Source: Stygiobacter sp. (lineage in GTDB: Bacteria; Pseudomonadota; Alphaproteobacteria; Rhodospirillales; Magnetospirillaceae). From it: a stretch of DNA of 64,000 nucleotides. A model generated the notes under the pieces. That model made no database searches. It saw nothing but the letters and a program-made list of their open reading frames with translations, and was not told where the DNA came from. Shown piece after piece: positions 1-64,000 of the stretch. The DNA lies in NCBI GenBank assembly GCA_006218045.1, contig VBWB01000014.1, positions 1 to 64,000 on the forward strand. The letters are read 5' to 3'. A program made the position numbers and the translations under genes. Within the stretch, counting starts at the first letter, position 1; each line of letters begins with the position of its first letter.

Positions 1-117
1 CGCCGGGCCGGTCACCGACAGGAACGCACCGATCTTCACCGGATCGGCGGCCTGGGCGGAAGCAGCGAAACCAAACGCGGCAACAGCCGCAACACCCCAT
101 TTCATGAGGTTGCGCAT
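1..117 (-). CDS. ABC transporter substrate-binding protein, branched-chain amino acid type (N-terminal fragment)
   Basis: Only the first 39 residues are in the window; the rest lies to the left. They form a classic Sec signal peptide (Met-Arg-Asn, then a hydrophobic core ending Ala-Gln-Ala-Ala) followed by DPVKIGAFLSVTGPA. That is the usual mature start of LivJ-type periplasmic binding proteins, which bring amino acids or related small molecules to an ABC importer. The start at 117 is supported by a GGGAGGAG ribosome site about 8 bases upstream. The family call is firm, but the substrate cannot be told from so short a piece. It is transcribed divergently from the chemoreceptor gene. Confidence 0.75.
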   Translation of the reverse strand, partial: MRNLMKWGVAAVAAFGFAASAQAADPVKIGAFLSVTGPA

Positions 118-390
118 GGGTAATCTCCTCCCGTTTTTGCACGGCTTATGTTTGCCGCCCGTGGATTTAAAAGGCTAAAGCGACGAAGAGCAATGACTTA
201 CCCAGCTTCCGTGGAATCGAACCAAGGAGTCCGGGCGGGCTGGAGCGGCGATAGTTCAGCAAATGCAGAAGATTGGCCGGCAATTTTAGAATCAACAAAA
301 TATGTATCCCTGGCCTTCGTATGGTGGCAAAACCCTATGTGACACTTTAGCGTACACTCAACCGTACATTTACATTTAGGGGGGATCGGG
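118..390. promoter_or_regulatory. Divergent intergenic region between binding-protein gene and chemoreceptor gene
   Basis: This stretch of about 270 bases contains no convincing gene and is more AT-rich toward 280-375 than its surroundings. It must hold the promoters of the leftward transporter gene and the rightward chemoreceptor gene. I could not pick out clear -35/-10 pairs. The GGGGGGATCGGG just before 391 is the chemoreceptor's ribosome site. Confidence 0.4.
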
Positions 391-2469
391 GTGGTCAAGG
401 TCACGCAAAGCCTGAAGGGCAAGATCATCGCCAGCACGTTGGCCATCCTGGTGTTCAGCGCCGCCGCCATCATCGCCTCGACCCTGTGGCTCAGCCGCAA
501 GACCGCCTATGACGGCGCCATCGCCCTGACCAGCGAAATCGCCAACCGTCACGGCGCCGCCATCGCCGCCAACATCACCGCCGCCATGGAAAGCGCGCGT
601 GGCAGCGCCGCCCTGGTCCGCGCCCAGCAACAGGCGCAAAACCTGGACCGCCGGGCGCTCAACCGCTATCTGGCCCAGGTGGTCGGCCATAACCCGCTTT
701 ATTCCGCCGCCTGGATCGACATGGCCGACAATGCCTTCGACGGCCTCGATTCCCAATACGCCAATGCCAGCGCCGCCGAACGCCTGGGCCTGCCGGCAAC
801 CGGTCGCCTCAGCCTGCTGTGGGTCAAGGGCGAAAAAGGCATCGAACCCGATATGAGCGAGGGCGAGAGCTTCGAATCCGTCGCCCGGGAGGATTATTAC
901 CGCGTCGCCGCCGAAGCGAAAAAGGAAGCGGTGGTCGAGCCTTATCTGGACAAATACACCAACAAGAGCATGACCACCGCCGCCTTCCCCATCGTCAAGG
1001 ACGGCAAGGTCATCGGCGTCGCCGGCATCGACCTGACGCTGGACCGGCTGTCGGAACTGGTCAGCAGCATCAAGCCCTATGGCGACGGACTGGCCGCCAT
1101 CCTGTCACCCCAGGGCCATTACATCGCCCATCCCGATCAGACCAGGACGTCGCAAGCCGCCACCGACCTGCCGGCGGATGCCCGCGCCGCCATGGCCGCC
1201 GGCAAGCCGTTCAGCGGCATGGCCCAGGTGGCTGGAACCCGCCATTATCTGCACATCGTTCCCATCCGCTTCGCCGGCGCCGACCAAAGCTGGTCGTTCC
1301 TGGTATCGGTGCCCGAATCCAGCATCCTGGCCGAGGTCAACCACCTGACCCGCTGGACCGTCGGCATCGGAATCCTGTGCCTGATCATCGGCGGCATCGT
1401 CGCCTGGCGCCTGGGCCACGGCATTTCCCAACCCGCCCGCAGCCTGACCGAGGCCATGGCCTCGCTGGCCCGCGGGTTGTGGCAGACCCCGGTTCCCCAC
1501 ACCGACAATGCCGATGAAATCGGCCACATGGCCCGTGCCGTGGTGGTGTTCCGTGAAAACGGTCAGGCCAATGCCCAATTGCAGGCCGACCAGGAACGCA
1601 CCGCCGCCGAGCGGGCGCGCCGCCAGGAAATCGTCGAATCCCTGGTCGCCGGCCTGGACCAGCAGGTCATCAACATCCTGGAACGCCTGAGCCAGGCCGC
1701 CATCACCCTGCGCGGCACCGCCGAGAGCATGATGCGCATTTCGCGCCAGACCTCGGAACAGGTGACCACCGCCGCCACCGCCACCGAGGCTTCGACCCGC
1801 GGCGTGCAAGAGGCCGCCCAGGCGGGTGAGGAATTGTCCTCGTCCATTTCCGCCATCCGCGAGCGCACCGGCCAGACCAGCCTGATCACCGAGGAAGCGG
1901 TGCGGGTGGTCGGCAACACCGACACCCAGGTCCAGGGCTTGGTCACCGCCGCCGACCAGATCGGCGACATCGTCAAGATGATCAGCGCCATCGCCGGTCA
2001 AACCAACCTGTTGGCGCTGAACGCCACCATCGAGGCGGCCCGCGCCGGCGAGGCCGGAAAAGGTTTTGCCGTGGTCGCCAACGAGGTGAAGATGCTGGCC
2101 ACCCAGACCGCCAAGGCCACCGACGAGATCATCCGCCAGATCGGCGCCATCCAGCAGGCCACCCAGGATTCGGTGCGCTCGCTGCATCAGGTGGGCGAGA
2201 TCGTCCATCAGGTCGAGGAAATCAGTCTGGCGGTCAGCGCCGCCATGACCCAGCAGGATGCCGCCACCCGCCGCATCGCCGGCAATCTGCAGGAAGCCGC
2301 CGCCGGCAGCGCCGCGGTGGTCGACAACGTGGACCGCGTGGCCGAGGCCGCGACTGAAACCGACCATGCCGCCTCGCAGGTGTTAGGCGCGGTCGAGGAT
2401 CTGTCGGCCCAGGCCGATCAACTGCGACGCGAATTCACCAATTTCATGGATCGTATCCGCGCCGCCTGA
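391..2469 (+). CDS. Methyl-accepting chemotaxis protein
   Basis: A transmembrane chemoreceptor of 692 residues with a GTG start. It has a first membrane helix at about 12-34, a large periplasmic sensing region at about 36-315 that looks like a double Cache domain, a second helix at about 321-343, a HAMP segment at about 344-397, and then the long cytoplasmic coiled coil. The conserved signalling tip is clear near residues 540-575 ([19 protein letters not shown]). It would pass ligand binding to CheA/CheW and so steer flagellar rotation. Cache chemoreceptors often bind amino acids or carboxylates, but the ligand cannot be read here. It stands alone, and other flagellar genes begin about 27 kb away. 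A G-rich ribosome site at 378-390 supports the GTG start. Confidence 0.93.
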
Positions 2470-2493
2470 ATTTTATACAAATTATGACAAATC

Positions 2494-2516
2494 GAGTGCG
2501 CACCGGCTGCGCACTC
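2494..2516 (+). terminator. Hairpin after chemoreceptor gene, possible terminator
   Basis: A perfect 9-bp stem (GAGTGCGCA / TGCGCACTC) with a 5-base loop lies 25 bases after the chemoreceptor stop. It is not followed by a clean T run; an AT-rich stretch begins about 12 bases later. It could be a weak terminator or an mRNA 3'-end stabiliser. Confidence 0.35.
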
Positions 2517-2596
2517 CTTGCGCACAGATTAATATTCCTTTAAATTTCAGCCTTAGGTGGGGTGGGACTACCTAATCTGGGGTTGGGAGGGGTGAG

Positions 2597-4294
2597 ATGG
2601 GCGTCGATTCGTCGCTCGTCGACAAACTGAAGGCGCAGCGGGATCGCTTCATCGCCTTTGCGTTTGCTGGCGCGGATTTGCTGCTGGAAATAGACAGTGA
2701 CGGCATCATCGGCTTTTCCACCGGTGCCGGCGAGGCCATGTACGGCCTTTCCGACAACGACATGATGGGCCGGGCGCTGTCGGACTTCATCCTGCCCCGT
2801 GACCGCAAGCGTTTCGACGATTGCCTGTTGCGTCTGAAGAACACCTCGCGCCTGGACCACACGCCGTTCACCCTGATGGGGTCGGGCGGTACCGTCACCC
2901 GCATGCGGCTGGCCGGCATCCGCCTGCCGCATCTGCGCAACACCTTCCATCTGGTGCTGTCGCGCGTTCCGCCCATGGCCTCGGTCGAGGCCGAGCGCAT
3001 CACCGGCGAGATCGACCACAAGAGCCTGTTCATCGACATGGTGCGCGGACGCCTGAACGAGGCCAACCGCATCGGCACCGATTACACCCTGACCCTGTTC
3101 GACCTGTCGGGCAGCAATCTGCGGGCGCTCGATCCCAAGGTGGCGCAAAGCTTCCTGTCGACCATGAACAACACCATCGAGGAATGCTCGGTCCGCGGCA
3201 CCTCGTCCGGCTCGCTCAGTTCCACCTCGTTCGGGCTGGTGCATGACGACAAGATGCCGGCGGCGGAGATCCACAAGCGCGTCACCCTGGTCGCCGACCG
3301 CTTCATCGACAAGAACAAGGGCGCCAGCGTCAAGATGCGCTCGGCCACCTTGGAGATGGAGGATTCCACCCTGTCCGACGAGGATATCGCCAAGGCGCTT
3401 GGCTATATCATCAACACTTTCGTCAAGGACAGCGCCACCTTCACCATGAAATCCCTGGCGGAAGGGGCGCAACTGGCGGTCAGCGACACCCTGACCCGGG
3501 TGCGCAATTTCCGCAAGATGATCAAGGGCGACGACAAGCTGGTCTTCCTGTTCCAGCCCATCGTCAACGTCCGCACCGGCGCCGTGCTGAAATACGAAGC
3601 CTTCAGCCGCATCACCTATAACGGCACCATGTTCTCGCCGCCGCAGATCATCCCCTTCGCCACCGATGTCGGCCTGATCGGCGAGTTCGACCTGATCACC
3701 GTGGCCAAGGCGCTGAAACTGATGAAGGAAACCGGCACGGTTTCCACCTTGGCCCATCTTTCCATCAACATTTCCGGCCATTCTCTCGGCAATCCCGGCT
3801 TCTACCAGGCCTTGCTGAAAATGCTGGAGGAAAACCATTCTGTGCTGGGCCGCCTGGTGCTGGAAATCACCGATGCGGCGCAAATCTACAATCTGCATGA
3901 AGCCAAGCGCCTGCTGGCCCGCATCCGCAAGCTGGGCGCACGCATCTCGCTCGACGATTTCGGCTCGGGTGGGACAGCGTTTGAATTGCTGCGCATCCTG
4001 CCGGTGGATTTCGCCAAATTCGACCGCGACTACATCTTGGACGCCGCCGACCCCAAGGGGCGATCGGTGCTGAAGGCGATGACCGGCCTGTGCCACGATC
4101 TGGGCATCGTCACCGTCGGCGAATGCGTGGAAGACGCCGCCACCTTGGCCAATCTGTGTTCCGTCGGCATCGATTATGCCCAGGGCTATTATTTCGGCCA
4201 GCCGGCTGTCGATGCGGCCAAGCGCATCAAGTACTTCACCGAGCATATCAAGCAGGCCGGCACCGCTGAACCCGGGTTGATGAATGCGGTCTGA
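2597..4294 (+). CDS. PAS-EAL domain protein (cyclic-di-GMP phosphodiesterase-like)
   Basis: A cytoplasmic protein of 565 residues with no membrane segment. Residues about 12-115 look like a PAS sensor (GADLLLEIDSDGIIGFSTGA). A middle region of about 200 residues is not recognised. Residues about 315-545 are an EAL domain of the kind that cleaves cyclic-di-GMP. The name-giving motif is altered: YEAFSRI stands where EALLR is normal. Other usual site residues are present: Asn in LSINIS, Glu in LEITDA, the Asp pair in DDFGSG, Lys in DFAKFD, Glu in GECVED and Gln in AQGYYF. It may be active or may be a cyclic-di-GMP sensor. The start at 2597 has a GGGAGGGG ribosome site. Confidence 0.85.
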   Translation: MGVDSSLVDKLKAQRDRFIAFAFAGADLLLEIDSDGIIGFSTGAGEAMYGLSDNDMMGRALSDFILPRDRKRFDDCLLRLKNTSRLDHTPFTLMGSGGTVTRMRLAGIRLPHLRNTFHLVLSRVPPMASVEAERITGEIDHKSLFIDMVRGRLNEANRIGTDYTLTLFDLSGSNLRALDPKVAQSFLSTMNNTIEECSVRGTSSGSLSSTSFGLVHDDKMPAAEIHKRVTLVADRFIDKNKGASVKMRSATLEMEDSTLSDEDIAKALGYIINTFVKDSATFTMKSLAEGAQLAVSDTLTRVRNFRKMIKGDDKLVFLFQPIVNVRTGAVLKYEAFSRITYNGTMFSPPQIIPFATDVGLIGEFDLITVAKALKLMKETGTVSTLAHLSINISGHSLGNPGFYQALLKMLEENHSVLGRLVLEITDAAQIYNLHEAKRLLARIRKLGARISLDDFGSGGTAFELLRILPVDFAKFDRDYILDAADPKGRSVLKAMTGLCHDLGIVTVGECVEDAATLANLCSVGIDYAQGYYFGQPAVDAAKRIKYFTEHIKQAGTAEPGLMNAV

Positions 4295-4305
4295 CGGCGC
4301 TATAA

Positions 4306-6393
<2,088 letters not shown>

Positions 6394-6442
6394 GTGCGTC
6401 ATTCCCGTGTGGATGCATGAGCACTGCGTTAAAAATTGGACA

Positions 6443-6541
6443 TAACCACAGAGGCACAGAGACACAGAGAGAACGTCGCCGTGATGACCGCTTCACTTCA
6501 TTTCTGGCAGGCCTCTCCGTGTCTCTGCGCCTCTGTGGTTA
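6443..6541. repeat. Long inverted repeat of the ACCACAGAG family, copy 1
   Basis: Two 27-base arms (6444-6470 and 6514-6540) pair at 25 of 27 positions, and one more base pairs at each end. The loop is about 43 bases. The arms are made of repeated units such as ACACAGAG and GCACAGAG. A second copy with the same arm sequence lies at 33371-33468. The element sits between ligA and the TPR gene, 50 bases after the ligA stop. An isolated CGTCATTCCCG at 6397-6407 matches the end of another repeat family (see 61839-61941). The rest of 6394-6682 shows nothing recognisable. Confidence 0.85.
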
Positions 6542-6682
6542 ATTGCTTGCTGTCGCCCCGGCAGGCTCACCCTGTAAGCACTGATGCGCCTGCGTGGGGA
6601 GCCGATTGCTTTATCTTCACCGCTTGGTAACCACAAACGGGCAGTCTGACGAATTGGACTTCGATAGCCTGAACCCGCCCCG

Positions 6683-8242
6683 ATGAGCATGCCCGAGGAC
6701 CCCCGCGCCAGATTCACCAAGCCGCTGACCCGGCCTGGGACCGGCGCGCCCACGCGCAACCTGCCGGCGCGCATCGAACCACAGCCGCAAGCCCAGCCCG
6801 AGCCGCCATCGTCCGAGGACCTCCCTGGCGGCAGCGGCGGTCTGGCCCGCCTGCTCGACGCGGTGGCCAAGATGCTGCACCCCAAGGTTCCGGCCAAGGA
6901 AAACCCCGATCAGACACCGGCAGCGCGGGCCGAGCCTTCAGTGTTCACAATCATCGTCGCCGCCATGAACGGCGACAATCCCGACGGCGCCGCCTCGCAG
7001 CAGATTTACAAGGCCCTGGATTTGCGCCAGGCGCTCAAGGTCAAGCCGCTGCCGCGTCCGTTCCTGCTGGAAAATGCCCAAGACCCGACCCAGGTCAACG
7101 CCCTTTTGATCAATGCCCGCCATGCCCTGGTCGATGAAGGCGCCGATCTGCTGGTCTGGGGCGACGTCTCCAAGGACGGCTATGTGCTGCGCTTCGCCGG
7201 CACCGCGCTGCCGGACGAGGAAAAGCCAGCGGTGTTCGGCCCGCAATTCCGTCTGGAACTGCCGCTCAATCTGGGCGAGCCGCAAATCCATATGCTCTAT
7301 GCCGCCACCCTGGCCGCCGCCGATCCGGCCAACGAAATGCAGCGCGCCGCCATCCGCCGCCTGTTGCCGCCGGCAATCCAGCCGCTGGAAGCCCTGGCGG
7401 TCAAGCCGCCGGTATCCTTGTCCATGGGCCAACAGCGCAGCATCCTGCTGACCCACGCCCATGTCTGCACCGCCACCGCCCTGGCGGTGCCGCCGTCGCA
7501 GGCGGATGAATGGTTTGAAAAAGCCATGAACGCCTATCTGGCGGCGGAAAAACGCCAGGGCCGCAACGACCCGGCGTGGGAAAGCGGCCTGCTGCACAAA
7601 TATCTGGCCGCCTCGCTGACCGCGCGGGCCGAGCGCATCAAGGACAAGGCGCTGACCTATCTGGAACTGGCGGTCAAGCATTGGCGCATGGCCGCGGAAA
7701 ACCTGCCCCGGGCCACCTTGCCGCAGGAATGGGCGGCGGCGCAGACCCGGCTGGGGGTGGCGCTGCACCGCCTGGATCTGCTGACCGGTGACAGCGACTT
7801 GCTGCGCGAGGCCCTGGGCTGTCTGCAAGCGGCGCTTCAGGTCCATAGCCGGGCCGAGGCGCCGACCCGCTGGGCCGACATCATGAATTCCATCGCCCAG
7901 GTGCTGGAAGTCTATGGCGAGCAATTGAAGAATCCCGAGGTGCTGCAACGGGCCATCGATGCCTGCCATCTGGTGCTGGAAGTGCGCACCCGCGACCGCA
8001 CCCCGCTGGCCTGGGCCTCGACCCTGAACACCCTGGGCTCGGCCCTGTTCCTGATGGATCGCCACGGCGGCGGCATCGCCCATCTGGACGAGGCGGCCAA
8101 GGCCTTCGAGGACGCATACGCGGTGTTCAAGGCCCATGGCTCCAAAGGCCCGGCCCAGGTGGCGGCGCGCAATCTGGTCCATGTGCAGAAACTGCTGGAA
8201 GAACGCAAGGGCCGCGCCGTCATCGACCCCGACTGGCGCTGA
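6683..8242 (+). CDS. TPR-like repeat protein of unknown function
   Basis: A protein of 519 residues that I cannot assign to a named family. The first 85 residues are rich in Pro, Arg and Gln and look disordered. A folded region at about 95-200 (SVFTIIVAAMNGD ... GADLLVWGDVSKDGYVLRF) has alternating strands and helices. The second half, from about 250 to the end, is helical with TPR-like repeats, for example QEWAAAQTRLGVALHRLDLL and LAWASTLNTLGSALFLMDRH. No signal peptide or membrane span is seen. It may be a scaffold for protein-protein contacts. It starts 142 bases after the upstream repeat element. Confidence 0.8.
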   Translation: MSMPEDPRARFTKPLTRPGTGAPTRNLPARIEPQPQAQPEPPSSEDLPGGSGGLARLLDAVAKMLHPKVPAKENPDQTPAARAEPSVFTIIVAAMNGDNPDGAASQQIYKALDLRQALKVKPLPRPFLLENAQDPTQVNALLINARHALVDEGADLLVWGDVSKDGYVLRFAGTALPDEEKPAVFGPQFRLELPLNLGEPQIHMLYAATLAAADPANEMQRAAIRRLLPPAIQPLEALAVKPPVSLSMGQQRSILLTHAHVCTATALAVPPSQADEWFEKAMNAYLAAEKRQGRNDPAWESGLLHKYLAASLTARAERIKDKALTYLELAVKHWRMAAENLPRATLPQEWAAAQTRLGVALHRLDLLTGDSDLLREALGCLQAALQVHSRAEAPTRWADIMNSIAQVLEVYGEQLKNPEVLQRAIDACHLVLEVRTRDRTPLAWASTLNTLGSALFLMDRHGGGIAHLDEAAKAFEDAYAVFKAHGSKGPAQVAARNLVHVQKLLEERKGRAVIDPDWR

Positions 8243-8266
8243 TGCCGACGCCGGCAAAAGCATGTA

Positions 8267-8296
8267 TTGCAATGCAGCGACTGATCCTGTTATAAG
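8267..8296 (+). promoter_or_regulatory. Possible sigma-70 promoter and long leader of the helicase gene
   Basis: TTGCAA (8267-8272) and TATAAG (8291-8296) are 18 bases apart, a reasonable housekeeping promoter. If used, the mRNA would have a leader of roughly 150 bases before the helicase start at 8456. Long leaders are common for RNA-helicase genes with cold- or self-regulation. No known riboswitch is visible in 8300-8455. Confidence 0.4.
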
Positions 8297-8455
8297 CAGG
8301 CAGCCTTTTTTGCGCCTGTGCGCTGGCGCCGGACATGTTTCCGGGCGCCATTTCCGCAAAAACGGCCCCCCTCCCGCTGGTCGCGCACCCTTCGGGCGCC
8401 CAAACTCCCGCCGCCGGATCGACCGGTGGCGCGCGATCCATTGTGAAAGAGCCTT

Positions 8456-9799
8456 ATGACTTCGTTCAAAGACCTCGGCCTGGCCGAAGAATTGACTTTC
8501 GCCCTCGACGCCGAGGGTTACACCACGCCGACTCCGATCCAGGAACAGGCCATCCCGCATCTGCTGGCCGGCCACGACATGCTGGGCATCGCCCAGACCG
8601 GTACCGGCAAGACCGCCGCCTTCGCCCTGCCCATCCTGCACCGCATCGCCAGCGACAAGCGCCGCGCCGCCCCCCGGACCGTGCGCAACCTGATTTTGAC
8701 GCCGACCCGCGAACTGGCCGTGCAGATCAATGACGGCTTCGCCACCTATGGCCGCAACATCCGTTTCCGCCGCGCCTGCGTGTTCGGCGGCGTCGGCCAG
8801 GGCCCGCAGGTCCGCGCCCTCAATGGCGGCGTCGACGTGCTGGTCGCCACGCCCGGTCGCCTGCTCGATCTGATGGATCAGGGCTACGTCAATCTTTCGG
8901 GCCTCCAGACCCTGGTGCTGGACGAAGCCGACCGCATGCTCGACATGGGCTTCATCCAGCCGGTGCGCAAGATCGCCGCCCTGCTGCCCAGCGGCCGCCA
9001 GACCCTGCTGTTCTCGGCCACCATGCCCAAGGCGGTGGCCGATCTGGCCAGCTTCCTGCTGCGCGATCCGGTTCGCGTCGAGGTCACCCCGGTGTCGTCG
9101 ACCGCCGAGCGCATCGAACAGAAGGTGCTGTTCGTCACCCGCGAGAACAAGCGCAACCTGCTGTTGGACCTGCTGCGCAGCAAGGGCGTGGGCCGGGCCA
9201 TCGTCTTCACCCGCACCAAGCACGGCGCCAACCGCGTCGCCGAGCAGCTGATGAAGGACGGGGTCACCGCCGACGCCATCCACGGCAACAAGAGCCAGAA
9301 TGCCCGTCAGCGGGCGCTGGACGCCTTCCGTTCGGGTGAAGTGCAGGCCCTGGTCGCCACCGACATCGCCGCCCGCGGCATCGATATCGACAACGTCACC
9401 CACGTCATCAATTTCGAGCTGCCGAACGAGCCGGAAAGCTATGTCCACCGCATCGGTCGCACCGCGCGCGCCGGGGCCGAAGGCATCGCCGTGTCGTTCT
9501 GTGACGCCGAGGAAGTGGCTTACTTGCGCCAGATCGAAAAGATCATCCAGCAGCCGGTGCCGGTGGATATCGAACACGAATACCACGCCGAGCCGGTGGC
9601 CCGGCTGTTCGCCAGCGGCAAGGGCAGCCCGCCCAAGCGTGGCGGCGGCGGCGGCGGTTCCCGTCCGTTCGTCGGCGGCAACCGGCCCAAGGGTCCGGCT
9701 TCCGGCCGTCCGGGTGGCGGTGGCGCTCCCGGCGGCGGCAACGGCCAGCGCCGTCATGGTGCCGGCCCCGGCGGCCACGGCCACGGCAAGCGCGGCTAG
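8456..9799 (+). CDS. rhlE: DEAD-box ATP-dependent RNA helicase, RhlE type
   Basis: An RNA-unwinding ATPase of 447 residues acting in ribosome assembly or RNA turnover. All motifs are visible in order: Q motif (GYTTPTPIQEQAIP), Walker A AQTGTGKT, PTREL, TPGRLLDLM, DEAD, SAT, VFTRTKHGANRVAEQL, RGIDIDNVTHVINFELP and HRIGRTARAG. The tail after about residue 390 is a Gly/Arg/Pro-rich low-complexity RNA-binding region, typical of the RhlE branch. The last coding bases and the stop run directly into a palindromic repeat (9797-9830). The rhlE symbol is by family resemblance. Confidence 0.92.
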   Translation: MTSFKDLGLAEELTFALDAEGYTTPTPIQEQAIPHLLAGHDMLGIAQTGTGKTAAFALPILHRIASDKRRAAPRTVRNLILTPTRELAVQINDGFATYGRNIRFRRACVFGGVGQGPQVRALNGGVDVLVATPGRLLDLMDQGYVNLSGLQTLVLDEADRMLDMGFIQPVRKIAALLPSGRQTLLFSATMPKAVADLASFLLRDPVRVEVTPVSSTAERIEQKVLFVTRENKRNLLLDLLRSKGVGRAIVFTRTKHGANRVAEQLMKDGVTADAIHGNKSQNARQRALDAFRSGEVQALVATDIAARGIDIDNVTHVINFELPNEPESYVHRIGRTARAGAEGIAVSFCDAEEVAYLRQIEKIIQQPVPVDIEHEYHAEPVARLFASGKGSPPKRGGGGGGSRPFVGGNRPKGPASGRPGGGGAPGGGNGQRRHGAGPGGHGHGKRG

Positions 9800-9830
9800 A
9801 GCAGACTGCGTTTAATCGAACGCAGCCTGC
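9797..9830 (+). repeat. TAGAGC-type palindromic repeat providing the rhlE stop codon
   Basis: The sequence begins TAGAGCAGACTGCG, then TTTAATCG, then a pairing arm CGCAGCCTGC. The inner stem is TGCGTT/AACGCA. The first three bases are the stop codon of rhlE. A related element starting TAGAGCGGA lies at 13189-13229 on the other strand and provides the mmdB stop codon in the same way. Palindromes of this type are scattered in many alphaproteobacteria. Confidence 0.6.
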
Positions 9831-9837
9831 GACCAGC

Positions 9838-9909
9838 GGCCATTGTGCGCTCCGCGCACGTCTCCGACTCGAGGCCGCGGCCAAGCAATCCGGAGGATTG
9901 CGCCCGGCG
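9838..9909 (+). repeat. GCCAAG-hairpin-CGCCCGGCG repeat, copy A
   Basis: Blocks shared with 19881-19945: GGCCATTG at the left, then GCCAAG, a 5-base arm (CAATC), the constant loop CGGAG, the pairing arm (GATTG) and CGCCCGGCG. The other copy has arms GACGC/GCGTC around the same loop. The differences between copies therefore preserve pairing. Confidence 0.6.
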
Positions 9910-9940
9910 TGGGGCTTATGAAACCTAGCCCATTGTATCG

Positions 9941-9998
9941 TTTGGTGGTTCCGGTGTTCGCCTTTTGACGCGAACGCAGGAATCACCAAACTTTTATT
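9941..9998 (+). terminator. Long hairpin with T-rich tail between convergent genes
   Basis: Arms 9941-9961 and 9970-9990 form a stem of about 21 positions with one mismatch and two G-U pairs, with an 8-base loop. On the plus strand it is followed by CTTTTATT. It therefore looks like the terminator for rhlE, though 140 bases past the stop. It may also stop leftward transcription from the kinase-like gene that ends at 9994. Confidence 0.6.
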
Positions 9999-12456
9999 CC
10001 CCCGCCCCCGACGGCAGACGCACGGTCACCGTGGTGCCCTGGCCGGGGGCGGAATCCAGTTCCACCGTTCCGCCGTGCAATTCGACGAAACGGCGCACCA
10101 GGGCCAGACCCAACCCGGCCCCGTCCTGGCCGTCATGGATGGTGCGGACAAAGCTTTTGAACACCCGATCCATGTCCTCGGGCGGGATGCCGGGGCCGGT
10201 ATCGGCGACGATGAGCGCCACTTCCCCTTCGCGGCGTTCCGCCGTGACGGTGATGGCGCCGCCATTGGGGGTGTATTTCACCGCATTGCCGATCAGGTTG
10301 AACATCACCTGACGCAGACGGCGCTGGTCGGCGACGATCCAGCCGATGTCCAGCGGGCAATCGAAATCAAGCTGAAGCTTCTTTTCCCGCACCCGTTCGC
10401 GCACCAGCCCCAGCACCGAGGACAGCATGGGGTGGATATCCACCGTATCCAGTTCCAAGGTCAGGTGGCCGGCCTCGATGGCGGCCAGATCCAGGATGTC
10501 GGCGATCAGGGATTTCAGCGCGTTGCCGGCTTCGACGATGCCTTTCATGTAATCGTGCTGACGCTTGCTCAGCCTGCCGAAATATTCGGAATCCAACATC
10601 TCGGCGAAGCCGATGATGGTGGTCAGCGGTTTGGCCACCTCGGCCGAGACATTGGACATGAACTCGCTTTTCAAGGTGTCGGCGGCGGCCAGGGCTTCGT
10701 TGCGCTCGATCAGCGCACGCTCCACCCGCGCCGTGTCGGTGACGTCGAGGAAGGCCAGCAGGCTGGCACCGTCGGGCAACGGCACCGAGGCGCAATCCAG
10801 GATCATGCCGTCCTGGCGTTCCAGCCGCCATTCACCGCCCTGGCGCGCGCCCACCAGGGCCAGCAGCCGCTCCCGCGCCGGTGCCCAGGTCGAGGCGCGG
10901 TCGGGCCGCCCCTCGAAATAGGGCCGCAATCGTTCCACCAATTCGTTCAGATGCGGCTCGCCGGCCAGATCATCCGCCGACAGCCCCCACATGCGGGCGA
11001 AGGCCGGGTTGGACAGTTTCAGCCGGCGGTCGTCGCCGAACACCGCCAGACCTTCGTGCAGATGGTCCAGCGTCGCCCTCTGCACCGCCATGGCGGTGTT
11101 GAACGAGCGCTCCATGGCCAAGGTGTCGGTGAAATCCTCGTAGGTGAAGATCAGCCCGCCATAGGGATGCGGGCTGACCACCCGGCGCAGGGTGCGGCCA
11201 TCGGGCAGGTGCATCAACGTCTCGATGGGGTCGATCAGCGAGATGAAGCGGCGCAGTTCCTCTTCCTTCAGCGCCCGGTAATCGGCGGCCTCCGGCAACA
11301 GCCGGCGGTCGCGCAGCGCATCCATCACCGCACCGTAGGTGGGCTGGCTTTCCAGCCAGTCGCGTTCCAGCCGCCACAGCCGCGAAAAGGCGGTGTTGAA
11401 GAAGGCCAGCCTCGTGTCGGTGGTGAAGATGGCGATGGCGGTGGACAGCCGCTCCAGCACCTCGACCTGGGCGCTGACATGGTGGGACAACTGCCCCTGC
11501 AATTCCTCGACGCGGGTGTGATCCTCGATGAAGCCGGCGGTCAGCAGGGTGTCGCCCACTTCCAGCGGCATTTCGGTGATATGGGCCAGCCGCCTTTCCC
11601 CGGCCAGCACCAGATGGAAACTGGCCGAGCGCGGTTCGCCGGCGGCGCGGGCGCGGGCGGCCAGGGCGCGGGCTTCGCGCACATGGTCATCGGCGGCCAG
11701 TTCCACCTGGGCCTGCACGGCGGCTTCGGCACTGGCCGCCTCGACCGCCGCCGCATAGGCCTTGTTGACCATCAGCACCGACAAATCCTCGTCGCGCAGC
11801 CAGACCGGCATGGGCAGGGTGTCGATCAGGGCTTTCAGATAGGTGGCGTCGGCGGCCAAGGCCTGGAGCGAGCGGGCGAGGTCGTCAACGGCGACGGCGC
11901 TGTCGCTGACATCGCGAAACCACACCAGATCGGCCAGCATGTCGCCGGCGGGCGAGGCGGCACGGACCCCCATGGCGCGGATGCGCCGACCACCGTCGGT
12001 CAAGGTCAAATCCGCTTCAAAGGCTTGGCCGTCATCGCGCAACAGGCCGATGGCAGTCTCCAACCGCAGTCCATCATGGGGAGTGAAGCAGGCGAGCACC
12101 TCCTCCAGTGACGAATCCAGGCCGCGCGGCAGGGTCAGCAGCACCGCCAACCGGCGCGAACAACCGAATTCGTCCTCGATCCAGCACAGATAGCCGTCGG
12201 GACTGGCGCCCAGGCATTCACGCAGCGATTCGATGCGGGTTTCGGCCAGGGAGACGGCCTGAAGCGCCCGGTTAAGCCGCAGGCGCAGCCAAGCGATGGC
12301 CGGCAGCAGCACCGAGGCCAGAACCCCGGCCCCCAGGGCCATGGCCACCGGATCGGCCCAGGCGGCCATGGCTTGGGCGGCGTTCATCTCTTGCGCCCAG
12401 GCACTTGCCGCCGTCATCAAGACGGCGAGCGACACCGAAGCCGGAACCTTGCGCAT
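9994..12456 (-). CDS. Multi-PAS histidine-kinase homologue lacking the phospho-acceptor His (DivL-like pseudokinase)
   Basis: A protein of 820 residues. It has an N-terminal signal/anchor and a second hydrophobic stretch, at least three PAS-like regions (for example WLRDEDLSVLMVNKAYAAAV and HEGLAVFGDDRRLKLSNPAF), a dimerisation region and a full ATP-binding domain: N box NLIGNAVKYTPNGG, DTGPGIP, and GAGLGLALVRRF. The H box reads FMSNVSAEVAKPLTTIIGFAEML. Ala605 (codon 10642-10644) replaces the His that accepts phosphate. Layout and sequence resemble DivL, the cell-cycle kinase homologue in which Tyr replaces His in Caulobacter. I infer a regulator of a partner kinase such as CckA rather than a phosphate donor. 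The start at 12456 has an AAGGGGG ribosome site; a start 66 bases earlier is open but less likely. Confidence 0.8.
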   Translation of the reverse strand: MRKVPASVSLAVLMTAASAWAQEMNAAQAMAAWADPVAMALGAGVLASVLLPAIAWLRLRLNRALQAVSLAETRIESLRECLGASPDGYLCWIEDEFGCSRRLAVLLTLPRGLDSSLEEVLACFTPHDGLRLETAIGLLRDDGQAFEADLTLTDGGRRIRAMGVRAASPAGDMLADLVWFRDVSDSAVAVDDLARSLQALAADATYLKALIDTLPMPVWLRDEDLSVLMVNKAYAAAVEAASAEAAVQAQVELAADDHVREARALAARARAAGEPRSASFHLVLAGERRLAHITEMPLEVGDTLLTAGFIEDHTRVEELQGQLSHHVSAQVEVLERLSTAIAIFTTDTRLAFFNTAFSRLWRLERDWLESQPTYGAVMDALRDRRLLPEAADYRALKEEELRRFISLIDPIETLMHLPDGRTLRRVVSPHPYGGLIFTYEDFTDTLAMERSFNTAMAVQRATLDHLHEGLAVFGDDRRLKLSNPAFARMWGLSADDLAGEPHLNELVERLRPYFEGRPDRASTWAPARERLLALVGARQGGEWRLERQDGMILDCASVPLPDGASLLAFLDVTDTARVERALIERNEALAAADTLKSEFMSNVSAEVAKPLTTIIGFAEMLDSEYFGRLSKRQHDYMKGIVEAGNALKSLIADILDLAAIEAGHLTLELDTVDIHPMLSSVLGLVRERVREKKLQLDFDCPLDIGWIVADQRRLRQVMFNLIGNAVKYTPNGGAITVTAERREGEVALIVADTGPGIPPEDMDRVFKSFVRTIHDGQDGAGLGLALVRRFVELHGGTVELDSAPGQGTTVTVRLPSGAGE

Positions 12457-12573
12457 ATATCCCCCTTGTCCACGTCCTGGCAGAGTGCCGCCGAAACCGC
12501 GGCAAGACAAGGGCTTGGGCAAAGCCGTCGGTCATGCTAAACCCCAGGGCACCGCGAAACCGGAGCCGCTGGC

Positions 12574-13152
12574 ATGCTGCAAAAGACTTATGACTGGATG
12601 ATGGATAAGGCGGCGCATCGCCATGCCATCTGGTGGATGGCGCTGATTTCGTTCATCGAAAGCTCGTTCTTTCCCATCCCGCCCGATCTGATGCTGATCC
12701 CGCTGGTGCTGGCGGCGCCGTCGCGCTGGTGGCGCATCGCCCTGGTCTGCACCATCGCCTCGGTCGCCGGTGGCTATCTGGGCTATGCCATCGGCTATTT
12801 CTTCATGGACACCATCGGCGTGGCCATCCTGAACCTGTTCCACCTGAATGAGAAGTTCGAGGCCTTCCGCCCGCTGGTCGACCAGTACGGCGCCTGGGTG
12901 ATCATCGTCAAGGGCGCCACCCCCATCCCCTATAAGCTGATCACCATCGCCGCCGGCGCCTTCCACTTCGATCTGACCCAATTCACCTTCGCCAGCATCG
13001 TCGCCCGCGCCATGCGCTTTTTCCTGGTCGCCGCCCTGTTGTGGAAATTCGGCCCGCCCATCCGCGATTTCGTCGAAAAGCGCCTGACCCTGGTGATGAC
13101 GGTCACCGTGGTGGTGATCGTCGCCGGTTTCCTGGCGGTGAAGCTGCTCTAA
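12574..13152 (+). CDS. yqaA: YqaA/DedA-family inner-membrane protein
   Basis: A small integral membrane protein of 192 residues with four to five hydrophobic helices. It shows the family's re-entrant features: ALISFIESSFFPIPPDLMLIPLVL near the start and KGATPIPYKLITIAAGAFHF near residues 112-132. The proline-rich loops and buried Arg (ARAMRFF) are usual for DedA/SNARE-associated proteins, which act in lipid or proton-dependent membrane homeostasis. It is divergent from the kinase-like gene and convergent with mmdB. No operon partner is seen. The ribosome site (CGGAGCC) is weak. Confidence 0.85.
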   Translation: MLQKTYDWMMDKAAHRHAIWWMALISFIESSFFPIPPDLMLIPLVLAAPSRWWRIALVCTIASVAGGYLGYAIGYFFMDTIGVAILNLFHLNEKFEAFRPLVDQYGAWVIIVKGATPIPYKLITIAAGAFHFDLTQFTFASIVARAMRFFLVAALLWKFGPPIRDFVEKRLTLVMTVTVVVIVAGFLAVKLL

Positions 13153-13188
13153 GGCTTGCGGGCCGTTCCGGCGCCGCGCGGGCTTGGT

Positions 13189-13229
13189 GCGGATTTCAGC
13201 CTGACCCGGTCAGATCGAAATCCGCTCTA
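13189..13229 (-). repeat. TAGAGC-type palindromic repeat providing the mmdB stop codon
   Basis: Read leftward it begins TAGAGCGGATTTC and ends with the pairing arm GAAATCCGC; the 9-bp outer stem is 13189-13197 with 13217-13225. An inner CTGA/TCAG stem closes the loop. The leading TAG (13227-13229) is the stop codon of mmdB. See 9797-9830 for the related copy at the end of rhlE. Confidence 0.6.
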
Positions 13230-14474
13230 ATAAACCGCCTGGATCACCGTCACATAGATGGCGGCCAGGATGGCGGTGGTGATGACACCACTGATATTGG
13301 CGCCCAAGGCGTGGGGCATGACCACCACGCCGGGATTGGCCGCCGTCACTTCCTTTTGCGCCACCTTGGCGGTGGTCGGCACGCAGGAGACGGCGGCGAT
13401 ACCGATGACCGGGTTGAACTTGCGGCCGCTGGCGAAATAAAGCACATAGCCGCCCAGGATGCCGCCGATGCCGGAAATCAGCAGCGCCAGCATGCCCAGC
13501 AGCAAAAGTACCAGAACCTGCGGGTCGAGGATCAGCCGCGCCTCGCACAACACCCCCAACAGCAGGCCCAGGAAGAAGGTGCCGCCGTACAGGAACACCC
13601 CGCCCAGCAGATCCATGTAGGGCACCAGATTGCTTTCGCGGATGATGACGCCCAGGAACAGGCACAGGATCAACGGCGACGCCACCGGGAACAACAGCGA
13701 CAGCAAGATGCACAAGGTCACCGAGAAGGCGATCTTCTGCCCCGAGGTGATGGGCTTGCGTGGCTTTTCCGCCGGCATGGGCAAGGCGCGCAGCCGCGCC
13801 GGGATCAGCAGGCGGATCAGATAGGGATAGCCGCCATAGGTCAGCCCCAGATACAGATAGGCGACCACGGTGATGGGCACGAACAATTCCCGCGCCAGGG
13901 ACAGCGAGGTGAACAGCACCATGGGGCCGTCGGCGCCGCCGATGATGGCCACCGAGGCCGCCTGACCCGGTGTCAGGCCCAGGGCGATGGCGATGGGATA
14001 GACGGCGATGGTGCCCAATTCGCCGAACAAGGCCAGGATCATGCTTTGAAACGGCCGCGCCATCACATAGCCCACGTCCAGCAGCACGCCGATGCCCAGA
14101 AACACCACGCAGGCGATCAGGCCATTGCTGAAGGTGAAGGTGTAGATGGGCTGCAACCAGTTGATCTGCAAAATGTTCATCAACGCCGTGGTCTGCGCCG
14201 CGTTGTCGGCGGCAGCCAGGGCATCGACGAAAATCTGGTTGGGGCCGGCGCGCAGCCAGCCGCCTTCGGGCACGAACAGGACGGCGGCGTTGATGGTGGC
14301 CATGCCTAAGCCCATGGGGATCATCAGCAGGGCTTCCAGCACGCCTTTCTTGCCCAGATAGATCAAAAGGACGCCCAGGGCGATCAGCACCAGCCGCATG
14401 ACCAGGATGCTGGGTTCCGCCGCCGCCAGGGTGGCAAGGCCTTGGAACAGGTCCAGGACGTTCAGGCGATCCAT
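13227..14474 (-). CDS. mmdB: Sodium-ion translocating decarboxylase, beta subunit
   Basis: The membrane subunit (415 residues) of a biotin-dependent decarboxylase. It removes the carboxyl group from biotin and pumps Na+ outward. Many hydrophobic helices are visible, along with the conserved segment GGADGPMVLFTSLSLA near residues 187-202, which lies by the sodium site in the OadB/MmdB/GcdB family, and a conserved C-terminal KVAQKEVTAANPGVVVMPHA. It is last in the four-gene set mmdA-mmdD-mmdC-mmdB, 4 bases after mmdC. Length and family are clear. The link to methylmalonyl-CoA comes from the gene order and the MmdA-like first gene. Confidence 0.93.
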   Translation of the reverse strand: MDRLNVLDLFQGLATLAAAEPSILVMRLVLIALGVLLIYLGKKGVLEALLMIPMGLGMATINAAVLFVPEGGWLRAGPNQIFVDALAAADNAAQTTALMNILQINWLQPIYTFTFSNGLIACVVFLGIGVLLDVGYVMARPFQSMILALFGELGTIAVYPIAIALGLTPGQAASVAIIGGADGPMVLFTSLSLARELFVPITVVAYLYLGLTYGGYPYLIRLLIPARLRALPMPAEKPRKPITSGQKIAFSVTLCILLSLLFPVASPLILCLFLGVIIRESNLVPYMDLLGGVFLYGGTFFLGLLLGVLCEARLILDPQVLVLLLLGMLALLISGIGGILGGYVLYFASGRKFNPVIGIAAVSCVPTTAKVAQKEVTAANPGVVVMPHALGANISGVITTAILAAIYVTVIQAVY

Positions 14475-14478
14475 GGGA

Positions 14479-14883
14479 TTATCCTTGAGCGATGGTCATC
14501 AGGACGTGACCGGCCTCGACCGCCTGACCGGCGGTGACGGTGATGTTGGTGACGGTGCCGGAATACCGGGCCATGATCGGCGTCTTCATCTTCATCGCCT
14601 CGATAACGGCGATCTTGTCGCCCTCGGCCACCTTTTGCCCGACGCTGACCGCCAGACTTTCGACCATGCCGGCCAGTGGGCAGACTTCGTCGCCGGCCCC
14701 GGCGGCGACGGATACCGGGGCCGCCGGCGGCGGCGCGGCCATGGGGGCGGCGGCGACGAAGGACGGCACCCCGGTGCCGGCGATGGACGGATAGGCGGAC
14801 ATGGCGTGGCCGTTCTCGGACAGATCCTCGACCAGCACGTCATAGACCTTGCCTTCGACGGTGATGCGCAACTTCTTTTGCAT
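14479..14883 (-). CDS. mmdC: Biotin carrier subunit of the decarboxylase
   Basis: A protein of 134 residues ending in a biotinyl domain with the motif EAMKM; Lys98 is the biotin attachment site. Before it comes an Ala/Pro-rich flexible linker (about 44-62), as in MmdC and in the tail of OadA. It ferries carboxyl groups from the MmdA carboxyltransferase to the MmdB pump. It lies 13 bases after mmdD and 4 bases before mmdB, so it is surely co-transcribed. Confidence 0.92.
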   Translation of the reverse strand: MQKKLRITVEGKVYDVLVEDLSENGHAMSAYPSIAGTGVPSFVAAAPMAAPPPAAPVSVAAGAGDEVCPLAGMVESLAVSVGQKVAEGDKIAVIEAMKMKTPIMARYSGTVTNITVTAGQAVEAGHVLMTIAQG

Positions 14884-14896
14884 GGTGTTTCAGACC

Positions 14897-15214
14897 CTAG
14901 TGATGAGTGGCCGGATGATGCGAGCCGTGATGAGCGAAACGGCCTTCCGCCGACCAACCGGCGGTGCCGGCGGCAGCGCCGATATGGACGATGCGATTGG
15001 CGCCGACCATGGCATGGGCGGCAGCGGCGATGACCACCAGATGATGGGGCGGAATACCCGCCGATGACGGTGCCGCCGGAACGACGGCGGGCACGGCCTT
15101 GCGCTCGCCCCAGGCCAGGGCGACGACGATGAATTTGATGAGCACGGCCGCCGCCAGGGCGATGACCACGCCCAGACCATAGACCAGCAGCGACAATTGC
15201 ACCGCTTCGTTCAT
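14897..15214 (-). CDS. mmdD: Decarboxylase delta/gamma subunit (OadG/MmdD family) with His-rich tail
   Basis: A protein of 105 residues with one N-terminal membrane helix (LSLLVYGLGVVIALAAAVLIK region, about 7-34) and a Pro/Ala linker, the layout of OadG/MmdD subunits that hold the complex together. The C-terminus is unusually rich in His (HHGSHHPATHH), which suggests metal binding; the Klebsiella OadG tail is known to bind zinc. The start at 15214 sits 11 bases after the mmdA stop. The reading frame also stays open upstream into mmdA, but that extension does not resemble the family. Confidence 0.85.
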   Translation of the reverse strand: MNEAVQLSLLVYGLGVVIALAAAVLIKFIVVALAWGERKAVPAVVPAAPSSAGIPPHHLVVIAAAAHAMVGANRIVHIGAAAGTAGWSAEGRFAHHGSHHPATHH

Positions 15215-15225
15215 GTCATATCCCC

Positions 15226-16779
15226 TTAAAGCGGAATGTTGCCGTGTTTCTTCGGCGGCCTGATCTCGCGCTTGGCCAGCGATTTCCTGAGCGCCAGGGC
15301 GATGATGCCGCGGGTCTCCGACGGCATGATGACATCGGTGATATAGCCCTGGCCCGCCGACAGATAGGGCGAGGCGAATTCGTCGCGGTATTGGGCCGCC
15401 AGTTCCTTGGCCTTGGCCTTGCGGTCGGGGGCCTCGGCCAGTTCCTTGCGGTAGAGGATGTTGATGGCCCCTTCCGCCCCCATCACCGCGATTTCGGCGC
15501 TGGGCCAGGCCAGCACCCAATCGGCGCCCATTTCCTGGCTGCACATGGCCAGATACGAGCCGCCATAGGCCTTGCGCAGGATGATGGTGATCTTGGGCAC
15601 GGTGGCCGAGCCATAGGCGAACAACAGCTTGGCGCCATGGCGGATGATGCCGCCCCGCTCCTGCTCGATGCCGGGCAGGAAGCCGGGGACATCGACCAGG
15701 GTGACGACGGGGATATTGAAGACATTGCAGAAACGGACGAACCGCGCCCCCTTGTCGGAAGCGTTGATATCCAGGGCGCCGGCCATTTCCATGGGCTGGT
15801 TGGCGACGATGCCGGTGACCATGCCGCCGATGCGGGCCAGGCCGACGATCAGATTGCGGGCCCAGCCGGCATGCACTTCAAGGAAGCTGCCGTCGTCGAC
15901 GATGCGGGCGATGACCTGACGCACATCCATGGGTTCCGACGGATCGTCGGGGACCAGGGCGTCCAGCACCGGATCGGCGCCCACCGGGATATCCGCCCAC
16001 GGCTGGTGCGGTGGGTCCTCGGTGTTGTTGGCGGGCAGATAGGACAGCAGCGCCTTGGCGATCTCCACCGCATGGGCGTCATTCTCGGCGACGAAATGGG
16101 CGTTGCCGCTGATTGTCGCATGCATCTCGGCGCTGCCCACCTGATCCATGCTATAGGCCTGACCGGTGACCGCCTTGATCACCTCGGGGCCGGTGATGAA
16201 CATGTGGGCGTTGTGCCGGGTCATGATGACGAAATCCATCAGGGCCGGCGAATAGGCGGCACCGCCGGCGCACGGCCCCAGCACCAGGGCGATCTGCGGC
16301 ACCACGCCGGACAGCAGGACGTTCTGATAGAACACCTGACCATAGCCGGACAGGGCGTCGACGCCTTCCTGGATGCGGGCACCGCCGGAATCCTTGCAGG
16401 CCACCAAGGGTACACCCATCTTCAGCGCGTATTGCATGGCGGTGACCAGCTTTTGCGCATGCATCTTGCCCAGCGTGCCGGCGGCGACGGTGAAATCCTG
16501 GCTGAACGCCGACACCTGCCGCCCCGCCACGAAGCCGTTGCCGACGATCACGCCGTCGGCGGGCATGTCCTTGCCGGCCAGACCGAAGCCATTGGCGTGG
16601 TGATGCACATGCAGGCCGGTTTCCTGGAACGTGCCGGGATCGAACAACACCCCCAGCCGTTCGCGTGCGGTCAGTTGGCCTTTGTCGTGGCGTTCCTGCG
16701 CCTTGGCGGCACCGCCGCCGGCCATGGCCTTGGCCCGCAATTGTTCCAGTTTGTCGGCCAAACGATCAGCAAGCGGCAT
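15226..16779 (-). CDS. mmdA: Methylmalonyl-CoA decarboxylase alpha subunit (carboxyltransferase)
   Basis: A member of the acyl-CoA carboxylase beta-type carboxyltransferase family (517 residues). It shows the oxyanion-forming glycine-rich segments (ACKDSGGARIQEGVDAL and LGPCAGGAAYSPALMDF) and the C-terminal EMGADWVLAWPSAEIAVMGAEGA motif. In this operon it would move CO2 from methylmalonyl-CoA to biotin on MmdC, yielding propionyl-CoA. A propionyl-CoA carboxylase beta role is the main alternative, but the adjacent MmdD, MmdC and MmdB argue for the sodium-pumping enzyme. The start at 16779 follows a GGGGGAAAG ribosome site; a longer upstream reading is open but does not fit family length. Confidence 0.92.
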   Translation of the reverse strand: MPLADRLADKLEQLRAKAMAGGGAAKAQERHDKGQLTARERLGVLFDPGTFQETGLHVHHHANGFGLAGKDMPADGVIVGNGFVAGRQVSAFSQDFTVAAGTLGKMHAQKLVTAMQYALKMGVPLVACKDSGGARIQEGVDALSGYGQVFYQNVLLSGVVPQIALVLGPCAGGAAYSPALMDFVIMTRHNAHMFITGPEVIKAVTGQAYSMDQVGSAEMHATISGNAHFVAENDAHAVEIAKALLSYLPANNTEDPPHQPWADIPVGADPVLDALVPDDPSEPMDVRQVIARIVDDGSFLEVHAGWARNLIVGLARIGGMVTGIVANQPMEMAGALDINASDKGARFVRFCNVFNIPVVTLVDVPGFLPGIEQERGGIIRHGAKLLFAYGSATVPKITIILRKAYGGSYLAMCSQEMGADWVLAWPSAEIAVMGAEGAINILYRKELAEAPDRKAKAKELAAQYRDEFASPYLSAGQGYITDVIMPSETRGIIALALRKSLAKREIRPPKKHGNIPL

Positions 16780-16971
16780 GGATCTTTCCCCCATTGGCAC
16801 CAGGGGGATGGTAGAACCAATTCCCGCACTGCACAAACGAAGATGTGGCAACACCCCTTTGCCCGATATTTAAGCAAGGTCATGCCTAAAAATCGTCATC
16901 TCCGTCACCGCACCCACGCCGAATCCTGGCTTTGCCACTGGCATGGGCCTTGCTTATAGATCGGACATAAC

Positions 16972-17076
16972 GCGTCTAGGGTTCCGACCGCTCGCGGTGT
17001 CTGGTCCAAGAGATGCACTCCCGCCCGCCAGCGATGGTGGACGGAGCCACGGCGGGATAAAAGCCCGGGAGAGCTG
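16972..17076 (+). promoter_or_regulatory. Guanidine-I (ykkC) riboswitch aptamer
   Basis: The conserved signatures of the ykkC class are present in order: TCTAGGGTTCCG, then CTGGTCCAAGAG, then ACGGAGCCACGGCGGGA TAAAAGCCCGGGAG (split here for length). This class binds guanidinium and turns on guanidine export or breakdown genes. It sits about 120 bases before the transporter operon, and every downstream gene fits guanidine use. Upstream of it (16780-16970) lies the divergent promoter region shared with mmdA. Confidence 0.93.
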
Positions 17077-17149
17077 TGCCGCGAGAGCCTTCGGATTCTC
17101 AGGGACGGTCTCTGCCCACCCGGTCAAGGCCCCCCTGAAATCCGATCAT

Positions 17150-17196
17150 CCCCCGCGGTGCCTTGTGCAGCTTCTTACGCAACCGAGGGGGTTTTT
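17150..17196 (+). terminator. Riboswitch expression platform: hairpin plus T run overlapping the ribosome site
   Basis: CCCCCGCGGT (17150-17159) can pair with ACCGAGGGGG (17182-17191) with one G-A mismatch. It is followed at once by TTTTT (17192-17196), and the start codon is at 17198. The structure looks like an intrinsic terminator. Its right arm also contains the only good ribosome site (GAGGGGG), so folding would block both transcription and translation. I infer that guanidine binding upstream prevents it. Confidence 0.6.
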
Positions 17197-17197
17197 C

Positions 17198-18268
17198 ATG
17201 CGTTCTTCCCTGAAACGAGTTCTCGGTCTGGCCGCTGGCGTCGCCGCCATGGTCGCCGCCACCTGTTCGCCCGGCCTCGCCGCCGAGAAAAAGGATTTCA
17301 AGGTCGCCTGGTCCATCTATGCCGGCTGGATGCCGTGGGGCTATGCCGCCGAGTCCGGCCTGATGAAGAAATGGGCCGACAAATACGGTATCAAGGTCGA
17401 GATCGTGCAGATCAACGACTATGTGGAATCCATCAACCAATACACCGCCGGCGGCTTCGACGGCTGCGTCATGACCAATATGGACGCACTCACCATCCCG
17501 GCGGCGGGCGGAATAGATTCGACCGCGCTGATCTCCGGCGATTTTTCCAACGGCAATGACGGCATCGTCGTGAAAAAGGGCAAGAGCGTCGCCGATCTCA
17601 AGGGCCAGAAGATCAATCTGGTCGAGCTTTCGGTGTCGCATTACCTGCTGGCCCGGGCGCTGGACAGCGTCAAGCTGAAGGAGAAAGACATAAGCGTCGT
17701 CAACACCTCGGACGCCGACATCGTTTCCGTCTTCACCTCGTCCAAGGATTCCACCGCCGTGGTCACCTGGAACCCGCAACTGGCCGAAGTGGCTGCGGTC
17801 AAGGGCGCCACCAAGGTGTTCGACAGTGCCAAGATTCCGGGCGAGATCATCGACCTGATGGTGGTCAACTCGGCCACGCTCAAGGACAACCCGGCTTTGG
17901 GCAAAGCGCTCACCGGCGTCTGGTACGAGATGATGGCCAAGATGGAAGCCGGCGACACCGCCATGCTGGAACACATGGCCAAGGCCTCGGGCACCGATCT
18001 GGCCGGCTACAAGGCCCAGCTCGCCACCACCAAGATGTTCTACAAGCCCGCCGACGCGGTGGCCTTCGCCACCTCGCCGCAATTGCCCAAGACCATGGAC
18101 ATGGTCCGCACCTTCTCGTTCGAGCACGGATTGTTGGGCGACGGCGCCAAGACCAAGGACGCGGTGGGCATCGCCTTCCCCGGTGGCAAGACCATCGGCG
18201 ACGCCAAGAACGTGAAGTTGCGCTTCGACGCCGAATTCATGAAGCTGGCCACCGACGGGAAGCTGTAG
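17198..18268 (+). CDS. Guanidine-operon ABC transporter substrate-binding protein
   Basis: A periplasmic binding protein of 356 residues with a clear signal peptide (MRSSLKRVLGLAAGVAAMVAA, split by type, cut near GLAAEKK). It belongs to the nitrate/taurine/thiamine-precursor binding family (AWSIYAGWMPWGYAAESGLMKKWADKYG near the mature start). Databases often name such proteins urea or nitrate/sulfonate binders. Here the riboswitch and the carboxylase point to guanidine or a close relative as ligand. It is followed 2 bases later by the permease. Substrate is inference; family is firm. Confidence 0.88.
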   Translation: MRSSLKRVLGLAAGVAAMVAATCSPGLAAEKKDFKVAWSIYAGWMPWGYAAESGLMKKWADKYGIKVEIVQINDYVESINQYTAGGFDGCVMTNMDALTIPAAGGIDSTALISGDFSNGNDGIVVKKGKSVADLKGQKINLVELSVSHYLLARALDSVKLKEKDISVVNTSDADIVSVFTSSKDSTAVVTWNPQLAEVAAVKGATKVFDSAKIPGEIIDLMVVNSATLKDNPALGKALTGVWYEMMAKMEAGDTAMLEHMAKASGTDLAGYKAQLATTKMFYKPADAVAFATSPQLPKTMDMVRTFSFEHGLLGDGAKTKDAVGIAFPGGKTIGDAKNVKLRFDAEFMKLATDGKL

Positions 18269-18270
18269 GC

Positions 18271-19092
18271 ATGGGCCGCCGGATCATCAACCGGCGCCCC
18301 GGCAAAGGGAGCGCCCTGTTCTGGGGGGCGCTCCCCTTCCTGGCGGTGTTGGTACTTTATGTCGTCTTCTCGGCCCTGCGTCTGGCCGAGAATCCCGGCG
18401 ACAAGCTGTTGCCGGCGTTTTCCACCATCGCCGACACCGTTCACCGTCTGGCCTTCACCGCCGATGCCCGCAGCGGCAACGTATTGCTGTGGACCGACAC
18501 CGCCGCCAGCCTGACCCGGCTGGGCCTGGGGCTGTTGCTGTCCACCGCCCTGGGGCTGATCTTGGGCATCGGCACCGGCCTGATCCCCTATGTCAGGGCC
18601 GGACTGTCGCCCTTTATCGCCGTGCTGTCGCTGATCCCGCCCATGGCCATCCTGCCCATCTTGTTCATCGTCTTCGGCCTGGACGAATTGTCCAAGGTCG
18701 TCTTGATCGTCATCGGCATCGCCCCCTTCCTGGTCCGCGATCTGGCGCTCAGGGTCGAGGCCATCCCGGCGGAACTGGTGATCAAGGCCCAGACCCTGGG
18801 GGCCGGCACCTGGCAGATCATCACCCGGCTGGTGCTGCCCACTGTGTGGCCCAAGCTGCTGGATGCGGTGCGGCTGTCCCTGGGGCCGGCCTGGCTGTTC
18901 CTGATTTCCGCCGAGGCCATCGCCGCCCAGGACGGCTTGGGCTATCGCATCTTCCTGGTGCGGCGCTATCTGGCCATGGACGTCATCCTGCCCTATGTGA
19001 CCTGGATCACCCTGCTGGCCTTTTGCATGGATTGGGCTTTGCGCGCCATGAACCGCCGTCTGTGCCCGTGGCTGGCAAGGGGGGCGTCATGA
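18271..19092 (+). CDS. ABC transporter permease of the guanidine operon
   Basis: An inner-membrane permease of 273 residues with about six helices, related to TauC/SsuC. The cytoplasmic coupling loop is visible near residues 165-195 (LVIKAQTLGAGTWQIITRLVLP). Helices are obvious at the N-terminus (GALPFLAVLVLYVVFSAL) and C-terminus. Its stop overlaps the ATPase start (ATGA), so the two are translationally coupled. It would form the channel for the solute brought by the preceding binding protein. Confidence 0.9.
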   Translation: MGRRIINRRPGKGSALFWGALPFLAVLVLYVVFSALRLAENPGDKLLPAFSTIADTVHRLAFTADARSGNVLLWTDTAASLTRLGLGLLLSTALGLILGIGTGLIPYVRAGLSPFIAVLSLIPPMAILPILFIVFGLDELSKVVLIVIGIAPFLVRDLALRVEAIPAELVIKAQTLGAGTWQIITRLVLPTVWPKLLDAVRLSLGPAWLFLISAEAIAAQDGLGYRIFLVRRYLAMDVILPYVTWITLLAFCMDWALRAMNRRLCPWLARGAS

Positions 19093-19889
19093 GCCGGGTC
19101 AGCATCGACAATCTGTGGATGGAATACGGCGATCAGGTGGTGCTGGAACGCATCTGCCTGGATATCCCGTCGGGCGAGTTCTGCGCCATGGTCGGGCCGT
19201 CGGGCTGCGGCAAGACCACGCTGTTGCGCCTGTTGCTGTCCATGGAACAACCGACCCGGGGCGGCATCCGTATCGACGGCCAGCCCTTGGCCGCCGAACC
19301 GAGGCCCGATCGCGGCGTGGTGTTCCAGCGTTATTCCGCCTATCCCCATCTGACCGTGCAGGAAAACGTGGTGTTGGGGCTGGAATTCGCCCGCGCGCCC
19401 CTGTTGGGCAAGCTGTGGGGGGCGAAAAAGCGCCAGGCGTTGGACGAGGTGCGCCATGTCATCGACGCCGTCGGCCTGGATCAGGCCCGCGACAAATATC
19501 CGGCTGAATTGTCGGGCGGCATGCAGCAACGCCTGTCCATCGCCCAGGCGCTGGTGCGAAAGCCGCGGATCCTGCTGATGGACGAGCCGTTCGGCGCGCT
19601 CGACCCCGGCACCAAGGCGCAGATGCACGATCTGGTCCGCGCCCTGTGGCGAGCCGAGCGGATGACGGTGTTCATGGTCACCCACGACATCAAGGAGGGC
19701 TTCGACCTGTCCACCCGGGTGCTGGCCTTCGACAAGGTGCGCCACGACCCCGACGCCCCCCAGGCCTATGGCGCCACCATCACCTTGAACCTGCCCCTGG
19801 ACGACAAGCCCGAACGGGCCGAGATTCTGAACCAGGCCCAGGCTCCACCCGGATCGGAGCGAGGCGCAGCCGAGGGACTGGGCCATTGA
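19089..19889 (+). CDS. ABC transporter ATP-binding protein of the guanidine operon
   Basis: An ATPase of 266 residues that powers the importer. It has Walker A GPSGCGKTT, Q loop VVFQRYSAYP, signature LSGGMQQRLSIAQ, Walker B ILLMDEPFGALD and switch His in VTHDIKEG, as in the TauB/SsuB/NrtD group. The start is set by the ATGA overlap with the permease. The C-terminal end reads into a dispersed repeat element (19881-19945) that carries the TGA stop. Confidence 0.92.
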   Translation: MSRVSIDNLWMEYGDQVVLERICLDIPSGEFCAMVGPSGCGKTTLLRLLLSMEQPTRGGIRIDGQPLAAEPRPDRGVVFQRYSAYPHLTVQENVVLGLEFARAPLLGKLWGAKKRQALDEVRHVIDAVGLDQARDKYPAELSGGMQQRLSIAQALVRKPRILLMDEPFGALDPGTKAQMHDLVRALWRAERMTVFMVTHDIKEGFDLSTRVLAFDKVRHDPDAPQAYGATITLNLPLDDKPERAEILNQAQAPPGSERGAAEGLGH

Positions 19890-19945
19890 GGCCCCGCGAG
19901 CTTATGCGAGCGTGAGCCAAGGACGCCGGAGGCGTCCGCCCGGCG
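19881..19945 (+). repeat. GCCAAG-hairpin-CGCCCGGCG repeat, copy B
   Basis: It shares GGCCATTG, GCCAAG, the loop CGGAG and CGCCCGGCG with the copy at 9838-9909. The hairpin arms here are GACGC/GCGTC instead of CAATC/GATTG. It overlaps the end of the ATPase gene, lies within the operon and is followed by a further GGCGCCTGAGGGCGC hairpin. Confidence 0.6.
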
Positions 19946-20037
19946 CCTGAGGGCGCAAGAAAGAACCACACCACCGGGGACGGCCCCGGTTGGTTCGCAT
20001 CAGCGCCGGGACGGCCCGGCACGACGGAGAAATCCGC

Positions 20038-20772
20038 ATGAGCGAGCTTGTGTACCAAGACACCCCGCTGTACCAAGACACCCTGGCCGGCGGCAAACAC
20101 TGGTCCTTCACCGCCAAGCGCGGCACCGGCCTGCGCCTGATCGACGTGGAAGGCGGTGCCAATCTGGGCATGCTGTTCTACAACCCGGCCAATCCGCTGG
20201 AGCGCTACAACGCCCCCGACACGCTGAAATGCCAGCACACCTTCAAGCTGACCCGGGGCCATTGCCTGTATTCGGACATGGGCCGCATCTTCGCCTCCAT
20301 CACCGAGGACAGCGTCGGCTGGCACGACACCATCGGCGGCAACACCACCAAGGACATGGTGGCCAAACGCTGGGGGATGAAGACCTATCAGGCCTGTCGC
20401 AACGACTGGTTCCTGAACGGTCATGACAGCTTTTTGGTGGAAGGCGGCAAATACGGCCTGGGCCGGCGCGATCTGGCCGCCAATCTCAACCTGTTTTCCA
20501 AGGTGGCGGTGACCGAGGACGGCACCATGGTGTTCGCCCCCACCCATTCCCCTGCCGGCTCGGTGGTCACGCTGCGTTTCGAGATGGACACGCTGGTGCT
20601 GCTGCACACCTGCCCGCACCCCATGAACCCGGCCCCCGATTATCCGAAAAAGCCGGTGACCTATCAGGTGCTGAAGACGCCCCCGATCACCGAGGACGAT
20701 TACTGCCGGAACCATTCGCCGGCCAACCGCCGCGGGTTCGAGAACAATCGTCTTTACACCCTGATCGGCTAG
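20038..20772 (+). CDS. Urea-carboxylase-associated protein (DUF1989), likely carboxyguanidine deiminase subunit
   Basis: A soluble protein of 244 residues of the DUF1989 family found beside urea/guanidine carboxylases. Recognisable parts are [21 protein letters not shown] and [12 protein letters not shown], with a C-terminal [10 protein letters not shown]. In bacteria that degrade guanidine, two such proteins (CgdA and CgdB) together convert carboxyguanidine to allophanate. I cannot say by eye which of the two this is. The start at 20038 follows ACGGAGAAATCCGC. The next gene, 10 bases on, is its paralogue. Confidence 0.85.
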
Positions 20773-20782
20773 GAGAGCGTTC

Positions 20783-21427
20783 ATGCTGAAGGAAAGCAAT
20801 CTGGCCGCCGCGTCGGCCCTTTACCGCGCCACCGTGCCCGCCGGTGATTACTGGCTGCATGAGGTGAAGAAGGGCCAGACCCTGCGCATCGTCGATGTCG
20901 ACGGCAACCAGGCCGCCGATACCTTGTTCTATAATGCCCGCGATCCGCATGAACGCTATTGCGCCACCAGCACCATCCGCGACCAGGGCAAGGTCTATCT
21001 GGGGGTGGGCTCGCGCCTGATCAGCCAGGACGGCAACGTCATGGCGGTGATCACCGCCGACCTTGTCGGTCGTCACGACACCCTGGGCGGCGCCTGCGCC
21101 ACGGAAAGCAACACCGTGCGCTATGCCCTGGAAAAAAAGACCATGCACGCCTGCCGCGATTCCTATGTCCTCGCCCTGGCCGAGCATGATCACTGGGGCC
21201 TGTCCAAGCGCGACATCGGCCACAACATCAACTTCTTCATGAACGTGCCGATCACCCCGGAGGGCGGCCTGAGCTTCGCCGACGGCGTGTCGGGGCCGGG
21301 CAAGTATGTGGAGATGGTGGCCCAAATGGATCTGCTGGTGCTGATCTCCAACTGCCCGCAGCTCAACAACCCGTGCAACGCCTACAACCCGACCCCCATC
21401 GACGTGCTGATCTGGGAGGCCCCGTGA
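20783..21427 (+). CDS. Second urea-carboxylase-associated protein (DUF1989), likely carboxyguanidine deiminase subunit
   Basis: A protein of 214 residues, clearly related to the gene before it ([23 protein letters not shown] and [16 protein letters not shown]). Conserved His, Asp and Cys residues such as [19 protein letters not shown] suggest a metal or catalytic site. With its partner it would deiminate carboxyguanidine. Its stop overlaps the carboxylase start by one base (TGATG), a sign of tight coupling and possibly fixed subunit ratio. Confidence 0.87.
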
Positions 21428-24400
21428 TGTTCACCAAGGTCCTGATCGCCAATCGCGGCGCCATCGCCTGCCGCATCATCCGCACGCTGAACAGGATGGG
21501 CATTGCCAGCGTCGCCGTCTATTCCGAGGCCGACCGCCACTCGCTGCACGTTTCCATGGCCGACGAGGCCTATTGCATCGGCCCGGCCCCGGCAGCGCAA
21601 AGCTATCTGCGTGCCGATTCCATCTTGGACGTCGCCCGCCGATCGGGCGCCCAGGCCATCCATCCCGGCTACGGCTTCTTGTCGGAAAACCCCGATTTCG
21701 CCGAGGAATGCGCCCGTGCCGGCATCGTCTTCATCGGCCCGTGGCCCGAGCACATGCGTGCCTTCGGCTTGAAGCACACCGCCCGCGATCTGGCGAAAAA
21801 GGCCAAGGTGCCGCTGGCCCCCGGATCGGGGTTGCTGAACGACGTCGCCCACGCCAAGACCGAGGCCAAGCGCATCGGCTATCCGGTGATGCTGAAAAGC
21901 ACCGCCGGCGGCGGCGGTATCGGCCTGTCGCTGTGCCGCGGCGAAGCCGAACTGGAGCCGTTGTTCGAGCGGGTGCAGCGGCTGGCGCGCAACAATTTCA
22001 AGGATCCCGGCCTGTTCCTGGAAAAATACGTGGAACGCGGTCGCCACATCGAGGTGCAGATTTTCGGCGACGGCAAGGGCAACGTCGTCGCCTTGGGCGA
22101 ACGCGACTGTTCGGCCCAGCGCCGCAATCAGAAGGTGGTCGAGGAAACCCCGGCCCCGGGCATCAGCCCGCATTTGCGTCACCAATTGTGTGAAACCGCG
22201 GTCAAACTGGGGCAGGCTGTCGGCTATGCCAATGCCGGCACGGTGGAGTTTCTCTACGACACCGATGCGGACGAATTCCACTTCCTCGAGGTCAACACCC
22301 GCCTGCAGGTGGAACACGGGGTGACCGAGCAGGTCACCGGCATCGATCTGGTGGAATGGATGGTGCGCCAAGCGGCGGGTGAACCCCTGCCCCTGGCCGA
22401 TCACGCCGAGCGGGCGCGCGGCGCCGCGATCCAGGTGCGGCTTTACGCCGAAGACCCGGCGCGCGATTTCCGTCCCTCTTCCGGCCTGCTGACCCAGGTG
22501 CGTTGGTCCGCTGACGCCCGCGTCGAAACCTGGGTGGAGGCCGGGCTTGAAATCTCGCCCTATTACGATCCGATGATCGCCAAGATCATCGTCACCGGCA
22601 CCGACCGCGCCGACGCCCTGGCCAAGATGCAAACGGTGCTGGCCCAAACCCGCATCAACGGCATCGAGACCAATCTGGATTATCTGCGCGCCCTGGTGGC
22701 CAGCCCGGCTTTCGTCGAGGGCAGGGTGACCACCCGCACGCTGGAAAGCTTCGTCCATCATGCCCGCTCGGTCGAGGTGCTGGCGGTGGGCACCCAGGCG
22801 AGCATCCAGGATTATCCCGGCCGCACCGGCTATTGGGATGTGGGGGTGCCGCCCTCGGGGCCGATGGACCACCTGTCCATGCGCCTGGCCAATCACGCCC
22901 TGGGCAATGCCGCCGGCACCGCCGCGCTGGAACTGACCATGTCGGGACCGACGCTCAAATTCAACACCGACACCAAAATCTGCCTGATGGGGGCGGAAAT
23001 GGCCGCCTCCTTGGATGGCCAGCCGATTGTCTACGGCACCCCCGTCACCGTCGCCGCCGGTCAGGTGCTGCGCCTGGGCACGGTCAGCGGCCCCGGCTGC
23101 CGCGCCTATCTGGCGGTGCAAGGCGGCTTCGACGTGCCCGATTATCTGGGCAGCAAATCCACCTTCACCCTGGGCAAGTTCGGCGGCCATGGCGGCCGCG
23201 CCCTGATGACGGGCGACGTGCTGCATCTGGGCCAGCCGCACGCCGCCGCCCAGCCCCGCGCCGTCCCCGACGCATTGATGCCGGTGCTGGGACATGAGTG
23301 GGAAATCGGCGTGCTGTATGGCCCGCACGGGGCGCCGGATTTCTTCACCGACGACGATATCGAGCAGTTTTTCGCCGCCCCCTGGGAAGTGCATTACAAT
23401 TCCAACCGCACCGGCGTGCGCCTGATCGGCCCCAAGCCCAAATGGGCACGCACGGATGGCGGCGAGGCCGGCCTGCATCCCAGCAACATCCACGACAACG
23501 CCTATGCCATCGGCGCCATCGACTTCACCGGCGACATGCCGGTGATTCTGGGCCCCGACGGCCCGTCCTTGGGCGGTTTCGTCTGCCCGGCCACCATCGT
23601 AAGTGCCGAATTGTGGAAGCTGGGCCAAGTGCGCCCCGGCGATCGCGTGCGCTTCCTCCGCCTGAGCCAGGCCCAGGCCGAAGCGCTTGAACAGGCGCAG
23701 GAACAGGCCATCGCCTTCGGCGACGGAGTTTCCCTGGCCGTCATGCCCGGGCTTGACCCGGGCATCGACGACAGCCCCATCGTCGGCGACATCCCGGCCC
23801 GGGACGAACGCCCGCGCGTGGTCTATCGCCGCGCCGGCGACAAATACCTGTTGGTGGAATATGGTCCGCTGGTGCTGGACCTGGAACTTCGGTTCCGCGT
23901 CCATGCGCTGATGGCGACGTTGCGCGCCTTGGCCCCCGCCGGCATCATCGACATGACGCCCGGCATCCGTTCGCTGCAACTGCATTACGACAGCCGGGTG
24001 CTGTGCCTGCACGAGCTGCTGACCGTGCTGATGAAGGCCGAAGACGGCCTGCCCAACAACGACGCCATGGAGGTGCCGACCCGCATCGTCCATCTGCCGT
24101 TGTCGTGGGACGACGAAGCCACCCAATTGGCCATCCGCAAATACATGCAATCGGTGCGGGCCGACGCGCCGTGGTGCCCCAGCAATATCGAGTTCATCCG
24201 CCGCATCAACGGCTTGGACAGCATCGACGAGGTCAAGCGCATCGTCTTCGCCGCCTCCTATCTGGTGTTGGGCCTGGGCGACGTTTATCTGGGGGCGCCG
24301 GTCGCCACCCCCATGGACCCGCGCCATCGGCTGGTCACCACCAAATATAATCCGGCCCGGACCTGGACGCCGGAAAACGCGGTCGGTATCGGCGGCGCCT

Positions 24401-25038
24401 ATATGTGCGTCTATGGCATGGAGGGGCCGGGCGGCTATCAGTTCGTCGGGCGCACCTGCCAAGTGTGGAACACTCACAAGGAAACGGCGGAATTCCAGCC
24501 GGGCAAGCCGTGGTTGTTGCGTTTCTTCGATCAGATCCGCTTCGTCGAGGTCTCGGCCGAGGATTTGCTGGAGTTCCGCGATGCCTTCCCGCGCGGCAAG
24601 GCCCGTCTGAAGATCGAGGAAACCACCTTCAAACTGGCCGATTATCGCAAATTCCTTGCCGATAACGACGCCTCGATCAAATCCTTCAAAACCCGCCAGC
24701 AACAGGCCTTCGACGAGGAACGCGCCCGGTGGGAGGCCTCGGGCCAGATCGGCTATGGCGCCGATATGCCGGAAGCCTTCGACGATGACGGCGATCAGGC
24801 GGTGCCGGCGGGCAGCGTCGCCGCCTGCGCCCCGGTGCCGGGCAGCGTGTGGAAAATCGCCGTCCAAACCGGCCAACGGGTCGAGGCCGGCGACACCTTG
24901 ATCGTGGTGGAAAGCATGAAGATGGAAATCCCCCTGCTCGCCCCCGCTGCCGGCATCGTGGCGGAACTGCGCTGCGCCGAGGGCCGCGCCGTCGCCCTGG
25001 GTCAGATCCTGGCCGTCATCACCGAGGAGGCCGCCTGA
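21427..25038 (+). CDS. Biotin-dependent guanidine carboxylase (urea carboxylase family)
   Basis: A large multidomain enzyme of 1203 residues. Residues about 1-450 are the ATP-dependent biotin carboxylase ([43 protein letters not shown]). Residues about 460-770 resemble PxpC/KipA and about 795-1110 include the PxpB/KipI part and the carboxyltransferase core. The C-terminus is a biotinyl domain with ESMKME, biotin on Lys1165. Enzymes of this kind under ykkC riboswitches carboxylate guanidine rather than urea; I call guanidine from context, not from the active site. The linker at residues 773-780 (MPGLDPGI) is a palindromic repeat element inserted in frame. The long reading frame on the opposite strand is a codon-bias shadow. 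Confidence 0.9.
23743..23765. repeat. In-frame palindromic repeat inside the carboxylase gene (PGLDPGI element)
   Basis: ATGCCCGGG, CTTGA, CCCGGGCAT: perfect 9-base arms. In the gene frame it reads MPGLDPGI, and on the other strand the well-known DARVKPGHD. This sequence is a very common dispersed element in alphaproteobacterial genomes. Here it lies in the linker between the KipA-like and KipI-like domains, where extra residues would do least harm. Confidence 0.85.
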
Positions 25039-26801
25039 TGTTCTCGCTCGACATCAACCACCTGAAAAACGCCTATGCCGACGGCAGCCTGACCCCAACT
25101 CAGGTGCTGGATCAGGTCTATGGCCGCATCGCGTCCATGGGCGAGCGCCCGGTGTGGATCAGCCTGATCCCCAAGGATCAGGCCCTGGCGCAGTTGCAAC
25201 GCGCCCCCAAGGGCCAATTGTGGGGCATCCCCTTCGCCGTCAAGGACAACATCGACGTGGCGGGCATGCCCACCACCGCCGGCTGCCCCGATTTCGCCTA
25301 TACTCCCAGCCGCTCGGCCTTCGTCGTCGAGCGCTTGCAGGCCGAGGGCGCCATCCTGGTCGGCAAGACCAACCTGGACCAGTTCGCCACCGGGCTGGTC
25401 GGCACCCGCTCGCCTTACGGCATCTGCTCGTCGGTGTTTTCGCCCGATCACGTGTCGGGGGGCTCGTCGTCGGGGTCGGCGGTGGCTGTCGCCGCCGGGC
25501 TGGTGTCGTTCGCGCTCGGTACCGACACCGCCGGCTCGGGCCGGGTGCCGGCGGCCTTCAACAACATCATCGGGCTGAAACCCAGCAAAGGCTTGATCAG
25601 CACGCGCGGGCTGGTGCCGGCCTGCCGCAGCCTGGATTGCATTTCCATCTTCGCGGGAACCTGCGCCGATGCCCTGGCGGTACTCGACGTCGCCGGCGCC
25701 TATGACGCGGAAGACGCCTTCTCACACACCGCTCCCCAGACCGGCCCCTGGCCCGACGCCTTCCGCTTCGGCGTCCCCATGGGCGGGCTGGATTTCTTCG
25801 GCGATACCCAGGCGGAAGCCCTGTTCGCGCAGGCGGTGGAGCGGCTGCACGCCTTGGGCGGGCAGAAGGTGGAGATCGACTTCACACCCTTTTCCCAATG
25901 TGCCCAATTACTGTATTCCGGCCCGTGGGTGGCGGAACGTCTGGCCGCCATCGACGATTTCGCCACCACCAAGCCCGAGTCCCTGCACGAGGTGGTGCGC
26001 GGCATCATCCTGGGGGCGAAAGGCATCTCCGCCGCCGACGGCTTCAAGGGCTTCTACCGGCTGGCCGAGCTGATCCGCCAAGCGGAAGCCCAATGGGCCA
26101 GGATGGACGTCATGCTGTTGCCCACCACCGGCACCACCTATCGCATCGACGAGGTGCTGGCCGATCCGATCCGGCTGAACAGCAACCTGGGCGCCTATAC
26201 CAATTTCGTCAATCTGATGGATTTGTCGGCCATCGCCATCCCCGCCGGCTTCCGCCCCAACGGCCTGCCCTTCGGCATCACCGTGATGGGCCGGGCGTTT
26301 CAGGATGACGCCATCGCCGCCCTGGCCGATCGCCTGCACCGCGCCCTTCCCGGTGCCAGCCTGGGCGGCACCGGCATCGCCCTGGACAGCACCCCGCCGG
26401 TTGCCCCCACCCTCGACGGCAAGATCGCTGTGGCGGTGGTCGGCGCCCATCTGGCCGGCGAGCCCTTGCATCACCAACTGGTCGAACGCCAAGCCCGTCT
26501 GCGGGAGCTCACCCGCACCGCTCCCGGTTACAGCCTTTATGCCCTGGCCGGAACCCAGCCGGCCAAGCCCGGTCTGGTGTTCGACGGCCAAGGGGCCGGC
26601 GCTATCGAGGTGGAAATCTATGAGATGGGGGCCGAAGCCTTCGGCAGCTTCGTCGCCCAAATCCCCGCCCCCTTGGGCATCGGCACCCTGACCCTGGCCG
26701 ATGGGAGCTTGGTCAAGGGCTTCCTCTGCGAAGGCCACGCCACCAAGGGCGCCACCGACATCACCGCGTTTGGTGGTTGGCGGGCGTGGCTGGCGCGTTA
26801 G
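25038..26801 (+). CDS. atzF: Allophanate hydrolase
   Basis: An amidase-signature enzyme of 587 residues that splits allophanate into ammonia and CO2, the last step of guanidine (or urea) carboxylation pathways. The catalytic triad is visible: Lys69 in AVKDNID, the cis-Ser in GGSSSGSA (143-144) and nucleophile Ser167 in GTDTAGSGR. After about residue 460 comes the separate C-terminal domain of AtzF-type hydrolases ([19 protein letters not shown] ... LYALAGT). Its start overlaps the carboxylase stop (TGATG). It ends the operon; the next gene downstream is on the other strand and overlaps it tail to tail. Confidence 0.95.
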
Positions 26802-27135
26802 GTTTTTCGCACAACCGGCACACCTGACCGGCCTGGGCGACAAGGGCGGCGGCGGCATCGCCGCCGCCCAGATCGCGGGCGATGCGCCCGGCTTCCGAGG
26901 CGATGCCGCGCAGACCGCTGCCGTCACCTCGGGCCAAGGCCAATTGAGCGGCGTAAAGCAGCGCCTCGATTTGCGATTGCGCCCGCGCCAGCCTAGAGGT
27001 TTCCACATCGCGGACCAGCAACCGGGCCAGATCGTCCAATTCCGCCGCCGCTTCGACGGCGACGGCACGCGGTTGCGGGTCGGGACCGGCGGCGGGCGGC
27101 ACCGACGGGGCCGGGCCGATACGGGTGTCATTCAT
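26761..27135 (-). CDS. Hypothetical small protein
   Basis: A possible leftward gene for 124 residues. It starts [14 protein letters not shown], then has a long helical stretch ([20 protein letters not shown]) and ends in an Asn/Pro/Ala tail. CRLCEK could bind a metal. It overlaps the last 41 bases of atzF. The composition looks like a real helical protein, and no gene on the other strand explains 26802-27135, but the ribosome site is weak and I do not recognise a family. Confidence 0.45.
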
Positions 27136-27229
27136 GAAAGCGGCCTGGACCGGGGTGATTGCCGGTTACACGCACCGCCCGTCGATTTCCGTGCGCAGGA
27201 AACCACCGCCCGCGCCGTGTAAGGGAAGA

Positions 27230-27412
27230 ATGTCCTTATTAACCGCCGAGCCGATCATGCCCCATGTCGCCGATTCCCTGCATGCCCCGCTGCTGGTCCG
27301 GGCCGTCCATCTGGCCGACCGCATGGGCATGCATTGGGCCGATTACCTGTATCTGCTGGAAACCGTGCAGCGCTATCTGAGCGGCCAGGATAAAGGCGCG
27401 CCCAGGTCGTGA
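27230..27412 (+). CDS. Hypothetical protein of 60 residues
   Basis: A short gene with a good AAGGGAAG ribosome site 3 bases before ATG. The product is helical with no membrane span (APLLVRAVHLADRMGMHWAD ... YLLETVQRYLSGQ). It sits 44 bases before the sigma-factor start and on the same strand, so it may be part of that unit. The family is unknown. Confidence 0.55.
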   Translation: MSLLTAEPIMPHVADSLHAPLLVRAVHLADRMGMHWADYLYLLETVQRYLSGQDKGAPRS

Positions 27413-27456
27413 CTTTTTGCGCAGGGCCGGGGGCGGTTGGTCCGTGTAATCGGCAC

Positions 27457-28035
27457 ATGGATGAAACGACCGCCCCGCCCTCGGACCAGGATTTGTTGCA
27501 GGCTGCGGCCCGGGGCGACCGCTGGGCCTTTGCCGCCCTGATGGAGCGCCACACCCCGTTCGCCCTGGCCCTGGCCATGCGCATGCTGAGTAACGCCGAT
27601 GATGCCGAGGAGGTGACGCAGGAGGCCTTTTTGCGGGTGTGGCGCAAGGCCCCCGACTGGGATGGCGATGGCGGCGCCCGCTTCACCACCTGGCTTTATC
27701 GGGTGGTGATCAATCTGTGCACCGACCACAGGCGGCGCAAGCCGATGCTGCCCATGGACGATGTGGAAGAACCACCCGATCCAGGCCCCGACGGCCTGGA
27801 CCGGCTGGCCCGGGGACAGATGCAAAAGCTGGTGTCCCAGGCCCTGAACCACCTGCCCGAGCGCCAGCGCGCGGCCATCGCCCTGTGCCACCTGGGCGAA
27901 ACCGGCAATGCCCAGGCGGCCGAAGCCCTGGGAATCAGCGTTTCGGCTCTGGAATCGCTGCTGGTGCGCGGGCGTCGCGGCCTTCGGGATTATCTGTCGC
28001 GGCAAGGATTCGCCGCATCGGGAGATTTGCTATGA
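27457..28035 (+). CDS. ECF-type RNA polymerase sigma factor
   Basis: An alternative sigma factor of 192 residues. Region 2 is seen as DRWAFAALMERH ... DDAEEVTQEAFLRVWR, and region 4 as LPERQRAAIALCHLGETGNA with the helix-turn-helix ALGISVSALESLLVRGRRGL. It starts a three-gene unit with overlapping genes: sigma factor, small membrane protein, periplasmic sensor-like protein. This suggests an extracytoplasmic signal, possibly a metal. It is clearly related to the second sigma gene at 28921. ATG at 27457 is preferred over an upstream alternative at 27409. Confidence 0.92.
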   Translation: MDETTAPPSDQDLLQAAARGDRWAFAALMERHTPFALALAMRMLSNADDAEEVTQEAFLRVWRKAPDWDGDGGARFTTWLYRVVINLCTDHRRRKPMLPMDDVEEPPDPGPDGLDRLARGQMQKLVSQALNHLPERQRAAIALCHLGETGNAQAAEALGISVSALESLLVRGRRGLRDYLSRQGFAASGDLL

Positions 28036-28355
28036 CCACCGACCGTTTCCACGACGATCTGGACGCCTTGCTGAAACGCCACGACCCGGCCCGGCTCATC
28101 GACCGGCACAGCGTCGCCCGCATCAGCCGCGCCGTGCTGGCCCGCATGGCCGCCGAGCCGCCGCCACCCTGGTGGCACCGCCTGCTGCCGGTCGGTTCCC
28201 GGCGGGCCTTGCCGGGCTATGCCGGGTCGCTGGCCCTGGGCCTGGCCCTGGGGCTGGCGGTGGGGCTGTCCGGCCTGGGCCAAGCCCAGGCGGTCGCCAC
28301 CCCCCTGGACCTTTACGCCTATGCCCAGCCCTTGTCGCCGGTGGGATTGCGATGA
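28032..28355 (+). CDS. Small single-span membrane protein, likely anti-sigma factor
   Basis: A protein of 107 residues. The first 60 are charged and helical and would lie in the cytoplasm. A single hydrophobic helix at about 64-85 (GSLALGLALGLAVGLSGLG) precedes a short outside tail. Its start overlaps the sigma-factor stop (ATGA), and its own stop overlaps the next start the same way. Position and shape match anti-sigma factors that hold an ECF sigma at the membrane. There is no strong motif, so the role is inferred from context. Confidence 0.7.
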   Translation: MTTDRFHDDLDALLKRHDPARLIDRHSVARISRAVLARMAAEPPPPWWHRLLPVGSRRALPGYAGSLALGLALGLAVGLSGLGQAQAVATPLDLYAYAQPLSPVGLR

Positions 28356-28786
28356 TGGATTTTCGTCGCCTCCGCCCGTGGGTCCTGACCGCGTCGCTGC
28401 TGGCCAACGGCTTTTTGGCCGGCGTGCTGGTGGTCGACCGCCCGCCGCCGCCCGGCCCGCCCAAGCCCGGCGACATCGTCGAACGAATGGCCGCCGCCTT
28501 GTCCGCCGACGACGCCCGCATGCTGCGCCAAGCCGCCGCCGACCAGGGTTTGCACGATGTCGACCGCGACCAGTCAGAGCAGCACCAGCGCATCGGCACG
28601 CTGATGCGAGCCGAGCCTTTCGACGCCGAGGCCTTCCGTCAGGCGGTCACCGAGTTGGCCAGCCGCCGCGAACAGGCCGGCGACCGCATCGGCAAGGCCC
28701 TGATTCAGGCCATTCCGCAAATGTCCGCCGCCGGTCGCCAAGCCTTGTCGCGCCTGGGGCCGCCGCCGCCCAAACGCTCGGACTAG
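28352..28786 (+). CDS. Periplasmic metal-sensor-like protein (Spy/CnrX type)
   Basis: A protein of 144 residues with an N-terminal membrane anchor (PWVLTASLLANGFLAGVLVV) and a helical periplasmic part. The helices (DIVERMAAALSADDARMLRQ; EAFRQAVTELASRREQAGDR) follow the pattern of the heavy-metal-resistance family that includes CnrX and Spy/CpxP. His residues lie in GLHDVDRDQSEQHQR. It ends with SRLGPPPPKRSD. With the two preceding genes it makes a set like the CnrH-CnrY-CnrX system. I see no metal efflux genes next to it, so the signal is unknown. Confidence 0.72.
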   Translation: MMDFRRLRPWVLTASLLANGFLAGVLVVDRPPPPGPPKPGDIVERMAAALSADDARMLRQAAADQGLHDVDRDQSEQHQRIGTLMRAEPFDAEAFRQAVTELASRREQAGDRIGKALIQAIPQMSAAGRQALSRLGPPPPKRSD

Positions 28787-28920
28787 GCAATTATTGCCGC
28801 CCACCCGGCAGAACTTGCCGACTAACCATTTGAATTATCTTGCTTTTTCTTCGCCTGGATTAGCATAGGACCGCGTGTAACTCAGTATCGATGCCCCTTT
28901 TCCATGCCGGGATTCAGACC

Positions 28921-29532
28921 ATGATGATCCAGCGCCTGACCACTTCCAGCAGTTCCGCCGCCGCCTTGGCCGGCCTGGATGACGAAACCCTGCTGGCGCG
29001 GATGAAGGATGACGACGCCGCCGCCTATCGGCTGCTGGTGGAACGCCATGTGGACCGCGCCTATGCCATCGCGCTTAGGGTCTTAGGCAATGTGGCCGAT
29101 GCCGAGGACGTGGCGCAGGAATGTCTGGTCAAGGTGTGGACCCACCGCCAGTCCTGGCAGGACGGCAAGGCCAGGTTTTCCACTTGGCTCTATCGGGTGG
29201 TGGTCAACCGCTGCATCGATCTGCGCCGCCGCCCGGCGACCGAGTGCCTGGACGACGTCCCCGAACCCATGGACGACGAGGCCGATTCGGTCACCCGCAT
29301 CCACCGCACCCAGGTGTTCGGACGGCTGGAACAGGCCATGGGCAAGCTGCCCGACCAACAGCGTCTGGCGTTGACGCTGTCTTATTTCGACGACCTGGGC
29401 AACGCCGAGATCGCCGAGATCATGAGCACCACCATCAGCGCGGTGGAAAGCCTGCTGAAGCGGGGCCGCCAGACCCTGCGCGACCGCCTGCGCCGGTCCG
29501 AACACGACTGCCTCCAGGCCCTGGCGGAATAA
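28921..29532 (+). CDS. ECF-type RNA polymerase sigma factor (paralogue of 27457)
   Basis: A sigma factor of 203 residues (213 if translation starts at 28891). Region 2 is VERHVDRAYAIALRVLGNVA and DAEDVAQECLVKVWTHRQSW; region 4 is KLPDQQRLALTLSYFDDLGN and AEIMSTTISAVESLLKRGRQ. It shares long stretches with the sigma factor 1.5 kb upstream, so the pair arose by duplication. No anti-sigma gene follows; the next gene is flagellin. The intergenic region 28787-28920 is AT-rich and should contain its promoter, but I could not assign elements. Confidence 0.9.
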   Translation: MMIQRLTTSSSSAAALAGLDDETLLARMKDDDAAAYRLLVERHVDRAYAIALRVLGNVADAEDVAQECLVKVWTHRQSWQDGKARFSTWLYRVVVNRCIDLRRRPATECLDDVPEPMDDEADSVTRIHRTQVFGRLEQAMGKLPDQQRLALTLSYFDDLGNAEIAEIMSTTISAVESLLKRGRQTLRDRLRRSEHDCLQALAE

Positions 29533-29625
29533 AGATTCTCCGCCTGACCGGCACCGCTGATCCGTTCCAGTTATGAACCGCCCGGAAAAGCCGGGACACA
29601 TACGGGATCAGAAGGAGACACCACC

Positions 29626-30846
29626 ATGCCGGTCATCGCCACCAACACCGCCGCCAACTCGGCCCTGCGTTACCTGAACCTGAATTCCGAGACCCAGTCC
29701 TCCAGCCTGTCCAAGCTGGCCTCGGGCTCGCGCATCACCAAGGCCTCCGACGACGCCGCCGGCTTGGCCATCGGCACCCGCATCCAGTCCGACGTCACCG
29801 TGTTGAGCCAGGCGGCCACCAATGCCAGCCAAGCCACCGCCATCCTGCAAACCGCCGATGGCGGCCTCGCCCGCATTTCCGACATTCTCCAGCGCATGAA
29901 GTCGCTGGCCACCCAATCGGATTCCGGCTCGGTCACCGACAGCGAACGCACCTATATCGACGCCGAATATCAGGAATTGCTGGACGAAATCGACGGTATC
30001 GCCGAATCGACCCGCTATAACGGCGTGTCGCTGTTGGACGGCACCGGTCAGTACGCCTCGACCTCGGCCAATGCCACCGTCTCGTCCAACTGGATGACCG
30101 ATTCCCAGTACGCCGACATCACCACCATCGCCGATGCCGATGCCTTCACCATCACCACCTCGGACGGCAACACCGTCAGCTACGCCATCTCGGACGCCTA
30201 TGACGGCACCGCCGGTTCGGTGTCGCTGGAAGACGTCGCCGCCTCGATCAATGCCGGCGACACCACCACGCCGGAAGCCGCCAACGTCACCGCCACCGTC
30301 GAAACCGACAGCGACGGTCGCAAGCGTCTGGTGCTGACCGGTGTCGACGGCGCCACCGTCACCGCCATGGACGACACGGGCACCGGCACCGCCCTGCAAA
30401 GCCTGGGCATGCTGGCCGCCGATGGCACCACCATCGTCGGCGGTTCCAAGTCGGGCGTCGATTTCATGGTCGGCACCGCCTCCACCGATACCATCAACCT
30501 GTCCATCGACGATGTCGATGCCACTGCCCTGGGCCTGTCCACCAGCTCGGTCAGCACCCAGACCAACGCCCAAAGCGCCCTGACCGCGCTGGATAGCGCC
30601 ATCACCGCGGTGATCCAGGCCCGCGCCGAAGTGGGTGCGACCATGTCGCGCTTCGAGTTCCGTTCGGAAACCATCGACACCACCTCGGAAAACCTGCAAT
30701 CGGCGCAATCGGCGATCATGGACGCCGACGTGGCGGCGGAAAAGTCGACCCTGTCTTCGGCCGACGTCAAGACCCAGGCGGCCATCGCCGCTTTGTCGCA
30801 GGCCAACCAGATGCCGCAGAACCTGCTGAGCCTGCTGAAAAGCTAA
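29626..30846 (+). CDS. fliC: Flagellin
   Basis: The filament subunit, 406 residues. The conserved N-terminal D0/D1 helices (VIATNTAANSALRYLNLNSE; LASGSRITKASDDAAGLAIG) and C-terminal helix (QSAIMDADVAAEKSTLSSAD, then ANQMPQNLLSLLKS) are clear. Between them is a Thr/Ala/Asp-rich variable surface region. A strong ribosome site (GAAGGAGA) precedes the ATG. The leader from 29533 contains a small CCCGG-AAAAG-CCGGG hairpin. A terminator follows at 30884. The first gene of the flagellar block, it is probably transcribed on its own at high level. Confidence 0.96.
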   Translation: MPVIATNTAANSALRYLNLNSETQSSSLSKLASGSRITKASDDAAGLAIGTRIQSDVTVLSQAATNASQATAILQTADGGLARISDILQRMKSLATQSDSGSVTDSERTYIDAEYQELLDEIDGIAESTRYNGVSLLDGTGQYASTSANATVSSNWMTDSQYADITTIADADAFTITTSDGNTVSYAISDAYDGTAGSVSLEDVAASINAGDTTTPEAANVTATVETDSDGRKRLVLTGVDGATVTAMDDTGTGTALQSLGMLAADGTTIVGGSKSGVDFMVGTASTDTINLSIDDVDATALGLSTSSVSTQTNAQSALTALDSAITAVIQARAEVGATMSRFEFRSETIDTTSENLQSAQSAIMDADVAAEKSTLSSADVKTQAAIAALSQANQMPQNLLSLLKS

Positions 30847-30883
30847 ACCGGCTTCCCATGCCCCCTAGCCGGTTTGGGCCGGA

Positions 30884-30918
30884 GGGGCGGGATTTTCACC
30901 GATCCCGCCCCTTCTTTT
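30884..30918 (+). terminator. Intrinsic terminator of flagellin gene
   Basis: A perfect 10-bp stem (GGGGCGGGAT, 30884-30893, with ATCCCGCCCC, 30902-30911), 8-base loop and TTCTTTT tail. It is 37 bases past the flagellin stop. A smaller AACCGGC/GCCGGTT hairpin precedes it. Confidence 0.9.
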
Positions 30919-30979
30919 CACCAAGCCCGAGCGGCGTTTGAGCCGCCCGTCCCGGGCCACTTTCATAGCGAGTCCCGCC

Positions 30980-32638
30980 ATGACCGACGCCGTCAGTTCG
31001 AGCACCACTACCACCACGTCCTCGGTCAGCTATTCGCAGAACCGCAACGAATTCGACACCGATGCGCTGGTCGAAGCCGCCGTCTCGGCCAAGCTGGCCC
31101 GCGCCGACAGCCTGGAAACCAAGGTCACCGCCAACGAGACCAAGATCGCCGCCTATGAGGAAATGCAGACCCTGCTGCTGGCCATGCAAGACAGCCTACA
31201 GGCGTTGCGCGCCGATCCATCATCGTCGGGCCAGGAAGACGATGTCTTCCTCAACCGCACCGGTTATCTCAGCTCCGGCACCAGCACCTCCGCCGACACC
31301 CTGTTGTCGGTGACGGTCGAGGACGGCACCGAACTGGGTAGCCACGAAATCGAAATCATCCAGGTGGCCAAGGCCGAGCGCCTGGGCGGAACCAGCCAAA
31401 GCAGCCGCAGCGACGCCGCCGACATGGCGGGCGACTTCACCCTCGGCGGCACCGCCTTCACCGTCACCGCCGACATGTCGCTGGACGACATCGTCGATAC
31501 CATCAACACCGAGTCCACCAATACCGGGGTCAAGGCCTCGGTCATCAAGGTGTCCGACACCGAATACATGATGGTGCTGACCGCCACCGGGACCAATGCC
31601 GAGATCACCCTGGCCGATACCAGCGGCACGGTGTTGCAGGATCTGGGGCTGATCGACGGAAACGGCGACAAGGTGGACATCCTGCAAGCCGCCCAACCGG
31701 CCCAGGTCAAGATCGACGGCGTCACCATCGAGCGTGACGACAACGAAATCGACGACGCCATCGACGGCATCACCCTGACCCTCTACAAGGCGGAAAGCGG
31801 CAACACCCTGACGCTCGAGGTGGACAATTCGCTGTCCGACATCAAGGAACAGGTGGAAAGCCTGGTCGAGACCTATAACGCGCTCAGGGATTTCGTCCTG
31901 CTCAACCAGACCACCGCCAGCGACGGCAGCGCCGACGAAAGCGCGGTGTTGTTCGGCGATTCCATCCTGCGCACCGTTTCCACCCAATTGCAGGAGGCGC
32001 TGACCGCGTCCATCGACGAGGCCTCGCTGGCCAGTCTGGGCCTGTCCTTCGATGAACAGAACTATCTGGAAATCGATGAAGACGCCCTGGACGACGCCCT
32101 GCTCAACGACCTCGACGCCATCCAAGGCCTGTTCAGCTTCCAGGCCGAGACCTCCAGCGGCAATCTTTCCCTGCTGCGCCATGGCGACGGGCCGGAAAGT
32201 GCCGATTTCACCTTGGACATCACCGTCACCGACGGCGCAATCAGCGCGGTTTCGGTGGGCGGCGACACCACGGCGTTCACCGTGGAGGGGTCGCGCATCA
32301 TCGGCGCCGAAGGCAGCATCTACGACGGCTTGACCTTCGTCTTCACCGGCAGCGCCAGCCAATCCATCGACGTCTCCGTCAGCCAGGGCATCGCCGATCG
32401 CATGTGGCAGGCGGTGGAGGAGGTCGCCGACGAATATGACGGCCAGTTGGCCGAGCAGATCACCACGCTGGAAGACAGCAACAGCGATCTGGAAGACCGC
32501 ATCACCACCATCGAAGCCAACGCCGAGACCTATCGCAGCTATCTGTTGGACAAGTACGCCCGTATCGAGGCCAAGCTGGCCGAGGCGCAATCGGTCCTGG
32601 ATCTGCTGGAGGCCATGACCAACAGCGAGGATAACTGA
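30980..32638 (+). CDS. fliD: Flagellar hook-associated protein 2 (filament cap)
   Basis: The cap protein of 552 residues under which flagellin assembles. The N-terminus has a Ser/Thr-rich stretch, then NEFDTDALVEAAVSAKLARAD and a coiled coil, typical of FliD_N. The central part has the strands of the cap domain, and the C-terminus (LEDRITTIEANAETYRSYLL ... DKYARIEAKLAEAQSVLDLL) is the FliD_C coiled coil. The start at 30980 is chosen because it gives the normal N-terminus. The ribosome site there is weak, which may keep cap protein low relative to flagellin. The fliS start follows after 1 base. Confidence 0.93.
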   Translation: MTDAVSSSTTTTTSSVSYSQNRNEFDTDALVEAAVSAKLARADSLETKVTANETKIAAYEEMQTLLLAMQDSLQALRADPSSSGQEDDVFLNRTGYLSSGTSTSADTLLSVTVEDGTELGSHEIEIIQVAKAERLGGTSQSSRSDAADMAGDFTLGGTAFTVTADMSLDDIVDTINTESTNTGVKASVIKVSDTEYMMVLTATGTNAEITLADTSGTVLQDLGLIDGNGDKVDILQAAQPAQVKIDGVTIERDDNEIDDAIDGITLTLYKAESGNTLTLEVDNSLSDIKEQVESLVETYNALRDFVLLNQTTASDGSADESAVLFGDSILRTVSTQLQEALTASIDEASLASLGLSFDEQNYLEIDEDALDDALLNDLDAIQGLFSFQAETSSGNLSLLRHGDGPESADFTLDITVTDGAISAVSVGGDTTAFTVEGSRIIGAEGSIYDGLTFVFTGSASQSIDVSVSQGIADRMWQAVEEVADEYDGQLAEQITTLEDSNSDLEDRITTIEANAETYRSYLLDKYARIEAKLAEAQSVLDLLEAMTNSEDN

Positions 32639-32639
32639 C

Positions 32640-33020
32640 ATGACCCTTTCCAAGCACGCCATCGCCGCCTATCAGACCGCCGTCATGACCACGCCGCCCC
32701 TGCAAGCGGTGGTGCTGCTGTACGACGGCATCCTGGTGCGCATCCACAACGCGGGCGTCGCCGCGGCCCAGGGCGACTACACCCGGCAATATCAGGAAGT
32801 CAGCCGCGCCATCGAAATCCTGCGCGGCTTGCTGGCCGCCCTGGACCTGCACGCCGGCGGCAAGGTCGCCGCCAATCTGGCGGAAACCTATCGCGCCAAC
32901 ATGCGCGCCTTGCTGGCCACCGTCGGCCGCAAGGAGGGTGAAGCCGCCTGCCGCCGCATCGGCGAAGGCCTCAGAACCCTGCGCAACGCCTGGGCCGAGA
33001 TCGCCGGCATGCCGGTCTAG
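32640..33020 (+). CDS. fliS: Flagellin export chaperone FliS
   Basis: A cytoplasmic helical protein of 126 residues that binds the flagellin C-terminus before export. It shows the family start (AIAAYQTAVMTTPPLQAVVL) and the LLYDGILVRIHNAG helix, with the usual length. It is 1 base after fliD, the common fliD-fliS pair. Confidence 0.92.
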   Translation: MTLSKHAIAAYQTAVMTTPPLQAVVLLYDGILVRIHNAGVAAAQGDYTRQYQEVSRAIEILRGLLAALDLHAGGKVAANLAETYRANMRALLATVGRKEGEAACRRIGEGLRTLRNAWAEIAGMPV

Positions 33021-33110
33021 ACCTTGTTGTCGGCGGTCTGAATCGTATAAGCTTGTGGGGCTGTCCAAAGGACGGCATTTCCGTAACGCCATCGAAGAAA
33101 CCGAGGCGAC

Positions 33111-33362
33111 ATGAGCAAGATCAGCCTTTCCGTCGGCGTATTCGCCGATCTGCTTGACCAATGGGGCCCCGATTTGGCCCGCTGGCCGCAACAAGAACGC
33201 GCCGACGTCGAAGCCCTGCTGGGCACCTCCCCCGAAGCCGCCACCCTGCTGGCCGAAGCCCTGGCCCTGAATGACGCCCTGCGCGACAGCCAGCCCAAGG
33301 CCCCCGCCGGCCTGGCCGACCGCATCCTGGCCGCGTCTGGGGCGGGCAAGCCCAAGGGCTAG
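33111..33362 (+). CDS. Small conserved-looking protein in the flagellar block
   Basis: A protein of 83 residues, helical, with no signal or membrane part (VFADLLDQWGPDLARWPQQE; AALLAEAL-like helices; ending ASGAGKPKG). The DLLDxxGPDLxRWP pattern recurs in small proteins of related alphaproteobacteria, but no function is known to me. It lies between fliS and a repeat element that is followed by flgD, and could be a regulator or chaperone. I see no direct evidence of function. Confidence 0.65.
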   Translation: MSKISLSVGVFADLLDQWGPDLARWPQQERADVEALLGTSPEAATLLAEALALNDALRDSQPKAPAGLADRILAASGAGKPKG

Positions 33363-33370
33363 GATAGAAA

Positions 33371-33468
33371 AACCACAGAGACACAGAGGCACAGAGATGA
33401 CTTTCCCGAGGTAAGGCCGGTGCGCCCGATCCGGGGAAATTTCTCTGTGTCTCCGTGTCTCTGTGGCT
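33371..33468. repeat. Long inverted repeat of the ACCACAGAG family, copy 2
   Basis: The arms 33371-33397 and 33442-33468 pair at 24 of 27 positions. The same units are used as in the copy at 6443-6541, but the order of the GCACAGAG and ACACAGAG units is swapped. The loop contains a smaller TTTCCC/GGGAAA hairpin. The rest of the gap before flgD (33469-33643) is AT-rich and probably contains the flgDE promoter; I could not assign a sigma-54 or sigma-28 site. Confidence 0.85.
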
Positions 33469-33643
33469 TTAAAATTTGTCCGCCTGAAATGAACTCTCCC
33501 CGCGTATAAGCAGTGATGCAGTTCTTATCCCAATCACACATCCATCCATAAAAATAAAATCGCCTGAACCATCCGGGCGCATTCGTAGAAGAAGGCAAGA
33601 GCGGCCCATACGCCGCACATGAATTCTTCAGGAGTGCGCCCGG

Positions 33644-34306
33644 ATGGTCACCTCTATTACTTCAGCCAGCACGACGACGACAAGTTCGTCCACCAGCACA
33701 TCGACGCTTTCCGCCGATTACGACATGTTCATCCAGTTGCTGTGCGCGCAGTTGGAGAATCAGGATCCGCTGGATCCCACCGACGCCACCGAGTTCACCA
33801 ATCAGTTGGTCCAGTATGCCAACCTGGAACAGCAGATGGCCACCAACGACAAGTTGGATGAGGTGCTGTCGTCCATCGACCTGATGTCCATGAGCTCGGG
33901 CGTCGGCTATATGGGCCACACCGTCGAGGCCGAGGGCGACACCATCAGCGTCCAGGACGACGGCACCGTCGATGCCGCCTGGGTCTACAGCCTGGATTCC
34001 GCCGCCACCGACGTCACCCTGACCGTCACCGACGAAGACGGCAACGTGGTGTGGGAAGGCAGCGGCGACGCCGCCAAGGGCCGCAACGACTTCACCTGGG
34101 ACGGCAAGGACAGCGACGGCAACACCGTCGAGGGCGGCGCCTACACCCTGAGCGTGGAAGCCACCGATGCCGACGGCGCCGCCATCGGCAGCACCACCTA
34201 TGTCAGCGGCAAGGTGACCGGGGTCACCTCTTCCGATGGCACCACCATCCTGGAACTGGGCGAGATGGGCATCACCCTTGATGCCATTACCCGCCTGGCC
34301 TCCTGA
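33644..34306 (+). CDS. flgD: Flagellar hook-capping protein FlgD
   Basis: The scaffold for hook assembly, 220 residues. The N-terminal motif (YDMFIQLLCAQLENQDPLDP, then TEFTNQLVQYANLEQQ) is diagnostic. The C-terminal half carries the FlgD Ig-like/Tudor region (GRNDFTWDGKDSDGNTVEGG). A poly Ser/Thr stretch at the start is low complexity. The ribosome site CAGGAGTG precedes the ATG. flgE follows after 14 bases. Confidence 0.95.
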   Translation: MVTSITSASTTTTSSSTSTSTLSADYDMFIQLLCAQLENQDPLDPTDATEFTNQLVQYANLEQQMATNDKLDEVLSSIDLMSMSSGVGYMGHTVEAEGDTISVQDDGTVDAAWVYSLDSAATDVTLTVTDEDGNVVWEGSGDAAKGRNDFTWDGKDSDGNTVEGGAYTLSVEATDADGAAIGSTTYVSGKVTGVTSSDGTTILELGEMGITLDAITRLAS

Positions 34307-34320
34307 CGGGGAGAACGATC

Positions 34321-35613
34321 ATGAGCCTGATGGGAGCCATGAATTCCGCCGTCACCGCGCTCAAGGCGCAAAGCACGGCATTGTCGATCATCTCGGACAA
34401 TCTGTCCAATTCCTCCACCACCGGCTACAAGGCCAACACCACCAGCTTCAAGACCCTGGTCACCCAATCCTACAGCTCGACCTCCTATGCCTCGGGCGGC
34501 GTCACCGCCTCGGTGCGGCAGAACGTGGCGGCCCAGGGCGTGATCAGCGGCACCTCCAATACCACCGATCTGGCCCTGGATGGCGACGGCTTCTTCGTCG
34601 TCAGCTACGGCGCCACCGGCGAGGAAACCTTCTTCACCCGCGATGGCGAGTTCGAGATCGATTCCGCCGGTTTCATGTGCCTGGGCAATTACTATCTGCA
34701 AGGCTGGGAAACCGATTCCGCCGGCAACGTCATCGCCGGCTCGACCAATTCGTCGTCGACGCTGTCGGCCATCAACGTCAATCGCTTCACCGGCACCGCC
34801 GAGGCCACCTCGGCCGAGACCATCCAGGCCAATTTGCCCGCCGACGCGGCAGTCGGCGATGAAGTCAACGCCACCATGGAAGTGTTCGATTCGCTCGGCG
34901 TGTCGCACACGGTGACCATGACCTACACCAAGACCGCCGCCAATGAATGGGAACTGGCTTTCGACGATCCGGTGCTCAGTTCCGACACCGCCACCACCTC
35001 GGGCACCATCACCGGCGGGCCGTTCACCCTGAGCTTCACCGACGGCGTGCTGGACGGCATCACCGATTCCACCGGCACCGCCACCGACCTGGAAGTGGGC
35101 ATCACCGGCTTCACCACCGGCGCCTCGGACATCGCTGAAATCACCATCGATATCGGCCAGGACAGCACCGGCACCGGGTCGCTGACCCAGTATTCGTCCA
35201 ACAGCGACGACCCCGACATTTCCATCACCTCGATCACTGGCAACGGTGTCGAATACGGCGCCCTGTCCTCGGTCGAAGTCGATAAGAAAGGGGTGATCTG
35301 GGCCCATTTCGACAACGGCCAGGACATCGCCATCTACAAGGTCGCGGTGGCCGATTTCACCAATGCCAACGGCCTGGAGAACCAGGGTTACGGCGTCTAT
35401 CAGCAGACTTCGGCCTCGGGCGATTTCACCCTGCACGAAGCCGGCGAGGACGGTGTCGCCACCATCACCCCCAGCGCCCTGGAAAGCTCGACCGTCGACA
35501 CCTCGGACGAATTCACCCGCATGATCGTGGCACAGCAGGCCTATTCCGCCGCGTCGCAGGTGATCAGCACCGCCTCCGACATGTTCGACGACCTGATGGC
35601 CGCCGTCCGCTGA
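34321..35613 (+). CDS. flgE: Flagellar hook protein FlgE
   Basis: The hook subunit, 430 residues. It has the N-terminal rod/hook motif (NSAVTALKAQSTALSIISDN, then LSNSSTTGYKA), the repeated DLALDGDGFFVVSYG segment, the FlgE D2 region and the C-terminal helix (TRMIVAQQAYSAASQVISTA). GGGGAG precedes the start. It forms a unit with flgD. Confidence 0.95.
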   Translation: MSLMGAMNSAVTALKAQSTALSIISDNLSNSSTTGYKANTTSFKTLVTQSYSSTSYASGGVTASVRQNVAAQGVISGTSNTTDLALDGDGFFVVSYGATGEETFFTRDGEFEIDSAGFMCLGNYYLQGWETDSAGNVIAGSTNSSSTLSAINVNRFTGTAEATSAETIQANLPADAAVGDEVNATMEVFDSLGVSHTVTMTYTKTAANEWELAFDDPVLSSDTATTSGTITGGPFTLSFTDGVLDGITDSTGTATDLEVGITGFTTGASDIAEITIDIGQDSTGTGSLTQYSSNSDDPDISITSITGNGVEYGALSSVEVDKKGVIWAHFDNGQDIAIYKVAVADFTNANGLENQGYGVYQQTSASGDFTLHEAGEDGVATITPSALESSTVDTSDEFTRMIVAQQAYSAASQVISTASDMFDDLMAAVR

Positions 35614-35633
35614 CCGCATCAAGGGGAAAGACC

Positions 35634-35966
35634 ATGCATAGCAAGATCACCGAAACCTCGCAGGCGGAAGCCGCCGCCAGCCGCACCATCGGCCAGATCC
35701 GCCAAGACCTGGATTTGGGCGACGTCGGCGATGCCGCCGCCTTGTCCGAACGACTGGCGGCGCGGCTGGCCGGCCTGCCCGCCGATGACCGCCGCCTGTT
35801 GCGCCGTGACATGGCCGTGGCCGCCCATGACCTGGAGGCCCTGGTCGAGGCCCTGGAAAGCGAACTGGGCCTGCTGGCCGCAGACTTGAAGGCGCTCAAC
35901 CACCGCACCGGCGCCGCCCGCGCCTATGGCCAGGCCGCCACCATCCTGCCGCTTCGCCGCGCCTGA
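35634..35966 (+). CDS. Small helical protein between flgE and flgN-like gene
   Basis: A protein of 110 residues with an AAGGGGAAAG ribosome site. It is almost entirely helical with many Ala, Leu and acidic residues (LSERLAARLAGLPADDRRLL; HDLEALVEALESELGLLAAD). No membrane span. Position between hook and junction genes, with 17-20 base gaps on both sides, suggests a flagellar chaperone or assembly regulator, but I recognise no family. Confidence 0.7.
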   Translation: MHSKITETSQAEAAASRTIGQIRQDLDLGDVGDAAALSERLAARLAGLPADDRRLLRRDMAVAAHDLEALVEALESELGLLAADLKALNHRTGAARAYGQAATILPLRRA

Positions 35967-35983
35967 CCCAAAGGAGAACCGTC

Positions 35984-36451
35984 ATGCTGCCCTTCGCCCA
36001 CCAGCCCCTGCCCCTGGATGACGCTCCCGCCCGCCAACTGGCCCAGACCCTGTTGGAAACCGTGACCGAACTGGCGGAAATCATCGTCAGCGAAAACATT
36101 GCCCTGGCCCAGGGCTATCCCGCCGGGCTGGCCGCCAGCAGCGAGCGCAAGACCGAGCTGGCCGCCGAATATGCCGAATTGTGGGAAGACCTCGGTCCCG
36201 GCGGGGCCGCCGCCCTGGCCGCCGACCCGGAATTCGGCCATGCCCTGATGGAGGCGGTGCGCCAGTTGCGCCACGGCGCCCAGGAAAACATCACCCGGCT
36301 GGAAGCGGCGATGACCGCCTCGCGCCGACGGGTCGAGGCGGTGCTGGAAGCCCTGCGCCAGGATGCCCGCACCAGCGGCACCTATGGCGCCAAGGGCAAC
36401 ATCCCGCTGGAACTGCGCCTGCCGCCGGTGGGCGCCAACTTCCACGCCTGA
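35984..36451 (+). CDS. flgN: FlgN-like export chaperone for hook-junction proteins
   Basis: A protein of 155 residues, helical throughout. Its C-terminal part (ASRRRVEAVLEALRQDARTS, then GTYGAKG) resembles FlgN of alphaproteobacteria, and FlgN binds FlgK and FlgL, whose genes follow immediately. The pattern of long N-terminal helices (ARQLAQTLLETVTELAEIIV) also fits. The ribosome site is AAAGGAGAA. The assignment rests on weak sequence likeness plus position. Confidence 0.65.
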   Translation: MLPFAHQPLPLDDAPARQLAQTLLETVTELAEIIVSENIALAQGYPAGLAASSERKTELAAEYAELWEDLGPGGAAALAADPEFGHALMEAVRQLRHGAQENITRLEAAMTASRRRVEAVLEALRQDARTSGTYGAKGNIPLELRLPPVGANFHA

Positions 36452-36473
36452 CGGAAAATAGCAGGAGGCCGCC

Positions 36474-38138
36474 ATGTCCCTGACCCTTGCCCTCGGCTCC
36501 GCCACCTCGTCGCTGCGCACCATCCAAAGCGAACTGGCCCTGGCCGCCAACAACATCGCCAATGCCGACACCGAAGGCTATAGCGTCAAATCGGCGACCA
36601 AGGTCAATACCACCACCGGCGGCAGCGGCATCGGCACCGGGGTGGACATCATCGGCATCTCCTCCAAGGTCGATGCCAACCTGCTGAAATCCATCATCAC
36701 CGCCACCTCGGCCAATGCCGAGGCCGCCACCGATGCCGATTACCTGGAGCGACTGGCGGAAATCCTGGGGCAACTGACCTCCAGCGACAGCGGCGGCGGC
36801 ACCTTGTCGGCCTCGCTGACCGAATTGTCGGCCACCTTGGAGGAACTGGCGGCGACGCCGGAAAGCGACACCCTGAAAACCCAGGCGGTGCTGCAACTGA
36901 CCGACGCGGCGGCCAGCTTGCGCGACACCTCGGCCCAGGTGCAGGATCTGCGGGCCGAGGCCGACGACAATATCGAAAGCGCCGTCGCCTCCGTCAACGA
37001 ATCGCTGCACGCCATCGATTCCCTCAACGAGTCCATCGTGCTGGCGCGGTCGCGTGGCGATTCCACCGCCGATCTGGAAGACCAGCGCATGGTGCTGGTG
37101 GCCGAATTATCGACCCAGATGGACATCAGTTATTACACCGGCGAAGACGGCGCCATGACCATCTATACCGGTGGCCAGCCCCTGCTGAATTCGTCGGTGC
37201 ATGAACTGTCCTATCAGGCCAGCAACACGGTGACGTCGGAAACCGTCTATCCCGCCGGTTTCGACGCCATCACCCTGAACGGCCAGGACATCACCACTTC
37301 CATCAAATCCGGCACCATCGCCGCCTTGGTCGAATTGCGCGACGACACCCTGCCCGCCGTCCAGGATCAGTTGGATGCCATCGCCACCGATCTGCGCGAT
37401 CAGATGAACACCCTGTCCAACCAGGGCAGCGCCAGCCCGGCACCGCAAAGCCTGACCGGAACGGTGGCGGGACTGGCCGGCACCGACGCCATCGCCGGCA
37501 CCGGCACCTTGCGGGTGGGTCTGGTCAACAGCGACGGCAGCGCCCAAACCCTCACCGACATCGACATGACCACCATCACCAGCGTCGATGATCTGCTCAG
37601 TGCCCTGAACGCCATTACCGGCGTGTCCGCCTCGCTCGATGCCGACGGGCAATTGGTGGTGACCAGCACCGATGCCTCGCTGGGCATCGCCCTGTCCGGC
37701 GGCGATGTCGGCGGCAAGAGCGTATCGGGGTATTTCGGCTTGAACGACATGTTGACCGGCGACGGCGCCGAGGATCTGTTCGTCAACGCTGGCTTGGCCG
37801 CCGACCCATCCCTACTGGCGGTGGGAACCTTGGGTGACAACGGCATCGGCCTGGACGGCGGCGCCCTGGCGCAAAGCATGGCCGACGCCATCGATACCAG
37901 TACCGCCACCGATCTGGTCGCCGATATCGGCGCCAAATCCAAGGCCGCCGACAGCGTCGCCACCTCGCGCGAAACCACGCTGACGGCGCTGACCGATTCG
38001 TTCTCGTCGCGCTACGGCGTCAATATCGACGAGGAATCCGCCCACATCTCGGAACTGGAAAACGCCTATTCCGCCTCGGCCCAGGTGCTGACGGCGATCC
38101 AGGAGATGTTCGACTCCCTTCTCGACGCGGTGAGCTGA
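36474..38138 (+). CDS. flgK: Flagellar hook-associated protein 1 FlgK
   Basis: The junction protein joining hook to filament, 554 residues. The start (LGSATSSLRTIQSELALAAN, then NIANADTEGYSVK) and the C-terminal ELENAYSASAQVLTAIQEMF are the paired terminal helices of this family. The middle contains the helical D1 part and a Thr/Ala/Asp-rich domain. AGCAGGAGG precedes the ATG. flgL begins 2 bases after the stop. Confidence 0.93.
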   Translation: MSLTLALGSATSSLRTIQSELALAANNIANADTEGYSVKSATKVNTTTGGSGIGTGVDIIGISSKVDANLLKSIITATSANAEAATDADYLERLAEILGQLTSSDSGGGTLSASLTELSATLEELAATPESDTLKTQAVLQLTDAAASLRDTSAQVQDLRAEADDNIESAVASVNESLHAIDSLNESIVLARSRGDSTADLEDQRMVLVAELSTQMDISYYTGEDGAMTIYTGGQPLLNSSVHELSYQASNTVTSETVYPAGFDAITLNGQDITTSIKSGTIAALVELRDDTLPAVQDQLDAIATDLRDQMNTLSNQGSASPAPQSLTGTVAGLAGTDAIAGTGTLRVGLVNSDGSAQTLTDIDMTTITSVDDLLSALNAITGVSASLDADGQLVVTSTDASLGIALSGGDVGGKSVSGYFGLNDMLTGDGAEDLFVNAGLAADPSLLAVGTLGDNGIGLDGGALAQSMADAIDTSTATDLVADIGAKSKAADSVATSRETTLTALTDSFSSRYGVNIDEESAHISELENAYSASAQVLTAIQEMFDSLLDAVS

Positions 38139-38140
38139 TC

Positions 38141-39043
38141 ATGGAACGTGTATCAAGCGCAGGATTGGGTCAGGCGCTGTTGCGCTCGGCCATGACGGTT
38201 CAAGCCAAGCTGGCGGAAAAGCAAAGCGCCAACGCCTCGGGGCTGAAAAGCGAAACCTATGCCGGCCTGGGCGCCGATTCCGCCCGGCTGATGACCATGG
38301 AAAACGCCCTGGCCAGCCTGGAAGCGCGCTCCAGCACCACCCAGACGGCGCTGGATCGCACCGAGACCATGCATCAGGCGGTGGGCGACATGACCGACCT
38401 GCTCAGCAGCATGCGCACCACGCTGTCGCAACTGAGCAGCCAATCCACCGATCAGGTGGATTACAACCAGATCGGCGCCGACATGCTGACCGATCTGGCG
38501 GCGTTGATGAACACTCAGGCCGATGGGCGCTATCTGTTCGCCGGCGGTGCCACCACCACTCAACCCGTGGATACCGCGCTGTTGACCACCCCGACCAATC
38601 CCTCGGTGGCCGATGACGGCTATTACCTGGGCGACGACGTCACCCAATCGGTCAAGGTGTCGGACCAAAGCAACATCGAATACGGCGTCACCGCCGGCGA
38701 AACCGGCTTCGAGAAGGCGCTGCGCGCCGCCAACATCCTGGCCAATCTCGACCCCGCCACCCCGGACGAGGACGCCATCAGCGAGGCCTATGATCTGGCC
38801 ACCGAGGCCATGGACCAGTTGCTGGCGGTGCAAGGCCGGTTGTCGGTCAATGCCGGACGACTGGAAAGCGCACTGACCCAGCAAGAGACCGGCATCGCGC
38901 TGCTGTCGGAACGGATCAGTGATGCCAAGGGCGTCGATGCCGCCCAAGTCACGGTGGAAATATCGCAGTACCAGACCACCTTGGAGGCGTCTTACGCGGC
39001 GCTGGGCAAGCTGAACAGCCTGAAACTGACCGATTACCTGTAG
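38141..39043 (+). CDS. flgL: Flagellar hook-associated protein 3 FlgL
   Basis: The second junction protein, 300 residues. N- and C-terminal helices match the flagellin/HAP3 pattern (MTVQAKLAEKQSANASGLKS; VEISQYQTTLEASYAALGKL), and the middle holds TQADGRYLFAGGATTTQPVD, typical of FlgL. It is coupled to flgK. It ends the flagellar block in this window. A small ATAA-GGG-TTAT hairpin with T run at about 39065-39082 could end the transcript. Confidence 0.92.
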   Translation: MERVSSAGLGQALLRSAMTVQAKLAEKQSANASGLKSETYAGLGADSARLMTMENALASLEARSSTTQTALDRTETMHQAVGDMTDLLSSMRTTLSQLSSQSTDQVDYNQIGADMLTDLAALMNTQADGRYLFAGGATTTQPVDTALLTTPTNPSVADDGYYLGDDVTQSVKVSDQSNIEYGVTAGETGFEKALRAANILANLDPATPDEDAISEAYDLATEAMDQLLAVQGRLSVNAGRLESALTQQETGIALLSERISDAKGVDAAQVTVEISQYQTTLEASYAALGKLNSLKLTDYL

Positions 39044-39090
39044 CCGCGCGCATGACCTTTTACTCATAAGGGTTATTTTTTTCTTGATTT

Positions 39091-39109
39091 GAGAACGACT
39101 CTTATTATC
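39091..39109 (-). promoter_or_regulatory. Fur box upstream of haem uptake genes
   Basis: Read on the minus strand the 19-base site is GATAATAAGAGTCGTTCTC. It matches the classical Fur consensus (GATAATGATAATCATTATC) at 14 of 19 positions. It lies about 50 bases before hemP and in front of the whole haem locus, so iron-replete cells should repress these genes. Confidence 0.75.
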
Positions 39110-39155
39110 ATCGTGGCGTTCGTCGTTCCCACAGATCAGAAATGCCGTGAAAGAG

Positions 39156-39323
39156 ATGCCGCCGCCCCTCGACCATCCCCGCCGCCCCGCCCCCCCGGAT
39201 GGGCGCCCGCGCATCGCCCTGTCGTCCCTGATGCGCACCGGCGGCGAACTGGTCATCGAACATGACGGCCAGGACTATCTGTTGCGCCTGACCAGCAACG
39301 GCAAGCTGATCCTGACCAAATAG
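39156..39323 (+). CDS. hemP: Hemin uptake protein HemP
   Basis: A very short gene for 55 residues. The C-terminal ELVIEHDGQDYLLRLTSNGK ending in LILTK is the HemP signature. The N-terminus is Pro/Arg rich. A GTG start three codons earlier (39147) is possible. In related bacteria HemP helps activate haem receptor expression. It lies just after the Fur box and 98 bases before the receptor gene. Confidence 0.88.
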   Translation: MPPPLDHPRRPAPPDGRPRIALSSLMRTGGELVIEHDGQDYLLRLTSNGKLILTK

Positions 39324-39421
39324 CCCAAGCTTTCCCAGGTCCCAGCCAGCCACCCACGGCGCGTCCCTCGCCCCAGGCAGCCAGCCAAGACCATCTCCAT
39401 CCCCATGATGAAGGTGACTTG

Positions 39422-41416
39422 ATGTCTGCCAATCGTTTGTTGATTCCCTCGGCCCTGGCGCTGACCACCGCCCTGGCCGGCACCGCTGTCCAGGCCCAAG
39501 CCCTGGACCCCACCCGCCTGCAAGGGGTGTCGGTCACCACCACCCGCACGGACAAGCCGGTGGAGGAAACCGCCGCCGCCGTCACCGTCATCGATGCCGA
39601 GGACTTGGAGCGACTGGCGCCGCAGGATTTGCGCGATATCCTGCGCGACGTGCCGGGCGTCAGTTTTTCCGGCGGTCCGCGTGCCGGGGTGATGTCGCCG
39701 ACCATCCGCGGCCTGGGGGATGAACGGGTGGTGGTCCGCATCGACAACGCCCGCCAGAACTATCAGGTCGGCCACAAGGCCCGGCTGTTCCTGGAGCCCG
39801 ATTTGCTGAAGCAGGTCGAGGTGCTGCGCGGCCCCGGCTCGACCATGTTCGGCTCGGGCGCCATCGGCGGCGTCATCAACATGACCACCAAGGACGCCGC
39901 CGATTTGCTCAAGCCGGGGCAGAAAATGGGGGCGCAGACCCGCTATTCCTACGCCACCAATCCCAACGAGCACCACGTCACCGGCACCGCCTATGCCCGC
40001 CCCATCGAGGCGGTCGACCTGCTGGCCAGCATCAGCCACCGCAATTTCGGCAATATGGAGGACGGCAACGAGACCAAGCTGGTCAGTTCCGGCGACAACA
40101 TCGTCTCGGGCCTGCTGAAGCTTGCCGTCAGCCCCGCCGAACACCACAAGGTGACGGCGCAGGTGGAACGCTTCGTCAGCAACACGCAAATCCCGCTGAC
40201 CTCGGACAGCAGTTCCAACGGTTCAGCCGCCAATACCGCCGACCGCGACGCCGTGCGCGACACCTACGCCCTGCACTATCTCTACGACGATCCCACCGAC
40301 AAGATATTCAACCTGCGGGCCAGCCTGTACCAGAACGACACCCGCCTCGACGATTATCGCCTGTCGGACCGTCGCCGGGATGAGCGCTATCAGACCACCC
40401 AGGGTCTGGATATCGCCAATACCAGCCGCTTCGCCGTGTTGGGCGGCACCCACGCCCTGACCTATGGCGTCGAGCGCTATGAGGATCGGCAGGAAGGCAG
40501 GCGCAACGGTGTTTCCACCCCCGGCTGGTATCCCGACGCCACCATGGGTGTCATGGGTGGCTTCCTCCAGGATGAAATCGGCTTCGGTCCGCTGACGGTG
40601 ACGCCGGGCATCCGCTACGATTCCTTCGATCTTTCGGCAACCGGGCAATCCGAACGCTCGGACGGTGCCCTGTCGCCCAAACTGGCCTTGGCCTATCAGC
40701 TCACCCCATGGGCCCAGCCCTATGCGTCCTATGCCCAGGCGTTCCGTGCCCCCAGCCTGGCCACCATGTTCAATTCCGGCCAGCACTATCCCGGCAACGA
40801 CTTCGTCGCCAATCCCGACCTCAAGCCGGAAAAGGCCCAGAACTACGAGCTGGGCGCCAACCTGAAATGGCGCGACGTCATCGCCAAGGACAAGCTGACC
40901 GGCAAGCTCGCCGCCTATCAGAACAACGTCGAGGACTTCATCGAACAGAGCATCGGCACGACGACGACGACGACCAGCAACGTGCCCAAGGTCCGCATTC
41001 GCGGGGCGGAAGCGGAACTGGGCTATGAATCCCTGTCCTGGTTCGGCTCGATCGGCGCCTCGATGATCCGCGGCAAGAACCAGACCCAGAGCAGCCCGGT
41101 CAATTCCATCCCCGCCGATCAGATCAGCCTGACCATCGGCCACCGCTTCACCGAATGGGGGGTGGAGGCCGGCTGGCGCACCGCCCTGGTCGACAGCCAG
41201 AACCGGGTCTACACCAGCGGCAACACCACCGGCCAGGCCAGCGGCGGCTATGCCCTGCATGACCTCTTCGCCTCGTGGACGCCGCCGCAACTGGGCGAGG
41301 CGGTCCGCGTCGATTTCGCCATCGATAATCTGTTCGACAAATATTACCGCCCCCATGACAGCGCCATCTGGGAAGCCGGACGCAACGTCAAGGCGGGCAT
41401 GACCGTCAAGTTCTGA
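39422..41416 (+). CDS. hmuR: TonB-dependent haem receptor
   Basis: An outer-membrane receptor of 664 residues. It has a signal peptide ending near VQAQALD, a TonB-box/plug region (VTVIDAEDLERLAPQDLRDI; LRGPGSTMFGSGAIGGVINM) and a 22-strand barrel ending in Phe (VKAGMTVKF). The haem-receptor signatures FRAPSL and NPDLKPE are in the extracellular loop region (about residues 443-475). A short ACG repeat gives five Thr in a row near residue 517. The start is the ATG at 39422 with AAGGTGA before it. Confidence 0.93.
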   Translation: MSANRLLIPSALALTTALAGTAVQAQALDPTRLQGVSVTTTRTDKPVEETAAAVTVIDAEDLERLAPQDLRDILRDVPGVSFSGGPRAGVMSPTIRGLGDERVVVRIDNARQNYQVGHKARLFLEPDLLKQVEVLRGPGSTMFGSGAIGGVINMTTKDAADLLKPGQKMGAQTRYSYATNPNEHHVTGTAYARPIEAVDLLASISHRNFGNMEDGNETKLVSSGDNIVSGLLKLAVSPAEHHKVTAQVERFVSNTQIPLTSDSSSNGSAANTADRDAVRDTYALHYLYDDPTDKIFNLRASLYQNDTRLDDYRLSDRRRDERYQTTQGLDIANTSRFAVLGGTHALTYGVERYEDRQEGRRNGVSTPGWYPDATMGVMGGFLQDEIGFGPLTVTPGIRYDSFDLSATGQSERSDGALSPKLALAYQLTPWAQPYASYAQAFRAPSLATMFNSGQHYPGNDFVANPDLKPEKAQNYELGANLKWRDVIAKDKLTGKLAAYQNNVEDFIEQSIGTTTTTTSNVPKVRIRGAEAELGYESLSWFGSIGASMIRGKNQTQSSPVNSIPADQISLTIGHRFTEWGVEAGWRTALVDSQNRVYTSGNTTGQASGGYALHDLFASWTPPQLGEAVRVDFAIDNLFDKYYRPHDSAIWEAGRNVKAGMTVKF

Positions 41417-41436
41417 GCCAACGGAAGGACGCGGCC

Positions 41437-42129
41437 ATGGGCAAGACACCAACCCGCCTGAGCACGGCATTATTGCTGTCCTTGCTGTGCCACGGCGGCG
41501 CCCTGGCCGCCTTGGCGGCGCTGGCGACACCGCCCATGGCGGTGACGCAAAGCTATGCCGTCACCTTCGTTCACCCCGCCATTCCGGCGACGAAGCCGGC
41601 CACGGCGGCAGTGGCCGAAGCGGCGCCGGCAGCGGTGAAGGCGGCGGCGGAACCGCCGTCACGACCGCAACCGGTCAAGACGGAGCGAGCGCCTTCACCG
41701 GTCGCCCCCCGGCCCGCCGCCATCAGCCCGGCGCCGCCGACACCACCCGCGCCCGTGGCGGATGCCGCCGAGATCATACCGGTCGCGGCCAGCCTGCCCG
41801 TGCTGCCCGCCACGGCCACGGCCCGGATGCCGCCGGCCTTGCCGCTGGTGGTGCTGCGGGCCGATTTCCTGACGCCACCGGCCCCGCCCGCCTATCCCGC
41901 CGCCGCCCGCCGCCTGGGCATCGAGGGCACGGTGATCATCCGTGCCCTGGTCGAACATCCGGGCGAACCCAGTCAGGTCACCCTCTGGCAATCGTCGGGG
42001 GAAAGCCTGCTGGACCGCTCGGCCCTGGAAGCGGTGCGGCGCTGGCGCTTTCGTCCCATGACCCAAGGCGGTACCACCATCGCCGCCTGGGTCGAGGTTC
42101 CCATCACCTTCTCCATCACCAACATTTGA
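41437..42129 (+). CDS. tonB: TonB energy transducer
   Basis: A periplasm-spanning protein of 230 residues that transmits proton-motive force to the haem receptor. It has one N-terminal membrane helix, a long Ala/Pro-rich linker (about 50-130) and the C-terminal TonB fold (PAYPAAARRLGIEGTVIIRA; RSALEAVRRWRFRPMTQGGT). The ribosome site GGAAGGA is good. It is embedded in the haem locus between receptor and hmuS, so it is probably dedicated to haem. ExbB/ExbD are not in the window. Confidence 0.93.
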   Translation: MGKTPTRLSTALLLSLLCHGGALAALAALATPPMAVTQSYAVTFVHPAIPATKPATAAVAEAAPAAVKAAAEPPSRPQPVKTERAPSPVAPRPAAISPAPPTPPAPVADAAEIIPVAASLPVLPATATARMPPALPLVVLRADFLTPPAPPAYPAAARRLGIEGTVIIRALVEHPGEPSQVTLWQSSGESLLDRSALEAVRRWRFRPMTQGGTTIAAWVEVPITFSITNI

Positions 42130-42142
42130 GGAAACCCCACCC

Positions 42143-43192
42143 ATGAATCCGTCCCTCAGCCAAATCTGGAACGAAATCACCTCCGGTACCGCCAAGGGCT
42201 ATGCCCGCGATCTGGCCGCCCGGGCCGGTGTCTCCGAAGCCGAACTGGTCGCCGCCGGCTGCGGCGACGGCGTCACCCGTCTGGCGGTGGATTGGGTCCA
42301 AACCCTGCCGCAGCTGGAACACCTGGGCGAGGTCAAGGTCATCACCCGCAACGACAGCATCGTGCACGAGAAAGTCGGCAGCTTCGGCAAGGTGCAGATC
42401 ACCGGCACCACCGGGCTGGTGCTGAACGGCGAGGTGGATTTGCGCCTGTTCCTCGGCCATTGGAGCCATTCCTTCCACGTCCGCCTGCAAAGCCGCCACG
42501 GCGAGCGTCAGGCCATCCAGGTGTTCGACCTGCATGGCGAGGCGGTGCACAAGATCTATCGCACCGACAACACCGATGCCGCCGCCTGGGAGGCCCTGGT
42601 GGACTCGCTGAAAGCCGCCGACCAGTCCCCCGGCCTGTCGGTACTGGCGCCGCGTCGCCTGCTGCCCCCGCGTGAGGATGCCATGATCGATGTCGACGGC
42701 CTGCGCGCCTCGTGGGCGGCGCTCAAGGACGTGCATCATTTCCACGGCATGTTGCAGGAATTCGGCGTTGACCGTCATCAGGCCCTGCGGCTGGCCGGCG
42801 ACTCGCTGGCGCGCGAGGTCGATTCCGGCGCCCTGGCCCAGGTGCTGCACGGCGTCCGTGACCAGCGGATGCCGCTCATGATCTTCGTCGGCAATGCCGG
42901 CTGCATCCAGATCCACACCGGCCCGGTGCAGCGGGTGATGGAAAAGGACGGCTGGGTCAACATCATGGACCCGCACTTCAACCTGCATGCCCGCTCCGAC
43001 CTGATCGCCTCGGCCTGGGTGGTGGTCAAGCCGCAGCGCGAGGGCGCCATCACCACCTTGGAACTGTACGACGCCCATAACCGCAACGTCGCCATCCTGT
43101 GCGGCGAACGCCAGCCCGGCACGCCCGAGCGGGCGGAATGGCGCGCCTTGCTGACCAACCTCGCCGGCATCAGCGCCAGCAAGGCGGCCTAG
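42143..43192 (+). CDS. hmuS: Haem-handling protein HmuS (hemin-degrading factor family)
   Basis: A cytoplasmic protein of 349 residues with the internal duplication of the HemS/HmuS/ChuS family. Visible parts are GKVQITGTTGLVLNGEVDLRLF in the first half, and NAGCIQIHTGPVQRVMEKDG and MDPHFNLHARSDLIASAWVV in the second. It binds imported haem and passes it on or breaks it open to free iron. GAGGAAA precedes the start. It is followed after 3 bases by hmuT. Confidence 0.93.
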   Translation: MNPSLSQIWNEITSGTAKGYARDLAARAGVSEAELVAAGCGDGVTRLAVDWVQTLPQLEHLGEVKVITRNDSIVHEKVGSFGKVQITGTTGLVLNGEVDLRLFLGHWSHSFHVRLQSRHGERQAIQVFDLHGEAVHKIYRTDNTDAAAWEALVDSLKAADQSPGLSVLAPRRLLPPREDAMIDVDGLRASWAALKDVHHFHGMLQEFGVDRHQALRLAGDSLAREVDSGALAQVLHGVRDQRMPLMIFVGNAGCIQIHTGPVQRVMEKDGWVNIMDPHFNLHARSDLIASAWVVVKPQREGAITTLELYDAHNRNVAILCGERQPGTPERAEWRALLTNLAGISASKAA

Positions 43193-43195
43193 GGC

Positions 43196-44032
43196 ATGAC
43201 CGCCGTGCTGCCCCGCCGCGCTCTGCTGACCGCGACCGCCGCCCTGATGCTGCCCCGGTCGCTGCGGGCGGCGGGGACGGCGCGGCTCATCACCATCGGC
43301 GCCCCCACCACCGAGATCGTCTATGCCCTGGGCGGCGGTGATCAGGTGGTGGCCACCGACACCACCAGCCGCTTTCCCCAGGCCGCCGCCGCCCTGCCCA
43401 AGGTCGGCTATATGCGGACCTTGTCGGCGGAAGGCTTGATGTCGCTGGCCCCCAGCCGGGTCATCGCCCAGGAAGGCTCCGGCCCACCCGAGGTGCTGGC
43501 CCGCCTGCGCGATGCCGGCATCCCCGTCGACGAGGTTCCCGACCGCCCCGACGTGGCGACGCTGGAAGCCAAGGTCACCCTGATCGCCGCGCGTCTGGGC
43601 CGGGTGACCGAGGGAGTGAAGCTGGCCGCCGAGCTGCGCCGGGGGCTGGACCGCCCCCTCAGAACCGACGGCCCGTCGGTGCTGTGCCTGATCCATCCCG
43701 GCGGCGGCGGCTGGATGGCCGCCGGCGGCGACACCGTGCCCGATCTGCTGATCCGTCTGGCCGGCGGTCGCAACGCCATGGATTTCACCGGCATCAAGGC
43801 ACTGTCGCTGGAAGCGGCGATCGCCGCCGGCCCGCAGGTGCTGGTGGTCAGCGCCAACGCCCTGGCCCAGGCCGGCGGCATGGACGGCCTGCTGGCCCTG
43901 CCGCATCTGTCCGCCACCCCCGCCGCCGCCGCCCGCCGGGTGGTGGTGGTGGAGGCGCAGATGCTGTTGGGTCTCGGCCCGCGCTCGCCCGAGGCGGTGG
44001 ACCGTCTGGCCGCCGGACTGGCCCCGGCATGA
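43196..44032 (+). CDS. hmuT: Haem ABC transporter substrate-binding protein
   Basis: A periplasmic binding protein of 278 residues with a twin-Arg-like signal (PRRALLTATAALMLPRSLRA). The fold of iron/B12/haem binders is seen in RLITIGAPTTEIVYALGGGD and VGYMRTLSAEGLMSLAPSRV; the Tyr in the latter is at the place that binds haem iron in HmuT/ShuT. It overlaps hmuU by four bases (ATGA). Confidence 0.92.
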   Translation: MTAVLPRRALLTATAALMLPRSLRAAGTARLITIGAPTTEIVYALGGGDQVVATDTTSRFPQAAAALPKVGYMRTLSAEGLMSLAPSRVIAQEGSGPPEVLARLRDAGIPVDEVPDRPDVATLEAKVTLIAARLGRVTEGVKLAAELRRGLDRPLRTDGPSVLCLIHPGGGGWMAAGGDTVPDLLIRLAGGRNAMDFTGIKALSLEAAIAAGPQVLVVSANALAQAGGMDGLLALPHLSATPAAAARRVVVVEAQMLLGLGPRSPEAVDRLAAGLAPA

Positions 44033-45009
44033 TCCGTCCCGCCTTCGTCCTTCTTGCCCTGGCCCTGGCGGCCACCGCTTTGGCCGCCCTGGCCCTGGGC
44101 AGCGCCGCCATTCCGCTGGCTTCGGTGGCGCAATGGCCGTTCTCGCCCGAAACCCTGAGCCCGCGCGACCGCCTGATCCTGGAAAACATCCGCCTGCCCC
44201 GGCTGGTGCTGGGGCTGGCGGTGGGCGCCATGCTGGCCGCCGCCGGAGCGGCGTTGCAGGGCATCTTCCGCAATCCGCTGGCCGACCCCGGCCTGATCGG
44301 CGTCTCGGGCGGGGCCGCCCTGGGGGCGGCGGCCATGATCGTGCTGGGCGGCGACCATCTGGTCGGGCCGCTGGCCCTGCCGCTGGCCGCCTTTGCCGGG
44401 GCGGTGACGGCCACCTTGGCCGTCTATGGCCTGGGCCGCCGCCACGGCATGGTCTCGCCGCCGTCCATGCTGCTGGCCGGCATCGCCATCAACGCCCTGG
44501 CCGGGGCCGGCATCGGCGTGTTCTCCTATGTGGGCGACGACGTGCAATTGCGGCAATTGACCTTTTGGACCATGGGCAGCCTGGGGGCGGCGGGGTGGAA
44601 TACCCTGGCCCCATCCCTGCCGCTGATGCTGATCGCCATGACCGGTCTGGCCCTGCTGGCCACCCGGCTGGACGTGTTTTCCTTAGGCGAGCGCGAGGCC
44701 TTCCATCTGGGCCTCGATCCGCGGATGATGGTCCGCCTGACCGTCGGCCTGACCTGTCTGGGGGTGGGGGCGGCGGTGGCCGCCGCCGGCCCGGTCGGCT
44801 TCATCGGTCTGGTGGTGCCGCATCTGATCCGCCTGTCGCTGGGGGCCGGTCATGCCGTGCTGCTGCCGGCGGCCATGCTGGCCGGGGCCATCTTGCTGGT
44901 GGGCGCCGACACCGCCGCCCGTCTGGTCGCCGCCCCCGCCGAACTGCCGGTGGGATTGCTGTGCAGTCTGGTGGGGGCGCCGTTCTTCCTGTGGCTGCTG
45001 CGCCGATGA
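44029..45009 (+). CDS. hmuU: Haem ABC transporter permease
   Basis: A FecCD-type permease of 326 residues with about ten hydrophobic helices. Typical motifs are RLPRLVLGLAVGAMLAAAGA, LQGIFRNPLADPGLIGVSGG and GPVGFIGLVVPHLIRL. It forms the inner-membrane channel for haem. Start and stop both overlap neighbours (ATGA with hmuT and hmuV), so hmuTUV is tightly coupled. Confidence 0.94.
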   Translation: MIRPAFVLLALALAATALAALALGSAAIPLASVAQWPFSPETLSPRDRLILENIRLPRLVLGLAVGAMLAAAGAALQGIFRNPLADPGLIGVSGGAALGAAAMIVLGGDHLVGPLALPLAAFAGAVTATLAVYGLGRRHGMVSPPSMLLAGIAINALAGAGIGVFSYVGDDVQLRQLTFWTMGSLGAAGWNTLAPSLPLMLIAMTGLALLATRLDVFSLGEREAFHLGLDPRMMVRLTVGLTCLGVGAAVAAAGPVGFIGLVVPHLIRLSLGAGHAVLLPAAMLAGAILLVGADTAARLVAAPAELPVGLLCSLVGAPFFLWLLRR

Positions 45010-45782
45010 TCGACGCCCGCGCCCTCACCTTGACGCTGGGCGGTACCGTGGTGGTCGATGCCGTCGACGCCCGCCTGTCGCCCGGTCGCATCACCGCCAT
45101 CCTCGGCCCCAACGGTGCCGGCAAATCGTCGCTGCTGGGGCTGCTGGCCGGCGAATTCCGGCCCCAATCCGGCACCGTCAGCCTGGACGGTGTCTGTCTG
45201 AGCCGCTGGAACGCCCGCGATCTGGCCTGCCGCCGCGCGGTGGTGCCGCAATCGGCGCAACTGGCCTTTCCTTTCACCGTCGAGGAGGTGGTGCGCATGG
45301 GCTTCGCCCTCAGGCCGCCGCCGCCCGACCGGCGCGCCGCCATCGTCGCCCGGGCCATGGAGGCCGCCGATATCGGCCATCTGGCCCAACGCTCCATGCC
45401 CACCTTGTCGGGCGGCGAGCGTCAACGCACCCATTTCGCCCGCGCCCTGGCACAATTGGCCGCCAATGCCGGCCCACGCCCGGCCTGTCTGCTGCTGGAC
45501 GAGCCCACCGCCAGCCTCGACCCCGCCCATCAGCACGGTCTGTTGGCGGCGGTGCGCGCCTGGGTCAGGGACAAGGGCGGCATGGCCGCCATTGTCCTGC
45601 ACGATCTGGCCCTGGCCGCCCATTACGCCGACGACATGCTGCTGCTGGACCGCGGTCGGGTGGCGGCCCTGGGCGCCATGCAAAGCCTGGATGCCCAGGT
45701 GCTGGAGCAGGTTTATGGCATCGGCTTCGATCGGTTGACCGATGAGTGCGGGCGGGTGCGCTTCCTGGCCCGTGGCCTATAG
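45006..45782 (+). CDS. hmuV: Haem ABC transporter ATP-binding protein
   Basis: The ATPase of the haem importer, 258 residues. It has Walker A GPNGAGKSS, Q loop VVPQSAQ, signature LSGGERQRTHFARALAQL, Walker [13 protein letters not shown] and switch His VLHDLALA. It ends the haem operon. Its last 6 bases overlap tail to tail with the convergent pseudouridine synthase gene. Confidence 0.94.
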   Translation: MIDARALTLTLGGTVVVDAVDARLSPGRITAILGPNGAGKSSLLGLLAGEFRPQSGTVSLDGVCLSRWNARDLACRRAVVPQSAQLAFPFTVEEVVRMGFALRPPPPDRRAAIVARAMEAADIGHLAQRSMPTLSGGERQRTHFARALAQLAANAGPRPACLLLDEPTASLDPAHQHGLLAAVRAWVRDKGGMAAIVLHDLALAAHYADDMLLLDRGRVAALGAMQSLDAQVLEQVYGIGFDRLTDECGRVRFLARGL

Positions 45783-46469
45783 GCCGGCCAGTTCCTCCGC
45801 CGCCATCACCCGCCATTGGCCTTCCGGCAGATCGCCGAGGGCGAGCGGCCCCAGGCCGGCGCGGTGCAGACTGACCACGTGGTTGCCCAAGGCGGCGAAC
45901 ATGCGCTTGACCTGATGATAGCGGCCCTCGTGCAGGGTCAGCCGCGCCCGGGTCGGCCCCAGCACCTGCAATTGCGCCGGGGCCAGCGGCGTCTTTTCCG
46001 AGCGCAGCATCAGCGTACCGCTGGCGAAGATCTCGGCCTCGGTCCCCTCCAGCGGACGATCCAGGGTGACGTCATAGGTCTTGGGCACGTGATGACGCGG
46101 CGCCGTCAGCCGATGCAGCAACTTGCCGTCATCGGTCAGCAGCAACAGGCCGGTGGTGTCGCGATCCAGCCGCCCCACCGGGGCCAGCACCGGATTGCGG
46201 TGCAAAAAGCGCGGCGGCAGCAATTCATAGACGATGCGGCCCGGATCGCTGGTGGAACAGGTATAGCCGGCGGGCTTGTTGAGCATGATCACCAGCCCGG
46301 CGGGCGGGTCCAGCGGTTCGCCGTCGACGCGGATATCGTCATGCTCGACCTTGTCGCTTTCCACCAGTTCGCGCCCATCGACATGGCGGATACGGCCATC
46401 GCGCAACAGAAAGCGGATGTCCCTTTGGCTGCCATAGCCCAGATTGGCGATCAGACGGACCAGACGCAT
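45777..46469 (-). CDS. rsuA: Pseudouridine synthase, RsuA family
   Basis: An enzyme of 230 residues that isomerises uridine in 16S rRNA (U516 in E. coli for RsuA). It has an N-terminal S4 RNA-binding domain (MRLVRLIANLGYGSQRDIRF), then the catalytic domain with the Asp motif GRLDRDTTGLLLLT and the C-terminal HEGRYHQVKRMFAALGNHV. It may instead target 23S rRNA as RluB/E/F relatives do. Translated leftward, convergent with hmuV. A repeat element lies 30 bases upstream of its start. Confidence 0.9.
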   Translation of the reverse strand: MRLVRLIANLGYGSQRDIRFLLRDGRIRHVDGRELVESDKVEHDDIRVDGEPLDPPAGLVIMLNKPAGYTCSTSDPGRIVYELLPPRFLHRNPVLAPVGRLDRDTTGLLLLTDDGKLLHRLTAPRHHVPKTYDVTLDRPLEGTEAEIFASGTLMLRSEKTPLAPAQLQVLGPTRARLTLHEGRYHQVKRMFAALGNHVVSLHRAGLGPLALGDLPEGQWRVMAAEELAGL

Positions 46470-46500
46470 GATGGTTCCTTGAGTAGTGACGCCCTGTCTT

Positions 46501-46585
46501 CGTCATACCCGCGCAGGCGGGTATCCAGGAGTCGCGGAAAAGATGGTGGTGCACCCTCTGGACTCCCGCCTGCGCGGGAGTGACG
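46501..46585. repeat. CGTCATxCCCGCGCAGGCGGGxATCCAG-type inverted repeat element, copy 1
   Basis: Two 28-base ends (46501-46528 and 46558-46585) are inverted copies of each other, and each end is itself a small hairpin. In the left end the stem is TACCC/GGGTA and in the right end CTCCC/GGGAG around the same core GCGCAGGC. The changes thus keep each local stem paired. A similar element is at 61839-61941. The core resembles the dRS3-type ATTCCC-N8-GGGAAT repeat. The remaining bases of 46470-46647 show nothing else. Confidence 0.85.
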
Positions 46586-46647
46586 GCAAAAGGGAGCCGA
46601 TAAATTCACAGATTCCGACGCCGGCGTAACGGGCATGTGGGTGAAAA

Positions 46648-47658
46648 TTAGCGGTCGTGACGGTTGGTGGACAGATAGATTTTGAAGCCGTCGGCGACGG
46701 CGACCAGTTCCACCTCGCGGAAGCGGCGGCGCAATTCCGCTTCGTAGGGCAAATGCTGGTTGGCCACCAGCAGGAACTTGCCGCGCCGGCGGATGGCCTT
46801 CCAGGCGGTGGTGATGAAGGCCTGGCCGATGGCCGGGTCCGCCTTGGCCCCTTCATGGAAGGGCGGATTGCTGACGATCCAGTCATAGGGCGCGACCTCG
46901 GGCAGGCCAGCGCAGACATCGGTCCAGTGATAACTGGCCCGCTCACCGAAGGCGGCCAGATTGGTACGGGCATCGTCCAGCGCCATGGCTTCGGCCTCGT
47001 ACAGATCCACCCCGGTGACGGCGTCGAAGCGCGACAGGATTTCCGCGCTCAAATAGCCCCAGCCGGCGCCCAGATCAGCCACCCGGCCACTCAAACCCGC
47101 CGGCAGATGCGCCGCCAGCAGCCGCGATCCCCGGTCCACGTGGTCGGGGCTGAAACAGCCGGGGCGGGCCACCAGTGCCGTCTCCGCCACCGGACGCGGC
47201 GCCCCCTCGGCCAGCCAGTCGGCGGCCGAGGCTTTTTCCAGCCAGAACACCCGGCACTGATGCTTGGACAGCGTCCCCAGCAGGCCGAAGCGCTTGGCCG
47301 CTTCCTTTTCCAGGCTGGCGGCACCGCTGGCATTGGCGCCGCAGCACAGCAGCACACCGCCCGGGGCCAGTTGATTCAGACCTTGGGCGATCAAGGCCCG
47401 GCTTTCGCCCTTGTGCTTGGACAGCAGGCACAGGCCCAAGGCGTAACCGCCGCCCAACCGCTCGGTTGCCGTGAAGCCCGCCGCCCGTAAACGGTCGAAG
47501 GCCGGGCGGAAGCCTTGCTGGCACTCCAGTTGCCCGCTCCAGCCAATGAAATGAGGGGAGGCCTCGGCCCGCAGCCAGAAGGCCCGCGCCGGCATCTCCA
47601 GGAATCCCTTGTCGAAAGGCAGCGCCAAGGCGCGCAATTGGTCGTCGATCTTATCCAT
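46648..47658 (-). CDS. rsmC: 16S rRNA (guanine-N2) methyltransferase, RsmC family
   Basis: An enzyme of 336 residues with the two-domain layout of RsmC: an N-terminal non-catalytic methyltransferase-like half and a C-terminal catalytic half. SAM-binding ADLGAGWGYLSAEIL and the substrate motif SNPPFHEG are visible, as in enzymes that make m2G1207 in 16S rRNA. The start at 47658 (MDKIDDQLRAL) is preferred; a 20-residue basic extension is open upstream but unlike the family. It faces away from the phosphonate genes. Confidence 0.9.
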   Translation of the reverse strand: MDKIDDQLRALALPFDKGFLEMPARAFWLRAEASPHFIGWSGQLECQQGFRPAFDRLRAAGFTATERLGGGYALGLCLLSKHKGESRALIAQGLNQLAPGGVLLCCGANASGAASLEKEAAKRFGLLGTLSKHQCRVFWLEKASAADWLAEGAPRPVAETALVARPGCFSPDHVDRGSRLLAAHLPAGLSGRVADLGAGWGYLSAEILSRFDAVTGVDLYEAEAMALDDARTNLAAFGERASYHWTDVCAGLPEVAPYDWIVSNPPFHEGAKADPAIGQAFITTAWKAIRRRGKFLLVANQHLPYEAELRRRFREVELVAVADGFKIYLSTNRHDR

Positions 47659-47706
47659 GGCCGATGCATTAGCACGCCGGCGCGCAAGAATCGACGTTCT
47701 CGCCAC

Positions 47707-47718
47707 TTGTCTAGACAA
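47707..47718. promoter_or_regulatory. Candidate PhnF operator 1
   Basis: TTGTCTAGACAA is a perfect 12-base palindrome. It lies 79 bases before the hexapeptide transferase gene and is the strongest of four related sites in front of the phosphonate transcription units (also 48420, 59509, 60347). GntR-type regulators such as PhnF bind palindromes of this size. Confidence 0.6.
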
Positions 47719-47797
47719 TTACACCAATTTCACCATCCGGTCACACAAAGCCGCCGCCAGCGGCTTTATCACGGGCACGACCATGATGGAGACGACG

Positions 47798-48409
47798 ATG
47801 AGCCTGAGCGAAAATCCGTGGATCGACCCAAAAGCCGAGGTGAGCGACTGCACCTTGGGCGCCTATACCGCCGTGCACGCCCGCACCCAGATGCGTGACA
47901 CCAGTTTCGGCGATTACAGCTACATGATGGAGGATTGTGACTGTATTTACGCTGAGATCGGCAAGTTCGTCTCCATCGCCCGCATGGTCCGCATCAATCC
48001 GGGCAATCATCCGCTGGACCGGGCCTCGATCCACCACTTCACCTATCGCGCCAGTTCCTACGGCCTGGGCGACGACGACCAGGATTTCTTCGACTGGCGC
48101 CGCGACCACCAAGTGACCATCGGCCACGACGTGTGGATCGGCCACGGCGCCATCCTCATGGCCGGCATCACCATCGGCACCGGCGCGGTGGTGGGGGCCG
48201 GATCGGTGGTCACCCACGACGTCGCCCCCTACACCATCGTCGCCGGCGTAGCTGCCAAACCCATCCGCCGGCGTGTTACTGCGAAAACCGAAGCGCAATT
48301 GTTGGGTTTGTCTTGGTGGGACTGGCCCCATGACAAATTGAAGCAGGCTCTTCCCGACTTCCGCACACTGAATGCCGAGCAATTCATTGACAAGTATCAG
48401 CCTGGATGA
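47798..48409 (+). CDS. Phosphonate-cluster hexapeptide-repeat transferase
   Basis: An acetyltransferase-like protein of 203 residues made of left-handed beta-helix repeats (DCTLGAYTAVHARTQMRDTS; GHDVWIGHGAILMAGITIGT; GAVVGAGSVV). It resembles the transferase family regularly found in phosphonate gene clusters, related to xenobiotic and chloramphenicol acetyltransferases. The conserved His in NHPLDRASIHHF is probably catalytic. It may acylate an aminophosphonate, as PhnO does, but it is a different fold. ATG at 47798 has GGAG six bases before it. It is 145 bases before phnC. Confidence 0.85.
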   Translation: MSLSENPWIDPKAEVSDCTLGAYTAVHARTQMRDTSFGDYSYMMEDCDCIYAEIGKFVSIARMVRINPGNHPLDRASIHHFTYRASSYGLGDDDQDFFDWRRDHQVTIGHDVWIGHGAILMAGITIGTGAVVGAGSVVTHDVAPYTIVAGVAAKPIRRRVTAKTEAQLLGLSWWDWPHDKLKQALPDFRTLNAEQFIDKYQPG

Positions 48410-48419
48410 CCGGGCGATG

Positions 48420-48433
48420 TTGTCTAAGACCAA
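48420..48433. promoter_or_regulatory. Candidate PhnF operator 2
   Basis: TTGTCTAAGACCAA is an imperfect palindrome with GTCT and AGAC half-sites, one base wider than the copy at 47707. It lies 121 bases upstream of phnC. The intervening AT-rich stretch (48434-48540) probably contains the phnC promoter; a Pho box is not clear to me. Confidence 0.45.
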
Positions 48434-48554
48434 CACTATACATATCCGCAATTGGTAACGACTTTATTTTCATAAAACGGAAACCAAGTCTCAATAAAAC
48501 TGACGCGGTTGGTCGTTATGCTCCGTCGGAACGTATTCAATCCGAGGTGAGGGT

Positions 48555-49418
48555 ATGACCAAAGCCGCCAAGGTGATGGTTCCGGCGATCAAGGTGACCA
48601 GACTCCACAAGACCTTTAGTTGTTGCAAGGCCTTGGATGGCGTCAGCCTGGATATCAATCCGGGCGAGATGGTCGCCCTGATCGGCGCGTCGGGGTCGGG
48701 CAAATCGACCTTGCTGCGCCATGTGGCCGGACTGGCGGTCAGCGATGCCGGCCCCCAGGGCGGCAGCATCGAGGCGCTGGGCCGCCCGGTCCAGGCCTGT
48801 GGCCGTCTGGCCGCCGATATCCGCACCACCCGCGCCCGTATCGGCTTCGTCTTCCAGCAATTCAATCTGGTCGGGCGCCTGCCGGTGATGACCAACGTGC
48901 TGACCGGCTCGCTCGGTCGGCTGCCGTTGTGGCGGTCGCTGTCGGGCCTGTTCCCGCTGGAAGACCGCGAGCGCGCCTTCGACGCCCTGACCCGCGTCGG
49001 CATCCCGGAAACGGCGTGGCAGCGGGCCTCGACCCTGTCGGGCGGCCAGCAGCAGCGCGCCGCCATCGCCCGCACCTTGGTGCAGCGGGCACAGATCATC
49101 CTGGCCGACGAACCCATCGCCAGCCTGGACCCGGAATCGTCGCGCCGGGTGATGGAAACCCTGGCCACCATCAACGCCGAGGACAAGACCACCGTGGTGG
49201 TCTGCCTGCATCAGGTGGATTTCGCCATCCGTTATTGCCCGCGCACCATCGCCCTGAAAAAGGGGGCGGTGATCTATGACGGCCCCTCGGCGGCGTTGAC
49301 GCCGTCCATGCTGCGCGACCTTTACGGCGCCGAGGCCGATGAATTGGGCGCCGGCATCCAGGGCTCGGCCAGTTTCGTCACCGGCGAAACCGCCGCCCTG
49401 GCCGCCGCCGCCGGCTGA
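48555..49418 (+). CDS. phnC: Phosphonate ABC transporter ATP-binding protein
   Basis: The ATPase of the phosphonate importer, 287 residues. Walker A is [12 protein letters not shown], the signature is [15 protein letters not shown], Walker [13 protein letters not shown], and the switch His is in CLHQVDFA. Length and the RHVAGL / [14 protein letters not shown] segment fit PhnC. A strong ribosome site (GAGGTGAGGG) precedes it. phnD follows after 43 bases. Confidence 0.94.
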
Positions 49419-49461
49419 TTTTCACCCTTTCCCGCAGACCCGCAACCGAAGGAACCGACCC

Positions 49462-50463
49462 ATGAAGATTTCCGCGACCATCTTGGCCGCCGCCACCCTG
49501 GGCAGCCTGCTCACCGCCCCGGCCATGGCCCAGGAAACCTTGAATTTCGGCATCATCTCGACCGAGTCGAGCCAGAACCTGAAGCAGGAATGGGTTCCCT
49601 TCCTGACCGAGATGGAGAAGCAGACCGGCTTCAAGATCAAGGCGTTCTTCGCCCCCGATTATGCCGGCATCATCGAAGGCATGCGCTTCAACAAGGTGCA
49701 GGTGGCCTGGTTCGGCAACAAGTCGGCCATGGAAGCGGTGGACCGCGCCGAAGGCGAAATCTTCGTCCAGTCGGTGGATAATGAAGGCAATCCCGGTTAC
49801 TGGTCGCATCTGCTGGTGCACAAGGACAGCAACCTGAACAGCGTCCAGGACGTGCTGAAGAACGCGGCCGAACTGACCTTCAGCAACGGCGACCCCAATT
49901 CCACCTCGGGCTTCCTGGTGCCGGGCTATTACGTCTTCGCCCAGAACGGTGTCGACGATCCCAAGAAGATCTTCAAGCGCGTGATCAACGCCAACCACGA
50001 AACCAACGCCATGGCGGTGGCCAACAAGCAGGTGGACGTGTCCACCAACAACTCGGAAAACCTGCGCCTGATCCAGGACCGCCAGCCGGAAAAGTTCGCC
50101 AATATCAAGGTGATCTGGACCTCGCCCCTGATCCCCGCCGACCCCATCGTCTGGCGCAAGGATCTGGCCAAGGAGTCCCGCGACAAGATCAAGACCTTCT
50201 TCCTGACCTACGGCGTCGCCGCCCCGGGCAAGAGCCAGGACCAGGTGAAGAAGGAAATCGAGGTGCTGGCCGGCCTCAAATGGGCGCCGTTCAAGCCGTC
50301 GTCCAACGACCAGTTGCTGCCCATCCGTCAGCTTGAGCTGTTCAAGAACCGCAACAAGGTCGCCGGCGACGCCAACATGGCCGAAGCCGACAAGAAGGCC
50401 AAGCTGGCCGAAATCGACGCCAAGCTGGCCGATCTGACCAAGCGCATGGCCGCCTTGAAGTAA
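49462..50463 (+). CDS. phnD: Phosphonate ABC transporter substrate-binding protein
   Basis: A periplasmic binding protein of 333 residues with a signal peptide cut after AMAQ. The motif FAPDYAGIIEGMRFNKVQVA (then WFGNKSAMEAV) and the NGDPNSTSGFLVPGYYVF segment are typical of PhnD. It delivers phosphonates or phosphate esters to PhnE. A GC-rich hairpin after the stop may lower the amount of phnE mRNA relative to phnD. Confidence 0.95.
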   Translation: MKISATILAAATLGSLLTAPAMAQETLNFGIISTESSQNLKQEWVPFLTEMEKQTGFKIKAFFAPDYAGIIEGMRFNKVQVAWFGNKSAMEAVDRAEGEIFVQSVDNEGNPGYWSHLLVHKDSNLNSVQDVLKNAAELTFSNGDPNSTSGFLVPGYYVFAQNGVDDPKKIFKRVINANHETNAMAVANKQVDVSTNNSENLRLIQDRQPEKFANIKVIWTSPLIPADPIVWRKDLAKESRDKIKTFFLTYGVAAPGKSQDQVKKEIEVLAGLKWAPFKPSSNDQLLPIRQLELFKNRNKVAGDANMAEADKKAKLAEIDAKLADLTKRMAALK

Positions 50464-50477
50464 AAACCCTGCCTTAC

Positions 50478-50508
50478 CGGGCGGCCCCCTTGCCGGGGCC
50501 GCCCGTTT
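50478..50508 (+). terminator. Strong hairpin between phnD and phnE
   Basis: An 11-bp perfect stem (CGGGCGGCCCC / GGGGCCGCCCG) with a 6-base loop and only TTT after it. It is probably a partial terminator or a stabiliser of the phnCD mRNA, as is common after binding-protein genes. Confidence 0.6.
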
Positions 50509-50535
50509 CCATGTCCATCTGTCAGGAATACCCCC

Positions 50536-51330
50536 ATGTCCACCGCCCTTGATACCGCCCGCCTTTCGCCGCCGCCGCGCCAGTCCCTGGCCAAGCTGCT
50601 GGTGTGGGGGCTGATTTTCACCGTGCTGGCGGCGTCATGGTCGGGGGCGGAGATCCGGCCCTGGGCCCTGATCACCGACGGTGCCAACATGGGCACCTTC
50701 ATGGCCGATTTCTTCCCGCCCAATTTTTCCGACTGGCGCTATTACCTGGAAGAAATGCTGATCACCTTGCAGATCGCCATCTGGGGCACCGCCCTGGCGG
50801 TGGTCTGCGCCGTGCCCTTCGGCCTCTTATGCGCCGAGAACGTGGCCCCGGCCTGGATCAACCAGCCGGTACGCCGGCTGATGGATTCCTTTCGCGCCAT
50901 CAACGAAATGGTCTTCGCCATGCTGTTCGTGGTCGCCGTCGGCCTGGGGCCGTTCGCCGGCGTGCTGGCCCTGTTCGTCCATACCACCGGCATCCTGGCC
51001 AAGCTGTTTTCCGAAGCGGTGGAAGCCATCGACCCCCGCCCGGTGGAAGGCATCCGCGCCACCGGCGCCAATGCCCTGGAGGAAGTCGTCTTCGGCATCA
51101 TTCCCCAGGTCATGCCCCTGTGGATCAGCTATTCGCTCTATCGCTTCGAATCCAATGTCCGCTCGGCCACCGTGGTCGGCATGGTCGGCGCCGGCGGCAT
51201 CGGCGTGGTGTTGTGGGAAATCATCCGCGGTTTCTATTTCGCCGAGACCTGCGCCGTCATGTTGATCATCATCGTCACCGTGTCGCTGATCGACATCGCC
51301 TCGTCGCGCCTGCGCAAATTGTTCATCTGA
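50536..51330 (+). CDS. phnE: Phosphonate ABC transporter permease
   Basis: An inner-membrane permease of 264 residues. Helices and the coupling loop are visible ([20 protein letters not shown]), with [20 protein letters not shown] as in PhnE. Only one permease gene is present, so it would act as a homodimer. The region after it (51331-51390) carries no gene. Confidence 0.94.
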
Positions 51331-51389
51331 GACATCCGGGACAATCTGCGGAGACGCGGGAACAACCGCCATCCGCACCGATTTTGTAG

Positions 51390-51427
51390 ACTCCCCCGAC
51401 GCAGAACGCGTCAATGGATGGGGGAGT
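51390..51427 (+). promoter_or_regulatory. Nested hairpin masking the ribosome site of the next gene
   Basis: ACTCCCCC (51390-51397) pairs perfectly with GGGGGAGT (51420-51427). Inside it, GACGC (51398-51402) pairs with GCGTC (51408-51412). The right arm contains the only good Shine-Dalgarno sequence (GGGGAG) for the ATG at 51436, and also covers an in-frame ATG at 51418. If the fold forms in the mRNA, translation would be off. Confidence 0.55.
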
Positions 51428-51435
51428 CAGGCAGA

Positions 51436-52176
51436 ATGGCCACCGATCACTTCACCGCCGAACCCGCCCCCGCCGAACTGGGGGTGGTCCAGGCGACCCT
51501 GGATGGCATGGATGCCATCGAGAACCTGCTGTGCCGCATGCGCAGTCTGGCCCTGATCGCGCAAGCCACCCCGCAGCCGGGCGAACGGCGCGCCCTGGCT
51601 CGCGGTTTCGACCAGTTGCGCCGTGACCTCGACCTGATCGCCGCCGGCACCTTGGATATCGACAAGGCCTGCGGCGAAGGCCAGATTTCTCCGGCCGAAT
51701 ATCAGCAATCCTCACACGCGGTCATCGCCGTCTGCGAAGCCGACGGCAACAATGCCTGGCTGCGCCTGTCGGGACTGCCGCCCCGGTGCCGCTTTCCCGC
51801 CGGTGACCGCCGGTTCGTCGACGCCGATGCCGATGGCAATCTGGAGCTGACCCGCTTGGACGGTCCCGCCTGCAAGAATGCCGTCTTCGACAACATCTAT
51901 GATCTGTTGCATGGCGACACGGTGGTGGTGCGCTCGTCCATCGACATGGCCATCGCCGTCAACGGCACCAGCCACCCCGATCTGTGCCTGCACATCCACC
52001 GCATCGATCACGGCTGGGGCAGCATGTTCGGCCATGCCCAGGCCATCGAAAGGTCACTGGCCCAAACCGGCACGGCACTGGACGGCTTGCATTGCATCGC
52101 CAACAGCTTCGGCGCCTATGTCTACCGGCTCTATCAACGCTACGGCTTTGGTGACAGCCCGGCCAACGATATGTGA
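51436..52176 (+). CDS. Hypothetical protein of unknown function
   Basis: A protein of 246 residues (252 if the ATG at 51418 is used). The N-terminal 75 residues are helical (ATLDGMDAIENLLCRMRSLA; ARGFDQLRRDLDLIAAG) and look faintly like the helices of flagellin-type coiled coils. The rest is a mixed fold with many His and Cys (DLCLHIHRIDHGWGSMFGHA). No signal, no membrane span, no family I recognise. It lies between phnE and an AraC regulator, so a link to phosphonates is possible but unproven. Its start is controlled by a hairpin (51390-51427). Confidence 0.7.
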   Translation: MATDHFTAEPAPAELGVVQATLDGMDAIENLLCRMRSLALIAQATPQPGERRALARGFDQLRRDLDLIAAGTLDIDKACGEGQISPAEYQQSSHAVIAVCEADGNNAWLRLSGLPPRCRFPAGDRRFVDADADGNLELTRLDGPACKNAVFDNIYDLLHGDTVVVRSSIDMAIAVNGTSHPDLCLHIHRIDHGWGSMFGHAQAIERSLAQTGTALDGLHCIANSFGAYVYRLYQRYGFGDSPANDM

Positions 52177-52234
52177 TACCGGTCGACGTTTCATTTGACT
52201 CGCCGAAGGCGCATCGACCGACCGGCAAGCCTGA

Positions 52235-52301
52235 GCGGCGCTTGAGCCCCGCCGTCTCGGCATGAAATGACCCAACGGGTCATTTCATTGGCAAGCGCCG
52301 C
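52235..52301. terminator. Nested palindromes between convergent genes, likely bidirectional terminator
   Basis: An outer stem GCGGCGCTTG (52235-52244) / CAAGCGCCGC (52292-52301) encloses an inner 12-bp stem 52262-52273 / 52277-52288 (ATGAAATGACCC, loop AAC). Both stems are perfect. It lies between two genes that end facing each other and has no T run. Termination by structure, or a stable RNA, are both possible. Confidence 0.55.
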
Positions 52302-52321
52302 GCGGGATAGGGCATGATCCA

Positions 52322-53386
52322 TTACCGCAAGGCGGCGCGGGCGGTCAGCGACTTGGCCCAGTGCCACATGCGTTCGGCATCCTCGACGGCGCCACCACCA
52401 CTGGGCATGTCCAAATCCAGACCATCCCCCTGCCGCGGTACCCCCATGTCACGGGCCTCGCTCGGGCTCATGCCGAAATGATTGCGGAACAGATGGCTGA
52501 AATGACTGGGCGAGATGAAGCCATAATCCAAGGCAATATCGAAAATGCCGCGATGGGTGTGCCTTACCCCGGTGATGGCCCTGAAACAGGCCATCAGCCG
52601 GCGGCGCTGAATGTGTTCGCGCACGCCGCCATGGGGCTTGAACAGGCGGTAAAGGGTGGCACGCGAACAGCGGAACGTGGCGCAGATGGACTCCACCCCG
52701 AGGTCCGGATCGTTCAGGTGAGCGTCCATATGGCGACAGATCGAGGCGAACATGGCCGTCTGCACCTGGGCGGCGCCGGTATCGCCATGGCCCATCAAGG
52801 CGTCGAGCAGCCCCAGTAGCGACTGGGTCAAAGCGGGAATGCTGTCCATGCCGGCTGAGGGCAACAGGCGCCTGAGCGACAGCATATGGTCGCGCAGCAG
52901 GTGATTGCACACCGAATTATCGGCGAAGACCTGCCCGCGCAAATCGGCCAGATGCGGCACTTCGTCCAGCACCAGCTGGCGCGGCAACACCATCACCACC
53001 GCGTCGGAATCGTCGGCCACCGCCTCGACCGGATAGGCCAGATTGACGCCGTAGACCTTGCCAGGAACGATGGTGTAGTCGATTCCGCCATTGGCAACCT
53101 GGTTGCGACCATCGACGAAGAGTTGCAGGCTCAGATGGTCGGCGTCGTCGTGTCGAGCCATCAAGCCACGGTCACGGCGGAAGGTCCGGCGGCTGAAGAT
53201 GGTGTCGATATAGAGGAAACGGCCCAGATGATATTGATGAATCTCGGGCGCGGTGCCCGTCTGATCCGGTTCGCGGCGCGAACGCGATTCCAGCATGGGG
53301 GCGATGCTTTGGCACCACAGATCCTCCTGCTGCTCGGCAGGCAGGCTTCCGCTCACCAATGACGCCCTGGGTATGAGCGTGCTCAT
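52322..53386 (-). CDS. AraC-family transcription regulator
   Basis: A regulator of 354 residues. The N-terminal 200 residues form a ligand-sensing region of the AraC-binding-domain-like type. The C-terminal part has the two helix-turn-helix motifs (GVESICATFRCSRATLYRLF; FDIALDYGFISPSHFSHLFR). It sits inside the phosphonate region, but its target is unknown. The AT-rich upstream stretch (53387-53511) holds its promoter and a small palindrome ATGGG-N6-CCCAT at 53464-53479, which may be an autoregulatory site. Confidence 0.9.
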   Translation of the reverse strand: MSTLIPRASLVSGSLPAEQQEDLWCQSIAPMLESRSRREPDQTGTAPEIHQYHLGRFLYIDTIFSRRTFRRDRGLMARHDDADHLSLQLFVDGRNQVANGGIDYTIVPGKVYGVNLAYPVEAVADDSDAVVMVLPRQLVLDEVPHLADLRGQVFADNSVCNHLLRDHMLSLRRLLPSAGMDSIPALTQSLLGLLDALMGHGDTGAAQVQTAMFASICRHMDAHLNDPDLGVESICATFRCSRATLYRLFKPHGGVREHIQRRRLMACFRAITGVRHTHRGIFDIALDYGFISPSHFSHLFRNHFGMSPSEARDMGVPRQGDGLDLDMPSGGGAVEDAERMWHWAKSLTARAALR

Positions 53387-53511
53387 GCTTGGTCCCCTTC
53401 ACCGGACTTCTTCCGGTCGCCTGACACCACATGCCCCCGCTTTGCAGGCGGCACCCCTGAACTATGGGCGGACACCCATAATAAAAAGTTAAAGATAAAC
53501 TTTAAGTAATA

Positions 53512-53840
53512 TCAAATAAAATACGAGCGGTTCCGACCTAAGGTCTTTGCCTGATAAAGCGCCTGGTCGGCACGATCAAACACCGACACCATATCGTCAT
53601 CGTCCTCGGCCAATGTGGTTATGCCGATGCTGATGGTGATGGTGATGGGTTGACCGTCCTCGCTGCGGATGACCAGGTCGCTCAAACAGCGGCGCAGCCT
53701 TGCCGCCGTCATTTGGGCCGCCGCCTTGTCCTGGCCGGGCGATAGCGGCCAGGAGGAAGGGGCAATGCTGCAACAGCGCCGCCACCACCACCGGGGCACC
53801 CCAGGCGTGATTGATCAGCAGCGACGAGCAGAAAATTGAA
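53512..53840 (-). pseudogene. Remnant of a GGDEF (diguanylate cyclase) gene
   Basis: The C-terminal end of a GGDEF domain is clear: DKAAAQMTAARLRRCLSDLV, then ITISIGITTLAEDDDD, then FDRADQALYQAKTLGRNRSY. Just upstream, in a different reading frame, is LLINHAWGAPVVVAALLQHC, which resembles the part before the GGDEF motif (the INDxxGH region). The GGDEF residues themselves and the N-terminal half are missing. So the gene has at least one frameshift and an internal deletion and cannot make an active enzyme. Confidence 0.65.
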
Positions 53841-53913
53841 AAGACGCATGGCGCAAAACCACTTTCCCGACCGCGGCGATTCAACCCCTTTCGCCGCAGC
53901 CGGGAAAAATGAT

Positions 53914-55059
53914 TTATGACACGCGTATGCCTTGGCGCCACACGGCACGGACCACCGGCATGTCGCCGGTATCGGCGACGCGGACCAGATCGGCGCGCTT
54001 GCCCACATCGATGCTGCCGCGATCGGCAAGGCCGGCCACATCCGCCGGGTTCTTGGCCACCAGGGCCAGGGCAGCGGGCAAATCCCAGCCCAGTTGCCCA
54101 TGATGCAGCATGAAGGCGGCGTGGATCAGGCTGGACGGCACGTAATCCGACGACAGCACGTCCAGGCACTCTTTTTGCGCCAGTTCCAGGGCCGAGACAT
54201 TGCCGGAATGCGAACCGCCACGCACCAGATTGGGGGCGCCCATCAGCACCTTCATGCCGCGCTGGTGCGATTCCTTCGCCGCTTCCACCGTGGTGGGGAA
54301 TTCGGAGAAGTGGATGCCCAGGGACGCCGCTTCCTCCACATGGTCGATGGTCGCGTCGTCATGGGTGGCCAGGATCAGGTCGCGGCCCCGGCAGGCGGTG
54401 GCGATGGCACGGCGATGCGGGTCGGAATATTGGGCACTGGCCGCCTGCTGCTTGGCGGTGAAGGCTTCCATCTGCTCGGCATTGAAGCCGTATTTGCCCA
54501 TGTAATATTCGCGGTACTTGTCCTCGTGCACGAACTGACGCTGGCCCGGGGTATGGTCCATCAGCGAGACGATGCCGACCCGCTTGTCGGTGACGAAGCC
54601 GCTGAACGAGCCGAGGATGTTCTGCGACGACACCTCGCAGCGCAAATGCAGGCGGTGTTCGGCCCGGAACCAGCCCTCATCGGCCACCTCGCCCAGGGTG
54701 TGGATCATGGCCTCCAGATTGGCCTGGCGGGCCGAGCCCTCGATCATGTCGCCCAACGACACCGCGTCGTAGACGGTGGTGATGCCGGCGGCGGCCATCT
54801 GGGCGTCGTGCGACAGGCAGGCCGAGCGGGAATGCCAGCGCACGCCGGGGCGCGGGGTGAAGTGCTTTTCCAGATTGTCGGTGTGCAGTTCGACCAGACC
54901 GGGGATGACGTAATCACCGGCGCAATCCACCGCGCCCGGGGCGGTACAGGCCCCCTTGGCCAGGGAAATGATGCGTCCGCCCATCACCTGCAACGAGCCG
55001 GAGAACACCTCGGACTCGGTGACGATGCGGGCATTGGTCAGGATCAGTTCTTCGTTCAT
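53914..55059 (-). CDS. phnM: Alpha-D-ribose 1-methylphosphonate 5-triphosphate diphosphatase
   Basis: An amidohydrolase-fold enzyme of 381 residues in the C-P lyase pathway; it releases pyrophosphate from the ribose triphosphonate made by PhnGHIL. Metal-binding motifs are visible: [20 protein letters not shown] near residue 57, [14 protein letters not shown] near 228 and [20 protein letters not shown] in the C-terminal part. The stop at 53914 ends the leftward phn operon. phnL precedes it with a 4-base overlap. Confidence 0.95.
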
Positions 55060-55742
55060 GCCGAAACCTCGGGCTGCATGGTGACGATACGCGAAGACAC
55101 CGCCTCGCGCACCTCGTCGTCGTGGAAAACACCGACCAGGGCGACGCCCCTGGCCTTGGCCTCTTCAATCAATTGCACCACCACGGCGCGGTTGGCGGCG
55201 TCCAGCGACGCGGTGGGCTCGTCCAGCAACAAGATGGGGTGGTCGCTGGCGAAACCCCGCGCGATGTTGACGCGTTGCTGCTCGCCGCCGGAAAAGGTCG
55301 CCGGGGCCAGATGCCACAGCCGTTCGGGAATGCGCAGCCGGGCCAGCAAATCCGCTGCCCTGGCGCGGGCCGGTTCCATCGCCGTGCCGGTGGCGCGCAA
55401 CGGCTCGGCCACCACGTCCAGGGCGCTGACGCGGGGAATGGCGCGCAGGAACTGGCTGACATAGCCCATGCTTCGCCGGCGCACGTCGATGATGGCGCGC
55501 GGCTGGGCGGTCGCCACATCGACGTAGGCCGCGCCGTGACGAACCATGATGGCCCCGGCATCGGCCTTGCAATTGCCGTACAGGCAGCGCAGCAAGGTGG
55601 ATTTGCCCGACCCCGAAGGCCCGTGCAAGGTGACGCATTCGCCCGCTTGCACCGACAATTGGGCGCCCATGAACACCGGAATGCTGATGCCGCCCTGGGT
55701 ATGCAGGACATAGGTCTTGGACAGGTCGCGGACGTGGATCAT
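55056..55742 (-). CDS. phnL: C-P lyase subunit PhnL (ABC-type ATPase)
   Basis: A protein of 228 residues with ABC ATPase motifs: Walker [17 protein letters not shown], signature [16 protein letters not shown], Walker [16 protein letters not shown], switch VFHDDEVR. It is a non-transport ATPase needed for the PhnI reaction and C-P lyase complex. Start and stop overlap phnK and phnM by 4 bases. Confidence 0.94.
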
Positions 55743-56515
55743 GGCTGCAACACCGAAGAGACGAGAAGCTGGGTATAGGGGTGGTGCGGATCGTCCAGCA
55801 CCTGATCGGTCAGGCCGTGCTCGACCACTTGGCCGTCCTTCATCACCATCAGCCGATGGGCCAGCAGGCGGGCCACCGCCAGATCATGGGTGACGACGAT
55901 GGCCGACAGCCCCAGATCGGTGACCAGACGGCGCAGCAGGTCGAGCAAGCGGGCCTGTACCGACACGTCCAGGCCGCCGGTGGGTTCATCCATGAACACC
56001 AGACGCGGATGGGTGACCAGATTGCGGGCGATCTGCAAGCGTTGCAGCATGCCGCCGGAAAACGTCGCCGGCTGATCGTCCATGCGGGTCGGGTCGATTT
56101 CCACCTTGTCCAGCCAAGTGCCGGCCTGTTCACGGATCCGGCCGTAATGGCGGGCGCCCACCGCCATCAGCCGTTCGCCCACATTGGCCCCCGCCGACAC
56201 CCCCATGCGCAGGCCGTCGCGCGGGTTCTGGTGGACGATGCCCCAGTCGGTGCGCATCAGCATGCGCTGGCGCGGCTCGGACAGACCATAGACATCGACC
56301 AGCCCCTGGTCGGTGGTGTCGTATTCCACCACACCCGCCGTCGGGCGCTGACGGGTGGACAGGCAGGACAGCAAGGTGGACTTGCCCGATCCCGATTCGC
56401 CGACGATGCCGATGACCTCGCCCGGCCACAATTCAAAGGAAACATCGCGGCAGCCGACACGGGCGCCGTACATGTGGGTCAGGCCGTTGACCCGCAGCAG
56501 GGGGTGATCGTTCAT
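55739..56515 (-). CDS. phnK: C-P lyase subunit PhnK (ABC-type ATPase)
   Basis: An ATPase of 258 residues that docks on the PhnGHIJ core. Walker [16 protein letters not shown], signature [16 protein letters not shown], Walker [16 protein letters not shown], switch VTHDLAVA. It overlaps phnJ and phnL by 4 bases each. Confidence 0.94.
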
Positions 56516-57351
56516 TGTCCCTGCTCCTGTCGCCGTTCACCGCAATAATCACTGTCGGAACACACATACATGCGCCCGCCCTGATCGTCGGTGACCACCT
56601 CGTCCAGAAACGATTCGGTCGACCCACATAGGGCGCAGGCCTGGTCCCAGCGCTGCACCTCGAAGGGATGATCCTCGAAATCCAGGCTTTTGACCGAGGT
56701 ATAGGGCGGCACCGCGTAGATGCGCTTTTCCCGCCCGGCGCCGAACAATTGGAGCGCCGGCGAATTGTCCATCTTGGGATTGTCGAATTTGGGAATGGGC
56801 GAGGGCCGCATCAGGTAGCGGCCGCCCACCAGCACCGGATAATCATAGGTGGTGGCGATGTGGCCGAAGCGGGCGATGTCCTCGTAAAGCTTCACATGCA
56901 TGGCGCCGTAATCGGCCAGGGCATGCATCTTGCGGGTTTCCGTCTCGCGCGGCTCCAGCCAGCGCAGCGGTTCCGGGATCGGCACCTGATAGACCATGAT
57001 CTGGCCCTCGGACAGCGGTGTTTCCGGGATGCGGTGGCGGGTCTGGATCACCGTCGCCTCGCGGGTTTTCTCGGTGGTGGCCACACCAGCGGTACGGGCG
57101 AAGAAGCGGCGGATGGAGACGGCGTTGGTGGTGTCGTCGGCGCCCTGATCGATGACCTTCAGCCGGTCATCGGCGCCGATCACCGCCGCCGTCACCTGGA
57201 TGCCGCCGGTGCCCCAGCCATAGGGCAAGGGCATTTCACGGCTGCCGAACGGCACCTGATAGCCGGGGATGGCCACCGCCTTCAGGATGGCCCGGCGCAG
57301 CATGCGCTTGGTCTGCTCGTCCAAGTAAGCGAAGTTGTAGCCGGTGCTCAT
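56512..57351 (-). CDS. phnJ: C-P lyase subunit PhnJ (radical SAM C-P bond cleaving enzyme)
   Basis: The catalytic subunit of 279 residues that breaks the carbon-phosphorus bond by a radical SAM mechanism. The four cysteines that hold the iron-sulfur cluster are at 239, 242, 264 and 270, spaced C-x2-C-x21-C-x5-C exactly as in E. coli PhnJ. The N-terminus (STGYNFAYLDEQTKRMLRRA) and AIPGYQVPFGSREMPLPYGW are also typical. It overlaps phnI and phnK by 4 bases. Confidence 0.97.
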   Translation of the reverse strand: MSTGYNFAYLDEQTKRMLRRAILKAVAIPGYQVPFGSREMPLPYGWGTGGIQVTAAVIGADDRLKVIDQGADDTTNAVSIRRFFARTAGVATTEKTREATVIQTRHRIPETPLSEGQIMVYQVPIPEPLRWLEPRETETRKMHALADYGAMHVKLYEDIARFGHIATTYDYPVLVGGRYLMRPSPIPKFDNPKMDNSPALQLFGAGREKRIYAVPPYTSVKSLDFEDHPFEVQRWDQACALCGSTESFLDEVVTDDQGGRMYVCSDSDYCGERRQEQGQ

Positions 57352-58421
57352 TGGGCGGCCTCCGCGTTTTCGCGCCGCAAACGCCGGATCATTTCCAGTT
57401 CCGACTGGAAATCGACGTAATGGGGCAGTTTCAGATGCTGGACGAAACCCGAGGCTTCCACATTGTCCGAGTGGTAGAGGACGAATTCCTGGTCCTGGGC
57501 CGGGTTGGTCGCCTGTTCGCCCAAATCCTCCGCCCGCAGCGACCGATCAACCAGGGCCATGGCCATGGCCTTGCGCTCGCCCTGGCCGAAGGTTAGGCCG
57601 TAGCCGCGGGTGAATTGCGGCGGGATATCCTTTGACCCTTTGAACTGGTTGATCATCTGGCATTCGGTCACCGTGATGGTGCCGATATCGATGGCGAAGC
57701 CCAGTTCTTCCGGCACCAGTTCCACCGCCACCTCGCCCATGCGGATCTCGCCGGCGAAAGGATGGGTGTTGCCGTAGCCGCGCTGGCTGGAATAGGCCAG
57801 GGCCAGAAGAAAGCCTTCGTCGCCACGCGCCAGATTCTGCAAACGCAGATCACGCCCGGCAGGAAAGTTGAGGGGTTGCCGGGTCAGATCGCCGGGGAGG
57901 TCGGCGCCATTTCCCGACGGCTCGATCAGCCCTTGGTGATGCAGCACGTCGGTGACCCGGGGCGCTGGCTCCAGCCCGGCTTCGGCGCTTTCCACCGAGG
58001 CGCGCGGCGCGCCTTCGGCGGCCAAGGCGAAATCCAGCAGGCGATGGGTGTAATCATAGGTCGGCCCCAGCACCTGCCCGCCGGGCAGATCCTTGAAGGC
58101 GGCGGAAATGCGCCGCCTTATCGCCATCGCCCCGGTGTCCACCGGTTGGCTGGCGCCGAAGCGCGGCAAGGTGGTGCGATAGGCGCGCAGCAGAAAAATG
58201 GCCTCGACCGCATCGCCCTGGGCCTGCTTCAAGGCCAAAGCTGCCAATTCGCGGTCATAGACCGAGCCCTCGGTCATCACCCGATCCACCGCCAGACCCA
58301 ATTGCTGGTCGATCTGGGTAAGCGTCAGTTCGGGGATGGTTTCGTCGCCGCGCCGATCCTCGGCCAGCAGGGCATGGGCATTGTCGATGGCCTTCTCGCC
58401 ACCTTTCACCGCCACATACAT
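57348..58421 (-). CDS. phnI: C-P lyase core subunit PhnI (purine nucleosidase)
   Basis: A core complex subunit of 357 residues that, with PhnGHL, swaps adenine of ATP for the phosphonate. The start MYVAVKGGEKAIDNAHALLA, the TYDYTHRLLDFALAAEG segment and HPFAGEIRMGEVAVEL are diagnostic. A 3-base gap separates it from phnH, and its stop overlaps phnJ. Confidence 0.95.
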   Translation of the reverse strand: MYVAVKGGEKAIDNAHALLAEDRRGDETIPELTLTQIDQQLGLAVDRVMTEGSVYDRELAALALKQAQGDAVEAIFLLRAYRTTLPRFGASQPVDTGAMAIRRRISAAFKDLPGGQVLGPTYDYTHRLLDFALAAEGAPRASVESAEAGLEPAPRVTDVLHHQGLIEPSGNGADLPGDLTRQPLNFPAGRDLRLQNLARGDEGFLLALAYSSQRGYGNTHPFAGEIRMGEVAVELVPEELGFAIDIGTITVTECQMINQFKGSKDIPPQFTRGYGLTFGQGERKAMAMALVDRSLRAEDLGEQATNPAQDQEFVLYHSDNVEASGFVQHLKLPHYVDFQSELEMIRRLRRENAEAAQ

Positions 58422-58424
58422 GGC

Positions 58425-59030
58425 CTAGCCCTCCAACAGGGTCGAACGCGGCAGACCGGCCAACTGGCCGGGTGCGGCGAACAACAGATCGACACCGCGC
58501 GGGAACAGGGCATGGTTGTCCTGGACCCAGGCCTTGAACGCCGACGGCAATTGACCGGCGGCCAGAATGGCCTGATCGCGGATGCCCGGCCCTTTCAGCC
58601 GCCAAGCCTCGCCGCCATCCAGATGCGGTACCTGGACGATCACCGTGGTCGAGCGGTCGGGATACTCATCGCTGCCCAGATGAAAAGCGGACAGCGGCGG
58701 CATGGACTTGGCGTCGGTGACCAGGGCGAAGCCGGCCTGATCGGGCGCCTCCACCAGCGGACAGCCGCAATGAAAACGCACATAGTCGATCGCGGCGGGC
58801 TGGCGGGCGGCGGGGTCCAGCCACAGCGGCGTCTCGTAATCGGCCAGGGCCAGGATCAGGGCGGCGGCCACCGGATTGAGCGGCTGCGGCGCCACCGGCA
58901 ATACCGGCGCGGTAACGATGGTGCCGGGGCGCGACATGGCCTCCAGCACGGCGCGGAACATCTTTTGCGAATCGGCGACCGGATCATTGAAGCCGGGCAG
59001 CAGGCCGGTCTGGGGGGCTAGTGCGTTCAC
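58425..59030 (-). CDS. phnH: C-P lyase core subunit PhnH
   Basis: A core subunit of 201 residues. The N-terminal GFNDPVADSQKMFRAVLEAM and SRPGTI are the family hallmark, and the C-terminal KGPGIRDQAILAAG is also conserved. A GTG start at 59030 is chosen: it is 4 bases after the phnG stop, has GAGAGGA before it and gives the usual length. The frame stays open further upstream inside phnG. Confidence 0.93.
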   Translation of the reverse strand: MNALAPQTGLLPGFNDPVADSQKMFRAVLEAMSRPGTIVTAPVLPVAPQPLNPVAAALILALADYETPLWLDPAARQPAAIDYVRFHCGCPLVEAPDQAGFALVTDAKSMPPLSAFHLGSDEYPDRSTTVIVQVPHLDGGEAWRLKGPGIRDQAILAAGQLPSAFKAWVQDNHALFPRGVDLLFAAPGQLAGLPRSTLLEG

Positions 59031-59034
59031 GGGC

Positions 59035-59493
59035 TCAATCCTCTCCGCGGACCATGGTGAAGAAATCGACGCGGGTGGCGGCGGCCTTGCGCTCGGCACG
59101 GCCCCGATCGTCGGCAAGCTTGGACTGCAACGGCGCCAGCAGCTTTTCGCCGACCCTCGCCCGCCAGTCCCCGTCCTGCATCAGGGCGTCGGCGATGGCC
59201 GCCATCTCGGCATGGCGGGCCGAACGCCCGGCTACCCAGGCATGACCGACCACACCGTTTTGCAGACGGACCGAGCAGCGGGTCACGGTCATCTCGCCCA
59301 AATTGAACGGACCGCCATCGCCGCCCATGCGCCCGCGCACCATCACCAGCCCCACTTCCGGGCGGCGCAAATACTCCCAGGCGGGCAGATCGGACAGACC
59401 GGCCCAGAGTTGGACGACATGGCTTTCATCCGACTTGGCCAACACCCCCATCCATTGGCGGCGGGCGTCTGTATCTTTGGTTTGCTGCTGCAT
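59035..59493 (-). CDS. phnG: C-P lyase core subunit PhnG
   Basis: The first gene of the leftward operon, 152 residues. Characteristic segments are RRQWMGVLAKSDESHVVQLW and EVGLVMVRGRMGGDGGPFNL, with NGVVGHAWVAGRSARHAEMA. The start at 59493 (MQQQTKD) is preferred to an upstream alternative at 59520, because the latter would put the putative PhnF operator inside the coding region. PhnG pairs with PhnH and PhnI. Confidence 0.94.
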   Translation of the reverse strand: MQQQTKDTDARRQWMGVLAKSDESHVVQLWAGLSDLPAWEYLRRPEVGLVMVRGRMGGDGGPFNLGEMTVTRCSVRLQNGVVGHAWVAGRSARHAEMAAIADALMQDGDWRARVGEKLLAPLQSKLADDRGRAERKAAATRVDFFTMVRGED

Positions 59494-59508
59494 GGACAAA
59501 TCCGAAAA

Positions 59509-59520
59509 AGGTCTAGACAT
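59509..59520. promoter_or_regulatory. Candidate PhnF operator 3 (between phnG and phnF)
   Basis: AGGTCTAGACAT with palindromic core GTCTAGAC (59511-59518). It lies 15 bases before the phnG start and 68 bases before the phnF start. It could repress both, including autoregulation of phnF. Confidence 0.6.
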
Positions 59521-59588
59521 CTATATGTTCTGACGGCACAATGCCCTTATCGACCCTGACTTTTCAAGCGCAACAAGGTGAAACTTCC

Positions 59589-60326
59589 ATGACGACGTCC
59601 GACCTGTCCCGCGGTGCCGGCACCGCGCTTTGGCGGCAAATCGCCGAAACCCTGGAACGCGATATCCTTGCCGGCAAGGTGGCGCCCGGCCACAAGCTGC
59701 CGACCGAGCACGAATTGGCCGGCCAGTTCGACGTCAACCGCCATACCGTGCGCCGGGCCATCGCCGCCCTGGGGGAAAAGGGTTTGGTGCGCATCGAACA
59801 GGGCCGCGGCACCTTCGTGCAGGAAAGCGTGCTGGAATATCAGGTGCGCCGCCGCACCCGATTCTCCGAAAACATCGCCGCCAACAAGCGCGAGGCTTCG
59901 GGCCGGATCGTCCGGGTGGTGGAACTGCCGGCGGAAGGGGCGGTGGCGAAGGCGCTGGAAATCCGCAAGGGTAGCCCGGTGGTGATGATCGAACGCCTGG
60001 CCGAGGCCGATGGCCGCCCCATGTCGGTCTCCGCCCATTATTTCCCCAAGGGCCGCTTCCCCGACATCGCCGCCATCTATCAGCAATCGGGCTCGTTCAC
60101 CCAGGCCCTGGTGCATTACGGCATCGCCGACCCCACCCGCCGCACCACCCGGGTCACCGCCCGCACGGCGCGGGCCGGCGATTCGCAGCTGCTGCAACAA
60201 CCGCCCAACAAGCCGATCCTGATGAGCGAGGGCATCAACATCGATGCCAGCGGTCGACCGGTGGAATACACCGTGGCGCGCTGGGCGTCGGACCGTGTGC
60301 AACTGGTGTTCGAGCCGGGCAGCTGA
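59589..60326 (+). CDS. phnF: Phosphonate operon transcription regulator PhnF (GntR/HutC family)
   Basis: A repressor of 245 residues. The N-terminal winged helix (IAETLERDILAGKVAPGHKL; NRHTVRRAIAALGEKGLVRI) is of GntR type, and the C-terminal UTRA ligand-binding domain follows (residues about 95-240), as in HutC and PhnF. It is divergent from phnG. AAGGTGAAA precedes the ATG. It probably senses a phosphonate or intermediate and controls the flanking operons. Confidence 0.93.
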   Translation: MTTSDLSRGAGTALWRQIAETLERDILAGKVAPGHKLPTEHELAGQFDVNRHTVRRAIAALGEKGLVRIEQGRGTFVQESVLEYQVRRRTRFSENIAANKREASGRIVRVVELPAEGAVAKALEIRKGSPVVMIERLAEADGRPMSVSAHYFPKGRFPDIAAIYQQSGSFTQALVHYGIADPTRRTTRVTARTARAGDSQLLQQPPNKPILMSEGINIDASGRPVEYTVARWASDRVQLVFEPGS

Positions 60327-60346
60327 TCGCTGGACCAATACGGCAT

Positions 60347-60358
60347 AGGTCTAGTCAT
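60347..60358. promoter_or_regulatory. Candidate PhnF operator 4 (before DUF1045 gene)
   Basis: AGGTCTAGTCAT differs by one base from the site at 59509, and both are followed by an ATATG a few bases later. It lies in the 121-base gap between phnF and the DUF1045 gene. Confidence 0.55.
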
Positions 60359-60447
60359 CCGGATATGTGTCACACAACGTTCACCCCACGATCCGCACAA
60401 GGGCACGTATGAGGACGCCGCCTGCCGATGCGAAAGACCGAAGCGCC

Positions 60448-61098
60448 ATGTCCGTACGTTACGCCCTTTACTTCATCCCCGAGGACGGCACCGCCCTGGC
60501 CCGCCTGGGCGACGACTGGCTGACCGCCCTGCCCGCTGATCTGACCGATGCGGCGCGGGTATATGGCTTTCACGCCACCTTGAAGGCGCCGTTCCGCCTG
60601 GCCCCCGGCAAGACCGAGGCGCAGTTGCGCGACGAATGCGCTGCCCTGGCCCGCCAATCCGCCGCCATCGTCGAAGTGCCCCCGGTGCTCGCCCGCCTGC
60701 ACGGCTTCTACGCCCTGCGCCCCGGCCGGGCCGCGCCAGCCCTTCAGGATCTGGCGGCAACCTGCGTCCGCCGCCTTGACCCCTTTCGCGCCCCCTTGAA
60801 CGAGCGCGAATTGGCCAAGCGGCTGGCGGCGCCCCTTTCTGATCGGCAACGCAATCTGCTGGGCCAGTGGGGCTACCCCTACGTCTTCGATGAATACCGC
60901 TTCCACCTGACCCTGACCCGCCGTGTGGGCCAGGCCGAAGTGCCCACGGTCGAGGCGCTGTTGCGGCCGCTGGTGGCCGGGGCCGAGGCCGAGCCGCTCG
61001 GGATCGCCTCCATCTGCCTGATGCGCCAGAGCGATGGCGACGTCTTCACCTTGTTGCAGCGTTTCACCCTGGAGGGATCATGCGCGTCGTCAGTCTGA
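60448..61098 (+). CDS. DUF1045 phosphonate-associated 2H phosphoesterase-like protein
   Basis: A protein of 216 residues found in many phosphonate clusters. Two HxT motifs (FHATLKAPFRL near residue 34 and FHLTLTRRV near 152) are spaced as in 2H phosphoesterases, which act on cyclic phosphates. The start MSVRYALYFIPEDGTALARL is typical of the family; ATG at 60409 is an alternative. Its last 19 bases overlap the next gene. A role on 5-phosphoribosyl 1,2-cyclic phosphate in place of PhnP is an inference. Confidence 0.85.
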   Translation: MSVRYALYFIPEDGTALARLGDDWLTALPADLTDAARVYGFHATLKAPFRLAPGKTEAQLRDECAALARQSAAIVEVPPVLARLHGFYALRPGRAAPALQDLAATCVRRLDPFRAPLNERELAKRLAAPLSDRQRNLLGQWGYPYVFDEYRFHLTLTRRVGQAEVPTVEALLRPLVAGAEAEPLGIASICLMRQSDGDVFTLLQRFTLEGSCASSV

Positions 61099-61808
61099 AC
61101 ACTTGGAAGGGCGACGGCGCCTATGCCGCCCGTCTGGCCGCCATGACCGAGGCCCTGGCCGAATTGCGCCCCGACGTGGTGCTGTTGCAGGAAGTCCTCG
61201 ACGCCCCGGCCCTGGGCCTGCATACCGGCAATACCATCGCCGCCCATCTGGGCTGTCACGTGGCCAATCTGGCCTTGCGGGAAAAGCCGCGCACCATCGA
61301 AGGCCTCCGCGCCGACAGCCGGTCGGGACTGGCGGTGCTGTCGCGCTTTCCCATTCGCTCGACCTTGTCCATCCCCCTGCCCGACCATGCCGACGACGGC
61401 GAACGCGCTGCCCTGGTGGTGGAAATCGACGCCCCCGCCGGGCCGCTGACGGTGACCAACCTGCATTTGACCCATCTGCCGCAAAATGACCTGCGCCAAC
61501 GGCAACTGGCCGCCGCCCAGCAGGTGACCAAGCGTCCGGGCACCGCCCTGATCGGCGGCGATTTCAATGCGCCCATCGAAAGCTTTGCCTTGAACACCAC
61601 CGGCTGGCGCGATTGCCGCAGCGAATTGGGCGAGCCCGCGCGATCGACCCTGACCGGCCAGCCCGACGGCCCGTGCATCGACCATCTGTTGTGGGCGGGC
61701 CGTGGACGCCCGCCCAAATCCTGGCGCGTCGATCTCGACCGGCTGACCCCGGATGGCCAGCCGATGATCAGCGATCATTGCGCCGTAGTGGTCGATCTCG
61801 CCGATTAG
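61080..61808 (+). CDS. Endonuclease/exonuclease/phosphatase (EEP) family hydrolase
   Basis: A metal-dependent phosphoesterase of 242 residues. Motifs of the EEP superfamily are seen: SLNTWKG, VVLLQEV, NLHLTHLPQ, GGDFNAP, CIDHLLW and SDHCAVVV. A good ribosome site (GAGGGA) lies within the end of the DUF1045 gene, and the 19-base overlap shows the two are coupled. Such enzymes cleave phosphodiesters or sugar phosphates. Its place in a PhnF-linked unit suggests phosphonate salvage; the substrate is unknown. Confidence 0.87.
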   Translation: MRVVSLNTWKGDGAYAARLAAMTEALAELRPDVVLLQEVLDAPALGLHTGNTIAAHLGCHVANLALREKPRTIEGLRADSRSGLAVLSRFPIRSTLSIPLPDHADDGERAALVVEIDAPAGPLTVTNLHLTHLPQNDLRQRQLAAAQQVTKRPGTALIGGDFNAPIESFALNTTGWRDCRSELGEPARSTLTGQPDGPCIDHLLWAGRGRPPKSWRVDLDRLTPDGQPMISDHCAVVVDLAD

Positions 61809-61838
61809 CAAGCCGCGAGAAAACACCTATTTTTCTTT

Positions 61839-61941
61839 CGTCATTCCCGCGCAGGCGGGAATCCATGCTTCAGCACACCATATCTTGTGGATAAATCGCG
61901 ATATTGCCCCAGCATGGACCCCCGCCTGCGCGGGGGTGACG
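61839..61941. repeat. CGTCATxCCCGCGCAGGCGGGxATCCAG-type inverted repeat element, copy 2
   Basis: The ends at 61839-61868 and 61912-61941 are 30-base inverted copies. Each end is itself a hairpin around GCGCAGGC: the left stem is TTCCC/GGGAA, the right has CCCCC/GGGGG, so the differences preserve each stem. It lies between convergent genes and could act as a terminator. The left end, ATTCCCGCGCAGGCGGGAAT, has the same form as the dRS3 repeat known from Neisseria. Confidence 0.87.
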
Positions 61942-61971
61942 ACTCAGAGAGTGGCAAACTTCCGCACCCTG

Positions 61972-62556
61972 TTAGCCCTTGGGCAATCGCCCCATCAGAT
62001 AGAATTCCTCGTTGGTGCGGATCGAGCCCATGTTGACCAGCCGGTTGGACAGACCGAAAAAGGCGGAAATCGAGCCGATGTCCCAGATGTCGTCGTCGCT
62101 GAAGCCATGCGTGCGCAAGCTGGCGAAGTCGTCGTCGCTGACCTCCCAGGCGCTTTGCGACACCTTCAAGGCGTAAGCCAGCATGGCCTTTTGCCGGGAC
62201 GTGATGTCGGCCTTGCGCCAATTGGCCGCCACCTGATCGGCCAAGAGCGGGTTCTTGGCCCGGATGCGCAGGATGGCGCCATGGGCGATGACGCAATATT
62301 GGCACTGATTGGCGGCCGAGGTGGCGACCACGATCATCTCCCGCTCGGCCTTGGACAGCCCGCTTTCCCGTTCCATCAACGCGTCGTGATAGGCGAAGAA
62401 GGCGCGGAACTCGTCGGGACGATGGGCCAGGGCCAAAAAGATATTGGGGACGAAACCGGCCTTTTCCTGCACCGCCTCGATGGCGGAGCGGATATCGGCG
62501 GGCAGATCGGCCAGCCTGGGCACGGCGAAGCGGCTGATGGGTTTACTGTCGGTCAC
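61972..62556 (-). CDS. Carboxymuconolactone decarboxylase / AhpD-like peroxidase-related protein
   Basis: A helical protein of 194 residues of the AhpD-like family (peroxidase-related, uncharacterised). The redox motif CQYC occurs in ATSAANQCQYCVIAHGAILR. A GTG start is chosen because GGGGGGAAG precedes it by a normal spacing. It lies 14 bases after acuI and is probably co-transcribed with it. The function is not known; it may deal with peroxides. Confidence 0.85.
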   Translation of the reverse strand: MTDSKPISRFAVPRLADLPADIRSAIEAVQEKAGFVPNIFLALAHRPDEFRAFFAYHDALMERESGLSKAEREMIVVATSAANQCQYCVIAHGAILRIRAKNPLLADQVAANWRKADITSRQKAMLAYALKVSQSAWEVSDDDFASLRTHGFSDDDIWDIGSISAFFGLSNRLVNMGSIRTNEEFYLMGRLPKG

Positions 62557-62570
62557 GGAACTTCCCCCCT

Positions 62571-63554
62571 TTACGAATTGACATCGACGACGACACGGCC
62601 CCGCACCTGACCGGCCAGCAATTGGCCGGCGGTTTCGACAACCTGTTCCAGGCCGATGGTCGTGGTGATGGAGTCCAGCTTGGATACGTCGAGGTCGTGG
62701 GCCAGACGCTGCCACGCCTGGATGCGTTGGTCGCGCGGGCGATAGACGCTGTCCACCCCGGCCAGGGTCACGCCGCGCAGGATGAAGGGGGCGACGGTGG
62801 CGGGAAAATCCATGCCCTGGGCCAGACCGCAGGCGGCGACCACGCCGCCATAGCGCATATGGGCGCAGATATTGGCCAAGGTGTGGCTGCCGACGCTGTC
62901 CACCGCCGCCGCCCAGCGTTCCTTGGCCAAGGGCTTACCCGGTGCCGACAGGGTGTTGCGGTCGATCACCTCCGCCGCCCCCAGGGATTTCAGATACTCC
63001 GCCTCTTGCGGACGCCCGGTCGAGGCGGCGACGCAATAGCCCAATTTGGCCAGTACCGCCACCGCCACCGAGCCGACACCGCCGGCGGCGCCGGTGACCA
63101 GCACCTCGCCCTTTTCCGGGGTGATACCGTTCTTTTCCAGGGCCAGAACGCACAGCATGGCGGTATAACCGGCGGTGCCGATGGCCATGGCCTGGAAAGG
63201 CGTGAACGGTGCCTGCAACGGCACCAGCCAATCGCCCTTCAGCCGAGCCTTTTGCCCCAGCCCGCCCCAATGGGTTTCACCCACGCCCCAGCCGTTCAAC
63301 ACCACCTGGTCGCCGGGCTGGTAACCGGCATGGGACGAAGCCTCGACCGTGCCGGCCAGATCGATGCCCGGCACCATGGGGAAGGCGCGCACCACCGGCC
63401 CCTTGCCGGTGATGGCCAGCCCGTCCTTGTAATTGAGGGTCGAGTATTCCACCCGCACGGTGACGTCACCTTCGGGCAGGCTTTCATCGGTCAGCTCGGT
63501 CACGCCGGCGCGATACCCGGCATCGTCCTTTTCGATCAGGATGGCTTTGAACAT
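62571..63554 (-). CDS. acuI: Acryloyl-CoA reductase-like quinone/zinc-less MDR oxidoreductase
   Basis: An NADPH-dependent reductase of 327 residues of the AcuI/YhdH family, which reduces acryloyl-CoA to propionyl-CoA. The typical N-terminus ([20 protein letters not shown]), [14 protein letters not shown], the nucleotide-binding [20 protein letters not shown] and the C-terminal [20 protein letters not shown] are seen. The regulator upstream resembles AcuR, which supports the assignment. Propionyl-CoA links it loosely with the mmd operon. Confidence 0.88.
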
Positions 63555-63558
63555 GGGG

Positions 63559-64000
63559 CTACTCCGTCAGAAGCGTGAAAAAGGTTTCGGCGAACACATC
63601 CATGGGCCGCAGCGAGCGGGTCAGCTTGGCCCGCAGGATGGCGCCTTCCCAGCCGGTCCAGAAGAACTCGGCCATGCGCTCGCAATCGGTATCGGGCTTG
63701 ATCTGGCCGGCGGCACGGGCCTGACGCAGGCAGGCGGCGACCCGCCCTTGCCAGTCCATCATGATGGAGTCGAGGCGGCAGCGGAATTCATCGTGGCTCC
63801 CGCCCAGTTCCTGGCCCAGATTGCCGACCAGACAGCCACGGCGGAACTGGAAGCGGGTCATGCCGGCCTTGGCGTCGGCGACGAAATCGGCCAGAGCGTG
63901 CAGCGGCAGGCGCGCCGGATTGGCCAGCCAGCGATCGAGCTTGGCGGCGAAATAGCCGCCATAGGCGTCGATGACGGCAAAGCCGAAATCATCCTTGCTG
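63559..64000 (-). CDS. acuR: TetR-family regulator, AcuR-like (C-terminal part, cut by window end)
   Basis: Only the C-terminal about 146 residues are inside. [20 protein letters not shown] is the end of the DNA-binding region, and [20 protein letters not shown] is the conserved ligand-pocket segment of this TetR subgroup. It ends [16 protein letters not shown], 4 bases before acuI. AcuR is known to repress acuI until acrylate is present. The likeness and the position support the name, but the N-terminus is missing here. Confidence 0.75.

Follow-up and report, generated by a model that had tools for sequence, protein, structure and literature searches.

A clade of EEP-fold phosphoesterases linked to C-P lyase clusters, and a DUF1045 protein as probable PhnP stand-in, at a Magnetospirillum-like phosphonate locus

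The window, i.e. the whole 64-kb stretch of DNA analysed here, comes from a 4.33 Mb genome and carries a Magnetospirillum-like C-P lyase locus of divergent layout, with phnG to phnM on the minus strand and phnF, a DUF1045 gene and a gene for an EEP-fold phosphoesterase on the plus strand. The features are as follows.

53914..55059, minus strand: phnM (TIGR02318, above cut-off)
55056..55742, minus strand: phnL (TIGR02324, above cut-off)
55739..56515, minus strand: phnK (TIGR02323, above cut-off)
56512..57351, minus strand: phnJ (PF06007, 507.3 bits)
57348..58421, minus strand: phnI
58425..59117, minus strand: phnH, longest frame, overlapping phnG (TIGR03292, above cut-off)
59035..59520, minus strand: phnG
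59510..59521, no strand: putative PhnF box 1, phnG/phnF intergenic, GGTCTAGACATC
59541..60326, plus strand: phnF, GntR-UTRA regulator upstream of DUF1045 (TIGR02325, 276.4 bits versus cut-off 156.8)
60348..60359, no strand: putative PhnF box 2, phnF/DUF1045 intergenic, GGTCTAGTCATC
60448..61098, plus strand: DUF1045 (PF06299), predicted 2H phosphoesterase, likely opening 5-phosphoribosyl 1,2-cyclic phosphate as a PhnP stand-in
61080..61098, plus strand: DUF1045/EEP gene overlap, 19 bases
61080..61808, plus strand: EEP-fold phosphoesterase of the C-P-lyase-associated clade (PF03372)

The phnG and phnI assignments agree in position and order with the annotated genes of an Acidovorax plasmid cluster (L144, below), no NCBIfam match at 1e-3 being found for phnI, and the true phnH start probably lies later, because the longest frame overlaps phnG. 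The DUF1045 and EEP frames and their 19-base overlap, reported in an earlier note on this DNA, were confirmed by the frames and by Pfam; the two genes overlap also in loci L012, L013, L041 and L042, and do not in L014. Both are under purifying selection, with dN/dS values against two congeners of 0.13 and 0.37 for EEP and of 0.27 and 0.51 for DUF1045. Elsewhere in the locus, a 252-aa protein without Pfam or NCBIfam match is encoded at 51418-52176 (plus strand) between phnE and an AraC-type regulator read from its frame at 52322-53386 (minus strand); the former is kept, and the latter holds the same place, in the Magnetospirillum phn loci L037, L038 and L041.

An operator common to phnF and its downstream neighbours had been proposed as well, and as a putative sequence element it gained support: GGTCTAGWCATC occurs in exactly two copies in the window, at 59510 (before phnG/phnF) and at 60348 (before DUF1045), with 0.12 copies expected at ≤1 mismatch and two copies in 0/100 shuffles. 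The box before DUF1045 is retained in 5/5 close loci (the window, L037, L038, L041 and L042) and is missing from the corresponding position in L030, a more distant member of the genus. Judged by the gene overlap and the operator box, DUF1045 and EEP are likely co-transcribed.

The DUF1045 protein matches PF06299 at E 1.5e-54 (184.7 bits versus a gathering score of 24.3) and contains two H-x-T/S motifs, H42-A-T44 and H153-L-T155, whose histidines are invariant in 15 aligned rows, the second motif ending in T or S. Its predicted fold is that of the 2H enzymes, and by motifs and predicted fold together DUF1045 is a 2H enzyme. Against TIGR03223, the hypothetical equivalog model of a phosphonate operon protein, it scores 211.4 bits, below the cut-off of 248.95, the match beginning at model position 47. 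When DUF1045 was searched by sequence against the PDB, nothing meaningful came up; the 2H proteins Arabidopsis Appr>p cyclic nucleotide phosphodiesterase and E. coli LigT, both acting on nucleotide substrates, show 10-15% identity to it. Of the 150 genomes from the order, 51 have PhnJ and 48 of these have DUF1045 as well; DUF1045 occurs without a PhnJ match in eight (G031, G048, G080, G082, G097, G105, G113 and G137), where it may consequently serve another use. It very probably substitutes for PhnP by opening the cyclic phosphate ring to ribose 1,5-bisphosphate; PhnP, the metallo-beta-lactamase (MBL) fold phosphoribosyl cyclic phosphodiesterase whose step DUF1045 would perform, is unrelated to it in fold. 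Such a replacement is an older proposal: DUF1045/rcsF of phn operons, of the same 2H type and proposed role, has already been put forward as a PhnP analogue (PMC3840354, PMC8235418, PMC10574752), and we infer that this rcsF is the same protein. The available text of these reports mentions no EEP partner, unlike the situation in the window, and what is added here is the genome-wide co-occurrence test and the fold match.

Neither phnN nor phnP was found within the window, as had been noted. On another contig of the genome, phnN was located (C29:81631-82152; TIGR02322, 207 bits versus cut-off 156), and so this ribose 1,5-bisphosphokinase is encoded outside the phn locus, directly downstream of pstS- (TIGR02136, below cut-off), phoU- (TIGR02135, above) and phoB-type (TIGR02154, above) genes (L008 3563-10153, G000:C29). 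These neighbours suggest a Pho control of phnN that is separate from the phn locus. For PhnP (TIGR03307, cut-off 272.25 bits), no gene of the genome reaches the cut-off, the best match of 52.9 bits lying on C22 next to tatD and scoring 232.5 bits with another MBL model, below the cut-off of that model too; nor does any of the 150 genomes of the order hold a PhnP above the family cut-off. Weak PhnP-model matches occur in 97 of the 150 genomes, in 40/51 with PhnJ versus 57/99 without (p 0.012). The C22 metallo-hydrolase is unlikely to be a real PhnP given the 57 genomes that carry such matches without PhnJ, although these matches are commoner with PhnJ, and a weakly related metallo-hydrolase could for that reason act as a helper.

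The window EEP protein belongs to the PF03372 superfamily by score (E 4.6e-18, above cut-off), fold and conserved residues, and it matched no NCBIfam model. Its closest solved structures are mostly of TDP2, a DNA-repair phosphodiesterase; among the 50 matches listed, TDP2, nocturnin, ANGEL2, the mannosyl-6-phosphatase Bt3783 and sphingomyelinase share fold and conserved residues with it at 14-23% identity. In a tree of 72 rows (the 75 highest-ranking of 104 profile hits after removal of duplicates; L026 and L027, both fragments, and L144, the plasmid case, are not among them), it falls within a supported 27-row clade and carries R67-x-K69-x-R71. This R-x-K-x-R signature is found in 27/27 clade rows and each of its residues in ≤1/45 of the other bacterial EEPs compared, from which it sets the clade apart, the clade being defined here and drawn from the same sequences as the signature test. 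All 19 cluster-linked tree rows, from Pseudomonadota, Thermodesulfobacteriota, Acidobacteriota and Chloroflexota, lie inside the clade; the other eight of its 27 rows are not cluster-linked, three of them coming from two genomes without PhnJ.

The earlier note had connected the EEP gene with phosphonate metabolism, and this held well. A relative at E ≤1e-10 is present in 17 of the 150 genomes of the order, of which 15 have PhnJ (p 1.5e-6) and nine have EEP within 8 kb of it; several genomes in these counts are MAGs, and those of one genus are not independent. Among the best 80 of 143 EEP relatives, the closest named ones are from Magnetospirillum, and 8 of the top 9 loci sit in C-P lyase clusters, the cluster loci at the top deriving from Magnetospirillum, Acidobacteriota, Chloroflexota, Comamonadaceae, another betaproteobacterium and Desulfobacterales, while the 71 weaker loci yielded one weak PhnF as the only phn-query match counted. 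In 397 genomes of the phylum, 103 with PhnJ above cut-off, the EEP profile had 14 matches: PhnJ is 4-6 kb away from the three best (317, 216 and 181 bits), and the other 11 include one genome with PhnJ, some 700 kb away. EEP is rare, a match >180 bits occurring in 3/103 PhnJ genomes of this sample, with six candidates scored per genome. A further cluster-linked case, outside the tree, is the IncP conjugative plasmid of Acidovorax sp. T1 (L144, NZ_CP021650.1 33156-63911), on which a full phn cluster includes DUF1045, phnN and an EEP gene that the record names merely 'endonuclease/exonuclease/phosphatase family protein'. In three loci, phnF, a second phnM and EEP stand in a row (L044 8030-10795, from an Acidobacteriota MAG; L129 10830-13431 and L130 11112-13759, from two genomes of the window's class). 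In the EEP tree L044 pairs with L129, and in the phnM tree all three fall together, which suggests a transfer of the phn cluster between phyla.

The idea that EEP acts in PhnN's stead did not survive this comparison. Within the 51 PhnJ genomes, EEP occurs in 13/45 with PhnN (one by way of a fragment just below cut-off) versus 2/6 without, and in 14/48 with DUF1045 versus 1/3 without (Fisher p = 1.0 for each), the groups of 6 genomes without PhnN and 3 without DUF1045 being small. Because phnN is present in the genome and EEP occurs independently of it, EEP as a PhnN substitute is rejected. Nor do DUF1045 and EEP appear to be a working pair, as had been envisaged: in 21 EEP-phn loci, EEP adjoins DUF1045 in 6, phnM in 6, a hexapeptide transferase gene in 6 (TIGR03308 in the one tested), phnN in 2 and phnE in 2, where some loci are counted twice and adjacency denotes the next gene among those detected by the queries. 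Since its adjacency to DUF1045 is limited to 6/21 loci, all in this genus, EEP is not tied to DUF1045. Transporter or hexapeptide transferase genes lie beside EEP in 8/21 loci (L032, L035, L036, L045, L048, L121, L122 and L144), and the order phnF-DUF1045-phnN-EEP occurs in L046 and L049. EEP loci or genomes that also carry DUF1045 and phnN occur. Of eleven further genome entries, one of which (G542, Roseospirillum) duplicates G039, nine have DUF1045 and ten a PhnN-like gene (eight above cut-off), and none has PhnP above cut-off. Those without DUF1045 are from Chloroflexota and Desulfobacterales; the Chloroflexota locus (L045/G544), in a genome without a DUF1045 match, has a metallo-hydrolase between EEP and phnM, for which a cyclic-nucleotide phosphodiesterase model was best, below its cut-off. 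We also considered whether EEP is accompanied by a special paralogue of PhnM, as phnM adjoins EEP in six loci and lies one gene away in L030, and discarded the idea: a 28-row PhnM tree does not group these seven (5 label changes, as low in 65/500 shuffles), and PhnM models match each of the nine PhnM proteins tested.

Taken together, linkage and phylogeny make it highly likely that EEP belongs to a clade associated with C-P lyase clusters and is an optional phosphoesterase, cytosolic and metal-dependent. In the pathway we propose, C-P lyase yields 5-phosphoribosyl 1,2-cyclic phosphate, DUF1045 would open it in PhnP's stead, giving ribose 1,5-bisphosphate, and PhnN, whose gene is present, would presumably form PRPP. 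DUF1045 and the distant phnN would complete this standard pathway, for which the EEP protein would be unnecessary; EEP would instead dephosphorylate a phosphoribosyl compound bearing several charges, either a by-product or an overflow intermediate, which the R-x-K-x-R strand would hold. For EEP itself, such a by-product or overflow intermediate is our best candidate ligand, put forward tentatively and at somewhat less than even confidence, and the charged strand and the sugar-phosphatase kin of EEP favour it. The explanation as a whole, with DUF1045 for PhnP, PhnN leading to PRPP and EEP as an optional phosphoribosyl phosphatase, is the one we prefer, while holding it a little short of evenly balanced.

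A role before C-P cleavage fits too, because EEP adjoins transporter or hexapeptide transferase genes in 8/21 loci, a placement near import genes that favours a phosphonate ester as substrate. EEP might then hydrolyse phosphonate esters that the cell has imported, releasing the free phosphonates ahead of ribosylation, and so widen the substrate range of C-P lyase; its optional occurrence is as expected of a substrate-range gene, and its kin cleave phosphodiesters. Cleavage of polysaccharide phosphonate esters by phosphatase-like enzymes was, in the available text of a 2017 paper, merely postulated (PMC5649143). Since elsewhere EEP adjoins phnM, phnN or DUF1045 rather than import genes, and since the invariant R-x-K-x-R suggests a ligand more highly charged than a monoester, we regard this reading as rather unlikely, while rating it above the other alternatives. 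A general nuclease or phosphatase hitchhiking in phosphate-scavenging loci would suit the breadth of PF03372 and the predominance of TDP2 among the nearest structures, and is improbable in view of a linkage that recurs in several phyla with differing gene orders, coincides with one signature clade and leaves 15/17 EEP genomes of the order with PhnJ.

Two further alternatives give DUF1045 and EEP a joint task. Nocturnin, to which EEP is structurally akin, is a 2'-phosphatase of NADPH, and DUF1045 could produce ribose 2,5-bisphosphate, which EEP would convert to ribose 5-phosphate and Pi by removing the 2-phosphate. The gene overlap in 5/6 loci of this genus would suit such a scheme. The two would thereby equal PhnPP and bypass PhnN; PhnPP, a PHP-family cyclic phosphodiesterase and, as DUF1045 would be here, a PhnP alternative in another lineage, carries out both ring opening and phosphate removal as a single enzyme of the PHP fold. 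This two-step route is quite improbable, for 34/48 PhnJ genomes with DUF1045 lack EEP, 13/15 EEP genomes with PhnJ carry PhnN, EEP sits beside a metallo-hydrolase in L045/G544 without a DUF1045 match, and a 2H relative acting on ribose 1'',2''-cyclic phosphate gives the 1''-phosphate. The joint replacement of PhnP and PhnN, which the earlier note had proposed, draws on the likely co-transcription and on the lack of a phnP above cut-off, and its 2H half stands with the motifs, the predicted fold and the 48/51 PhnJ genomes, as already proposed by others. The EEP half fails, with phnN in the genome, EEP presence independent of PhnN and DUF1045, phnN and EEP side by side in L046 and L049, and a hydrolase expected to be unable to make PRPP from ribose 1,5-bisphosphate, so that the whole is very improbable.

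No description of EEP in phn clusters was found in the literature searched, a partial coverage that is no proof of absence; in the available text of two C-P lyase papers mentioning an exonuclease (PMC4046663, PMC3610870), the word is used in other senses. Within the papers searched, the C-P-lyase-associated EEP clade seems to be the new finding. In soils and natural waters, C-P lyase sets phosphate free and, when methylphosphonate is the substrate, methane as well, and a recurring unnamed EEP in its clusters points towards a step that the textbook pathway lacks, be it ribosyl phosphate disposal or phosphonate ester use. We lean towards regarding the clade as an undescribed accessory of C-P lyase systems that has travelled together with entire phn clusters, from one phylum to another and by conjugative plasmid, and that gives the pathway a second capability. 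If this is true, the accessory EEP would supply a side exit through which phosphoribosyl intermediates give up phosphate, or else make phosphonate esters accessible as the cleaving enzyme that the available text of the 2017 paper (PMC5649143) postulates. The R-x-K-x-R signature makes the clade easy to find, and both candidate substrates are assayable. Members of the clade occur outside phn clusters as well, as two tandem EEP genes beside infC-looking frames in L023 and L021 (G019:C20 and G092:C3).
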